From: Lentilactobacillus senioris DSM 24302 = JCM 17472
Lineage (GTDB): Bacteria; Bacillota; Bacilli; Lactobacillales; Lactobacillaceae
NCBI RefSeq assembly: GCF_001436555.1
Contig: NZ_AYZR01000004.1
Span: forward strand, 372,001-436,000
Direction: 5' to 3'
Length of the DNA: 64,000 nucleotides
Positions 1 through 64,000 of the stretch are shown here, piece after piece. The notes under the pieces are model-generated. The model had not been told where the DNA came from. It saw only the letters and a list, made by a program, of their open reading frames with translations, and did not search any database. Positions within the stretch are counted from its first letter, which is position 1; every line of letters begins with the position of its first letter. A program made the translations under genes and the position numbers.

Positions 1-307
1 TAAACACGGGACTAAGCCAATGTCGTTTTTGAGGATCTGGGACTTCTTGTCGGCCTGATAATTCTGGCAGCATGGTTACTAAATCGGCTTTGGTAAGATC
101 TAGTTGTTTTGCGTAGTACATGGTCCGTTCAAAAACCAAGTTTTTAAAGCCTAAGTAATAGGCGATGCCTAACGCTGCAATGAGCCAAAATGCGGTCCAG
201 GGCCAGCTGATCTTGGCCGGATCCAAAAAGCCAAATCCGAGACCACAGCCGACAAATAATACGTAGGCTAGAATACTTAGTAAAATCCATTTAGTTTTAG
301 GTTTCAT
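1..307 (-). CDS. small membrane protein, partial (3' end outside the window)
   Basis: The minus strand is open from an ATG at 307, behind an AAGGAGCC ribosome site, to the left window edge, giving 102 residues with no stop. The N-terminus (MKPKTKWILLSILAYVLF) begins a hydrophobic helix of about residues 8-25. A second helix lies near residues 40-60 (WPWTAFWLIAALGIAYYLG). The following part is polar and charged (LDLTKADLVTMLPE). I do not recognise the family. Topology suggests a two-helix membrane protein with a cytoplasmic tail. It is divergent from the acetyltransferase gene at 380, so both promoters must lie in about 70 bases. Confidence 0.7.
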   Translation of the reverse strand, partial: MKPKTKWILLSILAYVLFVGCGLGFGFLDPAKISWPWTAFWLIAALGIAYYLGFKNLVFERTMYYAKQLDLTKADLVTMLPELSGRQEVPDPQKRHWLSPVF

Positions 308-379
308 ACAAGGCTCCTTTAGAATTACAGATGTTAGTAAATATTAAACCACAAATTTAGAGAATAAAGAGATGTTATC

Positions 380-916
380 GTGAAATTTTCAATTCGGACA
401 ATTGTACCAACTGATTTTGAAGTTGTTAATAACTTAGTTACTGCTAGTTACCCTAAAGGGGCTTCTAGAGCGGCAATGATCGAGCGTTTGCGCCAATGGG
501 ATAATTATAACCCTCAGTTTGAAGTTGTGGCTCAATCCTCTGATAATGGACAAGTAATTGGTCATAGCCTAATGATTCCGGTTCAAGTCAGCGGCATGGG
601 AAATGATTATCAAATCGTGTCGGTGATTAGCATTATTGTTGATCCAGCTTACCAACACCATGCGGTAGGACAGGGCATTTTGCATGAATTAGAAAGTCGG
701 GCCCAATTGGCAGGCTATCCTGCTGTGAGTGCTATTGACAGTGGTGATTTCTTCTTTAATTCTGGCTATGTCGCTGGGGAAAACTTTAACCTGTTATCCA
801 CAATGCCAGTGGATATTTACAGTAATTTGGTTAAACAATTGCGTGATGGAAGTTTATATAATAAGGGCGGTAAAATATATTACCCAGACGAATATTTTGG
901 TATTGACCATAGTTAA
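380..916 (+). CDS. GNAT family N-acetyltransferase
   Basis: A 178-residue protein with the GNAT fold. The acetyl-CoA binding motif A is visible around residues 86-108 (VDPAYQHHAVGQGILHEL), preceded by the beta-4 strand SVISIIV. The C-terminal part holds FFNSGYVAGENFNL, where GNAT enzymes carry the G-F/Y turn before beta-7. The layout resembles the YhbS group, whose substrates are mostly unknown. The start is GTG at 380; an ATG at 372 is followed at once by a stop. The ribosome site is weak. The gene is monocistronic, with the T-box leader of nhaC starting just downstream. Confidence 0.8.
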   Translation: MKFSIRTIVPTDFEVVNNLVTASYPKGASRAAMIERLRQWDNYNPQFEVVAQSSDNGQVIGHSLMIPVQVSGMGNDYQIVSVISIIVDPAYQHHAVGQGILHELESRAQLAGYPAVSAIDSGDFFFNSGYVAGENFNLLSTMPVDIYSNLVKQLRDGSLYNKGGKIYYPDEYFGIDHS

Positions 917-954
917 ACTTGACGTCCATCTGGTCAACTGTTAACATGTTAACC

Positions 955-1201
955 ATTCAAATTAAAAAACGATGATGCTATATCAAGTAGCTGATTATCT
1001 GGGTGTCAGAAAGCCGGTGGGTGCTGCGAATCGGTCAGGATAATTGAAGCCAAATACTGTAGCTAGTGTCTTTATGACCGGAAAATAACTAGAACCGTTA
1101 CTATCTAGTGAGAAAGACGCCCGTAGTGGGTGGTCTTTGAAATTGGGTGGTACCACGGTTATGCGTCCCTACTGTAATTAATTACAGTAGGGACTTTTTT
1201 T
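955..1201 (+). promoter_or_regulatory. T-box riboswitch leader of the nhaC-type gene
   Basis: The leader carries the T-box core AATTGGGTGGTACCACGG at 1141-1158, followed by a terminator hairpin (GTCCCTACTGTAATT / AATTACAGTAGGGAC) and a T-run at 1165-1201. Upstream is a Stem I with the distal motif CAGAAAGCCGGTGG...TGCGAATCGG (about 1007-1034) and an AGTA box (about 985). Uncharged tRNA is expected to stabilise the antiterminator and allow nhaC transcription. The UGGU of the T-box predicts an A discriminator in the tRNA. The specifier is ambiguous: TAC (Tyr) at 1055-1057 and CCA (Pro) at 1050-1052 both fall in the predicted loop. Tyrosine would fit known NhaC-family T-boxes, but that is inference. 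Confidence 0.9.
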
Positions 1202-1237
1202 ATGGTCATAAAGTTTTAGGAAAGGAAGCGAACAGCT

Positions 1238-2656
1238 ATGAAACAAGAACAGACCAAGATTCAAGTTAGTTTGACAGAAGGAATTACTATTTTAGTAGTG
1301 ATGATGCTAATTTTAGGCCTTGGGGTGATTAAATTTCAATTGAGTCCGGAAGTTCCGATTTTAGTAGTGATTGGGCTTTTAATGCTGTGGGCGCGAGTGC
1401 GTCATTTTAGTTGGGATCGTATTAACCAGGGACTGGTCGAAGGCGTAAGTACTGGAATTATCCCCATCTTTATTTTTATTTTAATTGGGGCGTTAATCAG
1501 TACCTGGATTATGAGTGGCGTAATTCCTAGTTTAATGGTGTTTGGGTTTCAATTAATTACTGCACGTTGGTTTTTGCCATCAGTTTTTCTAGTATGTGCA
1601 ATTGTAGGTAGTGCGATTGGTAGTGCTCTGACCGTTATTTCTACCGTAGGAATTGCCTTTTTAGGAATGGGGATCACCATGGGACTTAATCCAGCGATGA
1701 TTGCGGGGGCAATTATTTCTGGCGCAGTATTTGGGGATAAGACCTCACCACTATCTGACTCCACTAATTTGGCTGCTGCAATTGTGGGCGCTGATCTGTT
1801 TAGTCATATCAAAAACTTGATGTGGTCGACGATTCCAGCTTTCTTCGTGGCCTTAATTGGATACATGTTAATTGGACCTACTAGTTCGCAATTTGATAGT
1901 AGTGCGATTACTAAAACGGTGACCACGTTAAACCAGCACTTTTTTATTAGTCCTTGGGCGCTGTTGCCAATTGGATTAATGTTTGTTTGTGCTTGGATCA
2001 AAATTCCGTCGATTCCGACGTTGTTTATTAATATTGCGGTGGCGGTAGGGATGATCTTTATGACTCAACCGCGCACATCCTTAGCTAAAATTGTAGACGT
2101 GATTGTGAATGGCTTCGTTGCTAAAACTGGTAATACTAATGTGGATACTTTGCTTAGCCGGGGCGGTATTTTAGCGATGATGAGTACCGTTTCTCTGGTT
2201 ATCATGGCGCTAGGGTTAGGCGGGATGCTGATGAACTTGGGAATTATTGAAGCGGTGATGGTACCAGTCTCCAAACATTTGAAGTCACCTAGTGCATTAG
2301 TGACTGCCACGATTTTAAGTGGTATCGGAGTTAATTTATTCGTCGGCGAACAATACCTCGCCAGTATTTTACCCGGTAACGCCTTTAAAGAAACCTACAA
2401 GCGAGCTGGGTTAGCCCCAGTAGCCCTTAGTCGAGTATTAGAAGACGGCGGGACCGTGATTAATTACTTGGTTCCTTGGGGTGTGGCAGCAGTATTTACC
2501 GCCAATGCTTTAGGAATTCCTACTTTGCAGTACTTGCCATTTGTCTTTTTCAGCTTAGCTTCACCAATTTTTTCATTACTAAGTGCTTACACGGGGATTG
2601 GTTTGAAACATTTAAAATCCAATTCAAAGGACAGTAAAGAGCTAGCTGGCAATTAG
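1238..2656 (+). CDS. nhaC: NhaC-family Na+/H+ antiporter or amino acid exchanger
   Basis: A 472-residue polytopic membrane protein with about 11-12 helices. Family signatures include IGSALTVISTVGIAFLGMG and the conserved GAVFGDKTSPLSDSTNLAAA around residues 161-181, plus LEDGGTVINYLVPWGVAA near residues 403-420. NhaC members exchange Na+ for H+ or for organic substrates such as malate/lactate or amino acids. The start is ATG behind GGAAAGGAAGC. Control by a T-box is unusual for a simple ion antiporter and suggests an amino acid as the real substrate (tyrosine is the usual candidate). It is monocistronic. Confidence 0.88.
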   Translation: MKQEQTKIQVSLTEGITILVVMMLILGLGVIKFQLSPEVPILVVIGLLMLWARVRHFSWDRINQGLVEGVSTGIIPIFIFILIGALISTWIMSGVIPSLMVFGFQLITARWFLPSVFLVCAIVGSAIGSALTVISTVGIAFLGMGITMGLNPAMIAGAIISGAVFGDKTSPLSDSTNLAAAIVGADLFSHIKNLMWSTIPAFFVALIGYMLIGPTSSQFDSSAITKTVTTLNQHFFISPWALLPIGLMFVCAWIKIPSIPTLFINIAVAVGMIFMTQPRTSLAKIVDVIVNGFVAKTGNTNVDTLLSRGGILAMMSTVSLVIMALGLGGMLMNLGIIEAVMVPVSKHLKSPSALVTATILSGIGVNLFVGEQYLASILPGNAFKETYKRAGLAPVALSRVLEDGGTVINYLVPWGVAAVFTANALGIPTLQYLPFVFFSLASPIFSLLSAYTGIGLKHLKSNSKDSKELAGN

Positions 2657-2867
2657 CACAGCAGGTAATCATGACTAAAGTAACGTCTCAATTATTACTT
2701 ATAATTTACATTATTACGAAATACCGATTGTTTTTTAATCCTGTTGATATTACGTAGTAACACCTATGCCTTATAGTAAGCTATGTTGAATCGGTAAGAA
2801 GTACTCATCGTGCTACCGATTATGAAAAATGGAAATTAAAATTCTAGAGACTATAGGAGTGAATTCT

Positions 2868-3566
2868 TTGAAAAAACAATTATCATTATTACTTGCTACC
2901 GGTGCTGCTGCAGTTGGTTTGTACTTTGCGGGTTACACTTATGCTGATGCTTCATCCACTATTACCGTTAAGGCGGGAGATACTGTTGCTAAATTAGCCA
3001 CAGAATACAACGATACGGTTAATGGAATTAAACAACGGAATAACTTGGCTGATGCTAACTTAATCGTGGTGGGCCAACAACTTAAAGTGGGTGCTGATAA
3101 TAATACCGCTAACACCACCACAAATTACAATTATTCAACCCCAAAGACTAGCACTGCTAGTTATAGCTATTCAGCTCCTCAAAAAACCACAACTACTAAC
3201 TATAGTTATGTAACCCCTAAAGCTAAGACTAGTTACACAGCTAAGAGTAATACTAATTACAGCACTAGCGGTAACTATGCAACTACTAGTTCTAACACTA
3301 GTGCTAACTCAACTTCTAGCTCTTATACTTCTAGTGCTTCTGGTTCCGATGCGTCTGCTAAAGCTTGGATCGCCAATAAAGAATCTGGTGGCTCTTATTC
3401 AGCTACCAACGGTCAATACATTGGGAAATATCAACTTTCCTCATCATACTTAAATGGGGATTACTCAGCAGCTAACCAAGAAAAAGTGGCTGATAAATAC
3501 GTTGCTAGCCGTTATGGTTCTTGGAGTGCTGCTAAGGCATTCTGGCAAGCTAATGGTTGGTATTAA
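2868..3566 (+). CDS. secreted LysM protein with Apf/lysozyme-like C-terminus
   Basis: I take the TTG at 2868, preceded by TAGGAGTG, as start; it gives a clean signal peptide (KKQLSLLLATGAAAVGL, cleavage near residue 28). A start at 2829 would put charged residues before it. Residues 31-74 form a LysM peptidoglycan-binding domain (ITVKAGDTVAKLATEYN). A Ser/Thr/Tyr/Asn-rich linker of about 90 residues follows. The C-terminus (AWIANKESGGSYSATNGQY to the end) matches the transglycosylase-like domain of aggregation-promoting factors. Such proteins act at the cell wall in cell shape and division. The total of 232 residues is normal for Apf proteins. A structured element follows the stop directly. 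Confidence 0.85.
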   Translation: MKKQLSLLLATGAAAVGLYFAGYTYADASSTITVKAGDTVAKLATEYNDTVNGIKQRNNLADANLIVVGQQLKVGADNNTANTTTNYNYSTPKTSTASYSYSAPQKTTTTNYSYVTPKAKTSYTAKSNTNYSTSGNYATTSSNTSANSTSSSYTSSASGSDASAKAWIANKESGGSYSATNGQYIGKYQLSSSYLNGDYSAANQEKVADKYVASRYGSWSAAKAFWQANGWY

Positions 3567-3574
3567 GATAAATT

Positions 3575-3708
3575 GCTAAGACCTTCGGGAATTAGCGACA
3601 ATTAATTTAAGAAAACGGGATAGTTCGATACGAATTTGTATCGCGCTATCCCGTTTTTTGGTAGTTAAGAGAGCTAATTGAAGTTCGAAGCCGTTTTAGT
3701 AAAGTGCT
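3575..3708 (+). ncRNA. structured 3'UTR element, copy 1 (novel candidate)
   Basis: Directly after the LysM gene. Outer stem: GACCTTC-GGG-AATTAGC (3580-3596) pairs with GCTAATT-GAAGTTC (3673-3686), leaving GGG bulged. Inner hairpin: AAACGGGATAG, bulged TT, CGATAC, loop, GTATCG, CTATCCCGTTT (3613-3656). The 3' tail reads GAAGCCGTTTTAGTAAAGTGCT. The same architecture recurs at 35786-35922 and, on the minus strand, at 55521-55653, with paired changes in the stems. It may also terminate transcription, because the inner hairpin ends in a T-run. Confidence 0.7.
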
Positions 3709-3880
3709 GGAGAGAGAAACTAAATTTCTGAAAGAAATTTTTAGTTGAACCTTCGCAAGGTTGGCTAGAGTTTTGCTTTTTTGAAACTCAGCCGACTACT
3801 GCGCTTCGGGTACTTTCGAGTACCAATGAAAAAATGCTAAATAGTTCGATTTATTTTTAAATCGCTATTTAGCATTTTTA
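3709..3880 (+). ncRNA. second structured module and terminator after copy 1
   Basis: Four successive hairpins are visible: AACTAAA/TTTAGTT, AACCTT-CGC-AAGGTT, GGCTAGAGTTT/AAACTCAGCC and GGTACTTTCGAGTACC. Then comes a terminator-like hairpin (3832-3877) with the same TT bulge before CGAT as in copy 1. The stretch TTTTGCTTTTTTGAAACTCA and ACTACTGCGCTT (3795-3806) recur on the minus strand next to copy 3 (55482-55520), so this module is shared by two of the three element copies. No reading frame is present. Function unknown. Confidence 0.5.
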
Positions 3881-3973
3881 TGTTGGACGGAAAAAGTAGT
3901 GAGGCAAAGCAGGTTTAAATTTAAGTTTTTGAAAAAAGATTTGCACCCCACTTCATTTTTTGATAGATTTAAA

Positions 3974-3988
3974 TAGTAATTATTACTT
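3974..3988. promoter_or_regulatory. Zur operator
   Basis: TAGTAATTATTACTT contains GTAATTATTAC (3976-3986), the core of the Bacillus Zur box TCGTAATNATTACGA. It lies just downstream of a plausible promoter (TTGCAC near 3942, TAGATT near 3964) and upstream of the zinc lipoprotein gene. Repression under zinc sufficiency is the expected effect. Confidence 0.75.
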
Positions 3989-4009
3989 TTTAAAAACGGG
4001 AGAAATTGA

Positions 4010-4903
4010 ATGAGAAAACATTTAGGGGTCTGGATGCTGGTTTTATTGCTAGCAGTAGTGGTGTTTATTCTAACTGGATGTGGTAACCAATCTGCTCAAC
4101 CTAAAACTGGTAAAATTAACGTGGTAAGCTCTCTTGATTTCTACGGTGAGGTTGCTAAAGAAGTCCTGGGTGATCATGGGAAAGTGACAACCTTGATTAA
4201 TAATCCTAGCGTTGATCCCCATGATTTTGAACCAACTACTGGAGATGCTAAGAAAGTAGCACAAGCCAATGTTACTATCGCTAATGGATTAGGGTATGAT
4301 GATTGGATGCAGCGACTCACCAGTAACGGCAGTGAGACAGCTAAAAACGTATTAGTTGGAGAAGAGGTAATGCATAAGCATGACGGTGATAATGAGCATG
4401 TTTGGTATAACCCGCAAACAATGGGAAAGTTAGCCACCCAACTAGCTGCTACCTATAGCAAAATTGATCCTCAGCATAAGCAGCAGTACTATGCTAATGC
4501 TCATAAGTATCAACGAAAGCTTCGAAAGCTAAACCAACTAATTAGTCGGGTGAAAACCAAGGTTAGTGGTCAAAAGGCGGACGTGAGTGAACCGATTTTT
4601 GATTATGGATTAGAAGCGTTAAACGTGAAAATTAATGATCGGCACTTTGAAAATGCTATTGATAAAGGAGTAGATCCTACACCAGCTGATATCAAGAAAA
4701 TTCAAACCGATATTAAAGATCATCGCATTGCTTTTTTTGTGGATAACAAGCAAGTTTCCAGTCATACCGTGACTGATTTAGTGGAACTAGCTCAAGAAAA
4801 TAACGTTCCGGTTTTGAAAGTCACCGAAACTTTGCCGAAGGGTCAAACCTATTTGGAATGGATGACTAGTCAATACCAGGCTTTAGAAAAATTACTCAAA
4901 TAA
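4010..4903 (+). CDS. znuA: zinc ABC transporter substrate-binding lipoprotein (ZnuA/AdcA type)
   Basis: A 297-residue cluster A-I metal-binding protein. The signal peptide ends in the lipobox LTGC (Cys24). Family ligands are visible: DPHDFEP (first His), HVWYNP (second His), and a third His in NDRHFENAIDKGVDPTP. The short His/Asp-rich loop KHDGDNEH precedes HVWYNP, as in zinc rather than manganese members. It captures Zn2+ outside the membrane for an ABC importer. No permease or ATPase gene is adjacent, so it must use components encoded elsewhere. The Zur box upstream supports zinc as substrate. A terminator follows. Confidence 0.85.
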   Translation: MRKHLGVWMLVLLLAVVVFILTGCGNQSAQPKTGKINVVSSLDFYGEVAKEVLGDHGKVTTLINNPSVDPHDFEPTTGDAKKVAQANVTIANGLGYDDWMQRLTSNGSETAKNVLVGEEVMHKHDGDNEHVWYNPQTMGKLATQLAATYSKIDPQHKQQYYANAHKYQRKLRKLNQLISRVKTKVSGQKADVSEPIFDYGLEALNVKINDRHFENAIDKGVDPTPADIKKIQTDIKDHRIAFFVDNKQVSSHTVTDLVELAQENNVPVLKVTETLPKGQTYLEWMTSQYQALEKLLK

Positions 4904-4905
4904 AC

Positions 4906-4950
4906 AAAAAGTTAACCAGCTTAAATATTAAGCTGGCTAACTTTTTTTGT
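4906..4950 (+). terminator. Rho-independent terminator after znuA
   Basis: AAAAAGTTA-ACCAGCTTAA pairs with TTAAGCTGG-CTAACTTTTT; a run of seven T follows. Confidence 0.85.
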
Positions 4951-5037
4951 TTATTGAATTTTTAAAATTGGTACAGACTAATTTTAAAAAATATTCTATA
5001 CTCAAAGTAGAACGGATTTAAAATTGGAGGTACTAAA

Positions 5038-5997
5038 ATGGTAATGAGTGAACCAATTTTTTTAAATGCACCACTACACGATAAATTATGGGGCGGGGAT
5101 CACCTAACTGAGTACGGCTTTGACCTGCCTTCCGACCACGTAGGGGAAGCCTGGATTGTTTCGGCCCATCAACACGGCCAAAGTACCGTGGAAAACGGTC
5201 CTTTTAAGGGTCAAACCTTAGGCGAAGTTTGGGAACAACACCCAGAAGTTTTCGGTGGCCATCCAGCGGATCAGGCCTTTCCGTTGTTAGTTAAAATTTT
5301 AGATGCTAACACCGATTTATCAATTCAGGTACATCCTGACGATGAATATGCCAACCAACATGGTGAAAAATACGGTAAAACCGAAAGCTGGTACATTTTG
5401 GCAGCTACGCCGGATGCCAAACTTTACTTCGGGCATACTGCACAAACTAGAGAAGAACTGGCGCAAGCAGTGAATGAAGGCCGCTGGGATGATGTTTTGC
5501 GGACTGTGCCAGTTAAAGCTGGAGACTTTGTCTATGTCCCATCCGGAACTTTGCATGCCCTAGGAGCCGGAATTATTGCCTTAGAGACGCAACAAAGTTC
5601 TGATATTACATACCGGTTCTATGATTTTGATCGTCCAGACAAGCAAACTGGTAAGTTAAGACCATTACAAATTGATCAGGCGATTGAAGTTACGACGGTA
5701 CCCCATCAGGATTATCCTACGCAACCAGAAAAGATCGCAATTCAAGATGGTACTTATACTAAATTAGTTCACGCCAAGTACTTTGACGTTGCTAAGATTG
5801 AAGTAAATGGTACTACTAAGTTAGAAGCTTTAAAACCTTACCAAATCATGACGGTGATCGATGGTTCTGGTAAGTTGAAGGTTGCTGGTCAAGACTATGA
5901 CTTAACCAAAGGGCAGTCTTTGATTTTGCCAAACGACGTTAATGAATTTGAATTAACGGGTCAAATGACCTTGATTACCTCTAAGGCGAATAAATAA
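5038..5997 (+). CDS. manA: mannose-6-phosphate isomerase, class I
   Basis: A 319-residue type I phosphomannose isomerase of the short Firmicutes form. It interconverts fructose-6-phosphate and mannose-6-phosphate in the cytosol. The zinc site is visible as SIQVHPDDEYA (Gln and His near residues 96-98), KTESWYIL (Glu near 115) and GTLHALGAGI (His near 173). The LWGG motif near the N-terminus is also typical. The ATG start has TTGGAGGTAC ahead of it. The gene stands alone with its own promoter (TTGGTA, TATACT region just before 5000) and terminator. Confidence 0.93.
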   Translation: MVMSEPIFLNAPLHDKLWGGDHLTEYGFDLPSDHVGEAWIVSAHQHGQSTVENGPFKGQTLGEVWEQHPEVFGGHPADQAFPLLVKILDANTDLSIQVHPDDEYANQHGEKYGKTESWYILAATPDAKLYFGHTAQTREELAQAVNEGRWDDVLRTVPVKAGDFVYVPSGTLHALGAGIIALETQQSSDITYRFYDFDRPDKQTGKLRPLQIDQAIEVTTVPHQDYPTQPEKIAIQDGTYTKLVHAKYFDVAKIEVNGTTKLEALKPYQIMTVIDGSGKLKVAGQDYDLTKGQSLILPNDVNEFELTGQMTLITSKANK

Positions 5998-6007
5998 TTC
6001 ATAAGAT

Positions 6008-6043
6008 AAAAACCATTCAATCAAATTGAATGGTTTTTATTTT
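6008..6043. terminator. bidirectional terminator between manA and a convergent small gene
   Basis: AAAAACCATTCAAT / ATTGAATGGTTTTT forms a hairpin with A- and T-runs on both sides. It overlaps the stop codon of the small minus-strand gene at 6037. Confidence 0.85.
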
Positions 6044-6195
6044 TTAGAATATTTTTGCTGGCATATAATCCAAATAATAATAAAAAGAACGGTTTGGGTT
6101 ATTGTATTTCGCCAGTTTTGGTGCAGTAGTTCATAACCAACCATGAAAATGCCGCTGATAATAATTAAGAGACTTTCGAATGTTCTTCTATTCAT
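6037..6195 (-). CDS. 52-residue membrane protein
   Basis: A short gene on the minus strand with an excellent ribosome site (GGAGGAATCC) seven bases before its ATG at 6195. The product starts MNRRTFESLLIIISGIFMVG and ends in a second helix (TQTVLFIIIWIIC) and QQKYSKK. It therefore has two short transmembrane helices with a basic tail. The family is unknown to me. The strong ribosome site, charge pattern and shared terminator with manA make it a probable real gene. Confidence 0.65.
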   Translation of the reverse strand: MNRRTFESLLIIISGIFMVGYELLHQNWRNTITQTVLFIIIWIICQQKYSKK

Positions 6196-6282
6196 TGGAT
6201 TCCTCCGTAACTGAGTATGATTAGCTCAGCGGCTTTATAACGCTATACTAGTATATATTTTATAGAGATCAAGTAATTATGT

Positions 6283-6458
6283 ATAAAAAAAGGAGACAGC
6301 CGCTTGAGGCCGTCTCACTTTACTATTCTAGGGGAAGAATATATGAAAAGTAGTAAATCTATCTCATAAATTAAGGGGGAATTTAATTTATTAGAATGTA
6401 GGGGAAGAAGAGATTGCCAAATGATTTCGGAAAATCATTTGAGTCCTTCTTATCTACA
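6283..6458 (-). ncRNA. candidate trans-acting small RNA with three C-rich motifs
   Basis: The minus strand has a promoter (TTGTTT at 6492-6487, 16-base spacer, TATATT at 6470-6465) and, about 170 bases on, a terminator (GAGACGGCC...GGCTGTCTCC with eight T, 6315-6284). There is no convincing reading frame. Reading 5'-3': hairpin CAAATGATTT/AAATCATTTG, single-stranded TCTTCCCCTA, hairpin ATAAATTAA-ATTCCCCC-TTAATTTAT, hairpin TATTCT-TCCCCT-AGAATA, terminator. Exposed UCCCC in loops is typical of small RNAs that pair with Shine-Dalgarno sequences (Listeria LhrC, Staphylococcus Rsa RNAs). Identity is inference. Confidence 0.6.
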
Positions 6459-6748
6459 AGTAATAATATACATGATTTGTTTAATGAAACAAGGATCAAA
6501 ATGTGATTTTTTTGTGATACTAATTAAGTAATTTTAAATTTTTTTGAAACTCTAAAATGAGAATGATTTAAAAGGGTAAACCAATTGGTGTTAAAGCGAT
6601 AAAGGGGATATATTACTTAGCAAAATATACCAATATTAGAAATTGTAAACCACTTGAAAAAATGTGAACTAAGTGTGAAAACACCCTTGTCATTAATGAC
6701 ATCTGAGATTAAAGTTATTATAAGTAAAAAATAATTGGAGGCGCCTCC
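6459..6748. other. intergenic region without a gene
   Basis: AT-rich sequence between the small RNA promoter and the esterase gene. A weak promoter is possible at TTGTCA (6687-6692) and TAAAGT (6710-6715). I see no reading frame or hairpin of note. Confidence 0.5.
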
Positions 6749-7597
6749 ATGAGCTTAGTGATGCTGCGCTTAAGATCCCAACTAAAAAAGCGGAATTATA
6801 AGAAGTTGGTAAGCAAAACCTTTATTCAACCTAACCAAAATTATAATCTATTTGCTCAACAACCAGAGTTAATGACTAAGCAACGTCAAGTGGCCGGTGG
6901 AACTTTAAACTGGCTAACCGATAATTCACGGGCTAAGGCTATTGTTTTGTATTTTCATGGTGGGGCACTAACCGCTCCGTTAAATGCTGACCAGGTACAA
7001 CTGGTTAATCAAATTACCCAAGATCCGATGGTTAATGCCGTGATAGCAGATTATCCGTTATTAGGAAGTGCTTCTAGTGATCAAATTTTAACTTTTGCCA
7101 CTACAGCATTAACCGAAGTGGCAACATCAGGTTTGCCGGTTATTTTGTTAGCGGATTCTGCTGGGGCGTGGTTGGTCAAATATTTATGGCAAGTACAACC
7201 CAAGTTGGTTGCGGCCACCATTTTAATTTCTCCGTGGCTGGACTGGCAGTTAACTAGTTCTAATGTGGTTAATTTAGCGGGCAAAGAGGTACTACTAGAT
7301 TTAAGTACCATGCAAACGATTGGTCGTCAATTCTGGCAGGGATTAACTCCTAAGCAGCAGCAACTACTTCAGCAACCACTAGGAAAAGTGGGACCAGTCC
7401 AGGTGATTGTTGGCGGACATGAAATGTTGTTGCCGGTCGATAAGCAACTAGTAACTGAGTTAACCTTGCATAATTCGGTTGAATTGTTAGAATACCCCGC
7501 TGGTTTTCACGACTTTGTTTTGTGGTTCGAGCTTCCGGAAACTAAAAAAGCCATCCAAAAGATGGCAGCATTCATTAAAGATCAATATGGTGTTTGA
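6749..7597 (+). CDS. alpha/beta hydrolase (hormone-sensitive-lipase-like esterase)
   Basis: A 282-residue alpha/beta hydrolase of the fold-3 group. The oxyanion motif YFHGGAL lies near residues 69-75. The nucleophile elbow reads LLADSAGAW near 130-139 (usual GDSAG). The catalytic acid is probably in VGGHEMLLPVD and the His in GFHDFVLW near 254-260. Such enzymes hydrolyse short acyl esters in the cytosol; the substrate cannot be deduced. The ATG start has GGAGGCG ahead of it. The 3' end overlaps the convergent membrane gene by 23 bases. Confidence 0.85.
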   Translation: MSLVMLRLRSQLKKRNYKKLVSKTFIQPNQNYNLFAQQPELMTKQRQVAGGTLNWLTDNSRAKAIVLYFHGGALTAPLNADQVQLVNQITQDPMVNAVIADYPLLGSASSDQILTFATTALTEVATSGLPVILLADSAGAWLVKYLWQVQPKLVAATILISPWLDWQLTSSNVVNLAGKEVLLDLSTMQTIGRQFWQGLTPKQQQLLQQPLGKVGPVQVIVGGHEMLLPVDKQLVTELTLHNSVELLEYPAGFHDFVLWFELPETKKAIQKMAAFIKDQYGV

Positions 7598-8231
7598 GCT
7601 TAGGAAACATGTGGTAATCTGACCATTTCATCACGGCTCCTTGGGTTACTAAGGCCCAAACGGTTCCGAACCCAATAGCGTAAAGGCGACCCGTGAAGAA
7701 ATAAGATAGACCGATGATAATTAGTGGTGGTAAGTAGCTAAGCCACTGAGAAATAATGGCACTGCCACTTCCAAATTTAAACCGAATAATGTAGGCCAAA
7801 TCATCATTGGGGTGCATAATCAGGTTACTGCGAGTATACATGGAAACGGCAACAGCAACCATGAATAAACCAACAACGTCTAGAATAATTCGAAGAACTA
7901 ATCCTAGCTGAGGAACTCCTAAAATATTCCAAATGTATTCAAATCCAGCCACTAAGTAGCTAAATGGGATAGTGTACATGATATTAGAGACGAACCGGCG
8001 CCGATCAAAGTGTCCCAGCAAAAGCTGGTTTAAGATCGTAACCGCTACGCCGTACAAAAACATCGCTGTGCCTAGCGGAATGCCGGTCCAATGAGAAAGG
8101 TTAACTGCCGACCCCGTCCAAACGGCACTCCCTAGATTGGTTGAAATTGCTAAGGCGTTTCCAGCAGCATTAATGATAATTGAGAGACATAAATATTTAA
8201 ACCGTTGATTGAAGTCTTTGAGCGCGGGCAT
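7575..8231 (-). CDS. YczE/YitT-like integral membrane protein
   Basis: A 218-residue membrane protein with about five helices. Start at 8231 (MPALKDFNQRF) because AAAGGAG stands before it; an upstream extension to 8360 is not hydrophobic in the expected manner and runs into the divergent promoter. The motif GNALAISTNLGSAVWTGSAVN resembles the 'LG..PW.v' region of YczE/YyaS proteins. Role unknown; members often sit beside transport or peptide genes. The gene diverges from the hypothetical gene at 8352. Confidence 0.7.
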   Translation of the reverse strand: MPALKDFNQRFKYLCLSIIINAAGNALAISTNLGSAVWTGSAVNLSHWTGIPLGTAMFLYGVAVTILNQLLLGHFDRRRFVSNIMYTIPFSYLVAGFEYIWNILGVPQLGLVLRIILDVVGLFMVAVAVSMYTRSNLIMHPNDDLAYIIRFKFGSGSAIISQWLSYLPPLIIIGLSYFFTGRLYAIGFGTVWALVTQGAVMKWSDYHMFPKLKHHIDL

Positions 8232-8351
8232 TTCAATCTCCTTTGAAATTCGTAATAATTTTATTATAGTCACATTCCGGGAAATAAGGCAAAAATAATC
8301 TGTGGCACTCATTATCGTGATATTATTAAATAAGAGCAGAGGTGATAAGCT

Positions 8352-8975
8352 ATGACACAAGAATACTTAGAAGAAGTTGCGGAGAAAAATTTTTCTAAAA
8401 ATCACTATTGGTTTATTCGCTTTAGATCTACCCGCTCGTATGCTAAGTTAGACCAGGCTCAAAAAGCTAATGCTTTTTACATTACCCAAGCATTTGTAGG
8501 TTTAGCTTATCGGTACCAACTACGATCGCCTAGAAGATGGACGGCAGCTTCCGTAAAAGAAGTTTTTAAGGAATACTTTCCTCGTAAAATTGCTGCTGAT
8601 AAAGTTTTCTTTAACTCAGTGTTTCCAGTGATGCGACGTTATTTTGCCTTTTTAGGCGCCCAACACAAAATTAGTAATGCTCAGACGTTAATTAACGCAC
8701 TGGATTCTCTGGATCCCCAAAAATTTGTTAACCACAGTAGTGACGTTAAATACTGGGATGATAGTAAGAAACAAGGTATGCGCATCATTTTAGGTTGGAC
8801 AGATGGCTTTACGGAGCAAGACCAACAACGTTTTTCTGAAGATTGCAATATGTTTGTACCCTTGTCGGTAGTCAAACAGCATCGTAATTTGCCAGACAAT
8901 ATCGTAGTTTTAACGGATAGTCGGCGAAAACAAGCAGCTCAACGAATTGAACAACGAACAAAACAACAGAAATAA
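8352..8975 (+). CDS. hypothetical cytosolic basic protein
   Basis: A 207-residue protein that I do not recognise. It is rich in Arg, Lys and aromatic residues, without signal peptide or membrane segment. Notable stretches are KNHYWFIRFRSTRSYAKLD near the N-terminus, VFPVMRRYFAFLGAQHKIS near residues 93-112, and a Gln/Arg-rich tail (RRKQAAQRIEQRTKQQK). The helical pattern in the first half loosely resembles SAM-like DNA-binding domains, but no catalytic motif is present. The ribosome site is AGAGGTGAT. A terminator follows at 8983-9014. Confidence 0.6.
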   Translation: MTQEYLEEVAEKNFSKNHYWFIRFRSTRSYAKLDQAQKANAFYITQAFVGLAYRYQLRSPRRWTAASVKEVFKEYFPRKIAADKVFFNSVFPVMRRYFAFLGAQHKISNAQTLINALDSLDPQKFVNHSSDVKYWDDSKKQGMRIILGWTDGFTEQDQQRFSEDCNMFVPLSVVKQHRNLPDNIVVLTDSRRKQAAQRIEQRTKQQK

Positions 8976-8982
8976 GTAATTA

Positions 8983-9014
8983 AAGCCGTCAGTTTAAAAA
9001 CTGACGGTTTTTTT
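8983..9014 (+). terminator. Rho-independent terminator
   Basis: AAAGCCGTCAGTTT / AAACTGACGG followed by seven T. Confidence 0.85.
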
Positions 9015-9024
9015 ATAGCAAAAT

Positions 9025-9077
9025 TTGAACCAATTAGTTAGTTCTGATATTCTTAATGAGAAATGAAAGCGTTTAAC
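9025..9077 (+). promoter_or_regulatory. glpF promoter with CcpA cre site
   Basis: TTGAAC (9025-9030), 17-base spacer, TATTCT (9048-9053). Eleven bases on, TGAAAGCGTTTAAC (9064-9077) agrees with the cre consensus at 12 of 14 positions. Its position over the early transcribed region suggests CcpA repression of glycerol uptake when preferred sugars are present. Confidence 0.65.
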
Positions 9078-9097
9078 GCTGAAGGGATGGTTTTTTA

Positions 9098-9805
9098 ATG
9101 AATGGATTTATTGGAGAGTTTTTAGGAACCATGGTTCTGATTATTTTTGGGACTGCCACTGGAGCCGGGGTGAATTTGAAAAAAACATATGGAAATAACG
9201 CCGGCTGGCTCTTGATCTGTTTAGCTTGGGGGATGGCAGTTACCATGGGAGTTTACGTTGCTGCAGCCTTTGGCGCACAAGGGCATTTAAATCCGGCAGT
9301 AACTGTTTCATATGCGGTATTTGGGATGTTTCCTTGGCATGATGTATTGCCATATGTTTTGGGTCAGTTTTTAGGAGCATTTGTGGGAGCCACGTTAGCT
9401 ATTTTTCAATTTATTCCCCACTTCAAGGCTACTAAAAACGAAGCAGAGGGTAACTCAGTAGGAATTTTTGCTACGAGACCGGCGATTGCTTCTCCACTTT
9501 ATAATTTGATTTCAGAAGTAGTTACCACCTTTGTGTTCATTTTTGTATTGCTTAACTTAGGTGATTTCACTACTGGTTTGAAGCCCTTTATCGTGGGGAT
9601 GCTGATTATGGTTTTAGGGGTCAGCTTAGGGACCACCACCGGCTTTGCGATTAATCCGGCGCGAGATTGGGGTCCTCGATTGGCTTATACTATCTGGCCA
9701 ATCCCGAATAAGTCAGGCGCAGAATGGAGTTATGCATGGGTACCGATGGTGGGACCTATGCTAGGGGGCTTCTTAGCGGCCGGACTACAATTTATTATTA
9801 AGTAA
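9098..9805 (+). CDS. glpF: glycerol facilitator / aquaglyceroporin
   Basis: A 235-residue MIP-family channel with six helices and two NPA-type half-helices: LNPAVT near residues 67-72 and INPARD near 185-190. The Asp after the second NPA-R (NPARDWGPRL) is characteristic of glycerol facilitators rather than water channels. It passes glycerol through the cytoplasmic membrane. glpK lies 1.2 kb downstream in the same direction, which supports the role. Start ATG with AAGGGATGG ahead. The cre site upstream implies catabolite repression. Confidence 0.9.
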   Translation: MNGFIGEFLGTMVLIIFGTATGAGVNLKKTYGNNAGWLLICLAWGMAVTMGVYVAAAFGAQGHLNPAVTVSYAVFGMFPWHDVLPYVLGQFLGAFVGATLAIFQFIPHFKATKNEAEGNSVGIFATRPAIASPLYNLISEVVTTFVFIFVLLNLGDFTTGLKPFIVGMLIMVLGVSLGTTTGFAINPARDWGPRLAYTIWPIPNKSGAEWSYAWVPMVGPMLGGFLAAGLQFIIK

Positions 9806-9870
9806 GCAAAACTATTGGCAGTGAGCCATAAAGTGGTTATAATATGTGAAAAAGTAAGCAAGGTGATAAA

Positions 9871-10092
9871 ATGGCAACTGAATTAAAAAATTATGCACAG
9901 ACCGTTTTAGATCAAGCGAGTGATGGCCATAACTACCATTGGGTGGATGAATATAATGGACGTCCTTATGAACCCATGTTGATTTCGCATGATAACCACT
10001 GTGGAGCGGTATTTTTAATTAGCCCCGAAGATTTTGCTAATGGTAAGCGTTGTTACCTTCATCAACACTGCGGGTGGCATCCCAAACGATAA
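9871..10092 (+). CDS. small conserved hypothetical protein, His/Cys-rich
   Basis: A 73-residue protein between glpF and glpK with a good ribosome site (AAGGTGATAAA). It is soluble and carries many His and several Cys (HDNHCGAVF, KRCYLHQHCGW), a composition that could bind metal, although spacing does not match a named zinc motif. I do not recognise it. Position suggests possible co-transcription with glpF; about 65 bases separate them, without a visible terminator. Confidence 0.65.
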   Translation: MATELKNYAQTVLDQASDGHNYHWVDEYNGRPYEPMLISHDNHCGAVFLISPEDFANGKRCYLHQHCGWHPKR

Positions 10093-10141
10093 TTGGTATA
10101 TATTTATTTAGTGAATTAATGCCCATGATATCAATATATTT

Positions 10142-10195
10142 GCCCTAATGACTACGCTATGGTATAGTTCGTGACGTAGGCTTTAGGGTTTTTTA
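10142..10195 (+). terminator. terminator before glpK
   Basis: CCCTAA-TGAC-TACG pairs with CGTA-GGC-TTAGGG around a 16-base loop, followed by six T. Confidence 0.7.
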
Positions 10196-10272
10196 ATTTC
10201 TAAGCAATGAAATTATGATACGATATTAACTATAAAAAAATGAAATCGCTTGCGGTAAATTGGAGGTCTAGC

Positions 10273-11793
10273 ATGTTAACAGATCAAAAAAAGTATATTT
10301 TATCAATCGATCAAGGAACCACTAGTACTCGAGCTATGCTTTTCGATCATTCGGGACGCAAAGTTATTGAGGGTTATAAGGAGATCGATCAGATCATCCC
10401 TCATAGCGGCTGGATTGAAGAAGACGCTAACGAAATTTGGAATTCAGTTTTGTCGGTAATTGCCAGTGCGCTAATTGACGGCGGAATTCATCCTGAAGAC
10501 ATAGAAGGAATTGGAATTTCTAACCAACGTGAAACTACGATTATTTGGGATAAGGAAACTGGTGAGCCGATTTATAATGCGATTGGTTGGCAATCTAAGC
10601 AAACTGCTCAATTGGCTCGGAAATTAGAGGCGGATGGTTATTCGAATTTAATTCATAAAAAAACGGGGTTAATTGTGGATTCTTACTTCTCAGCAACTAA
10701 AATTCGTTGGATTTTAGACCACGTTGCGGGAGCTCAAGAACGGGCGGAAAAGGGAGAATTGTTATTTGGAACGGTGGATACTTGGTTAACTTGGAAACTT
10801 TCTGGGGGCCGTTATCACGTTACCGATTACACCAACGCCAGTCGAACTATGTTGTTTAACATTCACGCTTTACGCTGGGACGAAGATATTTTGAAGTTGT
10901 TAAATATTCCGGCAGCGATCTTGCCAGAAGTGAAGACCTCTAGTGAAGTGTATGGCACTACGCAAAACTATCAGTTCTACGGCATTGAAGTTCCGATCGC
11001 CGGGATTGCTGGGGATCAACAGGCTGCTTTGATTGGTCAGATGGCATTTGAACCCGGAATGATTAAGAATACATATGGGGACGGGGCCTTCTTGATTATG
11101 AACACCGGATTGAAACCGGAGTTGGCGGATGATAACTTGTTGACTACGATCGCCTATAATATCGATGGGACTGTTAATTATGCGTTGGAGGGTTCTATTT
11201 TTGCAGCGGGCTCCGCGGTAAGTTGGCTCCACGATAATATGCAACTGATTGATAATGTCCCGGAATCTAGACAGGCGGCTATGAATTCCACTGATAACGA
11301 TGAAGTATATGTGGTTCCAGCATTTAACGGGTTAGGAGCGCCATATTGGGACCAAGACGTGCGCGGGGCAGCCTTTGGGATGACGCGGGGAACCACTAGA
11401 AATGATTTTGTAAAGGCCACTTTGCAATCTATTGCTTATGGGACTAAGGACATTATTGAAACAATGGAAAGAGATACCCACATTCGGATCCCCCAACTGA
11501 TGGCCGATGGGGGAGCTTCACGAAACCGTTATTTAATGCAATTTCAAGCTGATATCTTAAACATCCCAATTATTCGAGCTAGTGATGAAGATACGACTGC
11601 GTTTGGGGCCGCTGTATTGGCTGGCTTAGCGGTTGGCTTTTGGAAGGATATTGATGAAATTAAAGGTTTTGTAGAAACCGGGCGCTTATTTAAACCTGAC
11701 ATGGCTGCTGATCGACGTTCCAAACTTTACCGCGGTTGGAAAGCGGCAGTTGCCGCTACTCGGACTTTCCGGTTAACTGATTTGGAAGATTAA
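10273..11793 (+). CDS. glpK: glycerol kinase
   Basis: A 506-residue FGGY kinase that phosphorylates glycerol to sn-glycerol-3-phosphate with ATP. Start taken at ATG 10273, behind TTGGAGGTC; a start 33 bases earlier lacks a ribosome site. The N-terminal phosphate loop [15 protein letters not shown] (11-25), the glycerol-binding ISNQRETT and [11 protein letters not shown], and the actin-like [11 protein letters not shown] are present. The residue aligned with the histidine that PTS HPr phosphorylates in enterococcal GlpK (HFYG/HFFG context) is Gln234 here ([13 protein letters not shown]). Another oddity is NTYGDGAFL in place of the usual NTYGTG. A terminator follows the stop at once. Confidence 0.95.
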
Positions 11794-11828
11794 AAAAAGA
11801 GTGAACACCAATGTGTTCACTCTTTTTT
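11793..11828. terminator. bidirectional terminator between glpK and a convergent gene
   Basis: AAAAAAAGAGTGAACAC / GTGTTCACTCTTTTTT hairpin, usable in both directions. Confidence 0.85.
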
Positions 11829-12240
11829 ATTTCTCTTCGCTGAGGTATCGATTCTCAATTAACAGTTGCTTGGAACGCTGGTCAGCTGGTTGGTAACCAA
11901 TATTAAATAAATGCTTGAAGTACATCATATTATAAAGGCCAGCCCAGATAAACCGACAAATGTTAGCCCCAATATAGTAAGCAACCTCAAAAGTTTCTCC
12001 CATTGCCATGGAAATCCCCATTCCCATGATTAATTGAATACTAATCATGCTTAGGAAATTGTACCAATCAGAGCGAAAAATTGATGGTAGCATCCCAAAA
12101 ATCAAGCTAGTCCAAGAAAAGCCTACTTTGGCAATTCGCATCTGGCCATCGGCGCGTTTAACTACCGCAAAATTGGGTGGAATTGGGATCATGTTGTTAT
12201 TATTTTGATCATCATTACCGTTACCAAACGGATTTTGCAT
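11827..12240 (-). CDS. DUF2628/HrgC-like membrane protein
   Basis: A 137-residue protein with an Asn-rich N-terminus (NGNDDQNNNN), then a soluble strand region (VVKRADGQMRIAKVGFSW) and two or three hydrophobic helices. KVGFSWTSLIFGMLPSIFRSDW is the hallmark of the DUF2628 family. The role is unknown. The start ATG at 12240 lies 21 bases after rlmD, so the two are probably co-transcribed, although the ribosome site is unclear. Confidence 0.72.
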   Translation of the reverse strand: MQNPFGNGNDDQNNNNMIPIPPNFAVVKRADGQMRIAKVGFSWTSLIFGMLPSIFRSDWYNFLSMISIQLIMGMGISMAMGETFEVAYYIGANICRFIWAGLYNMMYFKHLFNIGYQPADQRSKQLLIENRYLSEEK

Positions 12241-12261
12241 AGTATAGCCTGCTTTCTGGAA

Positions 12262-13668
12262 TTATTTTTTGGTGAATTTAACAACTGCTTCACAACGAGC
12301 AGTTTGAGGCATCATATCGATGGATTGGATCAAGTCTACTCGGTATTTATCCGTTAATTTAACTAAATCGCGGGCCAAAGTTGATGGATTACATGAAATG
12401 TAAACAAATTGGCTGGGAGCACTGGTTAAAATAGCATCAATTAACGAATCAGCTAAGCCAGTACGGGGAGGATCCACGATAATAATATCGGGATCAAAGC
12501 CATCTTCTAGCCAGGCTGGCAAGAGTTCTTCAGCTTCACCCACTTCGTAAAAGGCGTTAGTGATATGATTTTTTAAGGCATTATGGTTGGCATCGTCTAC
12601 CGCTTCTTCGATGGTGTCCATACCGCGAACTTCGCGAACTTTGTCTGCAGCAAGGAGACCGATTGTCCCGACACCGGCGTAGGCATCCACAAGTTTCTCT
12701 TTACCAGTTAGTTTCAAAGACTTGAAAGCTTCGTGGTAAAGAGTAGGGGTCATAAATGAGTTTAACTGTAAGAAGGCTCTTGGTGATAAATCAAATTCGA
12801 GGCCGTCGAGCACTTCGGTGATTACCTTTTTACCTGCTAAGTGAATGGTTTGCTCGCCCCAGACTAATGAAGTCTTGCCGGGGTTCACGTTTTGGTTAAC
12901 GGAAACCACTTCTGGTAATTCGGTGGCAATCCGTTCTAGAAGTTGACGTTTCTTCAATAGTTTAGGACTTTGGGTCACAAAAGTAACTTGAACTTCGTTA
13001 GTGGCAACGGCCGCTCTGACCACCACTGTTTTAATAATACCGGAGTTCTTTTCTTCGTCATACACGGGAATGTTGAGGTCGGCTATCATAGCAACAACGG
13101 CATTCATGACTTTCATTACTAGTGGATATTGTAAGGCACTGGTTTTGAGGTCTACCACGTTGTGGCTACGAGCTTCATACAAACCGGCAACTACTTGTCC
13201 ATCTTGTTCGCGAACCTGGAATTGCGCTTTATTCCGGTAAGCTACGGGATTATCCATCCCGATAGTTTGCGGAATTTTGTAGTGTTTATAACCGGCTGGC
13301 TTGAATTTTTCGAGGGCACTAATGATCATGTCCCGTTTAAATTGTAACTGAGCTGGGTAGGCCAAGTTTTCGAGTTCAAAGCCACCCACTTCGTTAGCGT
13401 AAGCATCTACCGGTTCGATGCGATCGGCTGAAGTTTGTAAAATTTCGGTGAGATCTGCCCGAATAAAGCGAGGAAGATCTTCTCGAACGGTGACCCGCAC
13501 CACTTCATTAGGTAAAGCACCAGGAACGAAAACCAGTTTGCGTTGGTAGTAACCAATACCTTCTCCGTTGATTCCTAGGCGTTTGATAGTAATTTTGAAT
13601 TGTTCGCCAGGTGTTACGGAAACACCGTCGCGATCGTAGTTATTGTAATTTTTTTCGTATTTAGTCAT
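12262..13668 (-). CDS. rlmD: 23S rRNA (uracil-C5)-methyltransferase
   Basis: A 468-residue RumA/TrmA-family enzyme that methylates U1939 (and in Firmicutes often U747) of 23S rRNA using SAM. The N-terminal TRAM domain covers about residues 22-80 (FKITIKRLGINGEGIGYYQ). The SAM motif VDAYAGVGTIGLLAA lies near residue 320, DPPRTGL near 400, and the catalytic Cys in YISCNPSTLARDL near 430. Start ATG with AAGGAAG ahead. The gene is often annotated rlmCD in Gram-positives. Confidence 0.92.
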   Translation of the reverse strand: MTKYEKNYNNYDRDGVSVTPGEQFKITIKRLGINGEGIGYYQRKLVFVPGALPNEVVRVTVREDLPRFIRADLTEILQTSADRIEPVDAYANEVGGFELENLAYPAQLQFKRDMIISALEKFKPAGYKHYKIPQTIGMDNPVAYRNKAQFQVREQDGQVVAGLYEARSHNVVDLKTSALQYPLVMKVMNAVVAMIADLNIPVYDEEKNSGIIKTVVVRAAVATNEVQVTFVTQSPKLLKKRQLLERIATELPEVVSVNQNVNPGKTSLVWGEQTIHLAGKKVITEVLDGLEFDLSPRAFLQLNSFMTPTLYHEAFKSLKLTGKEKLVDAYAGVGTIGLLAADKVREVRGMDTIEEAVDDANHNALKNHITNAFYEVGEAEELLPAWLEDGFDPDIIIVDPPRTGLADSLIDAILTSAPSQFVYISCNPSTLARDLVKLTDKYRVDLIQSIDMMPQTARCEAVVKFTKK

Positions 13669-13752
13669 GGGAACTTCCTTACTGCTTAGTATTCGCTCAT
13701 TATAACAGAGATGGTCAATGTTTGTCAGATTAGCCTAGCATTTTAATAAAAT

Positions 13753-13787
13753 AAAAGCCGCTTGGTAAGGGTGACTAACCAAGCGGA
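13753..13787 (-). terminator. terminator after the aldo/keto reductase gene
   Basis: CCGCTTGGT / ACCAAGCGG hairpin; on the minus strand it is followed by GCTTTTATTTTATT. Confidence 0.75.
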
Positions 13788-13806
13788 TAAGTTAACTTAA
13801 ATTTGC

Positions 13807-14655
13807 TTAAAAATCTGCGGTATCTGGATCCGTAACTAATTCAGCTTGACCATGGAACCCATCGATAGTTTTCATATCGGCTGGTTCTAGTTCGAAGTCA
13901 AAAATATCGGCGTTGGCCTTGATATATTCTTCGTGAACGGACTTAGGTAATGGTAAGAAACCGTGTTGTAATGACCAACGAAGGACTACTTGAGCGGCAG
14001 ACTTATTGTATTTAGCGGCAATGTCATTAAGGGCCGGGATCTTAAGAACTGAACCAGTACCTAATGGACTGTAAGCTTCGGATAAAATATCGTGATCGTC
14101 ATTGTATTCTACTACCCCAGGTTGTAAATCACTAGGGTTTAGGAAGATTTGGTTAACCATTGGAGTGATTTCAGCGGTTTCTAGTAGGGCATCTAGGTGG
14201 TGAGGTTTGAAATTAGAAACCCCGATCGCTTTAGCCTGGCCAGATTTATAAAATTCTTCCATGGCTTTCCAAGATTGGGCGTTAACTTCCTTCCAGTTAG
14301 AACGGAAGTTGACTGGGTTAGGCCAGTGAATGAGGTATAAATCAACGTAATCCAAACCTAATTTACTTAATGAGTCAGCAAAAGCTAGCTTTGTTGCTTC
14401 ATAACCGTGATCGTTGTTCCAAAGTTTAGTGGTAACAAAGATGTCTTTGCGATCCACACCACTATCCTTAATGGCTTGGCCCACAAATTCTTCGTTGCCA
14501 TAGCCAGCGGCGGTATCAATGTGACGATAACCCGCTTTTAACGCTGCCAATACTGAATCGTAAGCTTCGTCGCCATCAGCTTGCCAAGTACCAAAGCCCA
14601 CTACTGGAATTTTATTTCCGTTAGAAAGGGTATATGTATCAGTTAATCCTGCCAA
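13807..14655 (-). CDS. aldo/keto reductase
   Basis: A 282-residue NADPH-dependent reductase with the TIM-barrel AKR fold. I choose TTG at 14655 (product begins AGLTDTYTLSNGNKIP) because TTGGAGGG stands seven bases before it; the ATG at 14688 lies upstream of that ribosome site. The catalytic tetrad is visible: IDTAAGYGNE (Asp, Tyr), VTTKLW (Lys) and YLIHWP (His). The cofactor motif PLPKSVHEEYIKAN is present near residue 240. It reduces aldehydes or ketones such as methylglyoxal or 2,5-diketo sugars; the true substrate is unknown. Confidence 0.9.
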   Translation of the reverse strand: MAGLTDTYTLSNGNKIPVVGFGTWQADGDEAYDSVLAALKAGYRHIDTAAGYGNEEFVGQAIKDSGVDRKDIFVTTKLWNNDHGYEATKLAFADSLSKLGLDYVDLYLIHWPNPVNFRSNWKEVNAQSWKAMEEFYKSGQAKAIGVSNFKPHHLDALLETAEITPMVNQIFLNPSDLQPGVVEYNDDHDILSEAYSPLGTGSVLKIPALNDIAAKYNKSAAQVVLRWSLQHGFLPLPKSVHEEYIKANADIFDFELEPADMKTIDGFHGQAELVTDPDTADF

Positions 14656-14889
14656 AACGATCCCTCCAATTTCTTTTAGTAAATACATTCTAAATAAAAA
14701 TCAAATTTAGTCAAATTTAATGTAAAAAAGAATATATAGCAGTTTAATTTCTGAAAACATGATAATATATACAATATATTCAGTAACCGATGGCATGTTA
14801 ACAACAATGGTAACGCTATCTGGTTACGGTTAATTTAAAGAATTATACCGAAAAAATCGTGGTAAACACCACCCCGAGGAGGATATAGT

Positions 14890-15747
14890 ATGGAACGAAA
14901 TGTAGCAATTGTGACGGGTGCTTCATCTGGAATTGGAATGCAAATTGCCAAGAACCTAAAGCGAAATGGCTTCAACGTTTTTGGCTTGGCTCGGCGAGTA
15001 GACAAAATGAACGCATTAGATAATTTGGGGATTAACACCATGTATCTAGACGTAGCTGATGAAGACAGTGTTGATGCCGCAATTAAGCAAATTGTAGCTC
15101 AAACTGGTCGAATTGACGTTTTAGTTAATAACGCTGGCTATGGTTCTTTTGGGGCGGTGGAAGAAGTACCGTTAGAAGAAGGCGAGTACCAATTCAAAGT
15201 CAACGTTTTTGGAACAATGAAGATGATCCAAGCTGTCTTGCCAACGATGCGTGAACAACACAGTGGTCGGATTATTAATATTTCATCAGTAGACGGTAAA
15301 ATTGCTCAATTAATGGGCAGTTGGTACGTTGGTTCTAAGTTTGCCATTGAAGGGATCAGTGACGCATTAAGATTAGAACTTAAGCCATTTGGAATTGACG
15401 TCATCGTAGTTGAACCAGGGGTAGTGGCCTCAGAATGGTCAGCAGTAGCAATGGATAAGTTGGTGGATAGTTCTGCTAATGGTCCTTACGCTGGAATGGC
15501 CCGTCAAGCTCAGAACTTTATGACTGCCACTAGTCAATTTGCTTCTCAACCTCGCGTAGTAGCTCGACTAGTTGATATGGCAGCGATTAGTCGCCGGCCA
15601 AAGACTCGTTACGCTGGTGGTGCTGGTGCTAAGCTGGGATTGTGTGCTCGCAAAGTCCTTTCTGATCGCGCTATGGATGCTTTGATGACAGCAATGTATC
15701 GGTATACTTCTAAGATGGTTAACCACGAAATCGCGATTAATCGTTAA
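14890..15747 (+). CDS. short-chain dehydrogenase/reductase
   Basis: A 285-residue classical SDR. Cofactor motif TGASSGIGMQIAKNLKR at residues 8-24, followed by LARRVDKM, which suggests NADP+ preference. NNAGYG lies near residue 80, the catalytic Ser in NISSVDG near 138, and the active Tyr/Lys in YVGSKFAIEG near 151-155. The C-terminal 60 residues extend beyond the basic SDR length, as in family members acting on lipid or steroid-like substrates. Substrate unknown. Ribosome site GAGGAGGAT. It is divergent from the aldo/keto reductase gene. Confidence 0.88.
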   Translation: MERNVAIVTGASSGIGMQIAKNLKRNGFNVFGLARRVDKMNALDNLGINTMYLDVADEDSVDAAIKQIVAQTGRIDVLVNNAGYGSFGAVEEVPLEEGEYQFKVNVFGTMKMIQAVLPTMREQHSGRIINISSVDGKIAQLMGSWYVGSKFAIEGISDALRLELKPFGIDVIVVEPGVVASEWSAVAMDKLVDSSANGPYAGMARQAQNFMTATSQFASQPRVVARLVDMAAISRRPKTRYAGGAGAKLGLCARKVLSDRAMDALMTAMYRYTSKMVNHEIAINR

Positions 15748-15764
15748 TTAAATAACTAAGAAAA

Positions 15765-15897
15765 AACACTAGGGGTGCCTTTGTGGCTGAGATGGAATTA
15801 TCCAATCCCTTGGAACCTGTAAGTTAATACTTGCGTAGGGAATGTGTGCTGTTTTACTGAGCCGTTACCCGCAAGTAATTAGGTAGCGGCTTTTTTG
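15765..15897 (+). promoter_or_regulatory. TPP riboswitch with terminator, controlling thiMDE
   Basis: The THI element core is present: ACTAGGGGTGCC (15768-15779), GTGGCTGAGATGG and ACCTGTAAGTTAATACTTGCG-TAGGGA. The terminator is GCCGTTACC/GGTAGCGGC with six T (15861-15896). CGCAAGTA inside the terminator (15870-15877) is complementary to TACTTGCG of the aptamer 3' arm (15828-15835), giving the antiterminator. Thiamine pyrophosphate should therefore stop transcription of the operon. Confidence 0.95.
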
Positions 15898-15925
15898 CTG
15901 CCTCAATTATGAGGAGGAAACTATA

Positions 15926-16720
15926 ATGAAATTTGAATTATTAGATCAGGTCAGAACCCAAAATCCAATTGCCTTTAATATTTCCAACTTTGTGACCGTC
16001 CAAGACGTAGCTAATGGCATTAATGCCATCGGAGGTTCACCAATCATGTCTGAGGAAATCAACGAAGCTAACGCCATGGTCCAGATGAGCAATTCCGTAA
16101 CGATTAATCTAGGGGCATTTACCGAAGCCCAACTCGACCAAATCAAAGCAGTGGGCCTAGCAGCTCAAGATAATTTTAAGCCAGTAGTCCTAGATCCAGT
16201 GGCTGTGGGCGCGGTCGCTTACCGTTTAGAACGTTGCAATCAATTATTAGACGAATTTCCGGTGACGGTCATTCGTGGTAATGCTGGTGAAGTGGCGGCC
16301 TTAGCAGACGTAGAATGGCAAAGCAAGGGTATTGATGCTGGTGACGGTAATGCTGACGTGGTGGCAATGGCTAAAGCATTAGCTAATAAGCGGAACTGTG
16401 TAGTAGTTTTGAGTGGCAAGACTGATGTGATCACTGATGGTAGTAGGGTAACTCAGGTCTACAATCAAACTGATTTATTCAAATTACACGTGGGTTCAGG
16501 AGACATGCTTTCTAGTACGATCGGAGTCTTTTTAGGAACTGGGGCTGATCCATACGAAGCAGCACAAATGGCTAGTTTGACTTTTGCAGTGGCTGGTCAA
16601 GTGGTAGCTAATAAAATGGAGCAACCTTTAGCCGGTAGTTTTGGCCCCCGGTTAATAGATGAGTTATACTTAATTAATAAGAGCACCGTCGAAGCTGTCG
16701 GTGATTTCAAGGAGGGATAG
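15926..16720 (+). CDS. thiM: hydroxyethylthiazole kinase
   Basis: A 264-residue ribokinase-like kinase that phosphorylates the thiazole moiety for thiamine salvage. The substrate region NISNFVTVQDVANGINAIGG lies at residues 18-37 with the family's SPIMSEE. The ATP motif is HVGSGDMLSSTIGVFLG near residue 190. Length fits ThiM. First gene of thiM-thiD-thiE, behind the TPP riboswitch; GAGGAGGAAA is the ribosome site. No thiC or thiG is present, so this is salvage rather than de novo synthesis as far as the window shows. Confidence 0.93.
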   Translation: MKFELLDQVRTQNPIAFNISNFVTVQDVANGINAIGGSPIMSEEINEANAMVQMSNSVTINLGAFTEAQLDQIKAVGLAAQDNFKPVVLDPVAVGAVAYRLERCNQLLDEFPVTVIRGNAGEVAALADVEWQSKGIDAGDGNADVVAMAKALANKRNCVVVLSGKTDVITDGSRVTQVYNQTDLFKLHVGSGDMLSSTIGVFLGTGADPYEAAQMASLTFAVAGQVVANKMEQPLAGSFGPRLIDELYLINKSTVEAVGDFKEG

Positions 16721-16724
16721 TTGG

Positions 16725-17543
16725 ATGGTGAATGATTTTCCACAAGCACTAACGATTGCTGGTACGGACAGTGGTGGCGGTGCTGGTGTTATGGCCGATA
16801 TTAAGACGATGCAAGAAAACCACGTTTTCGCTGCAGCGGTTGTGGTAGCAGTAACGGCTCAAAATACAATTGGGGTAACTGATTTTATGGCGATGCCTAC
16901 CAAGCTAATTGATGAGCAGTTCCAAGCCGTAGCCGAAGATTTAAAGATTCGGGCAGTGAAAACGGGGATGCTTGCTGATAGCCAAAGTGTGAAAACGGTA
17001 GTGGCTAACTTACAAAAGTATGATTTTGGTCCCTTAACGGTGGATCCGGTAATGATCGCTAAGGGCGGCGCTAGACTATTAGCAGAAGATGCTATTGCGA
17101 CGGTCCGAGATGAATTACTACCATTAGCTACCATTTTGACACCGAACTTACCAGAAGCTGAAGTGTTAACGGAAATGCACATTCGTGATGAAGCTACCAT
17201 GCAATTAGCCGGTCACCGACTACAAGAACTAGGAGCCAAGAACGTGATTGTTAAGGGTGGTCATGAAACTAGCGATACCGCTAATGACTTTGTCCTACTA
17301 GAAAATGGTGAATCTTTCTGGGTATCAGCGCCTAGAGTAGAAACTAATAGAACTCACGGAACCGGCGATACTTTATCGTCAGCAATTACTGCCGAACTAG
17401 CCAAGGGTGCGGACGTTAAAACCGCAATTCAAAGAGCTAAACGGTATGTTTCTGCTACCATCGCTAACGGAATTGAAGTAGGGCACGGTCACGGTCCATT
17501 GAATCACTGGGCTGGTCGGCAACTTAAGGAGGAAGATGATTAA
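16725..17543 (+). CDS. thiD: hydroxymethylpyrimidine/phosphomethylpyrimidine kinase
   Basis: A 272-residue kinase converting HMP to HMP-pyrophosphate in thiamine salvage. Start at ATG 16725, behind AAGGAGGGA, four bases after the thiM stop; an in-frame ATG at 16701 lies inside thiM. The family signature ALTIAGTDSGGGAGVMADIK is at the N-terminus. VDPVMIAKGG near residue 106, ILTPNLPEAEVLT near 137, and the anion-hole motif THGTGDTLSSAI near 210 complete the ribokinase fold. The stop overlaps the start of thiE. Confidence 0.94.
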   Translation: MVNDFPQALTIAGTDSGGGAGVMADIKTMQENHVFAAAVVVAVTAQNTIGVTDFMAMPTKLIDEQFQAVAEDLKIRAVKTGMLADSQSVKTVVANLQKYDFGPLTVDPVMIAKGGARLLAEDAIATVRDELLPLATILTPNLPEAEVLTEMHIRDEATMQLAGHRLQELGAKNVIVKGGHETSDTANDFVLLENGESFWVSAPRVETNRTHGTGDTLSSAITAELAKGADVKTAIQRAKRYVSATIANGIEVGHGHGPLNHWAGRQLKEEDD

Positions 17544-18193
17544 TGAGTGTTACATTTGAACCAGGGCTACTGAGAGCTTATTTCGTAGCAGGAACGCAAG
17601 ATTTGACGGGGTTAAGAGATTTACCTAGCCTATTAGATGAAGCCATTGAAGCAGGAATTACTGCCTTTCAATTTCGAGAAAAGGGGCCTAATGCCTTAAC
17701 TGGAGTGGCTAAACGAGAACTAGCAGAAATTTTGCAAAAACGGTGTTTAAAGGCCAATATTCCGTTCATCATTGATGATGATCTTGATCTAGCATTAGAG
17801 CTTAATGCTGATGGTATCCACGTGGGACAAAAAGACGATAAAATTGAAACCGTCGTGGAACGCATTTCTGTTCGCCAAATGTTTGTCGGACTTTCTGCTA
17901 ACACGGTGGAACAGGTTGAAGCAGCTAATCAATTTGACCGGGTAGCTTATATTGGTTCCGGACCAATCTTTCCGACTCAATCTAAAGACGATGCTGATCC
18001 CGCAATTGGGGTTGCCGGCCTAACTGACCTGGTGAAGGTTAGCAAAAAGCCAGTAGTAGCAATTGGTGGGATTGCCGAAAATAATATCGACCAATTACGA
18101 GGTTCCGGCGCTGACGGAGCTGCTGTAATTTCAATGATTTCTAAAAGTGAAAATGTTGATAAATCAGTATCAATTATTAAAGAAGTTTTCTAA
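17543..18193 (+). CDS. thiE: thiamine-phosphate synthase
   Basis: A 216-residue TIM-barrel enzyme joining HMP-PP and thiazole phosphate. Motifs: QFREKGPN (substrate phosphate), FIIDDDLDLALELNADGIHVGQKDD (Mg2+ and HMP-PP) and YIGSGPIFPTQSKDD (pyrophosphate loop), then VAIGGIAENN. The ATG overlaps the thiD stop by one base (TAATG), which implies translational coupling. A terminator follows at 18232. Confidence 0.95.
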   Translation: MSVTFEPGLLRAYFVAGTQDLTGLRDLPSLLDEAIEAGITAFQFREKGPNALTGVAKRELAEILQKRCLKANIPFIIDDDLDLALELNADGIHVGQKDDKIETVVERISVRQMFVGLSANTVEQVEAANQFDRVAYIGSGPIFPTQSKDDADPAIGVAGLTDLVKVSKKPVVAIGGIAENNIDQLRGSGADGAAVISMISKSENVDKSVSIIKEVF

Positions 18194-18231
18194 CATAAGA
18201 TTACAAAACGATTACTAAAATTTCATTTTTG

Positions 18232-18272
18232 ATAAATTCGGGCGGAATATTTTCCAAACCGAATTTTTTTAG
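18232..18272 (+). terminator. terminator of the thiMDE operon
   Basis: AATTCGG / CCGAATT with a 15-base loop and seven T. Confidence 0.7.
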
Positions 18273-18321
18273 TTAAAGTGGTAATTGAGGGATAATTTAA
18301 TAGCTTAGAGAGGGATAAATT

Positions 18322-19875
18322 ATGAGAAACGGATTTAAGTTGATGATAGCTGGGGCCTTTTTAGGTGTGGGATTGGCAGCTACACCAATTAATGGATATG
18401 CTGCTAACGTTATCGAAGCACCTGGCGTAGCTAATGAAGTTAAAGTAATAAATTCTGGAAATGTTTTAAGTACATATTCGGATGATGAATTGAACACGGT
18501 TAACAATTCTTCTCCTAATGGAAATACATCTAAGAAGTATAAAAAGTACGAATTAGATCCTAACGAAAATATTACCGCTAATACCTACAGAACTATTAGT
18601 GGCAGTTCTCAAAGTAATAGTTTTTCAACACAATGGTACTTACCTGATGGGTTTAACGTATCCGACCTGCAACATGGTAACTTCCAAAGTGTGGCGCTAG
18701 ATGACGAAGATAACATTTACTTTGTTGAATCTAACGGAACCGGGACTAATAGGGGGGCAATTGTTAAGTTCAACCTTAGTGAGCTTAATGATTTAGGATT
18801 AGATACCAACATTACTGGAATCTGGATGGCTTTTGAATACTTCAATCCATATACCGATGAGGGTAAAGAACATAATAAAGAGTACCAAGAAGCATACAAA
18901 AAGTTACCTTTTGCAAAGAAAACCGCGTTAGAAAATACGATTGATAAAAATGAACTGTGGAAAAACAACCAAGTGAACTATAAAAATAGTGCTAAGACAC
19001 ACTACCAAGCTTGGAAACTTAAAAAAGCTCAGTATGCTAAATACACCACTAGCAAATACAAACCAGCTACCCGCAAGAAGTTTAAGAAGTTAGTAACCAA
19101 GGCTAAGAACAAAATGGCCGTTTGGATGAGCAGCTACCAAAAGCACAAGCAAAAAGTTACCGCTTATAACAAGAAGATTACTGGCTACAACAATACTTTG
19201 GCTGGATACCAAAAACAAATTGATGACGCTAAAGCAAGTAACCCAGAAATGTTCCAAAATGCGGCGATTGCTCAAACTGCTCAATTAAGTCCACTTATTG
19301 ACATTGGTCACGGACAAACATTGACTTTCAACCCTGCTAACAAGCATTTGTACTTGGCGGAAGATGAAACTTTAAGTGATCTAAGCATTAGTGATAACAA
19401 CGAAGTTTTGGAAATGGATCCCCATACCTTACAACCATTGCGTGAATACAGATTCAAGATGTTACACGATAATTCTAATTTCCAATTGCATACATTAGCC
19501 TTTGATTCTGAAGGAAATGCATACTGGGGTCGTAAAAAAGGTTCCGGTTATATGCTGTTCCATGGTAGATTAGATGAAAATGAAGTCAAATTTGCACCAA
19601 GTAAAACCATCGTAGGCAAACGGGGCGGTAACACTAACCAATTTGTAGCCGTTAACCCACAAAATAACAGAGTTTACTTTGTTTCAGATGATATTTTGAC
19701 CTCTATTCCAGCCGACAAAGTTCGTGATGGGGTCTTTAGTGCAAAAGATATTCATTATCAAGTATTTAATTCTAAGCGAGAATTTGAAGGTCTAGCCTTT
19801 GATCAATCTGGTTATGGCTACTTATTAATGCTTTGGCCACCAGAGTTAATGAAGTCTAGTCAACCATTGAATTAA
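18322..19875 (+). CDS. secreted propeller-like surface protein with Lys-rich insert
   Basis: A 517-residue protein with a signal peptide (MRNGFKLMIAGAFLGVGLAA, cleavage near NGYAA). Four stretches look like beta-propeller blades: VALDDEDNIYFVES, TFNPANKHLYLAED, LAFDSEGNAYWG and VAVNPQNNRVYFVSDD. Between the first and second blade, residues about 180-315 form a Lys/Tyr-rich, mostly helical insert (KKAQYAKYTTSKYKPATRKK), probably a coiled coil. No LPXTG or membrane anchor is seen, so it is released or held by charge. Family not recognised. Ribosome site AGAGAGGGAT; own promoter and terminator. Confidence 0.72.
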   Translation: MRNGFKLMIAGAFLGVGLAATPINGYAANVIEAPGVANEVKVINSGNVLSTYSDDELNTVNNSSPNGNTSKKYKKYELDPNENITANTYRTISGSSQSNSFSTQWYLPDGFNVSDLQHGNFQSVALDDEDNIYFVESNGTGTNRGAIVKFNLSELNDLGLDTNITGIWMAFEYFNPYTDEGKEHNKEYQEAYKKLPFAKKTALENTIDKNELWKNNQVNYKNSAKTHYQAWKLKKAQYAKYTTSKYKPATRKKFKKLVTKAKNKMAVWMSSYQKHKQKVTAYNKKITGYNNTLAGYQKQIDDAKASNPEMFQNAAIAQTAQLSPLIDIGHGQTLTFNPANKHLYLAEDETLSDLSISDNNEVLEMDPHTLQPLREYRFKMLHDNSNFQLHTLAFDSEGNAYWGRKKGSGYMLFHGRLDENEVKFAPSKTIVGKRGGNTNQFVAVNPQNNRVYFVSDDILTSIPADKVRDGVFSAKDIHYQVFNSKREFEGLAFDQSGYGYLLMLWPPELMKSSQPLN

Positions 19876-19885
19876 ATTTTAATGA

Positions 19886-19922
19886 GACAATAAAAAAGCA
19901 AGCCATTGGCTTGCTTTTTTGT
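19886..19922 (+). terminator. Rho-independent terminator
   Basis: AAAAAAGCAAGCCA / TGGCTTGCTTTTTT hairpin. Confidence 0.85.
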
Positions 19923-19926
19923 TTAA

Positions 19927-20061
<135 letters not shown>

Positions 20062-20157
20062 TTAATACAAAATTTATCCGCTAAGTTGCTTCATTTACTT
20101 GTTGGTGTGATATACTCGTCAGTATTAATTTATGAGGTTAACTTTTGGAGGAATGAT

Positions 20158-22098
20158 ATGAGCTATTTAGAGTTACGGGACATTCGCAAGTCTTATTATC
20201 TCGGTAACGAAGAGTTTAAGGTGCTAAAAGGAATCAATTTAAACTTTGACCGGGGGGAATTTGTTTCCATTTTAGGAGAATCCGGGGGCGGAAAGTCCAC
20301 TCTGATGAATATTATTGGGGGCTTAGATTCCAATTATGAAGGTGACGTATTACTTAAGGGAGAATCCCTGCGTCACGATACTGCCAAACAATTAGATGCC
20401 TACCGAAGACAAACGATTGGGTTTATTTTCCAAAACTTCAATTTGATCAGCCACTTAACGGTCTTACAAAACGTGATGGTTTCCTTAGAAATGACCACGT
20501 TGTCGCATAAAGAACAAGAGGACCGGGCCAAAGAATTGTTAGCTAAGGTGGGCTTGACTGATCACATGAAGAAGTTTCCGAACCAATTATCGGGGGGCCA
20601 AAAGCAACGGGTAGCCATTGCCCGGGCGCTAGCCTCTGATCCGGAAATCATCATTGCGGACGAACCAACTGGAGCCTTGGATAGTGAAAACACTAAAGAA
20701 ATTTTGCAACTGTTAGACGAAATCGCGGCTGACGGTAAATTAGTCATCACGGTTACCCACTCCCAAACGGTAGCCGACTATGGAACCCGAATTGTTCGGT
20801 TAGCCGATGGTCAGATTAGTGAAGACACTACTTTGAAGCCAGCTTATCCGGCTGCTAGTGATAACGAGCTAACCACTCACACCCTGCGGTTTGGAGCAAC
20901 GCTGAAAATGGCGTTAGATAACATGCGCTACAATTTTAAGCGTAATCTCTTAATTATTATCGGCGCCGCTATCGGGATTTTCTCGGTAATCTTGATGCAG
21001 GGGCTAGGTAACGGGGTACAAGGTTACATTAATCATGAAATTTACTCCCAAATCAACCCGAATGCCGTTCAAGTAGCTAAGAATATTTCTGCTGATGAAT
21101 TGGCGGATGGATCTAACAAGGTCAACTTAACCGATAAGGACCAGCAACGGTTCGAAAGTATTAAGAACGTTAAGGATGTTCAAAAGGGGTATTACGTCCA
21201 AGGTGGCACTCGTTTGCAACGGGGAAAGAAGACCGCTAATTTGCAAATAATGCAAACCTACAACGATACCATTAAGAAAAACTCAATTAAAAAGGGATCG
21301 GCACCCAAAACCGGTGAAATTTTGTTAACTAAGGAAAATGCTCAGAAGTTTAACAAGCAAGATCCGAATGCCATGATCGGCAAGAAGATTGTTTACACCC
21401 AAACGGTAATGAACTCTAAGAAACAGCCAGTCCAATTGAAGAAAATGTTGAAGGTTAGTGGAATTGCCGCTGCCAATTCTGGTGCTACTTCGATTACTTA
21501 CGATACGTTAAACCAAATGTATGATGCTAAAAACGTGAAATTGGCTCCCAACTTTATGACCGTGGTGATTAAGGGAAACGCTAAGAACGTTAAGCCAGTG
21601 CAAACTCAAATCAAGAGTTACAAGACCGGCAAAAAAGCAACTTACACTATTACTGGTGCTGGAGCGATCGTCGATACGTTAAATACTTACATTGATTTGG
21701 CGGTAAACGTGTTGGCTGCGATTGCTGGGATTTCACTATTAGTCTCTGCCATCATGATTATCGTTGTGCTTTACATCAGTGTTTCTGAACGAACTAAGGA
21801 AATCGGAATTTTGCGGGCATTGGGCGCTTCTAAGGGGAGCATTCGTAACTTGTTCTTCTCCGAAGCCTTCTTCATTGGCTTGTTCTCAGCTATCTTGGCC
21901 GTTGTGTTGGCCTTGTTGATTCAAGTCGGAGCTAACTCGTTATCTCAATCAGGAATTCACTATGCAATTATGCAGATCTCAGGTGGAAACATTGCTTTTG
22001 GGGTCATTATTTCAATTGTAATTAGCTTACTTGCAGCCTTGGCACCAGCAGGTCGGGCCGCTAGATTGGATCCAATTGAAAGCTTGAGTTACGAATAG
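20158..22098 (+). CDS. MacB-type ABC exporter, ATPase fused to permease
   Basis: A 646-residue fusion. Start at ATG 20158 behind TTTTGGAGGAATG; the upstream in-frame ATG at 20086 would add a hydrophobic but ribosome-site-free stretch. The ATPase covers residues 1-230: Walker A GESGGGKST, Q-loop FIFQNFN, signature LSGGQKQRVAIARAL, Walker B IIIADEPTGALD, H-loop VTHSQ. The permease has one helix near residues 260-280, a large outside domain (about 290-510) and three C-terminal helices with SERTKEIGILRALGASKG of FtsX/MacB permeases. It probably exports a peptide or confers peptide resistance. Confidence 0.9.
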   Translation: MSYLELRDIRKSYYLGNEEFKVLKGINLNFDRGEFVSILGESGGGKSTLMNIIGGLDSNYEGDVLLKGESLRHDTAKQLDAYRRQTIGFIFQNFNLISHLTVLQNVMVSLEMTTLSHKEQEDRAKELLAKVGLTDHMKKFPNQLSGGQKQRVAIARALASDPEIIIADEPTGALDSENTKEILQLLDEIAADGKLVITVTHSQTVADYGTRIVRLADGQISEDTTLKPAYPAASDNELTTHTLRFGATLKMALDNMRYNFKRNLLIIIGAAIGIFSVILMQGLGNGVQGYINHEIYSQINPNAVQVAKNISADELADGSNKVNLTDKDQQRFESIKNVKDVQKGYYVQGGTRLQRGKKTANLQIMQTYNDTIKKNSIKKGSAPKTGEILLTKENAQKFNKQDPNAMIGKKIVYTQTVMNSKKQPVQLKKMLKVSGIAAANSGATSITYDTLNQMYDAKNVKLAPNFMTVVIKGNAKNVKPVQTQIKSYKTGKKATYTITGAGAIVDTLNTYIDLAVNVLAAIAGISLLVSAIMIIVVLYISVSERTKEIGILRALGASKGSIRNLFFSEAFFIGLFSAILAVVLALLIQVGANSLSQSGIHYAIMQISGGNIAFGVIISIVISLLAALAPAGRAARLDPIESLSYE

Positions 22099-22138
22099 AA
22101 AATAATTGAACTCAGCTGAATTGCGTATCAGCTTAATT

Positions 22139-22172
22139 AAAGGACCCCAGAATTATCTGGGGTCCTTTTAAT
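22139..22172 (+). terminator. Rho-independent terminator
   Basis: AAAGGACCCCAGA / TCTGGGGTCCTTTT hairpin. Confidence 0.85.
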
Positions 22173-22333
22173 TTGAAAAGTTGGTTTTGATTCACTTAAG
22201 AATTGCTATCAATCCCTTATGCTGTAGGTGTTCGTACTAATAAAACTTCGGACTACTTGTTTTAGTTACTTCCTAATAATATAGACCTTGTGAAAAGGGC
22301 CCTTGGATCAATCCAGACAAAGGAATGAGTCCA

Positions 22334-22882
22334 ATGAAGTATCCAAGAGAAGCAACTGACGTTTTTGAAACGCCCCAACAAGCAGCGTTTGAATTCTTAT
22401 TAACTGGTGACCACCAAAATGTTATTTATGGTGCTATCAAACGGCTGCATATTTATCGAAGCTATGAAGCATATGACGATCTAGTACAAGAAGGTCGACT
22501 GGCATTTGTTCGGAGCTACTTAAGAGCTCCGGAGGCTGTTCGTAAGAATGAACATAAATTATTAGTATATATCTACCAAGGAGTTTATTGGCACCTCCTT
22601 AATTGTTTAGACCAATTCCGCCGCAAAGGAGAGCATCAGACGGAAGTAACCACGCTACCGGTACAAGCCACCGACTTAGAGCCGACGCTGGAAACTAACC
22701 AATTGTACCAGCAATTACTATCGGTATTAAGTCCTAACGAACGGCGTTATCTGACAGCCGCTTATGTTCGAGGGCTCAACGTGTCCGAAATGGCACGTGA
22801 GTTTGAGGTATCGCGCAAGACGATTTACTGGTGGAAAGCCGGCGTGGCACAAAAAGCCAAAATAATTTGGCACAAAGGGTAA
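22334..22882 (+). CDS. sigma-70-like factor (ComX/SigH-like)
   Basis: A 182-residue protein with two sigma regions. Residues about 42-100 give region 2, including YDDLVQEGRLAFVRSYLR and a long helix ending in FRRKGEH. Residues about 125-178 give region 4 with a helix-turn-helix (GLNVSEMAREFEVSRKTIYWW). There is no region 1.2 or 3. I prefer ATG 22334, nine bases after AAAGGA; ATG 22325 touches the ribosome site. It precedes DUF1659 and DUF2922 genes, a linkage seen in other Firmicutes. It could be the competence or a stress sigma factor. Confidence 0.75.
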   Translation: MKYPREATDVFETPQQAAFEFLLTGDHQNVIYGAIKRLHIYRSYEAYDDLVQEGRLAFVRSYLRAPEAVRKNEHKLLVYIYQGVYWHLLNCLDQFRRKGEHQTEVTTLPVQATDLEPTLETNQLYQQLLSVLSPNERRYLTAAYVRGLNVSEMAREFEVSRKTIYWWKAGVAQKAKIIWHKG

Positions 22883-22967
22883 CACATTGTGGCTGTCGAT
22901 TGGTTACTAATAGATGTAACCGGTTGGCGCCACCGATTACTAAACTAATATAGAGGAGTTCACTATC

Positions 22968-23168
22968 ATGAAGAAACAATGGCTTAAATCTAGTATGACC
23001 GTTATCAGCGTTGGCGAAAAGGAAGATAAAACCCTTAAGCGGACATTCAGTCACCTTAAGCAAGACGCAACGGCAGAACAATTGGCGGGCTTTCAAACCG
23101 CATTGGAAACTTTAATCATCGGCCAAGTCTCTGGCCTTAACATCACCGACAGTAGTGTAGTTGCCTAG
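22968..23168 (+). CDS. DUF1659 family protein
   Basis: A 66-residue soluble protein, ATG behind AGAGGAGT. The pattern TVISVGEKEDKTLKRTF followed by an amphipathic helix (TAEQLAGFQTALETLI) and a closing strand matches DUF1659. Function is unknown. It is always small and usually beside a DUF2922 gene, as here (23 bases apart), so the two products may form a complex. Located downstream of the sigma factor gene in the same direction. Confidence 0.75.
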   Translation: MKKQWLKSSMTVISVGEKEDKTLKRTFSHLKQDATAEQLAGFQTALETLIIGQVSGLNITDSSVVA

Positions 23169-23191
23169 TCTAATTAATTGGAGGAAGAATA

Positions 23192-23422
23192 ATGAAACAT
23201 TTAGAATTGATCTACCGCAATAGTGATTCTAAGTTAACCACCTTACGGTTAACTTACGCGCAAGAAAACTTAACGGAAGCTGCCACTAAGAAAGCGATGC
23301 AAGATATTGCTGCTTTGAAAATGTTTGATAATAACGGAGTGAATCCGTATGTTGAACCGGTAGCTGCTCGTTATGTGGAAACTAATACCGATCCGATCTT
23401 CGATACCCGTTCCGCTTCATAA
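23192..23422 (+). CDS. DUF2922 family protein
   Basis: A 76-residue soluble protein with ATG behind TTGGAGGAAG. The start MKHLELIYRNSDSKLTTLRL and the following helix (NLTEAATKKAMQDIAAL) match DUF2922. The C-terminal VEPVAARYVETNTDPIFD is also typical. Function unknown; partner of the DUF1659 protein upstream. A terminator (23447-23476) ends the unit. Confidence 0.77.
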   Translation: MKHLELIYRNSDSKLTTLRLTYAQENLTEAATKKAMQDIAALKMFDNNGVNPYVEPVAARYVETNTDPIFDTRSAS

Positions 23423-23446
23423 CCATTAACTAATACCTCTAACAAA

Positions 23447-23476
23447 CAAAAAGCCCCTGACATCAGGGGCTTTTTA
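23447..23476 (+). terminator. Rho-independent terminator
   Basis: AAAAAGCCCCTGA / TCAGGGGCTTTTT hairpin. Confidence 0.88.
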
Positions 23477-23861
23477 TGGTTAAAATAGGCAATTGAGGAA
23501 AGAAAATCGAATAAATTCTTAAAATAATCATATATGAACCTAATAAGAATCTTTTGTGAAATACATGTGTAAAAGCGGAGATGACAGACTTTACGAGCGA
23601 AATTTTAGCTTTAACTAATTTTGACATAAAACGGCCGCAAAAGTTGATTTAAAGCGGTTTGGAATTTTACAAACATAACAGTTTGGTGACACTAACCGAT
23701 TAAGCTTGCCTGGTCCAATTTGGGCGTTTATACTGATGTTTGTAAAGTTCAAGACCTCCTAAAATAATCGCTGTTGATAATAAAATAACAATCGTGATAT
23801 AATTTTTCGGGAGCTCGATGAGCTACATAAATAATTTTATTTCAGTATGGAGGATTTTATA
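23477..23861 (+). promoter_or_regulatory. long leader and promoter of S-layer gene A
   Basis: No gene is visible in this 385-base stretch. Promoter: TTGATA (23774-23779), 18-base spacer, TATAAT (23798-23803). The 5'UTR carries the small hairpin AGCTCGATGAGCT (23812-23824). GGAGG at 23850 is the ribosome site for ATG 23862. From 23785 onward the sequence is nearly identical to the inverted copy ahead of S-layer gene B (32792 downward). Confidence 0.8.
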
Positions 23862-25130
23862 ATGCAATCTAGTTTGAAGAAATCATTATACGTTGGTTTA
23901 GCAGCCCTTGGCTTCGTAACCGTTGCCGGTGCAGCTAACGCTAACACTGCAAGTGCTAAAACTTACGCTAAAGTAACAAGCAACAAGTGGATTGGTGCTA
24001 CTGCAGCTAACAACATTACTTTCAATGGTAACAACGCCCTTTACACTAAGGCTGGTACTTTGAAAGGTGCTAAGACTGTAGCTACTACTACTACTTTGAA
24101 GCGTCTTGCTAAGTCAACTAGCAACAAGGACAACTTCGTAGCATACCGTGTTGCAACTACTAACCGCGGTTCAGTTTACTACAAGGTTGTATCACTTGAT
24201 AAAGACTACCGTGGCTGGATCTACGGTGGTAAGAGCACTGATAGCTTTGCTGGTGGTATCGAATCATACAGCACTACTAAGGATGCTAAAGATGTAACTA
24301 CTGCAACTTACAAGAAGTTTGCTCAAGTAGGTACTACTAATGATGGTACTATGTTAACTTACAAGGACCCAATGTACACTGTATACGGTTCAGGTCGTGC
24401 TATCAAAGATTCAACTCCATTCAAGAATGACGTATTGAAAGTTACTAAGACTGTAACTAGCTCACGTGATGGTAAAGAATGGTCATACGTTGAAGATGAA
24501 GCTAACACTTCTGTTAATGGTTGGATTCTTAGCTCAGCTTTGAAAGATGCTAACGGCGAAGTTCCTGCATCACAAGGTGTAACTATTAATGTTATTGACA
24601 AAGCTACGGGTAAAGTTGTTGCTACTCAAGTTGTTAAGTATACCGGTGCTGAAAATGGTACTATGAATGTAACTAATAGTACTGTAAACATTCCTGCTGG
24701 TTACTCAGCTGATAAGAACCCATGGGCAAAAGGTGCTGAATCTGTTGCCAAGGGTGGTTCAACAAACTACTACGTAAACCAAAAGGATAAAACTACTCAA
24801 ATTAACTTTGGTATGAAGAGTAACACTAACAACAAAGAAGCTGGTGTTACTGTAAATGTTGATTTTTACGATATGTTAAGTAAAGATCAAAAAGATAAGC
24901 TTGTTGCAGCTACAAAAGATGCAGCTAACCAAGTTGTTCAAGGTACTACTGTAACAACTAGTAACATCGAAAAGATTCTTGACCAAGCTGGCCTTAAGAA
25001 CTTTGACTTCACCGGTAAAGATGGTAAAACTTACACTGCAACTTATGTTAAAGTAACACCTGATTCAACTGTTGCTAACGCTTCAATTGTTAAGGGTATT
25101 GATGCTTACTTTAACATTGCTGCTAAGTAA
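23862..25130 (+). CDS. S-layer protein, Lactobacillus brevis type (paralogue A)
   Basis: A 422-residue secreted protein beginning [18 protein letters not shown], the signal peptide of the brevis/hilgardii/buchneri S-layer family. I place the start at 23862; an ATG 15 bases earlier contains the ribosome site. The N-terminal half ([48 protein letters not shown]) is the family's repeated, wall-binding domain. The C-terminal half from about residue 235 is variable ([18 protein letters not shown]). Codon use is strongly biased to GCT/ACT/AAC, suggesting high expression. The promoter is strong. Confidence 0.88.
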
Positions 25131-25149
25131 TTTAATATATTTACCTTAT

Positions 25150-25181
25150 AAAAAGAGTGCTTAATTGCACTCTTTTTTTGT
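25150..25181 (+). terminator. Rho-independent terminator of S-layer gene A
   Basis: AAAAAGAGTGC-TTAATT-GCACTCTTTTTTT. Confidence 0.88.
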
Positions 25182-25270
25182 ACATAAAATTAAATTCTTT
25201 CTGCGCATTTTGAATTGTTATGATAAACTGAAAGGCGTTTAACAAAACAATTATTATTTTGTAGGAAATG

Positions 25271-25903
25271 TATGAATTCAAGTTTAAAAAAATCCCTATA
25301 TTTGGTCTTGCTGCTTTAGGTTTTGTAACTGTTGCTGGTACAGTAAACGCTAATAATTCTAGTGCTAAGACATACGCTAAAGCTACTAGTAACAAGTAGA
25401 TTGGTGCCGGTACTGACAATAATGTTGTGTTGAATGGTACCAATGCTCTTTACACTAAAGCTGGTACTTTAAAGGGTGCTAAGCTAGTTGCTTCTACTAC
25501 CACTTTGAAGAAGTTGGCTAAATCTAAGAATAGTGAAGATAACTTTGTTGCCTATCGTGTAGCTACAACTAATAAAGGTGCAGTTTATTACAAGGTAGTA
25601 TCCCTTGATAAGCAATATCGTGGTTGGATCTATGGTGGTAAGAGTACTAAGAGCTTTGCTGGTGGGGTGAAGAGCTACACTACTTTCAAGAATAGCAGTG
25701 TTAGTGCTTCTGATGCTAACAAGAACTTCACTTTCAAGAAGACTGGGACCACTAATAATGGAACTATGTTGACTTATAAAGCTCCTATGTACACCGCTTA
25801 TGGTGCTGGTCGAGTAATCAAGAGCTCAGCTGCTTATAAGAATGATGTTTTAACCATTACTAAGCAAGGAACGCGGACTCGTGAAGGCGATTAATGGGTA
25901 TAC
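25271..25903 (+). pseudogene. S-layer paralogue C, 5' part of a split pseudogene
   Basis: The start (ATGAATTCAAGTTTAAAAAA) encodes the S-layer signal peptide but has a two-base deletion after SLY, then the frame resumes as [21 protein letters not shown] nonsense TAG replaces the Trp codon after SNK (25396-25398). A further TAA at 25892 replaces the Gln of EGDQWVYV. The fragment ends at GTATAC (25898-25903), where a 4.9-kb segment begins; the same reading continues at 30837. Three lesions plus the insertion show that the gene is dead. Confidence 0.9.
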
Positions 25904-26086
25904 TTAAATTGAACAGTTTATTTTAAATTAATTTGTTGATATCAATCTTAGGAAAGCAGGATTTTGCACTTATTTCAAGAGTATTTAGAGAAGTATTGTT
26001 ATTTAGAAGAATTTATATTATACTTTCGGTGTTTAATCTAGGTGTACCCAGTTTGATTAAGGATGCTTTGTTTTGGAGGAGTTTCT

Positions 26087-27823
26087 ATGGAAAAACAACA
26101 TTACAAGATGTATAAAGATGGCAAAAAATGGGTTTTTGCAGCAGTTACTGTAATTGCTTTAGGGGTTGGGTTAAGTGAAAGTACATATATTGTAAAAGCA
26201 GATAGTACTGTACCTGTCACATCAACTGATAGTTCAGTAAATACTGGTGCCGCCAGCAAGAATCCTACTGTACCTGTCACATCAACTGATAGTTCAGTAA
26301 ATACTGGCTCTGCCAGCAAGAATCCTACTGTACCTGTCACATCAACTGATGATTCAGTAAATACTGGTGCCGCCAGCAAGAATCCTACTGTACCTGTCAC
26401 ATCAACTGATAGTTCAGTAAATACTGGTGCCGCCAGCAAGAATCCTACTGTACCTGTCACATCAACTGATAGTTCAGTAAATACTGGTGCCGCCAGCAAG
26501 AAAACTAGTTTATATGCTACACCAACTGATAATTCAAAAAAAATTAAATCTTCACTTGTTAGTAATCATTTAGAAGAGAAAGACAATCTTGAAAACGTGG
26601 CCTTATCATCTAATAGTGTTCAACCAGCTACTTCCATTAGTGATGATACTTATTTAAAAAATTTAGGAATTGATATTAACGACCTAAATACTAACAGTGT
26701 TCTAAAATTAGCTTCTTTGTTCCATATTTTTGCAAATCAAGCTAGTTTATCAGCGGATACTAATGGTAATTTAGCTGTTAAAATTTTAAATGGCTCTAAC
26801 GATTTTGGTACACGTGGTGATTCATACAATTTAACTAGCGGTGATATTTATTATATTCAACAATTGGCCAAGAATCTTCAAAGTAACGCTTTTAGAAATA
26901 AAACATTTAATCATGTAGTATTAGGTAAAGATGTTAGTGTATCAATTGAAAATAACAAGGTCTTGATCAATGGTATCACTATGGATAATTTAAAACCTGA
27001 AGATGTTTATCAAGATATCAATGGGCAGACCTATATTGATTTTAGTGATGTATTTCAACAACTAGTAAAGGCATCTACCAGTTATGCTAGTACTCCTCAG
27101 TCAAAAGGTGTTATTTCAAATTATGATGACATGAATAATCGCTATGTTGATGTTTCGAAAGTAGCAACTGGAACACAAATTATTTATGTAAATGTTCCAT
27201 TTAAATATTTGAGTGCTTCTCAGCCGATTACGATCAAGGGAATATCTCATTTAGAAAATGGTCCTACTGTCGTCATTAACGTTACTGATATTCCAAATGG
27301 TGATCAAAATATTTCTACACAAGTTCAATTATATTATGATGATGGAACTAATTCTTTACCCAATAGTGAAGGACATTCAGAGCCTAACCATGTATTATGG
27401 AACTTAGGTACCGGTGAACAAGCCTTCAATTTCAGCAGTGGTCGGTTTATGGGAAGTATTTTAGCACCTAATGCGACTATTAATGCTGGAGTTAACATTG
27501 ATGGGAATATTGTTGCTAATATCGTTAATATAACCGGCGGTGAATCGCACAGATGGGATATTCATCCACAACCGACGCAGCCAACTCAACCGACGCAGCC
27601 AACTCAACCGACACAGCCAACTCAATTGATTAAAACTAATGTTAATGAGAAAAAAACAGTTTTATTGGTAAATGATAAAGAAAAAAATCCTTCTAAAAAT
27701 AGAGAAGCTTTACCACAAACTAGTGAAAAATCAGAAAGCTCTGTTTCAGCTCTAGGTGTCTTATTACTGGCTTTAGGAAGTTTAACCAGTTGGCTGACTT
27801 TCAGAAAAAAGTGGAAAGATTAA
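26087..27823 (+). CDS. LPQTS-anchored adhesin with KxYKxGKxW signal and choice-of-anchor-A domain
   Basis: A 578-residue surface protein; ATG 26087 behind TTGGAGGAG. The N-terminus KMYKDGKKWVFAAVTVIALG is a KxYKxGKxW signal peptide. Five repeats of 20 residues follow (VPVTSTDSSVNTGAASKNPT). About residues 225-490 form a choice-of-anchor-A domain, recognised by NFSSGRFMGSILAPNATINA and GNIVANIVNITGGESHRWD. A PTQ repeat stalk follows, then the sortase signal LPQTS, a hydrophobic helix and a basic tail. Such proteins are usually glycosylated on Ser/Thr, and a glycosyltransferase gene follows. Confidence 0.87.
   Translation: MEKQHYKMYKDGKKWVFAAVTVIALGVGLSESTYIVKADSTVPVTSTDSSVNTGAASKNPTVPVTSTDSSVNTGSASKNPTVPVTSTDDSVNTGAASKNPTVPVTSTDSSVNTGAASKNPTVPVTSTDSSVNTGAASKKTSLYATPTDNSKKIKSSLVSNHLEEKDNLENVALSSNSVQPATSISDDTYLKNLGIDINDLNTNSVLKLASLFHIFANQASLSADTNGNLAVKILNGSNDFGTRGDSYNLTSGDIYYIQQLAKNLQSNAFRNKTFNHVVLGKDVSVSIENNKVLINGITMDNLKPEDVYQDINGQTYIDFSDVFQQLVKASTSYASTPQSKGVISNYDDMNNRYVDVSKVATGTQIIYVNVPFKYLSASQPITIKGISHLENGPTVVINVTDIPNGDQNISTQVQLYYDDGTNSLPNSEGHSEPNHVLWNLGTGEQAFNFSSGRFMGSILAPNATINAGVNIDGNIVANIVNITGGESHRWDIHPQPTQPTQPTQPTQPTQPTQLIKTNVNEKKTVLLVNDKEKNPSKNREALPQTSEKSESSVSALGVLLLALGSLTSWLTFRKKWKD
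26207..26506 (+). repeat. five 60-base tandem repeats in the adhesin gene
   Basis: The unit starts ACTGTACCTGTCACATCAAC and repeats with a period of exactly 60 bases, with only a few substitutions (GGCTCT for GGTGCC in unit 2, GATGAT for GATAGT in unit 3). Encodes the Ser/Thr-rich 20-residue repeats. Being nearly identical and in frame, they can vary in number by slippage. Confidence 0.95.
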
Positions 27824-27845
27824 CTAAACAATCTTGAAAGAAATC

Positions 27846-27882
27846 AAAGGTGGGAGTGAAATTAATCACTCCCACCTTTGAG
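27846..27882 (+). terminator. terminator after the adhesin gene
   Basis: AAAGGTGGGAGTGA / TCACTCCCACCTTT hairpin. A short T-run follows, so partial read-through into the glycosyltransferase gene is possible. Confidence 0.75.
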
Positions 27883-27904
27883 TTCATAATAGGAGGTTCT
27901 ACAA

Positions 27905-29395
27905 ATGCATTATTTTATCACATCAAGAATTGACAGTTTAACTTCGGCCATTGAACTAGCCGAAATCAAACGACTAAAACTTTTTAAAACATTAAATATT
28001 CCGGCAAAAATTGTCACACTCGACTACTTTCGCTATCAGCGTAAAATTTGGAAGGAATTGGGTATTAGTAACGATGTTATTAACCCCGTTGAATATTTTC
28101 AAAAATTGGACACGAGTAAAAATAGCACTCACGACGTATTAAAAAAAGTGTTGAATGATAAAAAGTTAACTATTAGAGAAAACCAGGGATTTATTGACCA
28201 GAAACTTCGAGTTCAGACTACAGAATATCAAGGGGAAATTGATTATGTCACCTATTTGGACCGCTGGGGATTCACTGATCGTCGGGACTTCTACGTTAGT
28301 AATCACCTTAGTTACTCTGAATATTTTGATGATGGTGGTAAATTGATCACGCGTACTTACTATAACGGTCAAGGAGACACTTTTTTAACTTATCATTATC
28401 GCGGTGGAGATGGTAATATCCCCGTTTTAACCCTGATTCAACTGAAAAATTCAAACTGTTGGTATCAGTTTGACACGGAAGCTGATTTTTGGGCTTATTT
28501 CCTAGACTATTTAATTAAAAGAGATCCTGCAGCTGTCCTATACTCCGATCGAGAAGATTATGTTCTCAAACCCTTTGAATTAATGACAGAACCAGCCATA
28601 AAATTTGTTGTTCTACATTCTGCCTTTACAAAAAATGCTCAGCCACAGGGCGAACCCTTTCCATATATAAAACAATTATTTGAACTGCAAAGTAAAATTA
28701 ATGGTATTATATGTGCAACTCGGCAAGAAGCTATGGACCTTAAAAATCGTCCAGAAATACATGTACCGTGTTATTCAATTCCCGTGAGTTACTTAACGGA
28801 GGAACTATTGACCCAATCTTCTCCCTTTGAAGATAGAATTCCTGGTCAAATAATTGCAATCGCACGTTTAACACCAGTTAAACAACTGGACCAGTTAATT
28901 AATTCAGTTATTCTTACTCACCAAAAGTTACCGTTTGTCGATTTGAAAATATATGGTTACGATGATGATTGGCAGAATTATGAAACCTCAACTCGCTTAC
29001 ATCGAATAGTTGAAGATGCTAACGCTGATGGTTATATTCACTTTTGTGGCTATCGAAAAGACTTAACATCAGTTTACCGAACTGCTGATATTGCAGTATT
29101 GACGAGTGCTTACGAAGGTTTCTCGATGGCGATTTTAGAAGCTCTCGGGTATAGTTGTCCAGTAGTTAGTTACAATATCAATTACGGCCCCAAAGAACTT
29201 ATTAAGGACAAAAAAACAGGAGTCCTAGTTCCTGCTGGCGATACTTGGACCTTACAGCGTACTTTGTCACATTTATTAGCAAATCGCAATATCTTAAAAC
29301 ATTACAGTCACGAGGCAAAGTCAGCAATGATTCCCTACTCGCAAAAAAATGTAGCAGATAAATGGATTAATTTTATCCATCAGATTCAAGGCTGA
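27905..29395 (+). CDS. GT4 glycosyltransferase, GtfA/TarM-like
   Basis: A 496-residue GT-B fold enzyme. The N-terminal 290 residues resemble GtfA/TarM proteins, with an inserted beta-rich domain (TYLDRWGFTDRRDFYV, ITRTYYNGQGD). The C-terminal donor domain shows IIAIARLTPVKQLDQLI, the CGYRKDLTSVYRTADIAV stretch and the EX7E motif in SAYEGFSMAILEALG. Such enzymes put GlcNAc or glucose on serine-rich adhesins or on teichoic acid. Located 80 bases after the adhesin gene in the same direction, it most likely glycosylates that adhesin. No gtfB partner or SecA2 genes are seen nearby. Confidence 0.83.
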   Translation: MHYFITSRIDSLTSAIELAEIKRLKLFKTLNIPAKIVTLDYFRYQRKIWKELGISNDVINPVEYFQKLDTSKNSTHDVLKKVLNDKKLTIRENQGFIDQKLRVQTTEYQGEIDYVTYLDRWGFTDRRDFYVSNHLSYSEYFDDGGKLITRTYYNGQGDTFLTYHYRGGDGNIPVLTLIQLKNSNCWYQFDTEADFWAYFLDYLIKRDPAAVLYSDREDYVLKPFELMTEPAIKFVVLHSAFTKNAQPQGEPFPYIKQLFELQSKINGIICATRQEAMDLKNRPEIHVPCYSIPVSYLTEELLTQSSPFEDRIPGQIIAIARLTPVKQLDQLINSVILTHQKLPFVDLKIYGYDDDWQNYETSTRLHRIVEDANADGYIHFCGYRKDLTSVYRTADIAVLTSAYEGFSMAILEALGYSCPVVSYNINYGPKELIKDKKTGVLVPAGDTWTLQRTLSHLLANRNILKHYSHEAKSAMIPYSQKNVADKWINFIHQIQG

Positions 29396-29702
29396 TATGT
29401 GGTAAGAAATAATTAATTTCATAATATGTTGATTCGGTAGTGAAACTGATGTTTTTAGGATCTTTAACCGAATAGTCAGATGGATTTCGGCTCCAAGTGA
29501 ACTGAAAATACAATTTAATACTCAAATAGTGTCATTTGTCATTGCTGATCACCCCCCAACGTATGCTAAGGTTAAATCTGTTCCTACTTCCATTGGAATT
29601 CCTAGGTATTAAAAGGCCCTCGAAAGTTGCCCTAAGCGCACAACCTCTTTCGGAGGCTTTTTGATTGCTTTCAACTTTTTTAATCAGCTTTCTAGCAGTT
29701 TT
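29396..29702. other. gap without a gene after the glycosyltransferase
   Basis: No coding frame seen. A hairpin with T-run (GGCCCTCGAAAGTT...AACCTCTTTCGGAGGCTTTTTG, about 29615-29665) may terminate the upstream unit. Confidence 0.45.
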
Positions 29703-29707
29703 TTTGG

Positions 29708-29721
29708 GGAACGCACGTTTG
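29708..29721. promoter_or_regulatory. LexA (SOS) box ahead of the umuC remnant
   Basis: GGAACGCACGTTTG agrees with the Gram-positive LexA/DinR consensus CGAACRNRYGTTYG at 13 of 14 positions. A TACAAT -10 box follows at 29731-29736. Confidence 0.75.
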
Positions 29722-29759
29722 CTTTTGTGCTACAATACAGGTAAAAGCTAACGAAAGTG

Positions 29760-29925
29760 ATGAAATTGTTTACTGATGATGAACTTCATGGGGTGTTCTT
29801 CTTAATCGATAACAAGTCCTTTTATGCGAGTTGTGAAGCCGTTGCCCGGGGGGCTTAATCCTTTAAAAGCCCCATTAGTGGTCCTTAGTGAAGCTGAAAA
29901 TAAAAGTCCGTCGATTCTGTTATTC
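29760..29925 (+). pseudogene. 5' remnant of a umuC/dinP-type translesion polymerase gene
   Basis: ATG 29760 encodes GVFFLIDNKSFYASCEAVAR, the start of a Y-family polymerase (UmuC/ImpB), including the metal-binding D in LIDNKSF. A one-base gain in a G-run (CCCGGGGGGCTT) shifts the frame; the sequence goes on in the next frame as LNPLKAPLVVLSEAENKS. After about 55 residues the similarity ends. The SOS box upstream is intact. Confidence 0.85.
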
Positions 29926-29965
29926 ACTTTATTTTTAGATTACAGACTACATCTTATCCCATAAT

Positions 29966-29998
29966 AAAACCCACTTCTCAATGTGAGAAGTGGGTTTC
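29966..29998. terminator. strong bidirectional hairpin
   Basis: AAACCCACTTCTCA-ATG-TGAGAAGTGGGTTT, a perfect 14-base inverted repeat. Confidence 0.7.
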
Positions 29999-30015
29999 GA
30001 GCAACCTTGCCCAAT

Positions 30016-30190
30016 CTATTTTATAATCTGGTATTCATTACTCAAAGGGCCGCTGAACAACTCAATTGCTGTGTCACCAGTCAGCGGGTCTATGCGCTTC
30101 ACAGATACAACAAAAGTCGTAACTAATTTATGTGCAAGATTAAAGGCATCACTATGATATATAATTAGACTTTCCAATTTTGGTAGATTG
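30016..30190 (-). pseudogene. unidentified coding remnant
   Basis: The minus strand is open for about 58 codons ending at TAG 30016-30018. The product contains IIYHSDAFNLAHKLVTTFVV and VKRIDPLTGDTAIELFSGPL. No start or ribosome site is seen, and the upstream end meets the IS30 remnant. I do not recognise it. Confidence 0.45.
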
Positions 30191-30195
30191 CAAAT

Positions 30196-30607
30196 TTAAT
30201 CCGAATTTTTGGACAAATTTGTCAGCATAACCTGATACGGTGTTTGCCAGTCGAGTATTTTAAGCGGTCGCTGGTTAATTTGGAGTAACGTCGTCGTTAA
30301 ATCTTGAGCACTAATGTGCTCAAAACGAGTCCCTTTAGGATAAAAATAACGTAAATTCCGATTAAAGCGTTCACTACTACCACGTTTAGCTGGCGTATAA
30401 GCATGGCAGTAATAGGTCATAATACCATCTTGTGATTCAAGTGATACTAGCCCACTAAACTCCGTGCCACGGTTCACAGTAAAGCTGTGCACCGGACCAT
30501 TAAAAGTGGTTAGGAACTTAGTTAGTGCTTCATTAACAGTCGCTGTCGTCCGATCTTTTAACCGGTATAACCAACGGTAGAGCGATTCAGACGTACGACG
30601 ATGTTGC
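30196..30607 (-). pseudogene. IS30-family transposase, 3' remnant
   Basis: The minus strand encodes about 137 residues of the catalytic half of an IS30 transposase: SLYRWLYRLKDRTTATVNEA, VNRGTEFSG (second DDE residue context, with R for the usual N/D) and AYTPAKRGSSERFNRNLRYF (Glu of the triad), then KGTRFEHISAQDL. The N-terminal half and both inverted repeats are missing or unclear; 5' similarity stops at about 30607. It is inactive. Confidence 0.88.
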
Positions 30608-30836
30608 AGAAGTGGCTTGCCACGGGGCTAACTTTGAATTGGTGGGCGACAACGGTGGTAGGTTAATGAAACTATAGCTAAACCGTTCCACCGTTATTAA
30701 TGGGATTAAAGCGGAAGACTACGGCTTTATGGATCGCCCAGGATTGTTTGACTAATAATAAATTAACGGAGCTCCCTAGCAATTAGGGAGCTCTTTTATT
30801 TTGCCCAAATTCCGGCAGTCAACGTGTGTTTTTTAA
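30608..30836. other. decayed sequence with a terminator before the pseudogene junction
   Basis: Short open fragments on the plus strand (HGANFELVGDNGGR, and VINGIKAEDYGFMDRPGLFD ending at a stop near 30752) look like a frameshifted gene end of unknown family. A terminator GAGCTCCCTA/TAGGGAGCTC with TTTT follows at 30760-30800. Confidence 0.45.
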
Positions 30837-31502
30837 GTATACGTAACTGATAATACCAACGCTAAAGTATCTGGTTGGATTCTAAGAAGTGGTTTAACTG
30901 CTACTGATAGTGTTCCTACTACTAAGGGCGTAACAGTTAACTATATTGATGCTACTAATGGTAAAAATGTTGGTAGTACCGTAATTGCCTTCAGTGCTAC
31001 TAATTCAGATGCTAGCAACCCAGTAATGAACATGAACTACAAGGTTAGTGATATCTCTAAGGTAGTTCCTACTGGTTACACTGATAAGGCTAGTGAAACT
31101 TCTGCTTCTGGCTTGTCACTTGGATTTGCTTCCGGTGCTAATTATGCAGCTGTCGTTTCAGCTACTAGTGGCTCTACCGTAAGCTACTATGTTGCTACTA
31201 CTAAGTCTGCTTCTATCAAGTTTACCTTGAACGTTGCTAAGTCTGATGGAACTACTTCTGCAATTTCTGTTAACGGCTTAATTGACGCTAATGGTTACAC
31301 CATTCAATCTAGCACTTTGGCTAACTTAAATGGTAGTGTGGGTGCTAAGGCTACCAGTGCAAAGATTTTGGCTGCCGCTAAGGCTCAAGGTCTCGGTACT
31401 TTGACTAACCCTTCATCTAAAATTACCTATACTTTAACTAGTACCACCGACACTGAATTTGGTGGAACTGCTGCCTTAGTTTATACAGCAGCTAAAAATT
31501 AA
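30837..31502 (+). pseudogene. S-layer paralogue C, 3' part of the split pseudogene
   Basis: Starts at GTATAC and continues the frame lost at 25903: YVTDNTNAKVSGWILRSGLT, as in paralogue B ([20 protein letters not shown]). The open frame runs 221 codons to a stop at 31502; its variable C-terminal half (VTVNYIDATNGKNVG, GLGTLTNPSSKITYTL) differs from the other paralogues. An ATG at 31026 could start a shorter product, but it lacks a signal peptide and ribosome site, so it is probably not made. Confidence 0.88.
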
Positions 31503-31510
31503 TTAAATTT

Positions 31511-31540
31511 AAAAGACACGCTTCGGTGTGTCTTTTTGAT
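31511..31540 (+). terminator. terminator of S-layer pseudogene C
   Basis: AAAAGACACGC-TTCG-GTGTGTCTTTTT hairpin. Confidence 0.85.
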
Positions 31541-31603
31541 AAATAAATTTATATTTGGGAATGTTAGTATTATTAATGTTCTTAAAAATTTCATAAATCA
31601 AGT

Positions 31604-31646
31604 AATAAAAAAAGCTTTGGATAATTATTCCAAAGCTTTTTTATTA
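31604..31646. terminator. bidirectional terminator, serves S-layer gene B
   Basis: AAAAAAGCTTTGGA / TCCAAAGCTTTTTT with flanking A/T runs. Confidence 0.85.
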
Positions 31647-31657
31647 CTTGATTTATA

Positions 31658-32716
31658 TTACTTAGCATCATCTGCTGCGTAAAGTAGTAAATATCCAACG
31701 TTTTCTTTATATTTACCATTATTGGTAATATTAAGTTTATATTTTTTACCGTTGTATATAATATTGTCCAATCCAACTGAAGATATTTTAGACTTAATTG
31801 TTGCTACAGGGACTTCTTCCCCATCGTTTCCAGTTGCGATGGTGTACATATAGTCATCTACTGAGCTAGAAATTTTAGCAAGTGATTGAGCACCATTAAC
31901 TCCATCAACAGTTTGAATATCACCTAAATCAAAGTAAGATCCACCAATAATTTTAGCTTGATGCTTAATACTGAAAGGAGCCTGCTTAGGTTCTGGTGTT
32001 GAAGGAGTGCTAGGTGTTGAAGGAGCATCATTTTTAATTGTAGTTAAACCGCTCTTAAGAATCCAACCGTTTACAGTTGAGTTAGCTTCGTCAGTTACGT
32101 ATACCCATTGGTCGCCTTCGCGAGTACGAGTACCAGTCTTAGTAATAGTTAATACGTCATTAGCGTATTTAGTTGAGTCAGTAATTTGACGACCTGAACC
32201 ATATACAGTGTACATTGGGTTCTTGTAAGTCAACATAGTACCATCATTAGTAGTACCTACTTTAGCAAACTTGAAGTTACCAGTAGTAGTTGCAGTAGCG
32301 TCTTCTTTGAAAGTGGTGAAGTTTTCAAGACCGCCGGCAATAGTAGAAGTACTCTTACCACCGTAGATCCAACCACGGTAAGTCTTGTCAAATGAAACTA
32401 CCTTGTAGTATACAGAACCACGGTTAGTAGTTGCAACACGGTATGCTACGAAGTTTTTCTTGCTGCTCTTTGAATCTGCAAGGTCCTTAACAGTAGTAGT
32501 AGTAGCTACAATCTTAGCACCTTTTAAAGTACCAGCCTTAGTGTAAAGGGCGTTAGAACCTGTAAAGTTAACATTAGTTTTAGTCATGGTAACATTTGAT
32601 GTTACTTTTGCATAACTTTTAGCACTTGCATTGTTAGCGTTAGCTGCACCGGCAACGGTTACGAAGCCAAGGGCTGCTAAACCAACGTATAATGATTTCT
32701 TCAAACTAGATTGCAT
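31658..32716 (-). CDS. S-layer protein, Lactobacillus brevis type (paralogue B)
   Basis: A 352-residue secreted protein on the minus strand. Start ATG 32716 behind GGAGGATTTTATA. The first 35 residues ([18 protein letters not shown]...) are identical at DNA level to paralogue A. The wall-binding half is conserved ([51 protein letters not shown]). After a PSTPSTPEP linker the C-terminal 110 residues are unique ([15 protein letters not shown]). The -10 TATAAT is kept but the -35 position reads ATTTAA instead of TTGATA, so expression should be weak. Confidence 0.87.
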
Positions 32717-32893
32717 TATAAAATCCTCCATACTGAAATAAAATTATTATATAGCTCATCGAGCTCCCGGAAAATTATATCACGATTGTTATATAATTTA
32801 AATATTATTTTAAAATAAAGATTTAAAGGTTATTTTTACCACTATTTGTTAGTGACTTATACTTGTAAAAGATAATAGTAAAAAATTTCGATG

Positions 32894-33022
32894 ACATTAG
32901 GGGAGCCCGTTTGCGGGCTGAGACGACATGGTCGGACCCTTGAACTTGATCTGGTTAACACCAGCGGAAGGAAATGTTCATGTACTTTCAGTGACCTCTT
33001 CTGTCTTCGAACACGGGAGGTC
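32894..33022 (+). promoter_or_regulatory. TPP riboswitch with ribosome-site-masking hairpin, controlling thiW
   Basis: THI element: ATTAGGGGAGCCCG, GCGGGCTGAGACG, then GACCCTTGAACTTGATCTGG and AACACCAGCGGAAGG. The expression platform is a 12-pair hairpin, GACCTCTTCTGT / ACACGGGAGGTC (32993-33022), followed by TTTTATTTT. Its 3' arm contains the GGGAGG ribosome site of thiW, and the T-run reaches the TTG start. Confidence 0.93.
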
Positions 33023-33029
33023 TTTTATT

Positions 33030-33530
33030 TTGCAATCAAAACAACTACGTAATTTGGTATTAACCGCGCTGTTTTCCGCTATTGGCACCATTGGCGGGAG
33101 TGTAATGGAATTTAGTATTGGGGCTGCTAAGGTGGACCCAATGCAGCATTTACTTAACTTAGTTTCCGGAGTGCTGTTAGGTCCATGGTGGGCATTGGCC
33201 CAGGCATTCTTAACGTCTTTAATCCGCAACTTAATGGGGACCGGAACCATATTAGCATTTCCGGGAAGTATGTTCGGGGCCGTGTTGGTGGGCTTGGCGT
33301 ATAGGTACACTAAGAAGCTCTGGTTGGCCGGATTAGGCGAATTGATCGGTACCGGGATAATTGGGGCTCTGGTTGCTTATCCGGTGGCTAAGTGGCTAAT
33401 GGGAGCTAACGGAGCGTTGTTCTTGTTTGTTCCGAGCTTTTTCCTGAGTGCCCTAGTTGGGGTAGTAATTGGTTATGGACTGTTGAAGGTGTTGTTGAGG
33501 CAGAAGAGATTTCAGGAGTTTAATAAGTAA
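33030..33530 (+). CDS. thiW: ThiW, substrate-binding subunit of an ECF thiazole/thiamine-precursor transporter
   Basis: A 166-residue membrane protein with five to six helices. Start TTG 33030, eight bases after GGGAGG; upstream in-frame starts lie inside the riboswitch. Family features: SAIGTIGGSVMEFSIGAAKVDPMQH and the PGSMFGAVLVGLAYRY helix. ThiW takes up hydroxyethylthiazole with a shared ECF energizing module encoded elsewhere. It fits the thiM-containing salvage operon at 15.9 kb, and both are under TPP riboswitches. Confidence 0.9.
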   Translation: MQSKQLRNLVLTALFSAIGTIGGSVMEFSIGAAKVDPMQHLLNLVSGVLLGPWWALAQAFLTSLIRNLMGTGTILAFPGSMFGAVLVGLAYRYTKKLWLAGLGELIGTGIIGALVAYPVAKWLMGANGALFLFVPSFFLSALVGVVIGYGLLKVLLRQKRFQEFNK

Positions 33531-33532
33531 CC

Positions 33533-33564
33533 AAAAAACAACCGATAAAAATCGGTTGTTTTTT
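33533..33564. terminator. bidirectional terminator between thiW and the ComK-like gene
   Basis: AAAAAACAACCGAT / ATCGGTTGTTTTTT hairpin. Confidence 0.85.
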
Positions 33565-33586
33565 AATGATCATAGCAATTATTATG

Positions 33587-34312
33587 CTAATTTTCCCGCA
33601 TAAATTGATTGATATTCTTGTCTAACTCCTTAGTGGTGATTTCAAAATCATACTGGTGGGCAAAAAATTCCCCGTAGTCCATTAGTAGCCCCTGAACGAT
33701 TTTTTTAAGGATATAGCAGGGGTGAGGATCTGGTTCAACCGGGTTATGGATGTAATTATCCATTTCTTGCCAGGCCTTTTCTACCTCGAAATAGTGGTTA
33801 TTACAGTCGTTGATTCTAGAATTGATAAAGTACCAGGTGACTGGCAAAATCACCTTAATATCGCAATTTTTGAAGTAAAAGACCGACGTTTTGGGATTGG
33901 GTTGCGTAGGTGCTTCCATGTGGTGGCAAGCGATCCAGATGGCGTTGTCGTTGTTGGACATTGATTTAAGAGGGAAAAAGATGGCCGTTCCGTGTGAGAC
34001 CGGTCGGTATTCTTTGATTTTGGCTTGGCGGTCTATCTGGTTAATGATTTGCCTACATCCTTGCATCCCGCGGTTTAAGTGGTTGTTAATCAAACTATTG
34101 GTAGACTCTTTCACCTTATAGATGCCTCGTTTACTATCTACCACAGCGGTTTTATGGGTGGTGGAATTAAGTGGCAGTAGTACCAACGTGGTTGACCAAT
34201 TGATCAACTCTGCGGAACTTTGGGTATTAATGTGACTAACCTTTAATTGGTTAAAGTCGATCCCGTCTTGGTGATAATATGTAGCGGCCTGCGTTATTCC
34301 AGGTATTGTCAT
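33587..34312 (-). CDS. comK: ComK-like competence transcription factor
   Basis: A 241-residue soluble protein. Its middle aligns with Bacillus ComK: PVSHGTAIFFPLKSMSNNDN against the SHKPPIMVDP...IFLFPTLSS region, then AIWIACHHM (WISHVHV), VFYFKNCDIKVILPVTWYF (FSNGKTMELPISYNSF) and EKAWQEM. The N-terminal STTLVLLPLNSTTHKTAVV fits the ComK AVLPEE strand. The usual SCxFFGSS motif is replaced by a divergent segment (RGMQGCRQIINQI). ATG 34312 follows GGAGGAAG. In lactobacilli ComK homologues are often present without observed competence. Confidence 0.6.
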   Translation of the reverse strand: MTIPGITQAATYYHQDGIDFNQLKVSHINTQSSAELINWSTTLVLLPLNSTTHKTAVVDSKRGIYKVKESTNSLINNHLNRGMQGCRQIINQIDRQAKIKEYRPVSHGTAIFFPLKSMSNNDNAIWIACHHMEAPTQPNPKTSVFYFKNCDIKVILPVTWYFINSRINDCNNHYFEVEKAWQEMDNYIHNPVEPDPHPCYILKKIVQGLLMDYGEFFAHQYDFEITTKELDKNINQFMREN

Positions 34313-34548
34313 ATGGCTTCCTCCAACATTAAGTAGATTTAGTTGCTAGTAGCAACATAACAATTTTAAGATAGCATAAAATAAATCTAATGGAAACGCT
34401 TTATTTAATTTGAATTAATTGTCCATATAAATAGATTTATATTTCAGGATGTTAGTTAATTATTGAAGATGATTTGTTACACAAATGTGAATGCGGATAC
34501 TTCCTTAGCATGATACAATTACATAAGAACAAATATGGAGGAAGAATA

Positions 34549-35787
34549 ATGAATCAAAAGATTAAGACCACGCTTTTAACTACTGCAGCTGCGATGGGAT
34601 TACTAGTTGCTGGCAGTTTGAACGCTAGTGCCAAAACTTATCCTATTGTCACTGCTAATAATCCAGCTCGGGGTGGGGCAACCACTCGTAATTTTGTCCC
34701 CACAGGAAGTAACGCTTTATTTACTAAGGCGGGAACTTTAAAGGGTGCTAAATTGGTGGCTAGTAAAGCTACCATGGCTAAGTTAGCGGAATCTAATAAA
34801 GGCCAAGACTACTTCTTTGGTTATCGAGTAGCTCGTACTAGTAATGGCTATTTCTACATGAAGGTAGTTTCTTTCGATAAGAAATATCGCGGTTGGATCT
34901 ATGTAGGGAAGGTTAACCCACAAGGGGCTTACCAAAATACTGCTGGTGGATTGAAGTTAGCCAATACTTCTAAAGCGGCTAAGATGCCTAGCAATACTCA
35001 AGTACAATTAGCTGATCCTGGGACTAGTCATGTGATTTGGAATTTTCCTTACATGGCACAATATGGTTCTAAAAAGTTAATGAAAGACACTTCTGATTAC
35101 GCCAATGATACCTTTACGGTTACTAAATCCCGGCGGTTAACTCGGGGCAACACCCTTTACTACAAGGTTGTTGACAATAACGATAGTGATATAACTGGTT
35201 GGATCTACTACAAGGGAGTTACTTCCGATGCTGCTGAAACTGAACCAAGCAACCCTACTAGTAGCAATTCTGTAACCGTAACGTTTAAGGATGGAACTAC
35301 TGGTAAAACTGTTGGTGAAAAAACATTAGTGGATAGTTCTATTACTGCCGGTAGCCAACCAACTTACGCTACTAAGTTTGTTACTACTAAGATTGGTAAT
35401 GGTAACTTAGTTGCTGGTAGCTTGAAGTCTGTCATGCCTGGTTACGACTATGAAGGATTGACTACTGCTCAACATAAAGCTAATGGTAATGCAATTATTG
35501 GGGCTAAATATGGTAGCACCATTACGATCTTCGTTTCCCCTAACGTTGCTCCTAAGAATGGCTTTTTAGTTACTTATTTTGATCTAACTAAAACAGCGAT
35601 TGTAGGTAAGAGCGCAGTGGTATCTTCTAGCAGTCAAACTGCTAAGCAATTGTTTGCTAGCACGTTTAAAGATGGCGGCAGTGTGACTGTCAATGGTAAG
35701 AAATACACTTACAAGCTAGCTGATAACCGTAGTATTTCTCAAGATGCAAAGTTGGGAACTAGCATTGCGGTGAATGTAAGAAGCTAA
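34549..35787 (+). CDS. S-layer protein paralogue D
   Basis: A 412-residue secreted protein; ATG 34549 behind TGGAGGAAG (MNQKIKTTLLTTAAAMGLL signal peptide, mature start near AKTYP). Homologous to the other paralogues in the wall-binding half ([39 protein letters not shown]). It lacks the shared 5' DNA of A and B. A second domain begins at NSVTVTFKDGTTGKTVGEK (near residue 245), similar in style to the variable end of A. A structured element starts directly at its stop codon. Confidence 0.85.
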   Translation: MNQKIKTTLLTTAAAMGLLVAGSLNASAKTYPIVTANNPARGGATTRNFVPTGSNALFTKAGTLKGAKLVASKATMAKLAESNKGQDYFFGYRVARTSNGYFYMKVVSFDKKYRGWIYVGKVNPQGAYQNTAGGLKLANTSKAAKMPSNTQVQLADPGTSHVIWNFPYMAQYGSKKLMKDTSDYANDTFTVTKSRRLTRGNTLYYKVVDNNDSDITGWIYYKGVTSDAAETEPSNPTSSNSVTVTFKDGTTGKTVGEKTLVDSSITAGSQPTYATKFVTTKIGNGNLVAGSLKSVMPGYDYEGLTTAQHKANGNAIIGAKYGSTITIFVSPNVAPKNGFLVTYFDLTKTAIVGKSAVVSSSSQTAKQLFASTFKDGGSVTVNGKKYTYKLADNRSISQDAKLGTSIAVNVRS

Positions 35788-35922
35788 AGTGCTGAGACCT
35801 TCGGGAATTAGCGATAATTAACCTAAGAAAACGAGATAGTTCGATACTTATTTTGTATCGCTATCTCGTTTTCTGTAGTTAAGGGAGCTAATTGAAGGTC
35901 GAAGCCGTTTTAGGCTAAAGTG
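35786..35922 (+). ncRNA. structured 3'UTR element, copy 2
   Basis: Starts at the stop codon (TAAAGTGCTGAG). Outer stem GACCTTC-GGG-AATTAGC (35796-35812) with GCTAATT-GAAGGTC (35887-35900); inner hairpin AAACGAGATAG, TT, CGATAC, loop, GTATCG, CTATCTCGTTT. Tail GAAGCCGTTTTAGGCTAAAGTG. Differences from copy 1 are compensatory (GGG/CCC against GAG/CTC in the inner stem; GAAGTTC becomes GAAGGTC). Confidence 0.7.
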
Positions 35923-35967
35923 TTAATTGACTATTGAGCACTTATAAATTAGTGGCAATTAACCTGA

Positions 35968-36002
35968 AAAGAGGCAATGGTCTTTTGACCATTGCCTCTT
36001 TG
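35968..36002. terminator. bidirectional terminator
   Basis: GAGGCAATGGTC / GACCATTGCCTC hairpin with A- and T-rich flanks, between paralogue D and the nucleoside hydrolase. Confidence 0.8.
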
Positions 36003-36009
36003 ATTTCTG

Positions 36010-36933
36010 TTATTTCATAATCAATTCGTCTATTTGGCGATAAAAAGAAGGACCATCTACGTGAGTTACTAAAGTAATTGGGCGTCCATTAGGGTCTTCG
36101 TAAGTTCTTCCCTGAGCCGGGCCATCGGTGATGACTTTGCCAGAAACGCTTTTGGTAGTGACTAATTCTGGATAATTGCTGGCCATAGTAGTCAAAACGT
36201 CCCATAAGTAGTAAGTAGAATCTGCTTCGTATGACATGATCATGGCGTAGCCTTGACCAATTAAGTCATATAATGGATACCGTCGATTTTCAGCAAAGTG
36301 TTGGCGTACCTCGGCAGTTAAGGGAACCTGATCAGTACTTTCTAGGCCAATCATTTGGATGCTTAGGTCGGAATCGAAAACGGTTTGAACTGCTTCAGGA
36401 TCCCAGTAGGCATTCCATTCTGCGGTTCCGTCTCTATTAGGTTCGAAGACGTTGCCTTTGTTGTTCATGGTTCCACCCATCCAATATAATTTATCAATTT
36501 TATTAGTGATGGTAGGATCGACTTCCAGCGCCCGCGCTAAATCAGTTAAAGGACCGGTCATGACCAGAGTGGTAGGAGCATCGGCGGCGTTAATTTTTTC
36601 GATCATATCTAGATGAGCGGGTTTAGAGGCTTTCTTAGTTCGGGGTGCCCCGTGTTCGTTTAAAATGGGAAGAGCGTCAAAAGAAATGGAACTTAATCGC
36701 CAATTGTTCGGAAATTGGTTAACTGGCCGGGAGTTAGATGCGGCAATTTCAAGGCCGTCATGGTTACCAATTAAGTCGGTTATTTTACATGAAGCACTAA
36801 CCGCCTCGTCAATGAATCCATCCGCATTAATCACTCCCACACCTAGTAAATTAACGTTTGGCATTCTTAACAAGAGAACTAGAGAAACTAAATCATCTAC
36901 GTTACCATCATGATTAAAATATACGTTACGCAC
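36010..36933 (-). CDS. inosine/uridine-preferring nucleoside hydrolase
   Basis: A 307-residue hydrolase splitting the N-glycosidic bond of nucleosides. GTG 36933 is chosen because GGAG lies eight bases before it; the alternative GTG 36942 overlaps that site. The Ca2+ loop reads NHDGNVDDLVSLVLLL (usual DTDPGIDD), so it belongs to a divergent subgroup. TGPLTDLARAL near residue 130, WMGGTMNNKGNV near 150 and EWNAYWDPEA near 173 support the fold, and YLWDVLTT near 250 supplies the second metal Asp. Cytosolic. It stands alone. Confidence 0.85.
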   Translation of the reverse strand: MRNVYFNHDGNVDDLVSLVLLLRMPNVNLLGVGVINADGFIDEAVSASCKITDLIGNHDGLEIAASNSRPVNQFPNNWRLSSISFDALPILNEHGAPRTKKASKPAHLDMIEKINAADAPTTLVMTGPLTDLARALEVDPTITNKIDKLYWMGGTMNNKGNVFEPNRDGTAEWNAYWDPEAVQTVFDSDLSIQMIGLESTDQVPLTAEVRQHFAENRRYPLYDLIGQGYAMIMSYEADSTYYLWDVLTTMASNYPELVTTKSVSGKVITDGPAQGRTYEDPNGRPITLVTHVDGPSFYRQIDELIMK

Positions 36934-37024
36934 TAAAACCACTCCAATTCATTTTTTAATAGTGTATAACAAAGTTCGTCTTTTGTACAATTAATATTTA
37001 AAATGACGCATAATAGTTCTTTTA

Positions 37025-37070
37025 TTAAGCAAAACATGAACAAAAAATACCGATATCTTAAACGATATCG
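37025..37070. terminator. bidirectional terminator
   Basis: AAAATACCGATATC-TTAAAC-GATATCGGTATTTT hairpin at the end of the SGNH hydrolase gene. Confidence 0.85.
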
Positions 37071-37079
37071 GTATTTTGA

Positions 37080-38294
37080 TTATTTCTTATTAGTAGTCTT
37101 TGATTTAGCTTTAGTAGTAGTGGTGGTCTTAGTCTTTGATTTAGATGATGCTTTTTTCTTTGAATTTGCTTTTACTTTGCCGTCAGTTGTGGTCTTGCCT
37201 TTACTTTTATCAGCAGGGACCGTTTCTTTGGCACTTTCAGGATAGTTTTCAATCATGAAATTAGCAATTTCTTTACCCATCATTTGGTAAGTTCGAGCTG
37301 ATGGGTGAAGCCGTTCATCAAATAACCGATATTTACGGTTGTTATCAGTGATTAACTGAGTGGCATCATTGCGCCAATCTAAGACAGGAATATCTTCTGA
37401 TTGATAAACTTCACTAAGCATATCTCTGAGTTCATTCATTGTGTAGTTACCGCGACCAGTAATATCATCGGAATTAATATCATTATCGTAGCGGGTAATC
37501 GGTAAAATCCCGTAGATGATTAACTTCTTGTTTTCTCGCTTCATTTCGTGAATGTTATCAAGCATTACTTCCTTGATGGCATCTAAGGTATAACGACTGT
37601 GACCGTAGTCATTGGTTCCGTAAGCAATTGTGGCTACGTCATAATCCGCAAAGTTAGTTTTCTTAACGACGGGGGTGAAGTCACCTTCTGTGGATTCAGA
37701 AGCCATAAAGGCACCGTTGTAACCTAAATTATCCACCGAAGTGTTTAGGTAACGTTGTAGCCATTGTGGATAAGTTCCATTCTCTAAGTTAGTGGAGCCG
37801 TCGTATCCGTGGGTAATGGAATCACCAAGAGTAACGATTTTTTTGTTTGCAAATAATTCACTGTTTTTAGCTGCGATATCAAATTTCCCCTGTGTGATTG
37901 GTTGTAAATATCCGTGCCAGACCCAAGCAGTATATTTTTTGTTACCACTTTGAATTTCGGTGAATAAAGAATTTCCACTGCCTTGGCTGGAACGATCCAT
38001 TTTAACGTTCTTAACTGAATACCAAGTGGTGTTTGCGAATTTTTTCCAATTACCAAAGGTATCGGTTAAGTCGGTACTACTGTATACTTGTCCACCTGAC
38101 AGATGGTATGGTAGTTGTTCATCGATATCAGTAGAACTGATAACTGTGGCGGCTGGTTTGTCCGCACCAGTTTTAGTTGTAGTATCGGTTGTATCTGTGG
38201 TTTGTTTTTTACTTGCCGCGTTTACTGAATATGTACCGGTTAAGGTCATCAAACTAAGCCCTAGGGCCAACGCATATTTTAAGCTCTTCTCCAT
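37080..38294 (-). CDS. secreted SGNH/GDSL hydrolase
   Basis: A 404-residue exported esterase-type protein. Signal peptide MEKSLKYALALGLSLMTLTG, cleavage near VNAAS. A 120-residue N-terminal domain precedes the SGNH core: block I KIVTLGDSITHGYDG (near residue 155), block II GYNGAF, block III AYGTNDY (Asn in the oxyanion hole), block V DERLHPSARTY (Asp/His). The C-terminal 60 residues are Lys/Thr/Ser-rich (SKSKTKTTTTTKAKSKTTNKK ends the chain), suited to binding the anionic wall. Possible role: deacylation of wall or capsular glycans. Ribosome site GGGAGAG. Confidence 0.85.
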   Translation of the reverse strand: MEKSLKYALALGLSLMTLTGTYSVNAASKKQTTDTTDTTTKTGADKPAATVISSTDIDEQLPYHLSGGQVYSSTDLTDTFGNWKKFANTTWYSVKNVKMDRSSQGSGNSLFTEIQSGNKKYTAWVWHGYLQPITQGKFDIAAKNSELFANKKIVTLGDSITHGYDGSTNLENGTYPQWLQRYLNTSVDNLGYNGAFMASESTEGDFTPVVKKTNFADYDVATIAYGTNDYGHSRYTLDAIKEVMLDNIHEMKRENKKLIIYGILPITRYDNDINSDDITGRGNYTMNELRDMLSEVYQSEDIPVLDWRNDATQLITDNNRKYRLFDERLHPSARTYQMMGKEIANFMIENYPESAKETVPADKSKGKTTTDGKVKANSKKKASSKSKTKTTTTTKAKSKTTNKK

Positions 38295-38473
38295 TATTAG
38301 TAGCTCTCCCTTGATTATATCTCAGTCCTATTCTAGCAAATTAAAATGAAAAATTTATTACACAAAGATTACAAATATAATATGAAGATAAGTTGAATTT
38401 TTTATGCTTTGGCTGTATCATATTTTTAAGCAGACTACGATTCTAGCATATTTGAATTTTTTAGGGGGAAAAT

Positions 38474-39601
38474 ATGAAGCAATTATTTAGAAAGGAGCTT
38501 TTGTCATTAGCGATGGGTGGAATGCTACTTATCTGTGGAGGACGGTTAAGTTCAGCAAATACCATGCAAAGCACTTCTAACATTACGAACAGTAATAATG
38601 TAATGAATAGAAGCACTAAGATAACTGGTGATAAAGCTAGTAACCAATCACATCAAAGTAATCTACCGAACAATCCTGGCGACAATAATGGTTGGGGCTG
38701 GGGATGGGGACATCATCAGCCTTGGCGACCAGGAAACGATAACCATGACAGTAACCTGAATGAAGCGGGCGAAGTGGGGGATTCTACCGATAATTCAGAG
38801 AGTAATTCAATGGATAATCCTAGTACCATTGACAATAACCAGGCATCTAATGAATCAACCGGTGAAGATGCCATTGATCATTCTGACAATAATGTCGTTG
38901 ATGGGACAGTCATCCAATCTACCAATCTTCAACAAGAAAAAACTAATTCTCAAATGCAAGTGACTCCAACAACCACTGATGATTCATCAGCAAATATTTC
39001 AAATAACGCTAGTAATAATTCTGCTGTAACTCCTACTGATGACCGAGCAAATAATTTAGCTTATGCACCCAAACAGCCATCGGCTCAAAAAGTAGAGACA
39101 AATATCAATAAAACCAAGGCCCCAATTACCGATGATAATCAAGATACTGCATATAAATTTAGTGACAATGATGGGCAGCTTCAATGGAGCGTGCCGTTGA
39201 GTAAAGAGCGGTTAACTGGTGCGGGAGCAGTTAAGACGGCTTCAAATAATAACAACCAATCGTTTTCTGTAGAACAAAATTTAATTAACCGTGACAAGAA
39301 TGATTATAATTCTTCTATTAATAATGATGACAAATTGATAAACAATAAAGGAGAAACGCTAGAGCAACCTAACGACGATAGCTCCTTTACTAGCCATCCG
39401 GTTATTAAAAGCACTAAAAATAAAAAAGCACAAAAAAATGGAGTGGTAGTGGTATCGCCAGACCATAGTTACTTATACACTGATAGTGATGAAAATAATA
39501 ATCTAGGTGTATTAATTCCAGTAACTGTAGCAGGCTCTATAGCTATCTCAATTATCGCAATTGCGGCGATTATTGATCCATTTAAATATCTAATGAAGTA
39601 G
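38474..39601 (+). CDS. Asn-rich surface protein with C-terminal membrane helix
   Basis: A 375-residue protein with signal peptide (KELLSLAMGGMLLICGG) and a long low-complexity region rich in Asn, Asp and Ser. Residues about 70-90 contain GWGWGWGHHQPWRPGNDNH, a Trp/His-rich stretch that could bind metal or aromatic ligands. A C-terminal helix (VLIPVTVAGSIAISIIAIAA) ends close to the C-terminus, so the product is membrane-held rather than sortase-linked. I do not recognise a family. It is preceded by a ribosome site AGGGGGAAA. Confidence 0.65.
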   Translation: MKQLFRKELLSLAMGGMLLICGGRLSSANTMQSTSNITNSNNVMNRSTKITGDKASNQSHQSNLPNNPGDNNGWGWGWGHHQPWRPGNDNHDSNLNEAGEVGDSTDNSESNSMDNPSTIDNNQASNESTGEDAIDHSDNNVVDGTVIQSTNLQQEKTNSQMQVTPTTTDDSSANISNNASNNSAVTPTDDRANNLAYAPKQPSAQKVETNINKTKAPITDDNQDTAYKFSDNDGQLQWSVPLSKERLTGAGAVKTASNNNNQSFSVEQNLINRDKNDYNSSINNDDKLINNKGETLEQPNDDSSFTSHPVIKSTKNKKAQKNGVVVVSPDHSYLYTDSDENNNLGVLIPVTVAGSIAISIIAIAAIIDPFKYLMK

Positions 39602-40181
39602 GAATTTAGCTATCCGGAAATTAATTTAAATATTTCGGAGCTAATAATTGCAAACGCTTTCTAATGTGTTAATATATAGTCAAGGAAGGGAAGTAATACC
39701 AAGTAACAAGAGGGTTCATCCCGCTTCATGCTTATTAGTCAAATTCGAAAGGAACTAAGATATTTGAAAAAATTTGGATTTGCACAGTTAATTTCTAAAA
39801 TGAATTAGGTTTACTATTAAAACTTATACAATAATATAGAGAAATCTCGATTTAGAAGTAACTTGTAGTAAGCTTAATGAAGTGATTTGACAGTTGATGG
39901 TAAGATTTCGATTTCACAGATGTAAGAAAAGGTACAACTAAGATTCAATTCAAGAAAAAGTAAATTAGTCGTTTTAGATGGTTCACTATTTACCCAAGCA
40001 AAAACTGACGATAGTTAAATTTACGAATTTGAAAATTTCCGACAAACACTATATGTATGAAAATATTTAAAGTAAAGTTTGTGACAGTTAAATTTTCAAT
40101 CTCTTGGAACAAATATTTCAAAATGAGGCGATAGAACATTAATTTCTCCGCAAAGCGGGTGTTAAGCCCAATGAATATCCC
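39602..40181. other. gap with decayed surface-protein sequence
   Basis: No intact gene. At 39649-39662 TGCAAACGCTTTCT resembles a cre. Near 39890-39963 a frameshifted tail can be read (LTVDGK, then DFTDVRKGTTKIQFKKK and stop), which looks like the end of a secreted protein gene. The rest shows nothing I can support. Confidence 0.4.
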
Positions 40182-40237
40182 TTCCGATTGAGGCTTCGGT
40201 TATCTAATTAATTTAGTAATCGAAGTCTTTTTTTGTC
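40182..40237 (+). terminator. Rho-independent terminator
   Basis: GGCTTCGGTTA...TAATCGAAGTC hairpin followed by seven T; preceded by small hairpins (CCGC-AAA-GCGG; GGG-TGTTAA-GCCC) of unknown meaning. Confidence 0.7.
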
Positions 40238-40436
40238 CGGACCAATCTTACTTAAATATAAAAAAATTGGTATTTAAATATTAAAATATTACTTTTTTTA
40301 TTAGTGAAACCGTTTAACACAAGCTTTCATTTAATTGCTCATTTTCGAACCAATTTTTAGAGGGATGTCAAGTATTTACAGGGCCCCGATAATTAGTTAT
40401 CCTATATATAGGGCATATGTTCCGGTTTAACCACAA

Positions 40437-40470
40437 TATAATGATAATTAGGAACTTATTGTTCGGAAAT
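40437..40470 (+). promoter_or_regulatory. PurR box and -10 box of the nucleoside uptake operon
   Basis: ATTGTTCGGAAAT (40458-40470) is on the minus strand ATTTCCGAACAAT, a full match to the PurBox AWWWCCGAACWWT. A TATAAT lies at 40437-40442. A second, imperfect box (ATTTTCGAACCAAT) lies near 40341. The site just downstream of the -10 suggests repression by PurR. Confidence 0.7.
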
Positions 40471-40481
40471 GGGGAGTTAAT

Positions 40482-41324
40482 TTGAATTTTAATCGAGTAA
40501 TTATTTTGGATATTCCTTCACTAGGGATTGGTGAAGCTAGTGATGCTAACCGGTTTCACTCGGTTGGCGCAGATACACTGGGCCACGTTTTATCATCGAT
40601 TAATCGTTCGGTTGCTTTGCCTAACTTGACCGCTCTAGGATTAGGCAATATTCGCTGGGCCAATCCGCTTACGGCCGTTCCGCAGGTAAGTAATCCCCGG
40701 GGCTTTTTCAGTCAGATACATATGGCAAGTGAAAGTCGATCCGAGTTTGCCGGCTTAAGAGAAATGTTTGATTATCAAGGAATTGATCGAGTTGAAAGTT
40801 TGTTTGGAACCTTGAAAGCTGCTCAACTGCACAATACGCGGGTTAGTTTGCTGGCACCGTTTACCAGCTATTTAGCTAATCAGCGCGGGGTAGAGGACCA
40901 AGTGGCAATTGCGGGTGACCAACAGGCGTTTAATGCACTACGGGAGCGAATCGAATTGGGAACTCCCGGAGTGATTTACACTCGATTGGTTGATTGTCAA
41001 ACTGCTGCTATTGAACAAGATCCCACCCGTTATATGACTTCTTTAGAGCATATTGATCGCCATTTGGGTCGTATTATGGATGACATGTTTGCTAGTGATA
41101 TCTTATTGATCACTGCTAGCTATGCGCATGACTTCTTAATGGATGGGCCAAGGCCGACGCGTGAGTATTTGCCGCTGTTGGCGTACACTCCTCAGATTAA
41201 GACGGGCCACTCTCTTGGCATTCGTCGGACACTGGGAGACATTGCTATTTCTACCCTAGATGTTTTTGATTTGTTGCCAATTAAGCAACCAATCGCCCGC
41301 AGTTTCCTGGGAGAAATGCAATAA
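40482..41324 (+). CDS. phosphopentomutase (DeoB)-like protein lacking catalytic residues
   Basis: A 280-residue protein clearly derived from DeoB (about 390 residues): it keeps NRVIILD, GIGEASDANRF, GADTLGHV, LPNLTALGLGNI and TREYLPLLAYTP. The catalytic threonine region (KDTMTGHWE in Bacillus) reads RSEFAGLRE, and the metal motif ITADHGNDP reads ITASYAHDF; the substrate cap is reduced by about 110 residues. Only the first metal Asp remains. The frame is intact and starts TTG 40482 behind GGGGAGTT, so it is not decaying. First gene of a unit with nupC, purine permease and nucleoside hydrolase. A regulatory or scaffold role is possible. Confidence 0.8.
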   Translation: MNFNRVIILDIPSLGIGEASDANRFHSVGADTLGHVLSSINRSVALPNLTALGLGNIRWANPLTAVPQVSNPRGFFSQIHMASESRSEFAGLREMFDYQGIDRVESLFGTLKAAQLHNTRVSLLAPFTSYLANQRGVEDQVAIAGDQQAFNALRERIELGTPGVIYTRLVDCQTAAIEQDPTRYMTSLEHIDRHLGRIMDDMFASDILLITASYAHDFLMDGPRPTREYLPLLAYTPQIKTGHSLGIRRTLGDIAISTLDVFDLLPIKQPIARSFLGEMQ

Positions 41325-41428
41325 TTTAATTCGGGTTTAATCTTTCAAACCAAATTCAATTTTAGAGGAGGGGCGAGGTCCACCGTTAACGTTTATTAGC
41401 ACACATAGAAAAGAGAGGAATTCACATA

Positions 41429-42691
41429 ATGTATTTGATTGTTAACATTATCGGTATCCTAGTTTACTTGGGAATCGCATTTTTATTCTCAAAGGATCGC
41501 AAGAATATCAACTGGAAATCAATTATTATTGTTTTAGCTATTAATTTAATTCTCGCTTGGGTCCTTACCAGTTTCTCTGGTGGTCGTGATGCCGTTAAGG
41601 CAGCTGCCGATGGATTCAACTGGCTGGTTCAAGTTTCTTATCAAGGAATTGGCTTTGCCCTTGCTAGTTGGGTTAACGTTAAGCAAATGGACTTCGTTAC
41701 CAGCTCCCTTCTTCCAATCTTGATGATTGTTCCATTGTTCGATATCTTGACTTACATCGGGGTATTACCATGGATCATCAAGTGGGTTGGTCGTGGCTTG
41801 TCATTCATCACTGGTCAACCAAAGTTCGAATCATTCTTTGCTGTTGAAATGATGTTCTTAGGTAACACCGAAGCCATTGCGGTTTCTACTTTGCAATTAA
41901 AGCAAATGTCAGCACAACGTAACTTGACTATCGCTATGATGTCAATGTCTTGTATCACTGCTTCTATTTTAGGAGCCTATACTCAAATGGTTCCAGGTCA
42001 ATACGTATTGACTGCCGTTCCATTGAACATTTTAAATGCCATTATCATTACTAACATGATCAACCCAGTTAAAGTTACTCCTGAAGAAGATACTATCGCT
42101 AAGATCGGTGGCAGCAACAGCAATCAAGACGACGTTGCTACTACTGATGCACAAGCTTTGGGCGAAGAAGATGGCAAAAAAGAACCATTCTTCTCATTTC
42201 TGGGTGACTCAATCTTGGGCGCTGGTCGTTTAATCTTGATCATTGCCGCTAACGTTATCGCTTTCGTTGCCTTGGCAGCCTTGATTGACAAGATTTTGCA
42301 ACTCTTCAACCAAAACTTGACTTTGGAAAACATCTTAGGAATTATCATGTTCCCATTTGCTTGGTTAATGGGTCTTAATGTTCACGATGCATTCCAATTC
42401 GCTCAATTCATGGGTACTAAGTTAGTAACCAACGAATTCGTTGTTATGGGTAAGATTGCACCAACTATTAACAACACTCATTTATTCAATCCACATTATC
42501 AAGCACAATTGACTGTCTTCTTAACTTCATTTGCCAACTTCAGTACTACCGGTATGATTATCGGGGCCTTCAAAGGAATTGTTGACAAAGAAAAGAATGA
42601 TTTGATCAGTAAAAATGTTTTGACTATGTTACTTTCCGGAATCTTAGTTTCACTTATGTCTGCTGGGGTTATCGGTTTATTCGTTTGGTAA
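41429..42691 (+). CDS. nupC: concentrative nucleoside transporter
   Basis: A 420-residue CNT-family H+/nucleoside symporter. About ten helices; the gate motif FFAVEMMFLGNTEAIAVSTLQL near residues 133-155 and the C-terminal LMGLNVHDAFQFAQFMGTKLV with NEF near 310-335 are the family's substrate and ion sites. A charged loop near residues 220-250 (SNQDDVATTDAQALGEEDGK) replaces the usual short linker. ATG behind AAAGAGAGGAA. Imports nucleosides that the hydrolase at 44058 can split. Confidence 0.92.
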   Translation: MYLIVNIIGILVYLGIAFLFSKDRKNINWKSIIIVLAINLILAWVLTSFSGGRDAVKAAADGFNWLVQVSYQGIGFALASWVNVKQMDFVTSSLLPILMIVPLFDILTYIGVLPWIIKWVGRGLSFITGQPKFESFFAVEMMFLGNTEAIAVSTLQLKQMSAQRNLTIAMMSMSCITASILGAYTQMVPGQYVLTAVPLNILNAIIITNMINPVKVTPEEDTIAKIGGSNSNQDDVATTDAQALGEEDGKKEPFFSFLGDSILGAGRLILIIAANVIAFVALAALIDKILQLFNQNLTLENILGIIMFPFAWLMGLNVHDAFQFAQFMGTKLVTNEFVVMGKIAPTINNTHLFNPHYQAQLTVFLTSFANFSTTGMIIGAFKGIVDKEKNDLISKNVLTMLLSGILVSLMSAGVIGLFVW

Positions 42692-42720
42692 TCTGAGTGT
42701 TAGAAAGTTAGGTTATTTAT

Positions 42721-44034
42721 TTGAATAAGTTTTCTAACCAAGAAGAGGTAGCTAACCAGCTACCTCTTCTGGACGCATTAAGGAATAAACAAATTTTAAA
42801 ACGCGAAATTATTGCTGGTATTACTGGCTTTTTCGCCATTTCATATATTATTATTGTAAATCCATTGATCCTAAAGGATGCAGGGATACCAACTAATTTA
42901 AGTGTTTTTGCTACCATCATCGCTTCAGCGATCGGTTGCTTCATCATGGGCTTTTGGGCCAACGCCCCGGTAATTTTAACACCGGGGATGGGAGTGAACG
43001 CCTTCTTCACCTACACCGTTGTAGTAGGGATGGGCTTTACTTGGCAAGAAGCCATCGCTATATCGATGGTAGCTAGTGTGATTTACGCGTTGGTCGCGTT
43101 TACTAAGCTAGCTACGATTTTAGCAGATGGAATTCCGGAAACCTTAAAGGCCGGGATTACTGCCGGAATTGGTCTGTTCTTGGTGGAAATTGGATTAGAA
43201 AAGGCACAGTTAATCAAAAAGGGGACTAGCTCACTGTTGGCGGTTGGCAATTTAGCTCAACCCGCTACTTTATTAGCTTTATTTGGCTTATTGCTAACTT
43301 TGGTTCTCTTTTTGCGCAACGTAACGGGTGGCTTTTTCATCGGTATTTTGGTCACCTCGATTCTCGGAGTGATCTTCAATATCAAAGACCAATCAGCCCC
43401 AACCGTTACTTTGAGTGACTTCGGTCAATATCGTAAAATTTTATTTGCTGGCGATTTTAGCCATATTGCTAGCATTCCTGTGATTTTAGCCATTTTTTCA
43501 TTAACTATGATTTTGGTATTTGAATCAATGGGGTTACTAGAAGGAATTTTGCCGAACCCGAAAAAGTTCCGCAAAGCATTTCAAGCCAGTTCGGTAACTA
43601 GTTTTCTTTCTGGAATTTTAGGGACAAGTCCCACTGTGGCGGCGGCCGAAAGTGCTTCCGGAATTGAAAGCGGGGGTCGGACCGGACTAATGGCCATTGT
43701 GGCCGGAATCATGTTTACTTTGTCGCTATTCTTCATTCCCTTATTGGCGTATGTTCCCCAAGCTGCAATTGCTCCCGTGATTATTATTACCGGAGCGTTA
43801 ATGATGGCAGCGTTGGCTCGTATTAATTTAAATGATTTTGCAGAATGGTTCCCAGCCTTTCTAATCGTTGTGCTGATTCCGTTTACCACTAGTATTTCTA
43901 CCGGGTTAGCATTTGGCTTTGTGACTTATCCGTTGCTTCAAATTGCAACTGGAAAGGCTAAACAAATTTCGATTCCAACGTATGTGTTGGGTGGTTTGTT
44001 TTTAGTAGATTTGGTGCTTAGTGCACTACTTTAA
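42721..44034 (+). CDS. pbuG: AzgA-family purine (hypoxanthine/guanine) permease
   Basis: A 437-residue NCS2-type transporter with about 12 helices. N-terminal REIIAGITGFFAISYIIIVNP and TPGMGVNAFFTYTVV (residues about 80-100) plus GTSPTVAAAESASGIESGGRTG near 300-320 are the AzgA/PbuG signatures. The start is TTG 42721; the ribosome site is weak (AGGTT), which suggests coupling with nupC 30 bases upstream. It imports purine bases, matching the PurR box at the head of the operon. Confidence 0.88.
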   Translation: MNKFSNQEEVANQLPLLDALRNKQILKREIIAGITGFFAISYIIIVNPLILKDAGIPTNLSVFATIIASAIGCFIMGFWANAPVILTPGMGVNAFFTYTVVVGMGFTWQEAIAISMVASVIYALVAFTKLATILADGIPETLKAGITAGIGLFLVEIGLEKAQLIKKGTSSLLAVGNLAQPATLLALFGLLLTLVLFLRNVTGGFFIGILVTSILGVIFNIKDQSAPTVTLSDFGQYRKILFAGDFSHIASIPVILAIFSLTMILVFESMGLLEGILPNPKKFRKAFQASSVTSFLSGILGTSPTVAAAESASGIESGGRTGLMAIVAGIMFTLSLFFIPLLAYVPQAAIAPVIIITGALMMAALARINLNDFAEWFPAFLIVVLIPFTTSISTGLAFGFVTYPLLQIATGKAKQISIPTYVLGGLFLVDLVLSALL

Positions 44035-44057
44035 TTAAGAAAGTCGAGGTAATTATC

Positions 44058-44972
44058 ATGACCATTAAGATTATTATGGATACAGATCCAGGAATTGATG
44101 ATGCAGCAGCATTAACAATGGCAATTAACGATCCTCAAATCGATTTAGCGTTGGTAACTTCAGTTGCCGGTAACGTGACAGTTGACAAAACCACTAAGAA
44201 CGCTCAAAAAATTGTCCGTTTCTTCAACGCCGACGTGCCAGTAGCTGCTGGTGCTCAACAACCATTGATTAAAGAATTCGAAGACGCTGCGCGAATTCAC
44301 GGTGAATCAGGAATGCCCGGTTACGACTTCCCTGAAGATTTACCCAAACCCCTTGATATGACTGCAGTGGAAGCTTTGCATAAGTACATTATGGAAAGCG
44401 ACGAAAACATTACTTTGGTTCCTACTGGTTCATACACTAATATCGCTTTGTTGTTCAGTGAATACCCAGAAGTTAAGACTAAGATTGATCGTATCGTGGC
44501 CATGGGTGGCTCCTTGGGAATGGGCAATATGACTAGTGCTGCCGAATTCAACGTCTTCACTGATCCGGATGCCGCTAAAATCATGTATCAATCTGGGGTA
44601 CCAATCGTGATGATTGGCTTAGACATCACTATGAAAGCATTATTGACTCCGGAATCTCTTACTAAGTTAGAACACATGAATGAAGCTGGTAAAATGCTTC
44701 ATGACATTATTTCTAACGACGGCGATAAGAGTGAAGCTGGTAGTGCAATGCACGATGTTAACACTATTTTCTACTTACTTCATCCAGAAGCTATCACCAC
44801 TAAAGATATGTGGATCGACGTCATTACTGATGGCCCTGCCATTGGTGAAACCGTTGGTGACATTCGTGGTGCTTACCATGATGGCAAGACTAATGCTAAA
44901 GTCGCTGTGGATATTGATGCAGCAGCCTTTAACAAGTGGTTCTTAGAAGAAGTTAGCCAAATTAAAGACTAG
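44058..44972 (+). CDS. ribonucleoside hydrolase (IunH/Rih type)
   Basis: A 304-residue nucleoside hydrolase with the canonical Ca2+ motif IIMDTDPGIDDAAALTMA at the N-terminus, PVAAGAQQPL near residue 60, LVPTGSYTNIALLF near 117, and VAMGGSLGMGNMTSAAEFNV near 145. The last catalytic His is in AMHDVNTIFYLLHP near 230. It cleaves nucleosides to base and ribose in the cytosol. Last gene of the nucleoside uptake unit, 23 bases after the permease gene. Ribosome site AGTCGAGG. A terminator follows. Confidence 0.92.
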   Translation: MTIKIIMDTDPGIDDAAALTMAINDPQIDLALVTSVAGNVTVDKTTKNAQKIVRFFNADVPVAAGAQQPLIKEFEDAARIHGESGMPGYDFPEDLPKPLDMTAVEALHKYIMESDENITLVPTGSYTNIALLFSEYPEVKTKIDRIVAMGGSLGMGNMTSAAEFNVFTDPDAAKIMYQSGVPIVMIGLDITMKALLTPESLTKLEHMNEAGKMLHDIISNDGDKSEAGSAMHDVNTIFYLLHPEAITTKDMWIDVITDGPAIGETVGDIRGAYHDGKTNAKVAVDIDAAAFNKWFLEEVSQIKD

Positions 44973-44983
44973 GTTGGTCTTTT

Positions 44984-45031
44984 CCAAATGAAAGATTCGT
45001 TTTCGGTTTAACCGGACGAATCTTTTTTTGT
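44984..45031 (+). terminator. terminator of the nucleoside operon
   Basis: AAAGATTCGT-TTTCGGTTTAACCGG-ACGAATCTTTTTTT hairpin. Confidence 0.85.
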
Positions 45032-45151
45032 ACAATTAAATGCCTTTTTCGGCCATTAAAATCGGCTGACTCGGTTGTCACCACGGGCATTTTACGTTAA
45101 AGTATAAGAAGACGTGGAACATTCTGTTTCACACTTTGCAGGAGAAAAAAT

Positions 45152-45880
45152 ATGAACATCGAACAGTTTAAAGCTGAACTTGCTCTTCACCAAATTCATT
45201 TGAGTGATAAGCAATTGCAACAATTTGAAGATTACTACCAATTATTGGTAGCAACCAATGAACACGTTAATTTAACAACCATTACAGAACATTCGGCGGT
45301 GTACTTGAAGCACTTTTATGATTCTTTGACCCCCGCTTTTTTTGTTGCCGAAATCAGAGATACTCCGATTAAATTATGTGATGTGGGTGCTGGGGCAGGC
45401 TTTCCATCAATTCCGTTGAAGATCGTTTTCCCAGAAATTGAAGTGACAATTGTTGATTCCTTAAACAAGCGGATTAACTTTTTGAAAGAGTTGGTAGAAA
45501 AGCTAGGTTTAACTGGCGTGCATTTAGTTCATGCCAGAGCTGAAGAGTTTGGGGCTGCCAAGTCTGATCACCGGGAAACTTTTGATATGGTTACTGCTCG
45601 CGCGGTGGCTCGCATGAGTGTCTTAAGTGAATTATGCTTGCCATTGGTAAAAGTTGGCGGCCATTTAGTTGCTCTTAAAGCTACTAAGACCCAAAGCGAA
45701 TTAGAAGACGCTCAAAAGGCATTGAAAGTATTGGGTGGCACTATCGAAGCCGATTACGATTTAAAATTACCAATTACCGAAGATGAACGGCATATAGTGG
45801 TAATCGAGAAGAACAAGAAGACCCCGAAAAAGTTTCCACGTAAACCGGGAACTCCAAATAAGGAACCCATTCAGGCGTAA
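45152..45880 (+). CDS. rsmG: 16S rRNA (guanine527-N7)-methyltransferase
   Basis: A 242-residue class I SAM methyltransferase (GidB). SAM motif [19 protein letters not shown] near residue 74, [14 protein letters not shown] near 100, and [15 protein letters not shown] near 143 identify RsmG, which modifies G527 of 16S rRNA. A basic tail ([12 protein letters not shown]) extends the C-terminus. First gene of the origin-proximal block; 17 bases separate it from parA. Ribosome site CAGGAGAAA. Confidence 0.96.
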
Positions 45881-45897
45881 GCTAAAGGAGGATTCAG

Positions 45898-46665
45898 ATG
45901 ACCGATGTAATTGCCCTTGCTAATCAAAAGGGGGGAGTGGGTAAAACCACCACTACGGTTAACTTGGGAGCTGACTTAGCTACTTTGGGTAACCGCGTGT
46001 TGATAGTGGATGTTGATGCCCAAGGAAACGCAACTAGTGGGGTGGGCATTTCCAAAGCTGATATCCAAAAAGATATTTATGATGTGTTGATTAATGAAGC
46101 ACCACTTGCAGATGTTATTATGGCAACGCAACATGAAAATTTAGATATTGTTCCGGCCACTATTCAATTATCAGGAGCTGAGATTGAATTGACTCCCCAA
46201 ATGGCCAGAGAGATTCGTCTTAAGCAGGCGTTAGAAACGGTAAAGGAACAGTATGATTATGTACTAATTGATTGTCCACCATCGTTAGGACTTATTACAA
46301 TTAATGCCTTTACTGCTAGCAATTCGATTCTCATCCCAGTCCAAAGTGAGTACTACGCCTTAGAAGGGTTAAGTCAATTGCTTAATACGATTGCCCTTGT
46401 TCGCAAGCACTTTAATGCGGATCTTAAAATCGAAGGAGTATTGTTAACGATGTACGATGCTCGAACTAACTTGGGAGCGCAAGTTAATAAAGAAGTACGT
46501 GATTATTTTAAAGACTCAGTGTATGACACCGTCATTCCTCGTAATGTCCGCTTATCTGAAGCGCCTAGTTATGGAATGCCGATTAGTGATTACGATCCTA
46601 AGTCCAAGGGAGCTGAGTGTTATTTGAATTTAGCCAAGGAGGTATTGGCAGCACATGGAGGATAA
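45898..46665 (+). CDS. parA: chromosome partitioning ATPase ParA/Soj
   Basis: A 255-residue Walker-type ATPase. Deviant Walker A KGGVGKTTTTVNLGADLA (residues 11-28), VDVDAQGNATSG (A' region near 40) and VLIDCPPSLGLITINA (Walker B near 122) are present. It acts with ParB in origin segregation and, in Firmicutes, controls DnaA. ATG behind AAAGGAGGA. Its 3' end overlaps parB by 11 bases. Confidence 0.95.
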   Translation: MTDVIALANQKGGVGKTTTTVNLGADLATLGNRVLIVDVDAQGNATSGVGISKADIQKDIYDVLINEAPLADVIMATQHENLDIVPATIQLSGAEIELTPQMAREIRLKQALETVKEQYDYVLIDCPPSLGLITINAFTASNSILIPVQSEYYALEGLSQLLNTIALVRKHFNADLKIEGVLLTMYDARTNLGAQVNKEVRDYFKDSVYDTVIPRNVRLSEAPSYGMPISDYDPKSKGAECYLNLAKEVLAAHGG

Positions 46666-47548
46666 GAAACGAAAAGGCTCCGGGTTAGGCCGAGGAATTG
46701 AGGCGTTGTTTGCAGATAATGCAGTCGACACCAGTAAGGAAGAGGTTCATGATTTGGCGGTCGATGCTATCATGCCTAATCCTTATCAACCCCGACATCA
46801 ATTTGATGAAAGTAAATTAGCTGATTTAACAGCTTCCATTAAAGAATCTGGTGTGTTTCAACCGGTGACTGTCAGACGTCCTAATCCAGAAATTAATGCG
46901 TATGAGTTACTAACCGGAGAACGGCGCTTACGTGCTTCTCGATTGGCTGGTCTATCATCAATTCCTGGGATAGTTCGTGATGTTAGCGATGAAGAAATGA
47001 TGGAAATTGCGGTAGTCGAAAACTTACAACGAGAAGATTTAACCCCACTAGAAGAAGCAGAAGCGTATAATGCTTTGATGACCAAACTTAATTTGACTCA
47101 AGCAGAAGTTGCTAATCGGTTAGGGAAAAGTCGTCCGTATATCGCAAACTATCTTCGTATTTTGGGACTACCTGAAGAAATCAAAAATCTTTTGCAAGAA
47201 GAAAAGATCTCGATGGGCCAGGCTAGAACTTTACTGGGATTAGAAAACAAAAACCAAATTCCAGAACTAGCTGCTAAGACGGTTAAAAATGGAATGACGG
47301 TTCGCGAACTAGAACGCGAAGTGGCTAGATTGAACTCCGCTAACCACAAGGGTGAAACGAAGAGAAGCCGAGTAGTAAAAACGCCTTTTGTTAAGGAGTC
47401 GGAAAATCAACTGCAAGAACACTTTGGCACTAAAGTTTCCATTAACTCCACCAACAAGAAAAAAGGTGAGGGGAAAATTGAAATTGCCTATATGTCAGAT
47501 GATGATTTGAACCGCATTTTGGATCTATTAAATGTCAACCTAGATTAG
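46655..47548 (+). CDS. parB: chromosome partitioning protein ParB/Spo0J
   Basis: A 297-residue CTP-dependent DNA clamp. N-terminal GLGRGIEALF, the CTPase motifs NPYQPRHQFDE (near residue 42), LLTGERRLRASRLAG (near 88) and VVENLQREDLTPLEEAEAY (near 114), then the HTH (LTQAEVANRLGKSRPYIANYLR) and a C-terminal dimer domain. Start ATG 46655 behind CAAGGAGGT inside parA, so translation is coupled. I found no full parS site in the window. Confidence 0.95.
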   Translation: MEDKKRKGSGLGRGIEALFADNAVDTSKEEVHDLAVDAIMPNPYQPRHQFDESKLADLTASIKESGVFQPVTVRRPNPEINAYELLTGERRLRASRLAGLSSIPGIVRDVSDEEMMEIAVVENLQREDLTPLEEAEAYNALMTKLNLTQAEVANRLGKSRPYIANYLRILGLPEEIKNLLQEEKISMGQARTLLGLENKNQIPELAAKTVKNGMTVRELEREVARLNSANHKGETKRSRVVKTPFVKESENQLQEHFGTKVSINSTNKKKGEGKIEIAYMSDDDLNRILDLLNVNLD

Positions 47549-47559
47549 GAGGACGTAAA

Positions 47560-47745
47560 ATGTACGAATTACACGATTTAGTTGAAATGAAAAAGCCCCA
47601 TCCATGTGGTACCAACCGGTGGGAAATTATTCGCATGGGAGCCGACATTAAAATTCAATGTACCGGCTGCGGTCACGTGGTGATGCTGTCCCGGCGAGAA
47701 TTTGAACATAAGCTCAAAAAAGTACTTCAAAAAGCAAACGATTAA
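47560..47745 (+). CDS. DUF951 family protein
   Basis: A 61-residue protein with four-residue landmarks of DUF951: EMKKPHPCGTNRWEIIRMG and IQCTGCGHVVMLSRREFE. Two Cys-containing motifs may bind zinc and an RNA-binding OB-like fold is assumed for the family. Its conserved place between parB and ychF supports the call. ATG behind AGGAGGAC. Confidence 0.9.
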   Translation: MYELHDLVEMKKPHPCGTNRWEIIRMGADIKIQCTGCGHVVMLSRREFEHKLKKVLQKAND

Positions 47746-47762
47746 CGGAAGAAGGATTTAAC

Positions 47763-48863
47763 ATGTCACTTACTGCAGGAATTGTTGGTTTACCTAACGT
47801 CGGCAAATCAACTTTGTTTAACGCTATTACTAAGGCGGGCGCCGAAATGGCTAACTACCCGTTTGCCACAATCGATCCTAACGTGGGAATGGTTGAAGTT
47901 CCAGATGATCGTTTAGATCGTATTCAAGAATTGATTCCAGCTGATAAGGTGGTTCCAACTACTTTTGAATTTACCGATATTGCCGGAATTGTTAAGGGGG
48001 CCAGCAAGGGTGAAGGCCTCGGTAACAAGTTCTTAGAAAATATTCGCCAAGTAGACGCCATTGTGCACGTGGTACGGGCCTTTGATGATGATAATATCAC
48101 TCACGTTTCTGGAAAAGTGGATCCTATTGACGATATTGAAACCATCAATTTGGAATTAGGGATGGCTGACTTAGAAGCTGTCGACAAACGCTTGAGTAAG
48201 GTTCAACGGGCTGCTAAAGGAAACGATAAAGATGCTAAAGCTGAATTAGCCGTTTTAGAAAAAATCAAACCCGTCTTAGAAGCCGGTGGAGCCGTTCGGA
48301 CCATTGAATTCGACGAAGAAGAACAAAAGATTGTTAAAGGCCTATTCCTATTAACTTCTAAACCAGTTCTTTATGTAGCTAACATTGCCGAAGATGATAT
48401 GGCTGATCCAGAAGCATCAGAATACTTCCAACAAATTAAGGAATATGCTGCTAAGGAAAATGCAGAGGCTATTGCTGTGGCTGCCGAAGCCGAAGAAGAA
48501 ATTGCCGAATTAGATGATGCTGATAAAGCTGATTTCTTAGCTGCTGAAGGGGTAGAAGAACCCGGCTTGAACCGCTTGATTCGCGCTTCTTACAAACTTT
48601 TGGGATTACAAACTTTCTTCACCGCTGGTGGTAAAGAAACCAAGGCCTGGACTTTTAAGGCCGGAACCAAGGCCCCTCAAGCAGCCGGGATTATTCATTC
48701 TGATTTTGAACGTGGTTTTATCCGGGCCGAAGTAATGTCCTTTACTGATTTAGACGAATTAGAAACTCCATCCGCCGTTAAGGAAGCCGGTAAGTTGCGT
48801 TCGGAAGGTAAGGAATACGTCATGCAAGATGGCGACATTGTTGAATTTAGATTTAACGTATAA
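47763..48863 (+). CDS. ychF: redox-regulated/ribosome-associated ATPase YchF
   Basis: A 366-residue Obg-family P-loop protein binding ATP rather than GTP. G1 [15 protein letters not shown] (8-22), G3 [17 protein letters not shown] (near 70), and the variant G4 YVANIAEDD (NxxE instead of NKxD, the ATP-specificity mark) are seen. A coiled coil lies near residues 130-165 and a TGS domain at the C-terminus ([20 protein letters not shown]). Cytosolic. Ribosome site GAAGAAGGA. Confidence 0.95.
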
Positions 48864-48876
48864 AGGAGCTTTTTAA

Positions 48877-49590
48877 GTGAGCAATAATGAAGAAAAGCGT
48901 AACGCTAACGTTCACCAGGATCGCAACCGGACTGCTAAACAAGGTCACCAACGGTTTGACGATTTAGGCTTAACTAAGCGTAACGCAGAATACATGTTTA
49001 AATTTAGCCAAGCTTTAAATGCCACTAAGTTAAGCGGTGAGGTTAAGGCTAATACCATTGACACTATGCTAGCAGAATTAAAAGACGGCCAAAAATCTGG
49101 TAAAACTGCTCGTAACATGTGGGGGACTGTCGAACAAAAAGTGCAAAACACAGTTAACCCACCCCAAAAAGAAGTAGGCGTAATGGGAGCAAACTACTGG
49201 CCTAACGCTGCTTACAACACCTTGATGTTCTTTATGATCTTCACTTTGTTGTACGGAATTACTTCCATGATGGCTAAGAATGCTAACACTAACACCACAA
49301 TGGGAATTACTGGAATTATCGTTAGTTCATTAGTGGCCGGAGCTACTATTCCACTAGTTTCCAACCTATTCGATCCTAAGGCTAAGCACCGTTACTCTGG
49401 CTGGATACGAGTACTATTTTTGATTGGGTTGTTCTTAGTATGGATGGTCATTTTCTTTGGGGCCGCAGTCATCCCACGAGTAATCAATCCAATCATGCCA
49501 CCTGCAGTGGATATTATTTTGGGTGTTATCGCTGCTCTTGGAATGTGGTATATTAAACGGAATTACTCAATTAGCAATACAATTTTTTAA
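48877..49590 (+). CDS. DUF1129 family membrane protein
   Basis: A 237-residue protein: a charged N-terminal half (about residues 1-105), then four or five helices starting at ANYWPNAAYNTLMFFMIFTL. DUF1129 proteins are conserved here in lactobacilli between ychF and guaB; their role is unknown. GTG 48877 follows AAAGGAGC, 13 bases after ychF, so the two are likely in one unit. A terminator follows at 49598. Confidence 0.85.
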   Translation: MSNNEEKRNANVHQDRNRTAKQGHQRFDDLGLTKRNAEYMFKFSQALNATKLSGEVKANTIDTMLAELKDGQKSGKTARNMWGTVEQKVQNTVNPPQKEVGVMGANYWPNAAYNTLMFFMIFTLLYGITSMMAKNANTNTTMGITGIIVSSLVAGATIPLVSNLFDPKAKHRYSGWIRVLFLIGLFLVWMVIFFGAAVIPRVINPIMPPAVDIILGVIAALGMWYIKRNYSISNTIF

Positions 49591-49597
49591 TGGTTAC

Positions 49598-50794
<1,197 letters not shown>

Positions 50795-50796
50795 AA

Positions 50797-50830
50797 GAAA
50801 AAGTCGGTTAATGCCGGCTTTTTATTTAGT
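50797..50830 (+). terminator. terminator of guaB
   Basis: AAAAGTCGGT-TAAT-GCCGGCTTTTT hairpin. Confidence 0.7.
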
Positions 50831-50988
50831 TATAGATATTTGAAAAATTAGAAGCACTTTAAACTACGTTGGTTCTAGCACTCTATAGTTTTCGTTAAGC
50901 TTAAAGGCCCCTAGTTGGTCATCATATCCAAAAAGTGTAGAATTAAGTTAGGTTGATCTATCATTAATTATTAAATGAGGTTACTATT

Positions 50989-51678
50989 ATGAAAATATTA
51001 GTTGTTGATGACGATAAAGAAATTGCACAATTATTAGAAATTTACATTCGAAATGAAGGGTATGAACCAGTCTCTGCTTATAGCGGTCAAGAAGCACTTA
51101 CTAAGTTACGGACTGAATCAGATATCGGCTTGATGATTTTAGATATCATGATGCCTAAGATGAACGGAATTGAAGTGATTAAGGAAGTCCGTAAAGACTC
51201 TCAAATTCCAATTATCGTCCTTTCTGCTAAGACCGAAGATATGGATAAAATTCAAGGCTTGATCAGTGGTGCGGACGATTACGTTACCAAACCATTCAAC
51301 CCACTAGAAGTAATGGCTAGAGTGAAATCATTACTCCGGCGAGCAGAAGAGCATGTAACCGATGATACCCCAGATATTTTAGACATCGGTCCGTTAACGA
51401 TTAATAAGGACTCTCACGAAGTAAAAACTATCACTGGTACCCCAATCCAGTTGACAGCCTTGGAATTTGGTATTTTATACCTCTTAGCTAGTCATCCGAA
51501 CCGGGTCTTTTCTGCTGACGAAATTTTTGAACGGGTATGGCGGCAAGAAAGTATCGTTTCCGCTAAAACGGTTATGGTTCATGTGAGTCATTTACGTGAT
51601 AAAATTGAAGAAGCTACCAACGGTGAAAAGGTTATTCAAACTGTTTGGGGCGTAGGCTATAAAATCGAATCCCATTAA
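50989..51678 (+). CDS. OmpR/PhoB-family response regulator (VanR-like)
   Basis: A 229-residue regulator. Receiver domain 1-120 with DDD at 7-9, phospho-acceptor Asp52 (LMILDIMMP), Ser/Thr in VLSAK and Lys in DDYVTKPF. C-terminal winged helix with FGILYLLASHPNRVFSADEIFERVW and KTVMVHVSHLRDKI. It pairs with the histidine kinase 24 bases downstream, and dacA follows, so a cell-wall stress role is likely. Ribosome site TGAGGTTACT. Confidence 0.92.
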   Translation: MKILVVDDDKEIAQLLEIYIRNEGYEPVSAYSGQEALTKLRTESDIGLMILDIMMPKMNGIEVIKEVRKDSQIPIIVLSAKTEDMDKIQGLISGADDYVTKPFNPLEVMARVKSLLRRAEEHVTDDTPDILDIGPLTINKDSHEVKTITGTPIQLTALEFGILYLLASHPNRVFSADEIFERVWRQESIVSAKTVMVHVSHLRDKIEEATNGEKVIQTVWGVGYKIESH

Positions 51679-51701
51679 TCTAAGAAAAGGAAGCAGATAA
51701 C

Positions 51702-52886
51702 GTGAAACTAACTGGCCGTGAAAAAACTGAATTATTTTTAGAAGGGGTCGTTACGGTTATTCTGCTACTGCTTTTGAACTTGTCGATCATTGTTCTAATC
51801 AACGAAACCTTATCGACTAATCCCGGCTTACAAGACGGGATTTTTATTATAAAACGATCTATCGTGATTGGTCCCAACCATTATCAGATTTGGAGCTGGG
51901 AAAATATTTTCATTGCTGCAATGTTTGTTTTTGACGCCGCAGTTGTATATTGGAGATTAATCCGGCGTTATCATCAAATTGAATTGCGCCACATCATTAA
52001 CGAGCTTCATTACATTGCTAATGGTCATTTGGATCACCGAATTGATTTTCATTTGTCGGGAAATACTCAAACAGTAGTGGAAAGTATTAATGCTTTGGTA
52101 GATAGTGTGATTGAATCTATTGAAGAAGAACGGGCAATCGAACATTCTAAGGATGAGTTGATTACTAACGTCAGCCATGATTTGAGAACGCCGTTAACTT
52201 CAATTTTAGGCTATCTCGGCTTAATTCAAGACAAACAGTACCATAGCGAAGAAGACCTGTTGAAATACACGGAAATTGCGTATTTAAAGTCAAAGCAAAT
52301 GAAGTCGCTGGTTGATAATTTGTTTGAGTACACTAAAGTACAACAAACCGGGACGCAGTTGTCGTATAATCGAATTGACGTAGACCAAATGTTAGAGCAG
52401 TTAGTGGCCAGCTTTGAGTTAGAAGCTAACAAGCATGACTTGGTGGTTACGGCTGACGATAATGACTCCCAATTGTTCATTGAAGCGGATGCTGAAAAAC
52501 TGGGACGGGTATTTAATAACCTGATTGCTAACGCCATTAAATATGGGGTGGGTGGTAAGCACATTTACCTCAAGGCCACGAAAAAAAATGATGAAGAAGC
52601 CGTCATTGAGGTTATCAATGATGGTCCTAAAATTCCCAAAGAATCACTTAACCAAATTTTTGAACGGTTCTATCGAGTGGAAGGATCCCGAAATAAGGAT
52701 ACTGGAGGAGCCGGTCTGGGGTTAGCGATTGCCCAAAGTATTGTGCAACTCCATGGTGGTTACATCGATGTTACTTCGGATGATGAGTTTACTACGTTTG
52801 CAATTCATATCCCGATTACTAGAAATGATCAAATTACTAATCCTCAATCCCACCAATTAATTTCTAAGCAAGGAGAAAAGAAATGA
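51702..52886 (+). CDS. sensor histidine kinase (VanS-like)
   Basis: A 394-residue membrane kinase. Two helices (about residues 10-33 and 64-85) enclose a 30-residue outside loop (NETLSTNPGLQDGIFIIKRS). Then a HAMP-like linker, H-box LITNVSHDLRTPLTSILGYL near residue 150, N-box RVFNNLIANAIKYG, G1 VINDGPKIP, F-box IFERFYRVEGSR and G2 GGAGLGLAIAQSI. The small sensor loop suggests detection of membrane or lipid II signals. GTG 51702; its TGA overlaps the ATG of dacA (ATGA). Confidence 0.93.
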   Translation: MKLTGREKTELFLEGVVTVILLLLLNLSIIVLINETLSTNPGLQDGIFIIKRSIVIGPNHYQIWSWENIFIAAMFVFDAAVVYWRLIRRYHQIELRHIINELHYIANGHLDHRIDFHLSGNTQTVVESINALVDSVIESIEEERAIEHSKDELITNVSHDLRTPLTSILGYLGLIQDKQYHSEEDLLKYTEIAYLKSKQMKSLVDNLFEYTKVQQTGTQLSYNRIDVDQMLEQLVASFELEANKHDLVVTADDNDSQLFIEADAEKLGRVFNNLIANAIKYGVGGKHIYLKATKKNDEEAVIEVINDGPKIPKESLNQIFERFYRVEGSRNKDTGGAGLGLAIAQSIVQLHGGYIDVTSDDEFTTFAIHIPITRNDQITNPQSHQLISKQGEKK

Positions 52887-54154
52887 TGCGATTCAAGAAA
52901 ACTTTGCTGATCGGTACTGCAACGATCGGATTAGCTAGTAGCTTCACTGTAGCCCCGGCTCTAGCTGCCACCACGACAACTCCTAAAATTGCTGTCAAGG
53001 CAGCAATTGCGGTGGATAGTTCTACCGGTCAAATTTTGTATCACAAAAATACTAAGCAAACACTGCCGATTGCATCCATTTCTAAATTGCTGACTGTTTA
53101 CATTGTGGTTCAACAAATCCAGGCCGGAAAATTAAAGTGGACGGATCAAGTTAAGATTTCTCCTGCCGTTGCTAAAATTAGTCAAAACAGCGAATTAACC
53201 AACGTACCACTGGTTAGCGGTGAATCGTACTCGGTTCGCGAACTAGTAAATGCTAGCTTGGTGGTGTCAGCTAACGCAGCAGCATTGGTACTGGGACAAA
53301 AGGTTTCCGGGTCGAGTGCGAACTTTAGGAAACTAATGCAAACCACTGCTAAGCAATTAGGTATTAAGGGCGCAAAATTATACAACGCTGCTGGGGTAAC
53401 TAACGGTTTAGCTGGTGGGTTAAAATTAACTGGGGTTTCTGATGATGCTGAAAATAAAATGAGCGCTCAAGGAGTGGCATTGTTAGCTAGTCAGCTTCTG
53501 CAAGAAATGCCTAGTATTACCCAAATTACTAAAAAGACCAATCTTAATTTTGAGGGGACTACTTACGAAGGACATAACCTTTTATTAAAGGGGCAGTCTC
53601 AAGCACAACCCGGATTAAACGTGGATGGTTTGAAGTCTGGAACGTCCGATGCCGCTGGCGGATCTTTTGTGGGAACGGCAACTAAACGGGGGCACCGAAT
53701 TGTCACCGTGGTCTTGCACGCTGGCAATCAATCGCCAACTGACCCAGCTCGTTACCAACAGACTGCTAAATTAATGAAATACGTTTATAAGACTTTTAAA
53801 CCAGTCACTATAGCAGCGGGCACTAAGTTAAAGGGAGCCAGCAGTGCCGAAGTTCCTAATGGTAAGCAAACTACCGTTGGATTAAGAACTGCTAATATCG
53901 AAAGTGTATGGATTCCTAAAAGAGACGGTAAAAATTCTGTCACTGGAAGTTTGCAACTAGATAATGGCGAAAAGACTTTGACGGCGCCGGTAGTTAATAA
54001 TGTGGCAGTAGGTAACGCGTATTTTAAAGTTGATGGAACAAGCCCAACGTATTTGCCATCTAATTCCAGTGCAATTTCTTTGACCACTGTTAATTCAGTG
54101 GATAAAGCCAACATCTTTGTGCGGGCTTGGCGGGCAATTGTTAACTGGTTTTAG
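52883..54154 (+). CDS. dacA: D-alanyl-D-alanine carboxypeptidase (PBP5 type)
   Basis: A 423-residue secreted serine peptidase of family S11 that trims stem pentapeptides of peptidoglycan. Signal peptide residues 1-29 (APALAA). SxxK motif PIASISKLLTVY (Ser65, Lys68), SxN in VVSANAAALV near residue 130, and KSGT in DGLKSGTSDAAGG near 250. A C-terminal beta domain and a final amphipathic helix (KANIFVRAWRAIVNWF) anchor it to the membrane. Overlap with the kinase gene by four bases shows coupling. Confidence 0.94.
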   Translation: MMRFKKTLLIGTATIGLASSFTVAPALAATTTTPKIAVKAAIAVDSSTGQILYHKNTKQTLPIASISKLLTVYIVVQQIQAGKLKWTDQVKISPAVAKISQNSELTNVPLVSGESYSVRELVNASLVVSANAAALVLGQKVSGSSANFRKLMQTTAKQLGIKGAKLYNAAGVTNGLAGGLKLTGVSDDAENKMSAQGVALLASQLLQEMPSITQITKKTNLNFEGTTYEGHNLLLKGQSQAQPGLNVDGLKSGTSDAAGGSFVGTATKRGHRIVTVVLHAGNQSPTDPARYQQTAKLMKYVYKTFKPVTIAAGTKLKGASSAEVPNGKQTTVGLRTANIESVWIPKRDGKNSVTGSLQLDNGEKTLTAPVVNNVAVGNAYFKVDGTSPTYLPSNSSAISLTTVNSVDKANIFVRAWRAIVNWF

Positions 54155-54260
54155 GAAAACCGGTGTGTAAAGGGGTTTATTATTTTGTGAAAATCACCTA
54201 TAATAAATCCTGGATTTTCTTTTTGAATCAATTCGGTTTTAATTAGATGGAGGATTCCTT

Positions 54261-55055
54261 TTGGCCAACAAAGTAGCTAATTCTAGGGTAGAGTTGCCAA
54301 AGTGGCGACAGATTTTAAACGTCTCTTTACCCGTTGATTTGAGTTATATTCCTATTGGTTTAGCTTGTGGGATTTTACTCAACGCGTCTGGATTTAATGT
54401 CTGGACAACACTGATGGTATCAGTAATGGTCTTTTCTGGTGGGGCGCAATTTTTGATTGCATCGTTACTAGCGACCAATGCCCCTATGTATTCGGTAGTT
54501 TTGATGTTATTCTTTCTTGAACTGCGGTATGCGTTGTTAGGTTCCAGTCTCTCCAAGTATTTACACGGAGAGTCACTGAAATTTACGGCGATTTTCGCCG
54601 CTTCAATGAACGATGAAAACTACGCGATCAATTACTTGAAGTTTTCAACTGATAAAAAATTTACCCCTCAGGATGCTTTGAAGGTGGAACATTTTACGCT
54701 ACTCTTTTGGGCGGTAAGTAATATTATTGGAAGCTTAATTGGTAACGCTATTCATATTGATTTAACGGTGGTTCATTTTGCGTTAACGGCCTTGTTCTTA
54801 TACATGATCGTGATGCAGTTAAAGGAATGGCTGTTAATTGTGATCTGCATTTTATCAGGATTTTTGGCCGTCTTCTTCTTAGTTTTGACGAAGTCGACAC
54901 TGGGATTAGTTATTTCAACGATCGTATCTTCGTTGATCGGGTTTGCAATTGAAGCTCAAATTCGCAAGCATAATCCTAAGAGTCGGTGGATTCATCCAAT
55001 GAAGAACCCAGCGGGATCACCGGTGGAAGAAGATCTTGAAGACGAAGAAGAGTAG
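54261..55055 (+). CDS. azlC: AzlC family branched-chain amino acid exporter, large subunit
   Basis: A 264-residue membrane protein with about seven helices. ILNVSLPVDLSYIPIGLACG and SVMVFSGGAQFLIASLL near residues 50-70 and LELRYALLGSSLSKYL near 90 are AzlC signatures. A charged tail (PVEEDLEDEEE) ends the chain. TTG 54261 follows GGAGGATTCC. With AzlD downstream it exports branched-chain amino acids or analogues. Confidence 0.9.
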   Translation: MANKVANSRVELPKWRQILNVSLPVDLSYIPIGLACGILLNASGFNVWTTLMVSVMVFSGGAQFLIASLLATNAPMYSVVLMLFFLELRYALLGSSLSKYLHGESLKFTAIFAASMNDENYAINYLKFSTDKKFTPQDALKVEHFTLLFWAVSNIIGSLIGNAIHIDLTVVHFALTALFLYMIVMQLKEWLLIVICILSGFLAVFFLVLTKSTLGLVISTIVSSLIGFAIEAQIRKHNPKSRWIHPMKNPAGSPVEEDLEDEEE

Positions 55056-55064
55056 GAGTAAGGC

Positions 55065-55397
55065 ATGGAATGGAATACGATGCAACATGTGTGGTTAATT
55101 TTAGCGTGCTTCGTGGTGGCGTTTGCTCCACGGTTTATTCCGCTATTGTTTTTCCGAACTAGAAAAATTCCCACATGGTTTAACGAATGGATGAAATACG
55201 TTCCCATTTCGCTATTCACGGCGTTGGTGGTTAAGGACATCTTTATTAACGAAGCTTATGCATTCTCCCTTGCTGATAAAGCACCGCAAATGATTGCGGC
55301 AGTGTTAGTAATCGGAATTGCTTATTGGACTCGTTCCATGGCTTTGTCTGTTATTTTGGGATTAGTTGCTGTGTTCTTGTTAGCAGCGTTCATTTAA
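55065..55397 (+). CDS. azlD: AzlD family exporter, small subunit
   Basis: A 110-residue membrane protein with four helices and the AzlD start AFAPRFIPLLFFRTRKIPTW, then MKYVPISLFTALVVKDIF. Nine bases after azlC, ATG behind AGGAGTAAGGC. It is the obligate partner of AzlC. A terminator (55399-55440) ends the operon. Confidence 0.9.
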   Translation: MEWNTMQHVWLILACFVVAFAPRFIPLLFFRTRKIPTWFNEWMKYVPISLFTALVVKDIFINEAYAFSLADKAPQMIAAVLVIGIAYWTRSMALSVILGLVAVFLLAAFI

Positions 55398-55398
55398 A

Positions 55399-55440
55399 AA
55401 ATTAGAAAAAGACCGCAAACTTAGTTTGCGGTCTTTTTAT
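55399..55440 (+). terminator. terminator of azlCD
   Basis: AAAAAGACCGCAAACT-TAGTTTGCGGTCTTTTT hairpin. Confidence 0.88.
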
Positions 55441-55481
55441 TAGATTAATTTTTAATTACTCCGAAATAAACCGTAGTTTCC

Positions 55482-55520
55482 AAGCGCAGTAGTTGAATGA
55501 GTTTCAAAAAGCAAAACCTT
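55482..55520 (-). ncRNA. second module beside element copy 3
   Basis: On the minus strand GTTTTGCTTTTTGAAACTCA and then ACTACTGCGCTT repeat the module seen after copy 1 (3769-3806) almost base for base. It lies in the same order downstream of the element. Confidence 0.5.
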
Positions 55521-55653
55521 AGCACTTTACTAAAAACGGCTTCGGGGATCAACTAACTCACTTAACTACAAAATAACAGGTAGCAACTGTCGCCGAACTA
55601 CCAGTTGTTTTTAGGTTAGAAACTCGTTAGTTCCCGATCCCCTCAGCACTTTA
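55521..55653 (-). ncRNA. structured 3'UTR element, copy 3
   Basis: Starts at the cfa stop codon (TAAAGTGCTGAG). Outer stem GGGGATC-GGG-AACTAAC (55642-55626) pairs with GTTAGTT-GATCCCC (55557-55544). Inner hairpin AAC-T-GGTAG, TT, CGGC-GACA-GTTG, CTACC-T-GTT. Tail GAAGCCGTTTTTAGTAAAGTGCT. Compared with copies 1 and 2, both halves of the outer stem changed together while GGG and TT bulges stayed. Confidence 0.7.
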
Positions 55654-56823
55654 CTTATACATATAATCTCTGGTCATTGGTAATGACTTGCCGGCCGCAC
55701 CCTTAGAAATTAAGTATTGGATCACGTCGATATTTCCTGACTTAAATGATGCTGCACAGGCCTGGAGGTAAAGATCCCACATCCGAGCAAAGTCTTCATC
55801 AAACATTTCAACTACTTGGTCACGGACTTCGTTGAAGTTAGCATCCCAAATTTCGGTAGTCTTTTGATAATGTCTACGAAGAGATTCCATATCATAGATC
55901 TGCAAATCGTTTTCTTCAATGTGTTGGATGTTTTCTACTAAACCGGGAACGTAACCACCTGGGAAGATCCATTTGTTCAACCAACCGTTAGTAGCTCCAC
56001 CTTGTTGACGGGTAATTCCGTGAATCAAGGCTACACCATCATCTGTTAAGTAGTTGTTAACACACTTGAAGTATTCACCAAGGTTTTCCTTACCCACGTG
56101 TTCGAACATTCCCACGGAAGTAATGTAATCGAATTGAACATCACCTAATTCGCGGTAGTCTACTAATTTGACATGGGCTACGTCTTGTAAGCCCCGGTCT
56201 CTAATTTGGTCGTGAACGTAGTCATACTGTTCTTGACTCAATGTGATCCCGGTAACGTCCAAATGATATTCTTCGGCAGCTGTAAGCATCAATGTACCCC
56301 AGCCACAACCAATATCTAAGAAGGTTTTGCCTGGTTGAGGGTCCAACTTTTTCAAAATATGGTGAACTTTGTTGAGTTGAGCCGTTTCCAAATCGTCTTC
56401 TGGAGTTTCAAAGTAAGCACAAGAATAGGTCATCGTTTTGTCTAACCATAACCGATAAAAATCGTTACCGATATCATAATGTTCCTGAATGTCTTTTTTA
56501 CTTTCAGTCTCATCATGTGAAATCTTTGGTAGATAGTGGATGAATTTCTTGTTATGGAAGAAACTACCAGCGGTATCATATGCAGAAGTTAGTAGGTCTT
56601 CTAGACTGCCATGAACTTCGATGGTGCCGTTCATATAAGCTTCACCTAACGCAATTGAGGCATTTTTCAAAATTGCCCGAACCGGTACTTCTTGGTGGAA
56701 TACAATGGATATTTCTGGAATTCCTTCTCCATAGGTTTCCGTTTTGCCATCCCAATACGTTACTTGTAAGGGAATGGAGAAACCATTTTTGAAAAAAGTA
56801 TGGTAAAATCTTTTCTCCAACAT
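55651..56823 (-). CDS. cfa: cyclopropane-fatty-acyl-phospholipid synthase
   Basis: A 390-residue SAM-dependent enzyme adding a methylene bridge to unsaturated acyl chains of membrane lipids. Start ATG 56823 ([11 protein letters not shown]) behind GAAGGAGAAG; longer frames to 56925 precede this ribosome site. Motifs: [19 protein letters not shown] near residue 130, SAM site [19 protein letters not shown] near 165, [12 protein letters not shown] and [16 protein letters not shown] near 240. Important in acid and ethanol tolerance of lactobacilli. The structured element follows its stop codon. Confidence 0.94.
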
Positions 56824-56978
56824 ATGAACTTCTCCTTCTTTCACTATAAAATACACAATTAGCATTATAACTCTTTTGGATTCTTTTTTGTAAGTGGGAG
56901 ATAATAAATTCCCCTGTTCGAACATTAGGGGACTTAATGGTATAATGAAACAAATATTTAAAGCTTAGGAGGGGTCAC

Positions 56979-57965
56979 GTGAAAAAGTGGATCTGGTTAG
57001 TCGTCGCCATTATCGTCGGCTTGGCGGTTGGAGGCTATTCCTATGCTCGCCATGCTGAAAATCAAAAACTTTATGAAGATGCAATTGAACAGGGAAATTT
57101 ACAGATTTCCAATAAAAAATATACTGCTGCTGAAACTGAGTTTATGAACGCCCTTAAGAAGAAACCAGGAGATAAACGGGCTAATGTCTTATTGAAGCAA
57201 ACGCAGGAATATGCTGCAGGCGATAGCAGTTTTGCTGCGCGGCAGTATCCGGATGCTAAAACAAGTTATACCCAGGTTACTAACACCAAGGGTGGTAATC
57301 AGCAATTAGTTGATCGGGCTAAGGATCAATTATCATTGATTAAAAAGATTCAAACCAATTTAGCCAAGTACACCAAAGTTTATAACAAAGCATTACAACA
57401 GCAAAAAGCTGGTCAATATGTTGATTCTAATATTACTTTGAATGAAATTTTGACTGATAAGAATGCTAGTCAAAGTTACTACAAAACTATTTTTAACAAG
57501 GCTAAAAAATTACGGGATTCTAATAACAGTGCGATTGAAAACAATAGCATCCCAACTGATCCTAATGAAGCCGATAACTTTGAACAACCAAGTAATGATC
57601 CGGTGGATAACCCGAATGTGGCAGCTAATTCTACTAGCTCCAGTAGTGCCAGTTCTGATACAGCTAGCACCAGTGAATCTAAGGACTCAGCTGTTAGTTC
57701 TTCTAGCTCTAGTGCTAGTCTGACTAGTTCGGAGAAAAAAGCCGCTGATAATTACAAGGGAAGTAATGAATACACCGTTCCAGATTCTAAGAAGAAGATT
57801 AATGGTAAAGATGCTACTGCTATGCAAATTAAGGAAGCTAGAGCAACCATTAAAGCTGCTGGAGTAGATGAAGGGGCATTAAGTGATCAAGACATTATTG
57901 ATGCAATTAACGGTGCACTCAAGAAGAATGAATCCTTGGCACAATATGCTAAGGAAAACTTTTAA
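56979..57965 (+). CDS. membrane-anchored TPR-like protein with Ser-rich linker
   Basis: A 328-residue protein; GTG 56979 behind AGGAGGGG. One N-terminal helix (WIWLVVAIIVGLAVGGYSY) anchors it, the rest outside. Residues about 30-180 contain two or three TPR-like helix pairs (YEDAIEQGNLQISNKKYTAA; YNKALQQQKAGQYVDSNITL). Residues about 205-260 form a Ser-rich linker. The C-terminal domain (ATAMQIKEARATIKAAGVDE) resembles the DUF4767/lipoprotein-type helix bundle but I cannot name it. 20 bases before the permease gene, divergent from cfa. Confidence 0.65.
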   Translation: MKKWIWLVVAIIVGLAVGGYSYARHAENQKLYEDAIEQGNLQISNKKYTAAETEFMNALKKKPGDKRANVLLKQTQEYAAGDSSFAARQYPDAKTSYTQVTNTKGGNQQLVDRAKDQLSLIKKIQTNLAKYTKVYNKALQQQKAGQYVDSNITLNEILTDKNASQSYYKTIFNKAKKLRDSNNSAIENNSIPTDPNEADNFEQPSNDPVDNPNVAANSTSSSSASSDTASTSESKDSAVSSSSSSASLTSSEKKAADNYKGSNEYTVPDSKKKINGKDATAMQIKEARATIKAAGVDEGALSDQDIIDAINGALKKNESLAQYAKENF

Positions 57966-57985
57966 TAACGGGGGCCAATTAACAC

Positions 57986-59029
57986 GTGTGGGAAAAATTT
58001 GTTAATAATATTCAATTAAGGCGAATTGTGGTTTTAGCCTTAGCAATTGCAATCTTGGTAGTGTTTAGAGGGATGATGAGTATGATCTTGTTGACCTTTA
58101 TTTTTACTTTGATTGTGGTTAAACTTTCTAACTTTGTTAGTGAGAAGACACCGATTCCGCGTACTTTGGTGGTAGTAGTGGTGTATGTATTAATCCTGAT
58201 TGGGTTGTTTATTACTATCACTGACTACTTGCCTCAGTTATTGGATCAAACTATTAGTTCTACTAAGGATATGATTGATTTTTATTCTGATCCGAAGAAC
58301 TTACCTGATGGCCAGACCATGGGGTGGATCAATGATGCGATTCAAAAGGCACATTTGATGGATCAAGTTCAAAACGGCGTGTCGCTGGTTTGGCACTACG
58401 TGACTAGTGTTGGAGCAATGGGAGTTACCTTGTTCCTGTCACTGATTCTTAGTTTCTTTTATGCAGTTGAACAAAACTCCATGGCTAAATTTTCTAAAGA
58501 GTTTTTAAGTAGTGATATTAGCTGGTTCTTCAGCGATCTTTACTTCTTTGGTAAAAAGTTTGTGGGTAGCTTCGGGGTAGTGATTGAAGCTCAATTCTTC
58601 ATTGCCATTGTCAATACCGTGTTAACCACGATTGTCATGTACTTTATGCACATGCCAGAATTGGCAGTTCTCTCAATTATGATTTTTATCTTGAGCTTAA
58701 TTCCAGTTGCTGGAGTGATTGTGTCACTAGTACCACTATCATTAGTGGCTTACTCTATTGGGGGCTTCACCGATGTTTTGTATATTTGGTTGATGATCTT
58801 AGCGGTGCATACCTTAGAAGCTTACGTACTAAATCCCAAGTTTATGTCGTCTAGAACCAATCTGCCCATTTTTTACACTTTTGTGGTGTTATTAGTGGCA
58901 GAACACTTCTTTGGTACTTGGGGATTGATTTGTGGGGTACCAATCTTCACGTTCTTCCTAGATATTACTGGAGTTCAAACGGAGAGTGCGGATCATACTA
59001 AAGGAATTACCGGTGATCAGCCCAAATAA
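57986..59029 (+). CDS. AI-2E/PerM family permease
   Basis: A 347-residue membrane protein with about eight helices in the AI-2E (PerM) pattern: two N-terminal helices, a soluble region near residues 85-120, then FFYAVEQNSMAKFSKEF, PELAVLSIMIFILSLIPVAG, and LEAYVLNPKFMSSRTNLPIF near residue 280. Substrates of the family are mostly unknown; some are Na+/H+ antiporters. GTG 57986 behind GGGGGCC. Probably co-transcribed with the TPR-like gene. Confidence 0.85.
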   Translation: MWEKFVNNIQLRRIVVLALAIAILVVFRGMMSMILLTFIFTLIVVKLSNFVSEKTPIPRTLVVVVVYVLILIGLFITITDYLPQLLDQTISSTKDMIDFYSDPKNLPDGQTMGWINDAIQKAHLMDQVQNGVSLVWHYVTSVGAMGVTLFLSLILSFFYAVEQNSMAKFSKEFLSSDISWFFSDLYFFGKKFVGSFGVVIEAQFFIAIVNTVLTTIVMYFMHMPELAVLSIMIFILSLIPVAGVIVSLVPLSLVAYSIGGFTDVLYIWLMILAVHTLEAYVLNPKFMSSRTNLPIFYTFVVLLVAEHFFGTWGLICGVPIFTFFLDITGVQTESADHTKGITGDQPK

Positions 59030-59098
59030 AAGCTGAATTTTAGCGTGAAATGATGTAAAATAATATGGATTAAGAGAAATTGAAAAGGGGTAATAAAC

Positions 59099-59788
59099 AT
59101 GGCAAAATTAGTATTGATTCGTCACGGTCAAAGTGAATGGAACCTTTCCAACCAATTTACTGGTTGGGTTGACGTTGATCTTAGTGAAGAAGGCGTTAAG
59201 CAAGCTCAAAACGCTGGTAAGTTAATCAAGGAAGCTGGAATCGAATTTGATTTCGCTTACACTTCAGTATTGACTCGGGCCATCAAGACTTTGCACTACG
59301 CACTTGAAGGCTCAGACCAACTCTGGATCCCAGAAACTAAGACTTGGCGTTTGAACGAACGTCACTACGGTGCTTTGCAAGGCCAAAACAAGAAGGAAGC
59401 CGCTGAAAAATTTGGTGAAGATCAAGTTCACATTTGGCGTCGTTCTTACGATGTATTGCCTCCACTTTTGAGTGCAGACGATGAAGGTTCAGCAGCTAAC
59501 GATCGTCGTTACGCTAACCTTGATCCACACATCGTTCCTGGTGGTGAAAACCTTAAGGTTACTTTGGAACGTGTTATGCCACTATGGGAAGATGCCATAG
59601 CTCCGAAGCTTTTAGATGGTAAAAATATTATCATTGCAGCCCATGGTAACTCACTTCGTGCCTTGAGCAAGTACATCGAAGGCATTTCTGATGAAGACAT
59701 CATCAACCTTGAAATGGCTACTGGTGAACCAGTGGTTTACGACTTCGATGACAAGTTGAACGTAGTATCAAAGACTAAGCTTGACTAA
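59099..59788 (+). CDS. gpmA: 2,3-bisphosphoglycerate-dependent phosphoglycerate mutase
   Basis: A 229-residue glycolytic enzyme interconverting 3- and 2-phosphoglycerate. Phospho-His in [12 protein letters not shown] (His9), [35 protein letters not shown] near residue 82 and [16 protein letters not shown] near 180. Strongly biased codon use (CTT, CGT, GGT) indicates high expression. Ribosome site AAAGGGG. A second, diverged copy of the last 50 codons lies 180 bases downstream. Confidence 0.96.
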
Positions 59789-59801
59789 TTAAACTGATCG
59801 A

Positions 59802-59842
59802 AATGAAAGAGCCCATCCAAAATGGATGGGCTCTTTTTTTTG
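59802..59842 (+). terminator. terminator of gpmA
   Basis: AAAGAGCCCATCC-AAAAT-GGATGGGCTCTTTTTTTT hairpin. Confidence 0.9.
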
Positions 59843-59954
59843 TCGCTAACTTGCGATAACGTGTCATGAAATGGTCACTAGTGGTCACTAAATGGACGCT
59901 GATCATTTATATTCTGTGTAAAACATTTGACGGAAGATGAAATTACTCCTAAAT

Positions 59955-60120
59955 GCTTGACAGCAAGCACATTATCATTGTTGTCCACGGTAACTTAAGC
60001 AAGTACGTTGAAGGTATTTCTGATGAAGACATCATCAACCTGGAAATGGCTACCGGTGAACTAGTGGTTTACGATTTCGCCGATAAGTTGAACGTAGTAT
60101 TAAAGACTAAGCTTGATTAA
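59955..60120 (+). pseudogene. second copy of the gpmA 3' end
   Basis: Residues [20 protein letters not shown], then [20 protein letters not shown] to the stop, repeat the gpmA C-terminus with about 90% base identity from 59971. Twelve bases are missing after GGTAAC, and the 5' part of the gene is absent. The gpmA terminator is repeated too (60134-60172). Confidence 0.9.
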
Positions 60121-60133
60121 TTAAATCGATTGA

Positions 60134-60172
60134 AATGAAAGAGCTCATCCAAAATAGATGGGCTCTTTTTTT
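60134..60172 (+). terminator. duplicated gpmA terminator
   Basis: AAAGAGCTCATCC-AAAATA-GATGGGCTCTTTTTTT, a diverged copy of the hairpin at 59802. Confidence 0.85.
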
Positions 60173-60603
60173 GTTAACTTTCATAACATATGATGAAAAA
60201 TATTTAGAGTATTGACGAGCTACTAAAAGTAAAAGAGGATATTTTATCATAAGATATCCTCTTTGCTTAGCATTTGTAATAAGTGGTGTTATGCCATTTA
60301 TCATTGTGAGACTGATTGAATTTGATTTTCATTTTTTTGCTATTAGTCATACTAACGGTGATGGAATTTTTAATTCCGCCTTTAGGCGCATTATTGATCT
60401 GATAGCCTACCAGTCTAAGTCTATAGTGTTTGCGACTTAGTGACTTATATTTTACCCTAACGGTACTATTAGGGTGAGGATAAAAATAGAAAAGGATTTT
60501 TTGTAAAAATGAGCATATGCTCGACTTTTACTGGTAATTTTATCGTATTTATATATTTTTATACATGAGCGCCACTTAACACGTAGTATTTTTGGAACAC
60601 CAT
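60173..60603. other. gap with a hairpin and a decayed minus-strand frame
   Basis: A hairpin AAGAGGATAT / ATATCCTCTT stands at about 60231-60264. On the minus strand an open stretch ends at TAA near 60279 and reads YPHPNSTVRVKYKSLSRKHY, VGYQINNAPKGGIKNSITVS and QSHNDKWHNTTYYKC, like the end of a secreted protein; upstream it is broken by stops and a likely frameshift near 60490. No intact gene. Confidence 0.45.
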
Positions 60604-61045
60604 TATAAGTCTCTACGACGATAACCCCAATAGCCAATAATGAATAATGCTATCGTGACCAGGAATGTGTACCAAGATACTGTCCAATCTATACTATCAG
60701 ATGGTAACGATCATCCCCAATGGAAAGAAACTAAATTCATAATCCAGTCATCTAACTGAAGTAATTTACCAAACATTAAAATAATAAAATCGAAAATAAT
60801 TACAGGGTAAATAATGATGGTTGCTTTGGGAATCCATCCAGTAAGTACCGATAATAAACCAAAAATAAATAACATTAACGGCCAATACCCAATGAATATT
60901 CTGCTGATTGCTGACCATGAAAATGGATCGCTTAAAGAACTATTTTGACCAATAAACAAACCAAAAGTCATCATGAATAAAGTGATACTTGATGTTAAAA
61001 CCCCGGTGAGCAAATAACTACTATAAATCCGCAGACGCGAAATGG
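60604..61045 (-). pseudogene. ABC-2-type permease, 3' remnant
   Basis: The minus strand encodes four to five helices (IYSSYLLTGVLTSSITLFMM; ISRIFIGYWPLMLFIFGLLS; IPKATIIIYPVIIFDFIILM) of an exporter permease. A TGA at 60711-60713 replaces a codon after FHWG; the frame then goes on (DWTVSWYTFLVTIALFIIGY) to the typical end GYRRRDL at 60604. The 5' half is lost at the IS30 remnant at about 61045. Confidence 0.75.
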
Positions 61046-61165
61046 GACGTGATTCAATTAGGATTTGGCGTTCGTCAGATCGCCAGCCGGCTTCACCGGA
61101 GTCCCAGCACCATTTCTCGCGAATTAAAACGCGGGTTAACCACCCAGATTGATTCCCAGAAACAT
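61046..61165 (+). pseudogene. IS30-family transposase, 5' remnant
   Basis: Plus-strand sequence encoding IQLGFGVRQIASRLHRSPST and ISRELKRG, the N-terminal helix-turn-helix of IS30 transposases. It is joined on the left to the permease remnant and on the right to the oxidoreductase remnant, so it marks the recombination point. No catalytic part remains. Confidence 0.82.
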
Positions 61166-61342
61166 CGGTCATATCACTCTCTTAAAAGTTGTCTCAGGAA
61201 TCAGCTTACATCCACCACAGACGGAATAAGAAATATCTTCTCCTTTTTCATAAACTGTAATTTTATTCTTTTCATTGTTTCGCCGAGCCTTAGCCGCGAC
61301 ACTGGTACCTGCCGCAACAGAACCGATAACGACGATTTTCAT
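61166..61342 (-). pseudogene. 5' remnant of a CoA-disulfide reductase/NADH oxidase-like gene
   Basis: ATG 61342 begins MKIVVIGSVAAGTSVAAKAR, the FAD-binding Rossmann motif, then ITVYEKGEDISYSVCG with the redox Cys. The reading is broken directly after the CG (about 61215), where CGLPYFIG would be expected. The gene follows arsB by 9 bases on the same strand, an order known from lactobacillal arsenic operons. Confidence 0.82.
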
Positions 61343-61351
61343 ATTATCCAC

Positions 61352-62647
61352 CTAACCTAATAATAGTAATGATAAATACAAGCCACACAACGTAATAAAT
61401 AGAACTGGAATCGTGATGGTAATCCCAATCTTGAAGTACTGCCCCCAACTAATTTTAACATTTTTTTGGGCTAAAACGTGTAACCATAATAAGGTTGCAA
61501 GTGATCCAATCGGGGTGATCTTGGGCCCTAAGTCGGAACCAATTACGTTGGCATATATCAGGCCCTTACGCACGAGTTCAGAAGCCTGAACCTGATCAAT
61601 TGATAAAGCATTAATCATAACGGTTGGCATGTTATTCATTAAGGACGATAGAATCGCTGCAATAAAGCCCATACCGACTGTGCCAATAAAGAGCCCTTTT
61701 TGGGCAATGTACGTAATAGCAGATGCAATTAAAGTGGTGATACCGGCATTTTGTAGTCCATAAACAACAACGTACATGCCGATTGAAAAGAAGACAATAT
61801 TCCAAGGAGCACCCTTAATAATTGCTTTAGTTTCAATCGCAGCACTACGATTAGCGACTAACAAGAAGATGACAGCAATTGTAATCGCGATGAAAGAGAC
61901 GGGAATCTTTAAAAAACTACCAATGAAGTAGCCCGCTAATAGAGTGATCAAAACGATCCAAGAAAATTTGAATAAGAATGGATCAGTAATCGCCGTTTTA
62001 GGGTCAGCAACTTGGGAAACATCATAGTGTCGTGGTAATGTTTTTCTGAAATAAAGGTATAAAACGATAATGCTAGCTATGAGTGAAAACAATGTTGGGA
62101 TTAACATGTGCAATGCATATGTTGAAAAACTAATACCAAAAAAATCAGCAGAAACAATGTTGACTAAATTACTAACAACTAAAGGTAATGACATTGAATC
62201 GGCGATAAAACCACTAGCGATAATGAATGGAAATACTTTTTCCTCATCAAAGTTTAGGGCCCGGACCATCGCTAAAACAATGGGCGTCAAGATTAGTGCG
62301 GCACCATCGTTAGCAAAGAGTGCAGAAACAAAGGCCCCTAAGACTGAGATTAAGACAAACATGCGAATGCCATGGCCATCAGCAATTCTAGCCATGTGTA
62401 GCGCACACCATTCAAAGAAGCCAACTTTATCAAGAATTAGCGAAATCATGATAATGGCGATAAATGATAATGTTGCGTTCCAAACAATACCCGTAACCGT
62501 CCAAACATCTTTAAGCGTTACAACTCTAAATAGTAGGGCCAAACCAGCTCCTACCATGGCTGACCAGCCAATTGATAAGCCCTTAGGTTGCCAAATAACA
62601 AATAAAAGTGTTAATAAAAAAATGCTAACTGCAAATGTAACTTGCAT
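61352..62647 (-). CDS. arsB: arsenite efflux membrane protein
   Basis: A 431-residue transporter of the ArsB/NhaD superfamily with 11-12 helices. Landmarks: [19 protein letters not shown] near residue 110, [20 protein letters not shown] near 155, and [17 protein letters not shown] near 320. It exports As(OH)3/arsenite (and antimonite), alone or powered by ArsA. ATG behind AGGAGGATATT, about 50 bases after arsA. The Cys of [13 protein letters not shown] is also seen in homologues. Confidence 0.93.
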
Positions 62648-62695
62648 AATATCCTCCTATGTATCGAGAAAGCCGTTCGCCTTCTCAATTAAAAT

Positions 62696-64000
62696 TTATG
62701 CTTGCCAGCTAATGACGTTGTATTGCCCGGCAGACAATTGATCAACCTTATTAATCCAAGCAGTTTCGTTGTTTGCACGTGATGCTAGAATCGGATTATT
62801 AGTGTGCGTGGCTAATAAACTTTGATTAATAACCCACCAAGAATGGGCCATATTAGCGCGATCCAAATCATCAGCTAAGCGCATTGATTCATAGACCGGA
62901 GTTGTCTCTGGTAAAGTGACCATGACCACTTCCGTTTGTCTAGCGTCTTGGAGTTTTGGTAGTAAATTGACGATTGATTCAGGAACGTCTCCAGACGTCC
63001 GTTCTACTTCCTTGGCATAGCTTTGGCTGGAATCTAATAGGAGTAATGTATGCCCGGTTGGTGCAGTATCAATGACGGCAATATCACAATCATCGTCGGC
63101 TACTAATTCTGCAAAAGCGCGAAAGACTGCAATTTCTTGAGTACAAGGCGATTGTAAATCTTCTTTGACATAATCAACATCAGCTGGTGACATCGTCAAA
63201 GCAGCTTTAGCAATCACTTCATTTTGATAATGTTTTAATTCTTGGGCTTCATCAATGTGACTTAATTTAATATTGGTAGTGTCAGTTAATATTTCGGAGA
63301 TATGATCGGCTGGATCAGTTGATGCAAGATGAACACGTTTACCACGTTTAGCGAGTTCAGTTGCGATTTTAATGGCAATTGAAGTTTTACCAACACCGCC
63401 TTTACCCATCGTGAAAATAAGTTTCTTGTTAGTATTGACGAAATCATCAATCATTAAACCAAATTCGGGTAGATTGGTGTCCCTATTATTCGTAATTTTA
63501 GTAATCGGTTGTGACTTCTTTAATAAGTTTCTAACATTATCAATCCCAGCAATATTGTAAGCCCGTAAGGGAATTTGATAACTTTTAAGTTGTTTTAAAG
63601 TATCAGGCATCCGGACCAAATCAGCTTGTTGACGGTCGTAGAAAATTTGAGAGACAGCGTCGGTGGCTGTTTCAAAAACACCATTTAAAATTAATTTTTG
63701 ATTGGTAATGCCGAGATTTTTAAGCTCAGTTGAAGCGCGATCGGCCTCAAGTAACGGGGCAAGCTGTGGACGGGTAACCATTATGAGGGTTGTTAGCGTA
63801 CCATCATTTAGGGTTGCCATCGCTTTTTCATAAACGGCCTTGCGGTCACCCATACCTGCTAGTTGACCTAAGCAAGAAGCCCCTTGTTGATTTTCATCTA
63901 AGTAGCCACTCCAAGCTGATGGTAGTTGTAACAAACGGAGTGTGTGACCAGTAGGGGCAGTATCGAAAATGATTGTATCGAAGCTGTTGGCGACATCTGG
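62696..64000 (-). CDS. arsA: arsenite pump-driving ATPase, partial (5' end outside the window)
   Basis: At least 434 residues of the tandem ATPase ArsA. The end of the first half is seen at the window edge (TIIFDTAPTGHTLRLLQLPS). The second half has Walker A MGKGGVGKTSIAIKIATELA, DPADHISEIL, and the DTAP signature CDIAVIDTAPTGHTLLLLD, followed by a region of Cys/His-poor helices to the stop at 62696. A Cys of the metal site is in QSPCTQEIAVFRAF. It forms the motor of the ArsAB pump. No start is visible. Confidence 0.92.
   Translation of the reverse strand, partial: PDVANSFDTIIFDTAPTGHTLRLLQLPSAWSGYLDENQQGASCLGQLAGMGDRKAVYEKAMATLNDGTLTTLIMVTRPQLAPLLEADRASTELKNLGITNQKLILNGVFETATDAVSQIFYDRQQADLVRMPDTLKQLKSYQIPLRAYNIAGIDNVRNLLKKSQPITKITNNRDTNLPEFGLMIDDFVNTNKKLIFTMGKGGVGKTSIAIKIATELAKRGKRVHLASTDPADHISEILTDTTNIKLSHIDEAQELKHYQNEVIAKAALTMSPADVDYVKEDLQSPCTQEIAVFRAFAELVADDDCDIAVIDTAPTGHTLLLLDSSQSYAKEVERTSGDVPESIVNLLPKLQDARQTEVVMVTLPETTPVYESMRLADDLDRANMAHSWWVINQSLLATHTNNPILASRANNETAWINKVDQLSAGQYNVISWQA

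Follow-up and report, generated by a model that had tools for sequence, protein, structure and literature searches.

Two coat-protein genes that differ in sequence, A on the plus strand and B on the minus strand, lie convergently in Lentilactobacillus senioris DSM 24302, and their starts are almost identical. Sequence comparison indicates that the inverted 5′ blocks carrying these starts have exchanged DNA, or that one arose as a copy of the other, since the divergence from Lentilactobacillus senioris YQ005, the nearest named relative found, whose locus genes we call slp1 and slp2. The comparison also supports the left flank of A as a conserved expression site, made up of a sigma-factor-like gene, an upstream promoter-like site and a TTGATA −35 box. 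A flip of the segment between the blocks would change the gene that stands behind the coat promoter, and such an inversion, of which one orientation is assembled, appears to be the likeliest use of the block. The locus falls within a 64-kb window (the whole stretch of DNA that was analysed) of a 1.57-Mb assembly in nine contigs, and its features are as follows.

22325..22882, plus strand: sigma-factor-like gene, adjoining the putative S-layer expression site on the left (weak Pfam sigma-70 matches)
23706..23734, plus strand: additional promoter-like site farther upstream, TTGCCT-17-TATACT, not within the repeat (scan, 9/12)
23774..23803, plus strand: promoter-like site for gene A, TTGATA-18-TATAAT, preceded at the −10 box by TG (scan, 11/12)
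23785..23961, plus strand: inverted 5′ block, left copy (alignment)
23862..25130, plus strand: gene A, predicted brevis-type S-layer protein of 422 residues, at the putative expression site (open reading frame, genus-wide matches)
25271..25907, plus strand: third slp gene, C, N-terminal half, with stops and a frame change (sequence, homology)
25908..30836, no strand assigned: insert of 4.9 kb that splits C, GTATAC at either edge (sequence, Pfam, plasmid matches)
30837..31502, plus strand: gene C, C-terminal half (sequence, open reading frame, homologues)
31658..32716, minus strand: gene B, 352 residues, with an S-layer-type N-terminal half and an unusual, short C-terminal half
32617..32792, minus strand: inverted 5′ block, right copy (alignment)
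32774..32802, minus strand: promoter-like site for gene B, TTTAAA-17-TATAAT, preceded at the −10 box by TG (scan, 10/12)
32889..32989, plus strand: TPP riboswitch before a divergent gene that we take to be thiW-like, right border of the locus (Rfam RF00059, 71.2 bits)

To the right of the thiW-like gene is a fourth slp-like gene (34546-35787), which has a GW domain and a different signal peptide and is also found in L. senioris YQ005. TPP riboswitches occur on both sides of the locus, at 15761-15859 on the left and at 32889-32989 before the thiW-like gene, and the open reading frames behind the left one are presumably thiamine-gene-like.

The inverted 5′ block is homogenised between A and B

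The initial annotation of this DNA had described a block at 23785-23961 on the plus strand that recurs at 32792-32617 on the minus strand, and alignment bears it out in both position and content: the copies, of 177 and 176 nt, differ by three mismatches and one 1-nt gap; they start in the promoter spacer, take in the −10 box, the leader and the ribosome site, and stop where the signal peptide stops. The perfect core, put there at a minimum of 115 bases, is 117 nt long (23830-23946 with 32632-32748), and all six of the inverted exact matches of at least 20 nt, more than 50 nt apart, that were found in the window lie between A and B. The sequences 5′ of the block, which the initial annotation had seen to differ, are unrelated. 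On its 3′ side A and B stay 76% alike for another 540 nt, after which they diverge.

Such likeness stands apart from what is seen elsewhere in the genus. Among 114 slp gene starts from 35 stretches in 23 of 24 genomes, a set that covers the main clusters rather than all slp genes and excludes seven partial slp matches, 310 within-genome slp pairs were compared; the A/B block identity of 97.7% is followed by 74.6% for the next best pair, with a mean of 58.8. Synonymous divergence between A and B is 0.000 over codons 1-33, which lie in the block, and 0.538 over codons 34-225, while the block dS against YQ005 slp1 is 0.91 for A and 0.94 for B, about the level found for eight flanking genes compared with the same strain (dS 0.81-1.41). 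In the block tree A joins B (95/95) by a path of 0.017, as against a path of 0.45 between their coding parts; the alternative B+slp1 grouping is not rejected there (p-AU 0.12). It is this contrast between the absence of synonymous change within the genome and a dS of about 0.9 to slp1, together with the short block path and the long coding path, that argues that DNA was exchanged between the two blocks or copied from one to the other.

Slp gene starts on both strands were found at this locus alone (1 of 18 fetched regions with at least two starts, 0 of the 17 others), in a count that excluded the seven partial matches, two of which (in genomes G001 and G017) point the other way from their neighbours. 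The slp clusters fetched from Lentilactobacillus are mostly same-strand arrays, with up to 20 slp matches per genome among the matches listed. Breaks in the contigs of relatives at slp starts were considered as a sign of identical repeats and dropped, since the two breaks for which another contig end matched had shared ends of just 26 and 35 nt. Also set aside was a 5-bp leader hairpin (AGCTC-GAT-GAGCT) as a recombination site or mRNA element, its folding being not clearly above that of shuffled sequences (z −1.1 and −0.4; −1.4 in L. senioris YQ005). A search of viral contigs for an exact match to the leader pattern returned none.

An expression site adjoins gene A

The TTGATA −35 box assigned to A by the initial annotation holds, in a TTGATA-18-TATAAT site that scores 11/12, the highest value in 23500-33000, with its −35 box outside the repeat and its −10 box inside. 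The scan returned 40 sites where chance would give 30.8; a score of 9/12 alone therefore means little, and the upstream TTGCCT-17-TATACT site, at 9/12, is near this chance level. Similar promoter-like sites can be read by eye at the same places before YQ005 slp1, and the region 5′ of A is 57-70% alike to that of slp1 in three 60-column steps, whereas the region 5′ of B is without such likeness. Of the 23 other genomes of the genus, 13 have homologues of the sigma-like gene (34-84% identity) in their slp-gene stretches, and this gene could regulate S-layer expression.

For B, an ATTTAA −35 box at 18-nt spacing had been proposed, which understated its upstream region: TTTAAA-17-TATAAT, preceded at the −10 box by TG, constitutes an extended −10 promoter-like site scoring 10/12, and 96 nt separate the B block from the divergent TPP riboswitch. 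The −35 box and the upstream site of A lie outside the block. Based on this site, the B promoter is probably weaker than that of A, but not surely silent, and the description of B as a silent copy is to that extent weakened.

The coding parts of A and B have different relatives

Within the genus, gene A is matched in every one of the 23 other genomes, and outside it in none of 36, among the matches listed; it shares 67-73% DNA identity over 9-41% of the query with four L. brevis plasmid records, whose genes are annotated as S-layer protein or GW-domain protein. By DNA similarity, A is thus assigned to the brevis-type S-layer proteins, as the initial annotation had it; the assignment extends to B for its N-terminal half only, and through A. 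Neither A nor B had a Pfam match at E 0.01, no relative with a solved structure was found (best E 0.21, with an unrelated name), structure models from three-row alignments were too poor to use (mean pLDDT 52.8 for A and 34.4 for B), and codon bias gave no useful separation of A, B and C.

In the tree of coding parts after the block, B groups with slp1 of L. senioris YQ005 (93/96, just short of the tool's star). The grouping of A with slp1 is rejected (p-AU 3.6e-5) and that of A with B marginally so (p-AU 0.04), while p-AU is 0.195 for A+slp2 and 0.446 for A+C+slp2. The YQ005 gene at the conserved expression site is therefore a relative of B and not of A; B-type sequence stands at the expression site in YQ005 and at the far end in this genome, a distribution that fits exchange through the block.

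The N-terminal half of B, compared with YQ005 slp1, which has a stop in that strain, gives dN 0.076 and dS 0.463, as under purifying selection, and the B reading frame is intact. Both slp1 and slp2 look damaged in the YQ005 assembly: slp1 (L035:10001-11263) carries an in-frame stop, and slp2 (L034:41-1300) is disrupted close to its start, at a break between contigs with sequence that resembles an IS30 end.

B had been proposed as a full alternative S-layer protein, a proposal weakened by its last 123 residues, for which 201 sampled family genomes, that of B among them, yield one match outside its own genome, at E 1.2e-4. The C-terminal part of B occupies 31661-32029, and a search at E 1e-4 among the slp stretches covered found no relative of it. 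For L. brevis SlpA, PMC2571106 states that the first 145 mature residues suffice for wall binding and that residues 179-435 assemble the layer; by analogy with these regions, B may anchor normally yet assemble differently, or not at all.

Gene C is collinear with slp2 of L. senioris YQ005

Between A and B lie two features that the initial annotation does not mention: gene C, which contains stops and a frame change, and a 4.9-kb insert that splits it, carrying a KxYKxGKxW/LPXTG adhesin and a glycosyltransferase (names from Pfam) and a Y-family polymerase remnant and an ISLpl1-type IS30 fragment (polymerase and ISLpl1 names from plasmid annotation). With identities to L. brevis plasmids of 96.8% in the glycosyltransferase part and 92.1% in the adhesin part, the insert is to all appearances plasmid-derived; the GTATAC at both its edges is as a target duplication would leave. 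It makes up more than half of the 9 kb, and the A-B segment would be about 4 kb without it.

C has the orientation of slp2 in L. senioris YQ005, and their 3′ flanks align with a score of 50, whereas 300 shuffles gave 23 at most. The 3′ flanks of A and slp1 score 26 against at most 22, thus beating 300 of 300 shuffles, but C and slp1 also score 26, slp terminators being alike. The A-slp1 match is thus weak and not specific, and collinearity was rested on C alone. B, between C and the thiW side, is an extra gene in a place where YQ005 has none. With C collinear and B added, a single inversion since the split is inadequate, and an even number of inversions, or replacement by conversion, would be required; to judge from C, no net inversion has occurred since the split from YQ005, and an odd number is not seen. 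The assembly contains one orientation only, and none of the three places in the genome that match the 5′ region is an alternative junction. The proposal of an invertible locus thus gains from the indications of recent exchange or copying, from the expression site and from the B-type gene at the YQ005 site, while the 9-kb flip itself is set against a single assembled orientation and a collinear C.

Recombination functions in the genome

No match to the serine recombinase family of Din-type invertases (PF00239) or to the Piv-type family (PF02371) was found in the genome. PF00589 gave six matches, five of them over the cut-off, all on two contigs other than that of the locus. A recA gene is present, and a perfect repeat of 117 nt is enough for RecA-dependent exchange. 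A Din-type serine invertase has been suggested for L. acidophilus, as a suggestion rather than a settled definition.

Discussion

We consider it on balance probable that the locus exchanges slp cassettes at a fixed expression site, through a 9-kb inversion by homologous recombination. The left flank, with its sigma-like gene, upstream promoter-like site and TTGATA −35 box, would form the fixed site, and the block shared by A and B would be the substrate of recombination. Because the block begins in the promoter spacer and includes the whole signal peptide, a crossover anywhere within it should preserve promoter, leader and reading frame, and because its copies are inverted, the crossover should invert about 9 kb. 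The coding part of B would thereby come to stand behind the full promoter region, while that of A would move to the thiW-side site, which offers an extended −10 promoter-like site only, with a weaker −35 box. RecA-dependent homologous recombination is the likely machinery. The sequences themselves show the block, its recent homogenisation, the scarcity of amino-acid relative to silent change in the N-terminal half of B, and another gene at the site in YQ005. That the segment inverts in vivo, that the two promoters differ in strength, which machinery acts and that B can serve as a coat protein are inferred.

Homogenisation of the block is equally the outcome expected of gene conversion without inversion, which alone suffices for it; short tracts would be swapped, the segment would never flip and each gene would use its own promoter. 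The orientation of C as in L. senioris YQ005 and the retention by B of an extended −10 promoter-like site agree with such a history, which we nevertheless hold to be rather unlikely: it leaves the relative of B at the first position in YQ005 unexplained unless tracts longer than the block were converted, and inverted repeats that convert within one chromosome are expected sometimes to cross over. Less probable still is a one-off rearrangement that set B beside thiW with a copy of the block, after which exchange ceased and B began to decay as C has done. That B is an extra gene relative to YQ005, between C and thiW, that it is short and its C-terminal half has almost no relatives, and that the neighbouring C is broken would all follow from such an event; the dN of 0.076 against a dS of 0.463 in the N-terminal half of B, relative to slp1, and its intact frame speak against decay.

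The block could also owe its likeness to function, if selection kept the best leader and signal peptide for heavy expression; it is matched in 20 of the 24 genomes of the genus, across which leader and signal peptide are recognisably alike. We regard this as very improbable, since synonymous differences are wanting within the genome in spite of a dS of about 0.9 to YQ005 slp1, and since the other within-genome pairs compared reach at most 74.6%. The same dS contrast and the comparison of 310 pairs disfavour chance.

The logic of cassette exchange by inversion is already known from the slp segment of L. acidophilus, and the locus described here would be a variant of it. In that species slpA and slpB are oppositely oriented and share a 5′ region, and their invertible segment was reportedly described by Boot et al. 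in 1996. According to PMC6015585, the segment measures 6 kb, 99.7% of cells have slpA at the expression site, this site has two promoters, and slpB is without one; PMC7858073 reports inversion when slpA is inactivated, and expression of slpB in the ileum. The two loci have in common a pair of slp genes on one segment (of about 9 kb here), one of them away from the expression site, and two promoters there correspond to two promoter-like sites here. They differ in that B, unlike slpB, has a promoter-like site, in that the segment here encloses a broken slp gene and an insert of plasmid origin, and in that inversion is reported there and inferred here. Because the brevis-type proteins are unrelated in sequence to those of the L. 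acidophilus group (PMC2571106), the comparison with slpA/slpB made by the initial annotation holds as a likeness of logic and not of descent.

The sap locus of Campylobacter fetus likewise varies its S-layer by DNA inversion at one expression locus. Dworkin and Blaser (1996) are said to have placed a single promoter on the invertible segment there, whereas in the present locus the promoter flank is fixed and it is the genes that would change place. Closer in protein type is Levilactobacillus brevis ATCC 14869, which also has several slp genes; expression of its slpB, slpC and slpD varies with conditions, differing with aeration, and slpC was long held to be silent, while recombination, inversion, a switch or phase variation go unmentioned in the main text (PMC9504196). 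Our literature searches, which mostly left subscription papers uncovered and so do not imply unpublished status, found no paper on phase variation or inversion of brevis-type S-layers in Lactobacillus and none on a Lactobacillus slpB S-layer with an invertase. A search on slp inversion in buchneri gave only review-like titles, and one on Lentilactobacillus slp gave no such title among the matches listed.

More tentatively, and with some doubt, we suggest that the brevis-type group reached a switch like that of L. acidophilus independently, run by RecA without an invertase, between a full and a short protein that share a wall-binding half and differ in the outer half, the flipping segment also bearing an adhesin and a glycosyltransferase of plasmid origin. 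If the segment does flip, the same solution, in which a fixed promoter region and an inverted block of leader and signal peptide serve exchangeable coat genes, would have evolved in two unrelated families of S-layer proteins of lactobacilli, and the block, rather than the protein, would be what matters. It would also provide a simple example, amenable to testing, of a surface switch that needs no dedicated recombinase, in a genus with up to 20 slp matches per genome among those listed.
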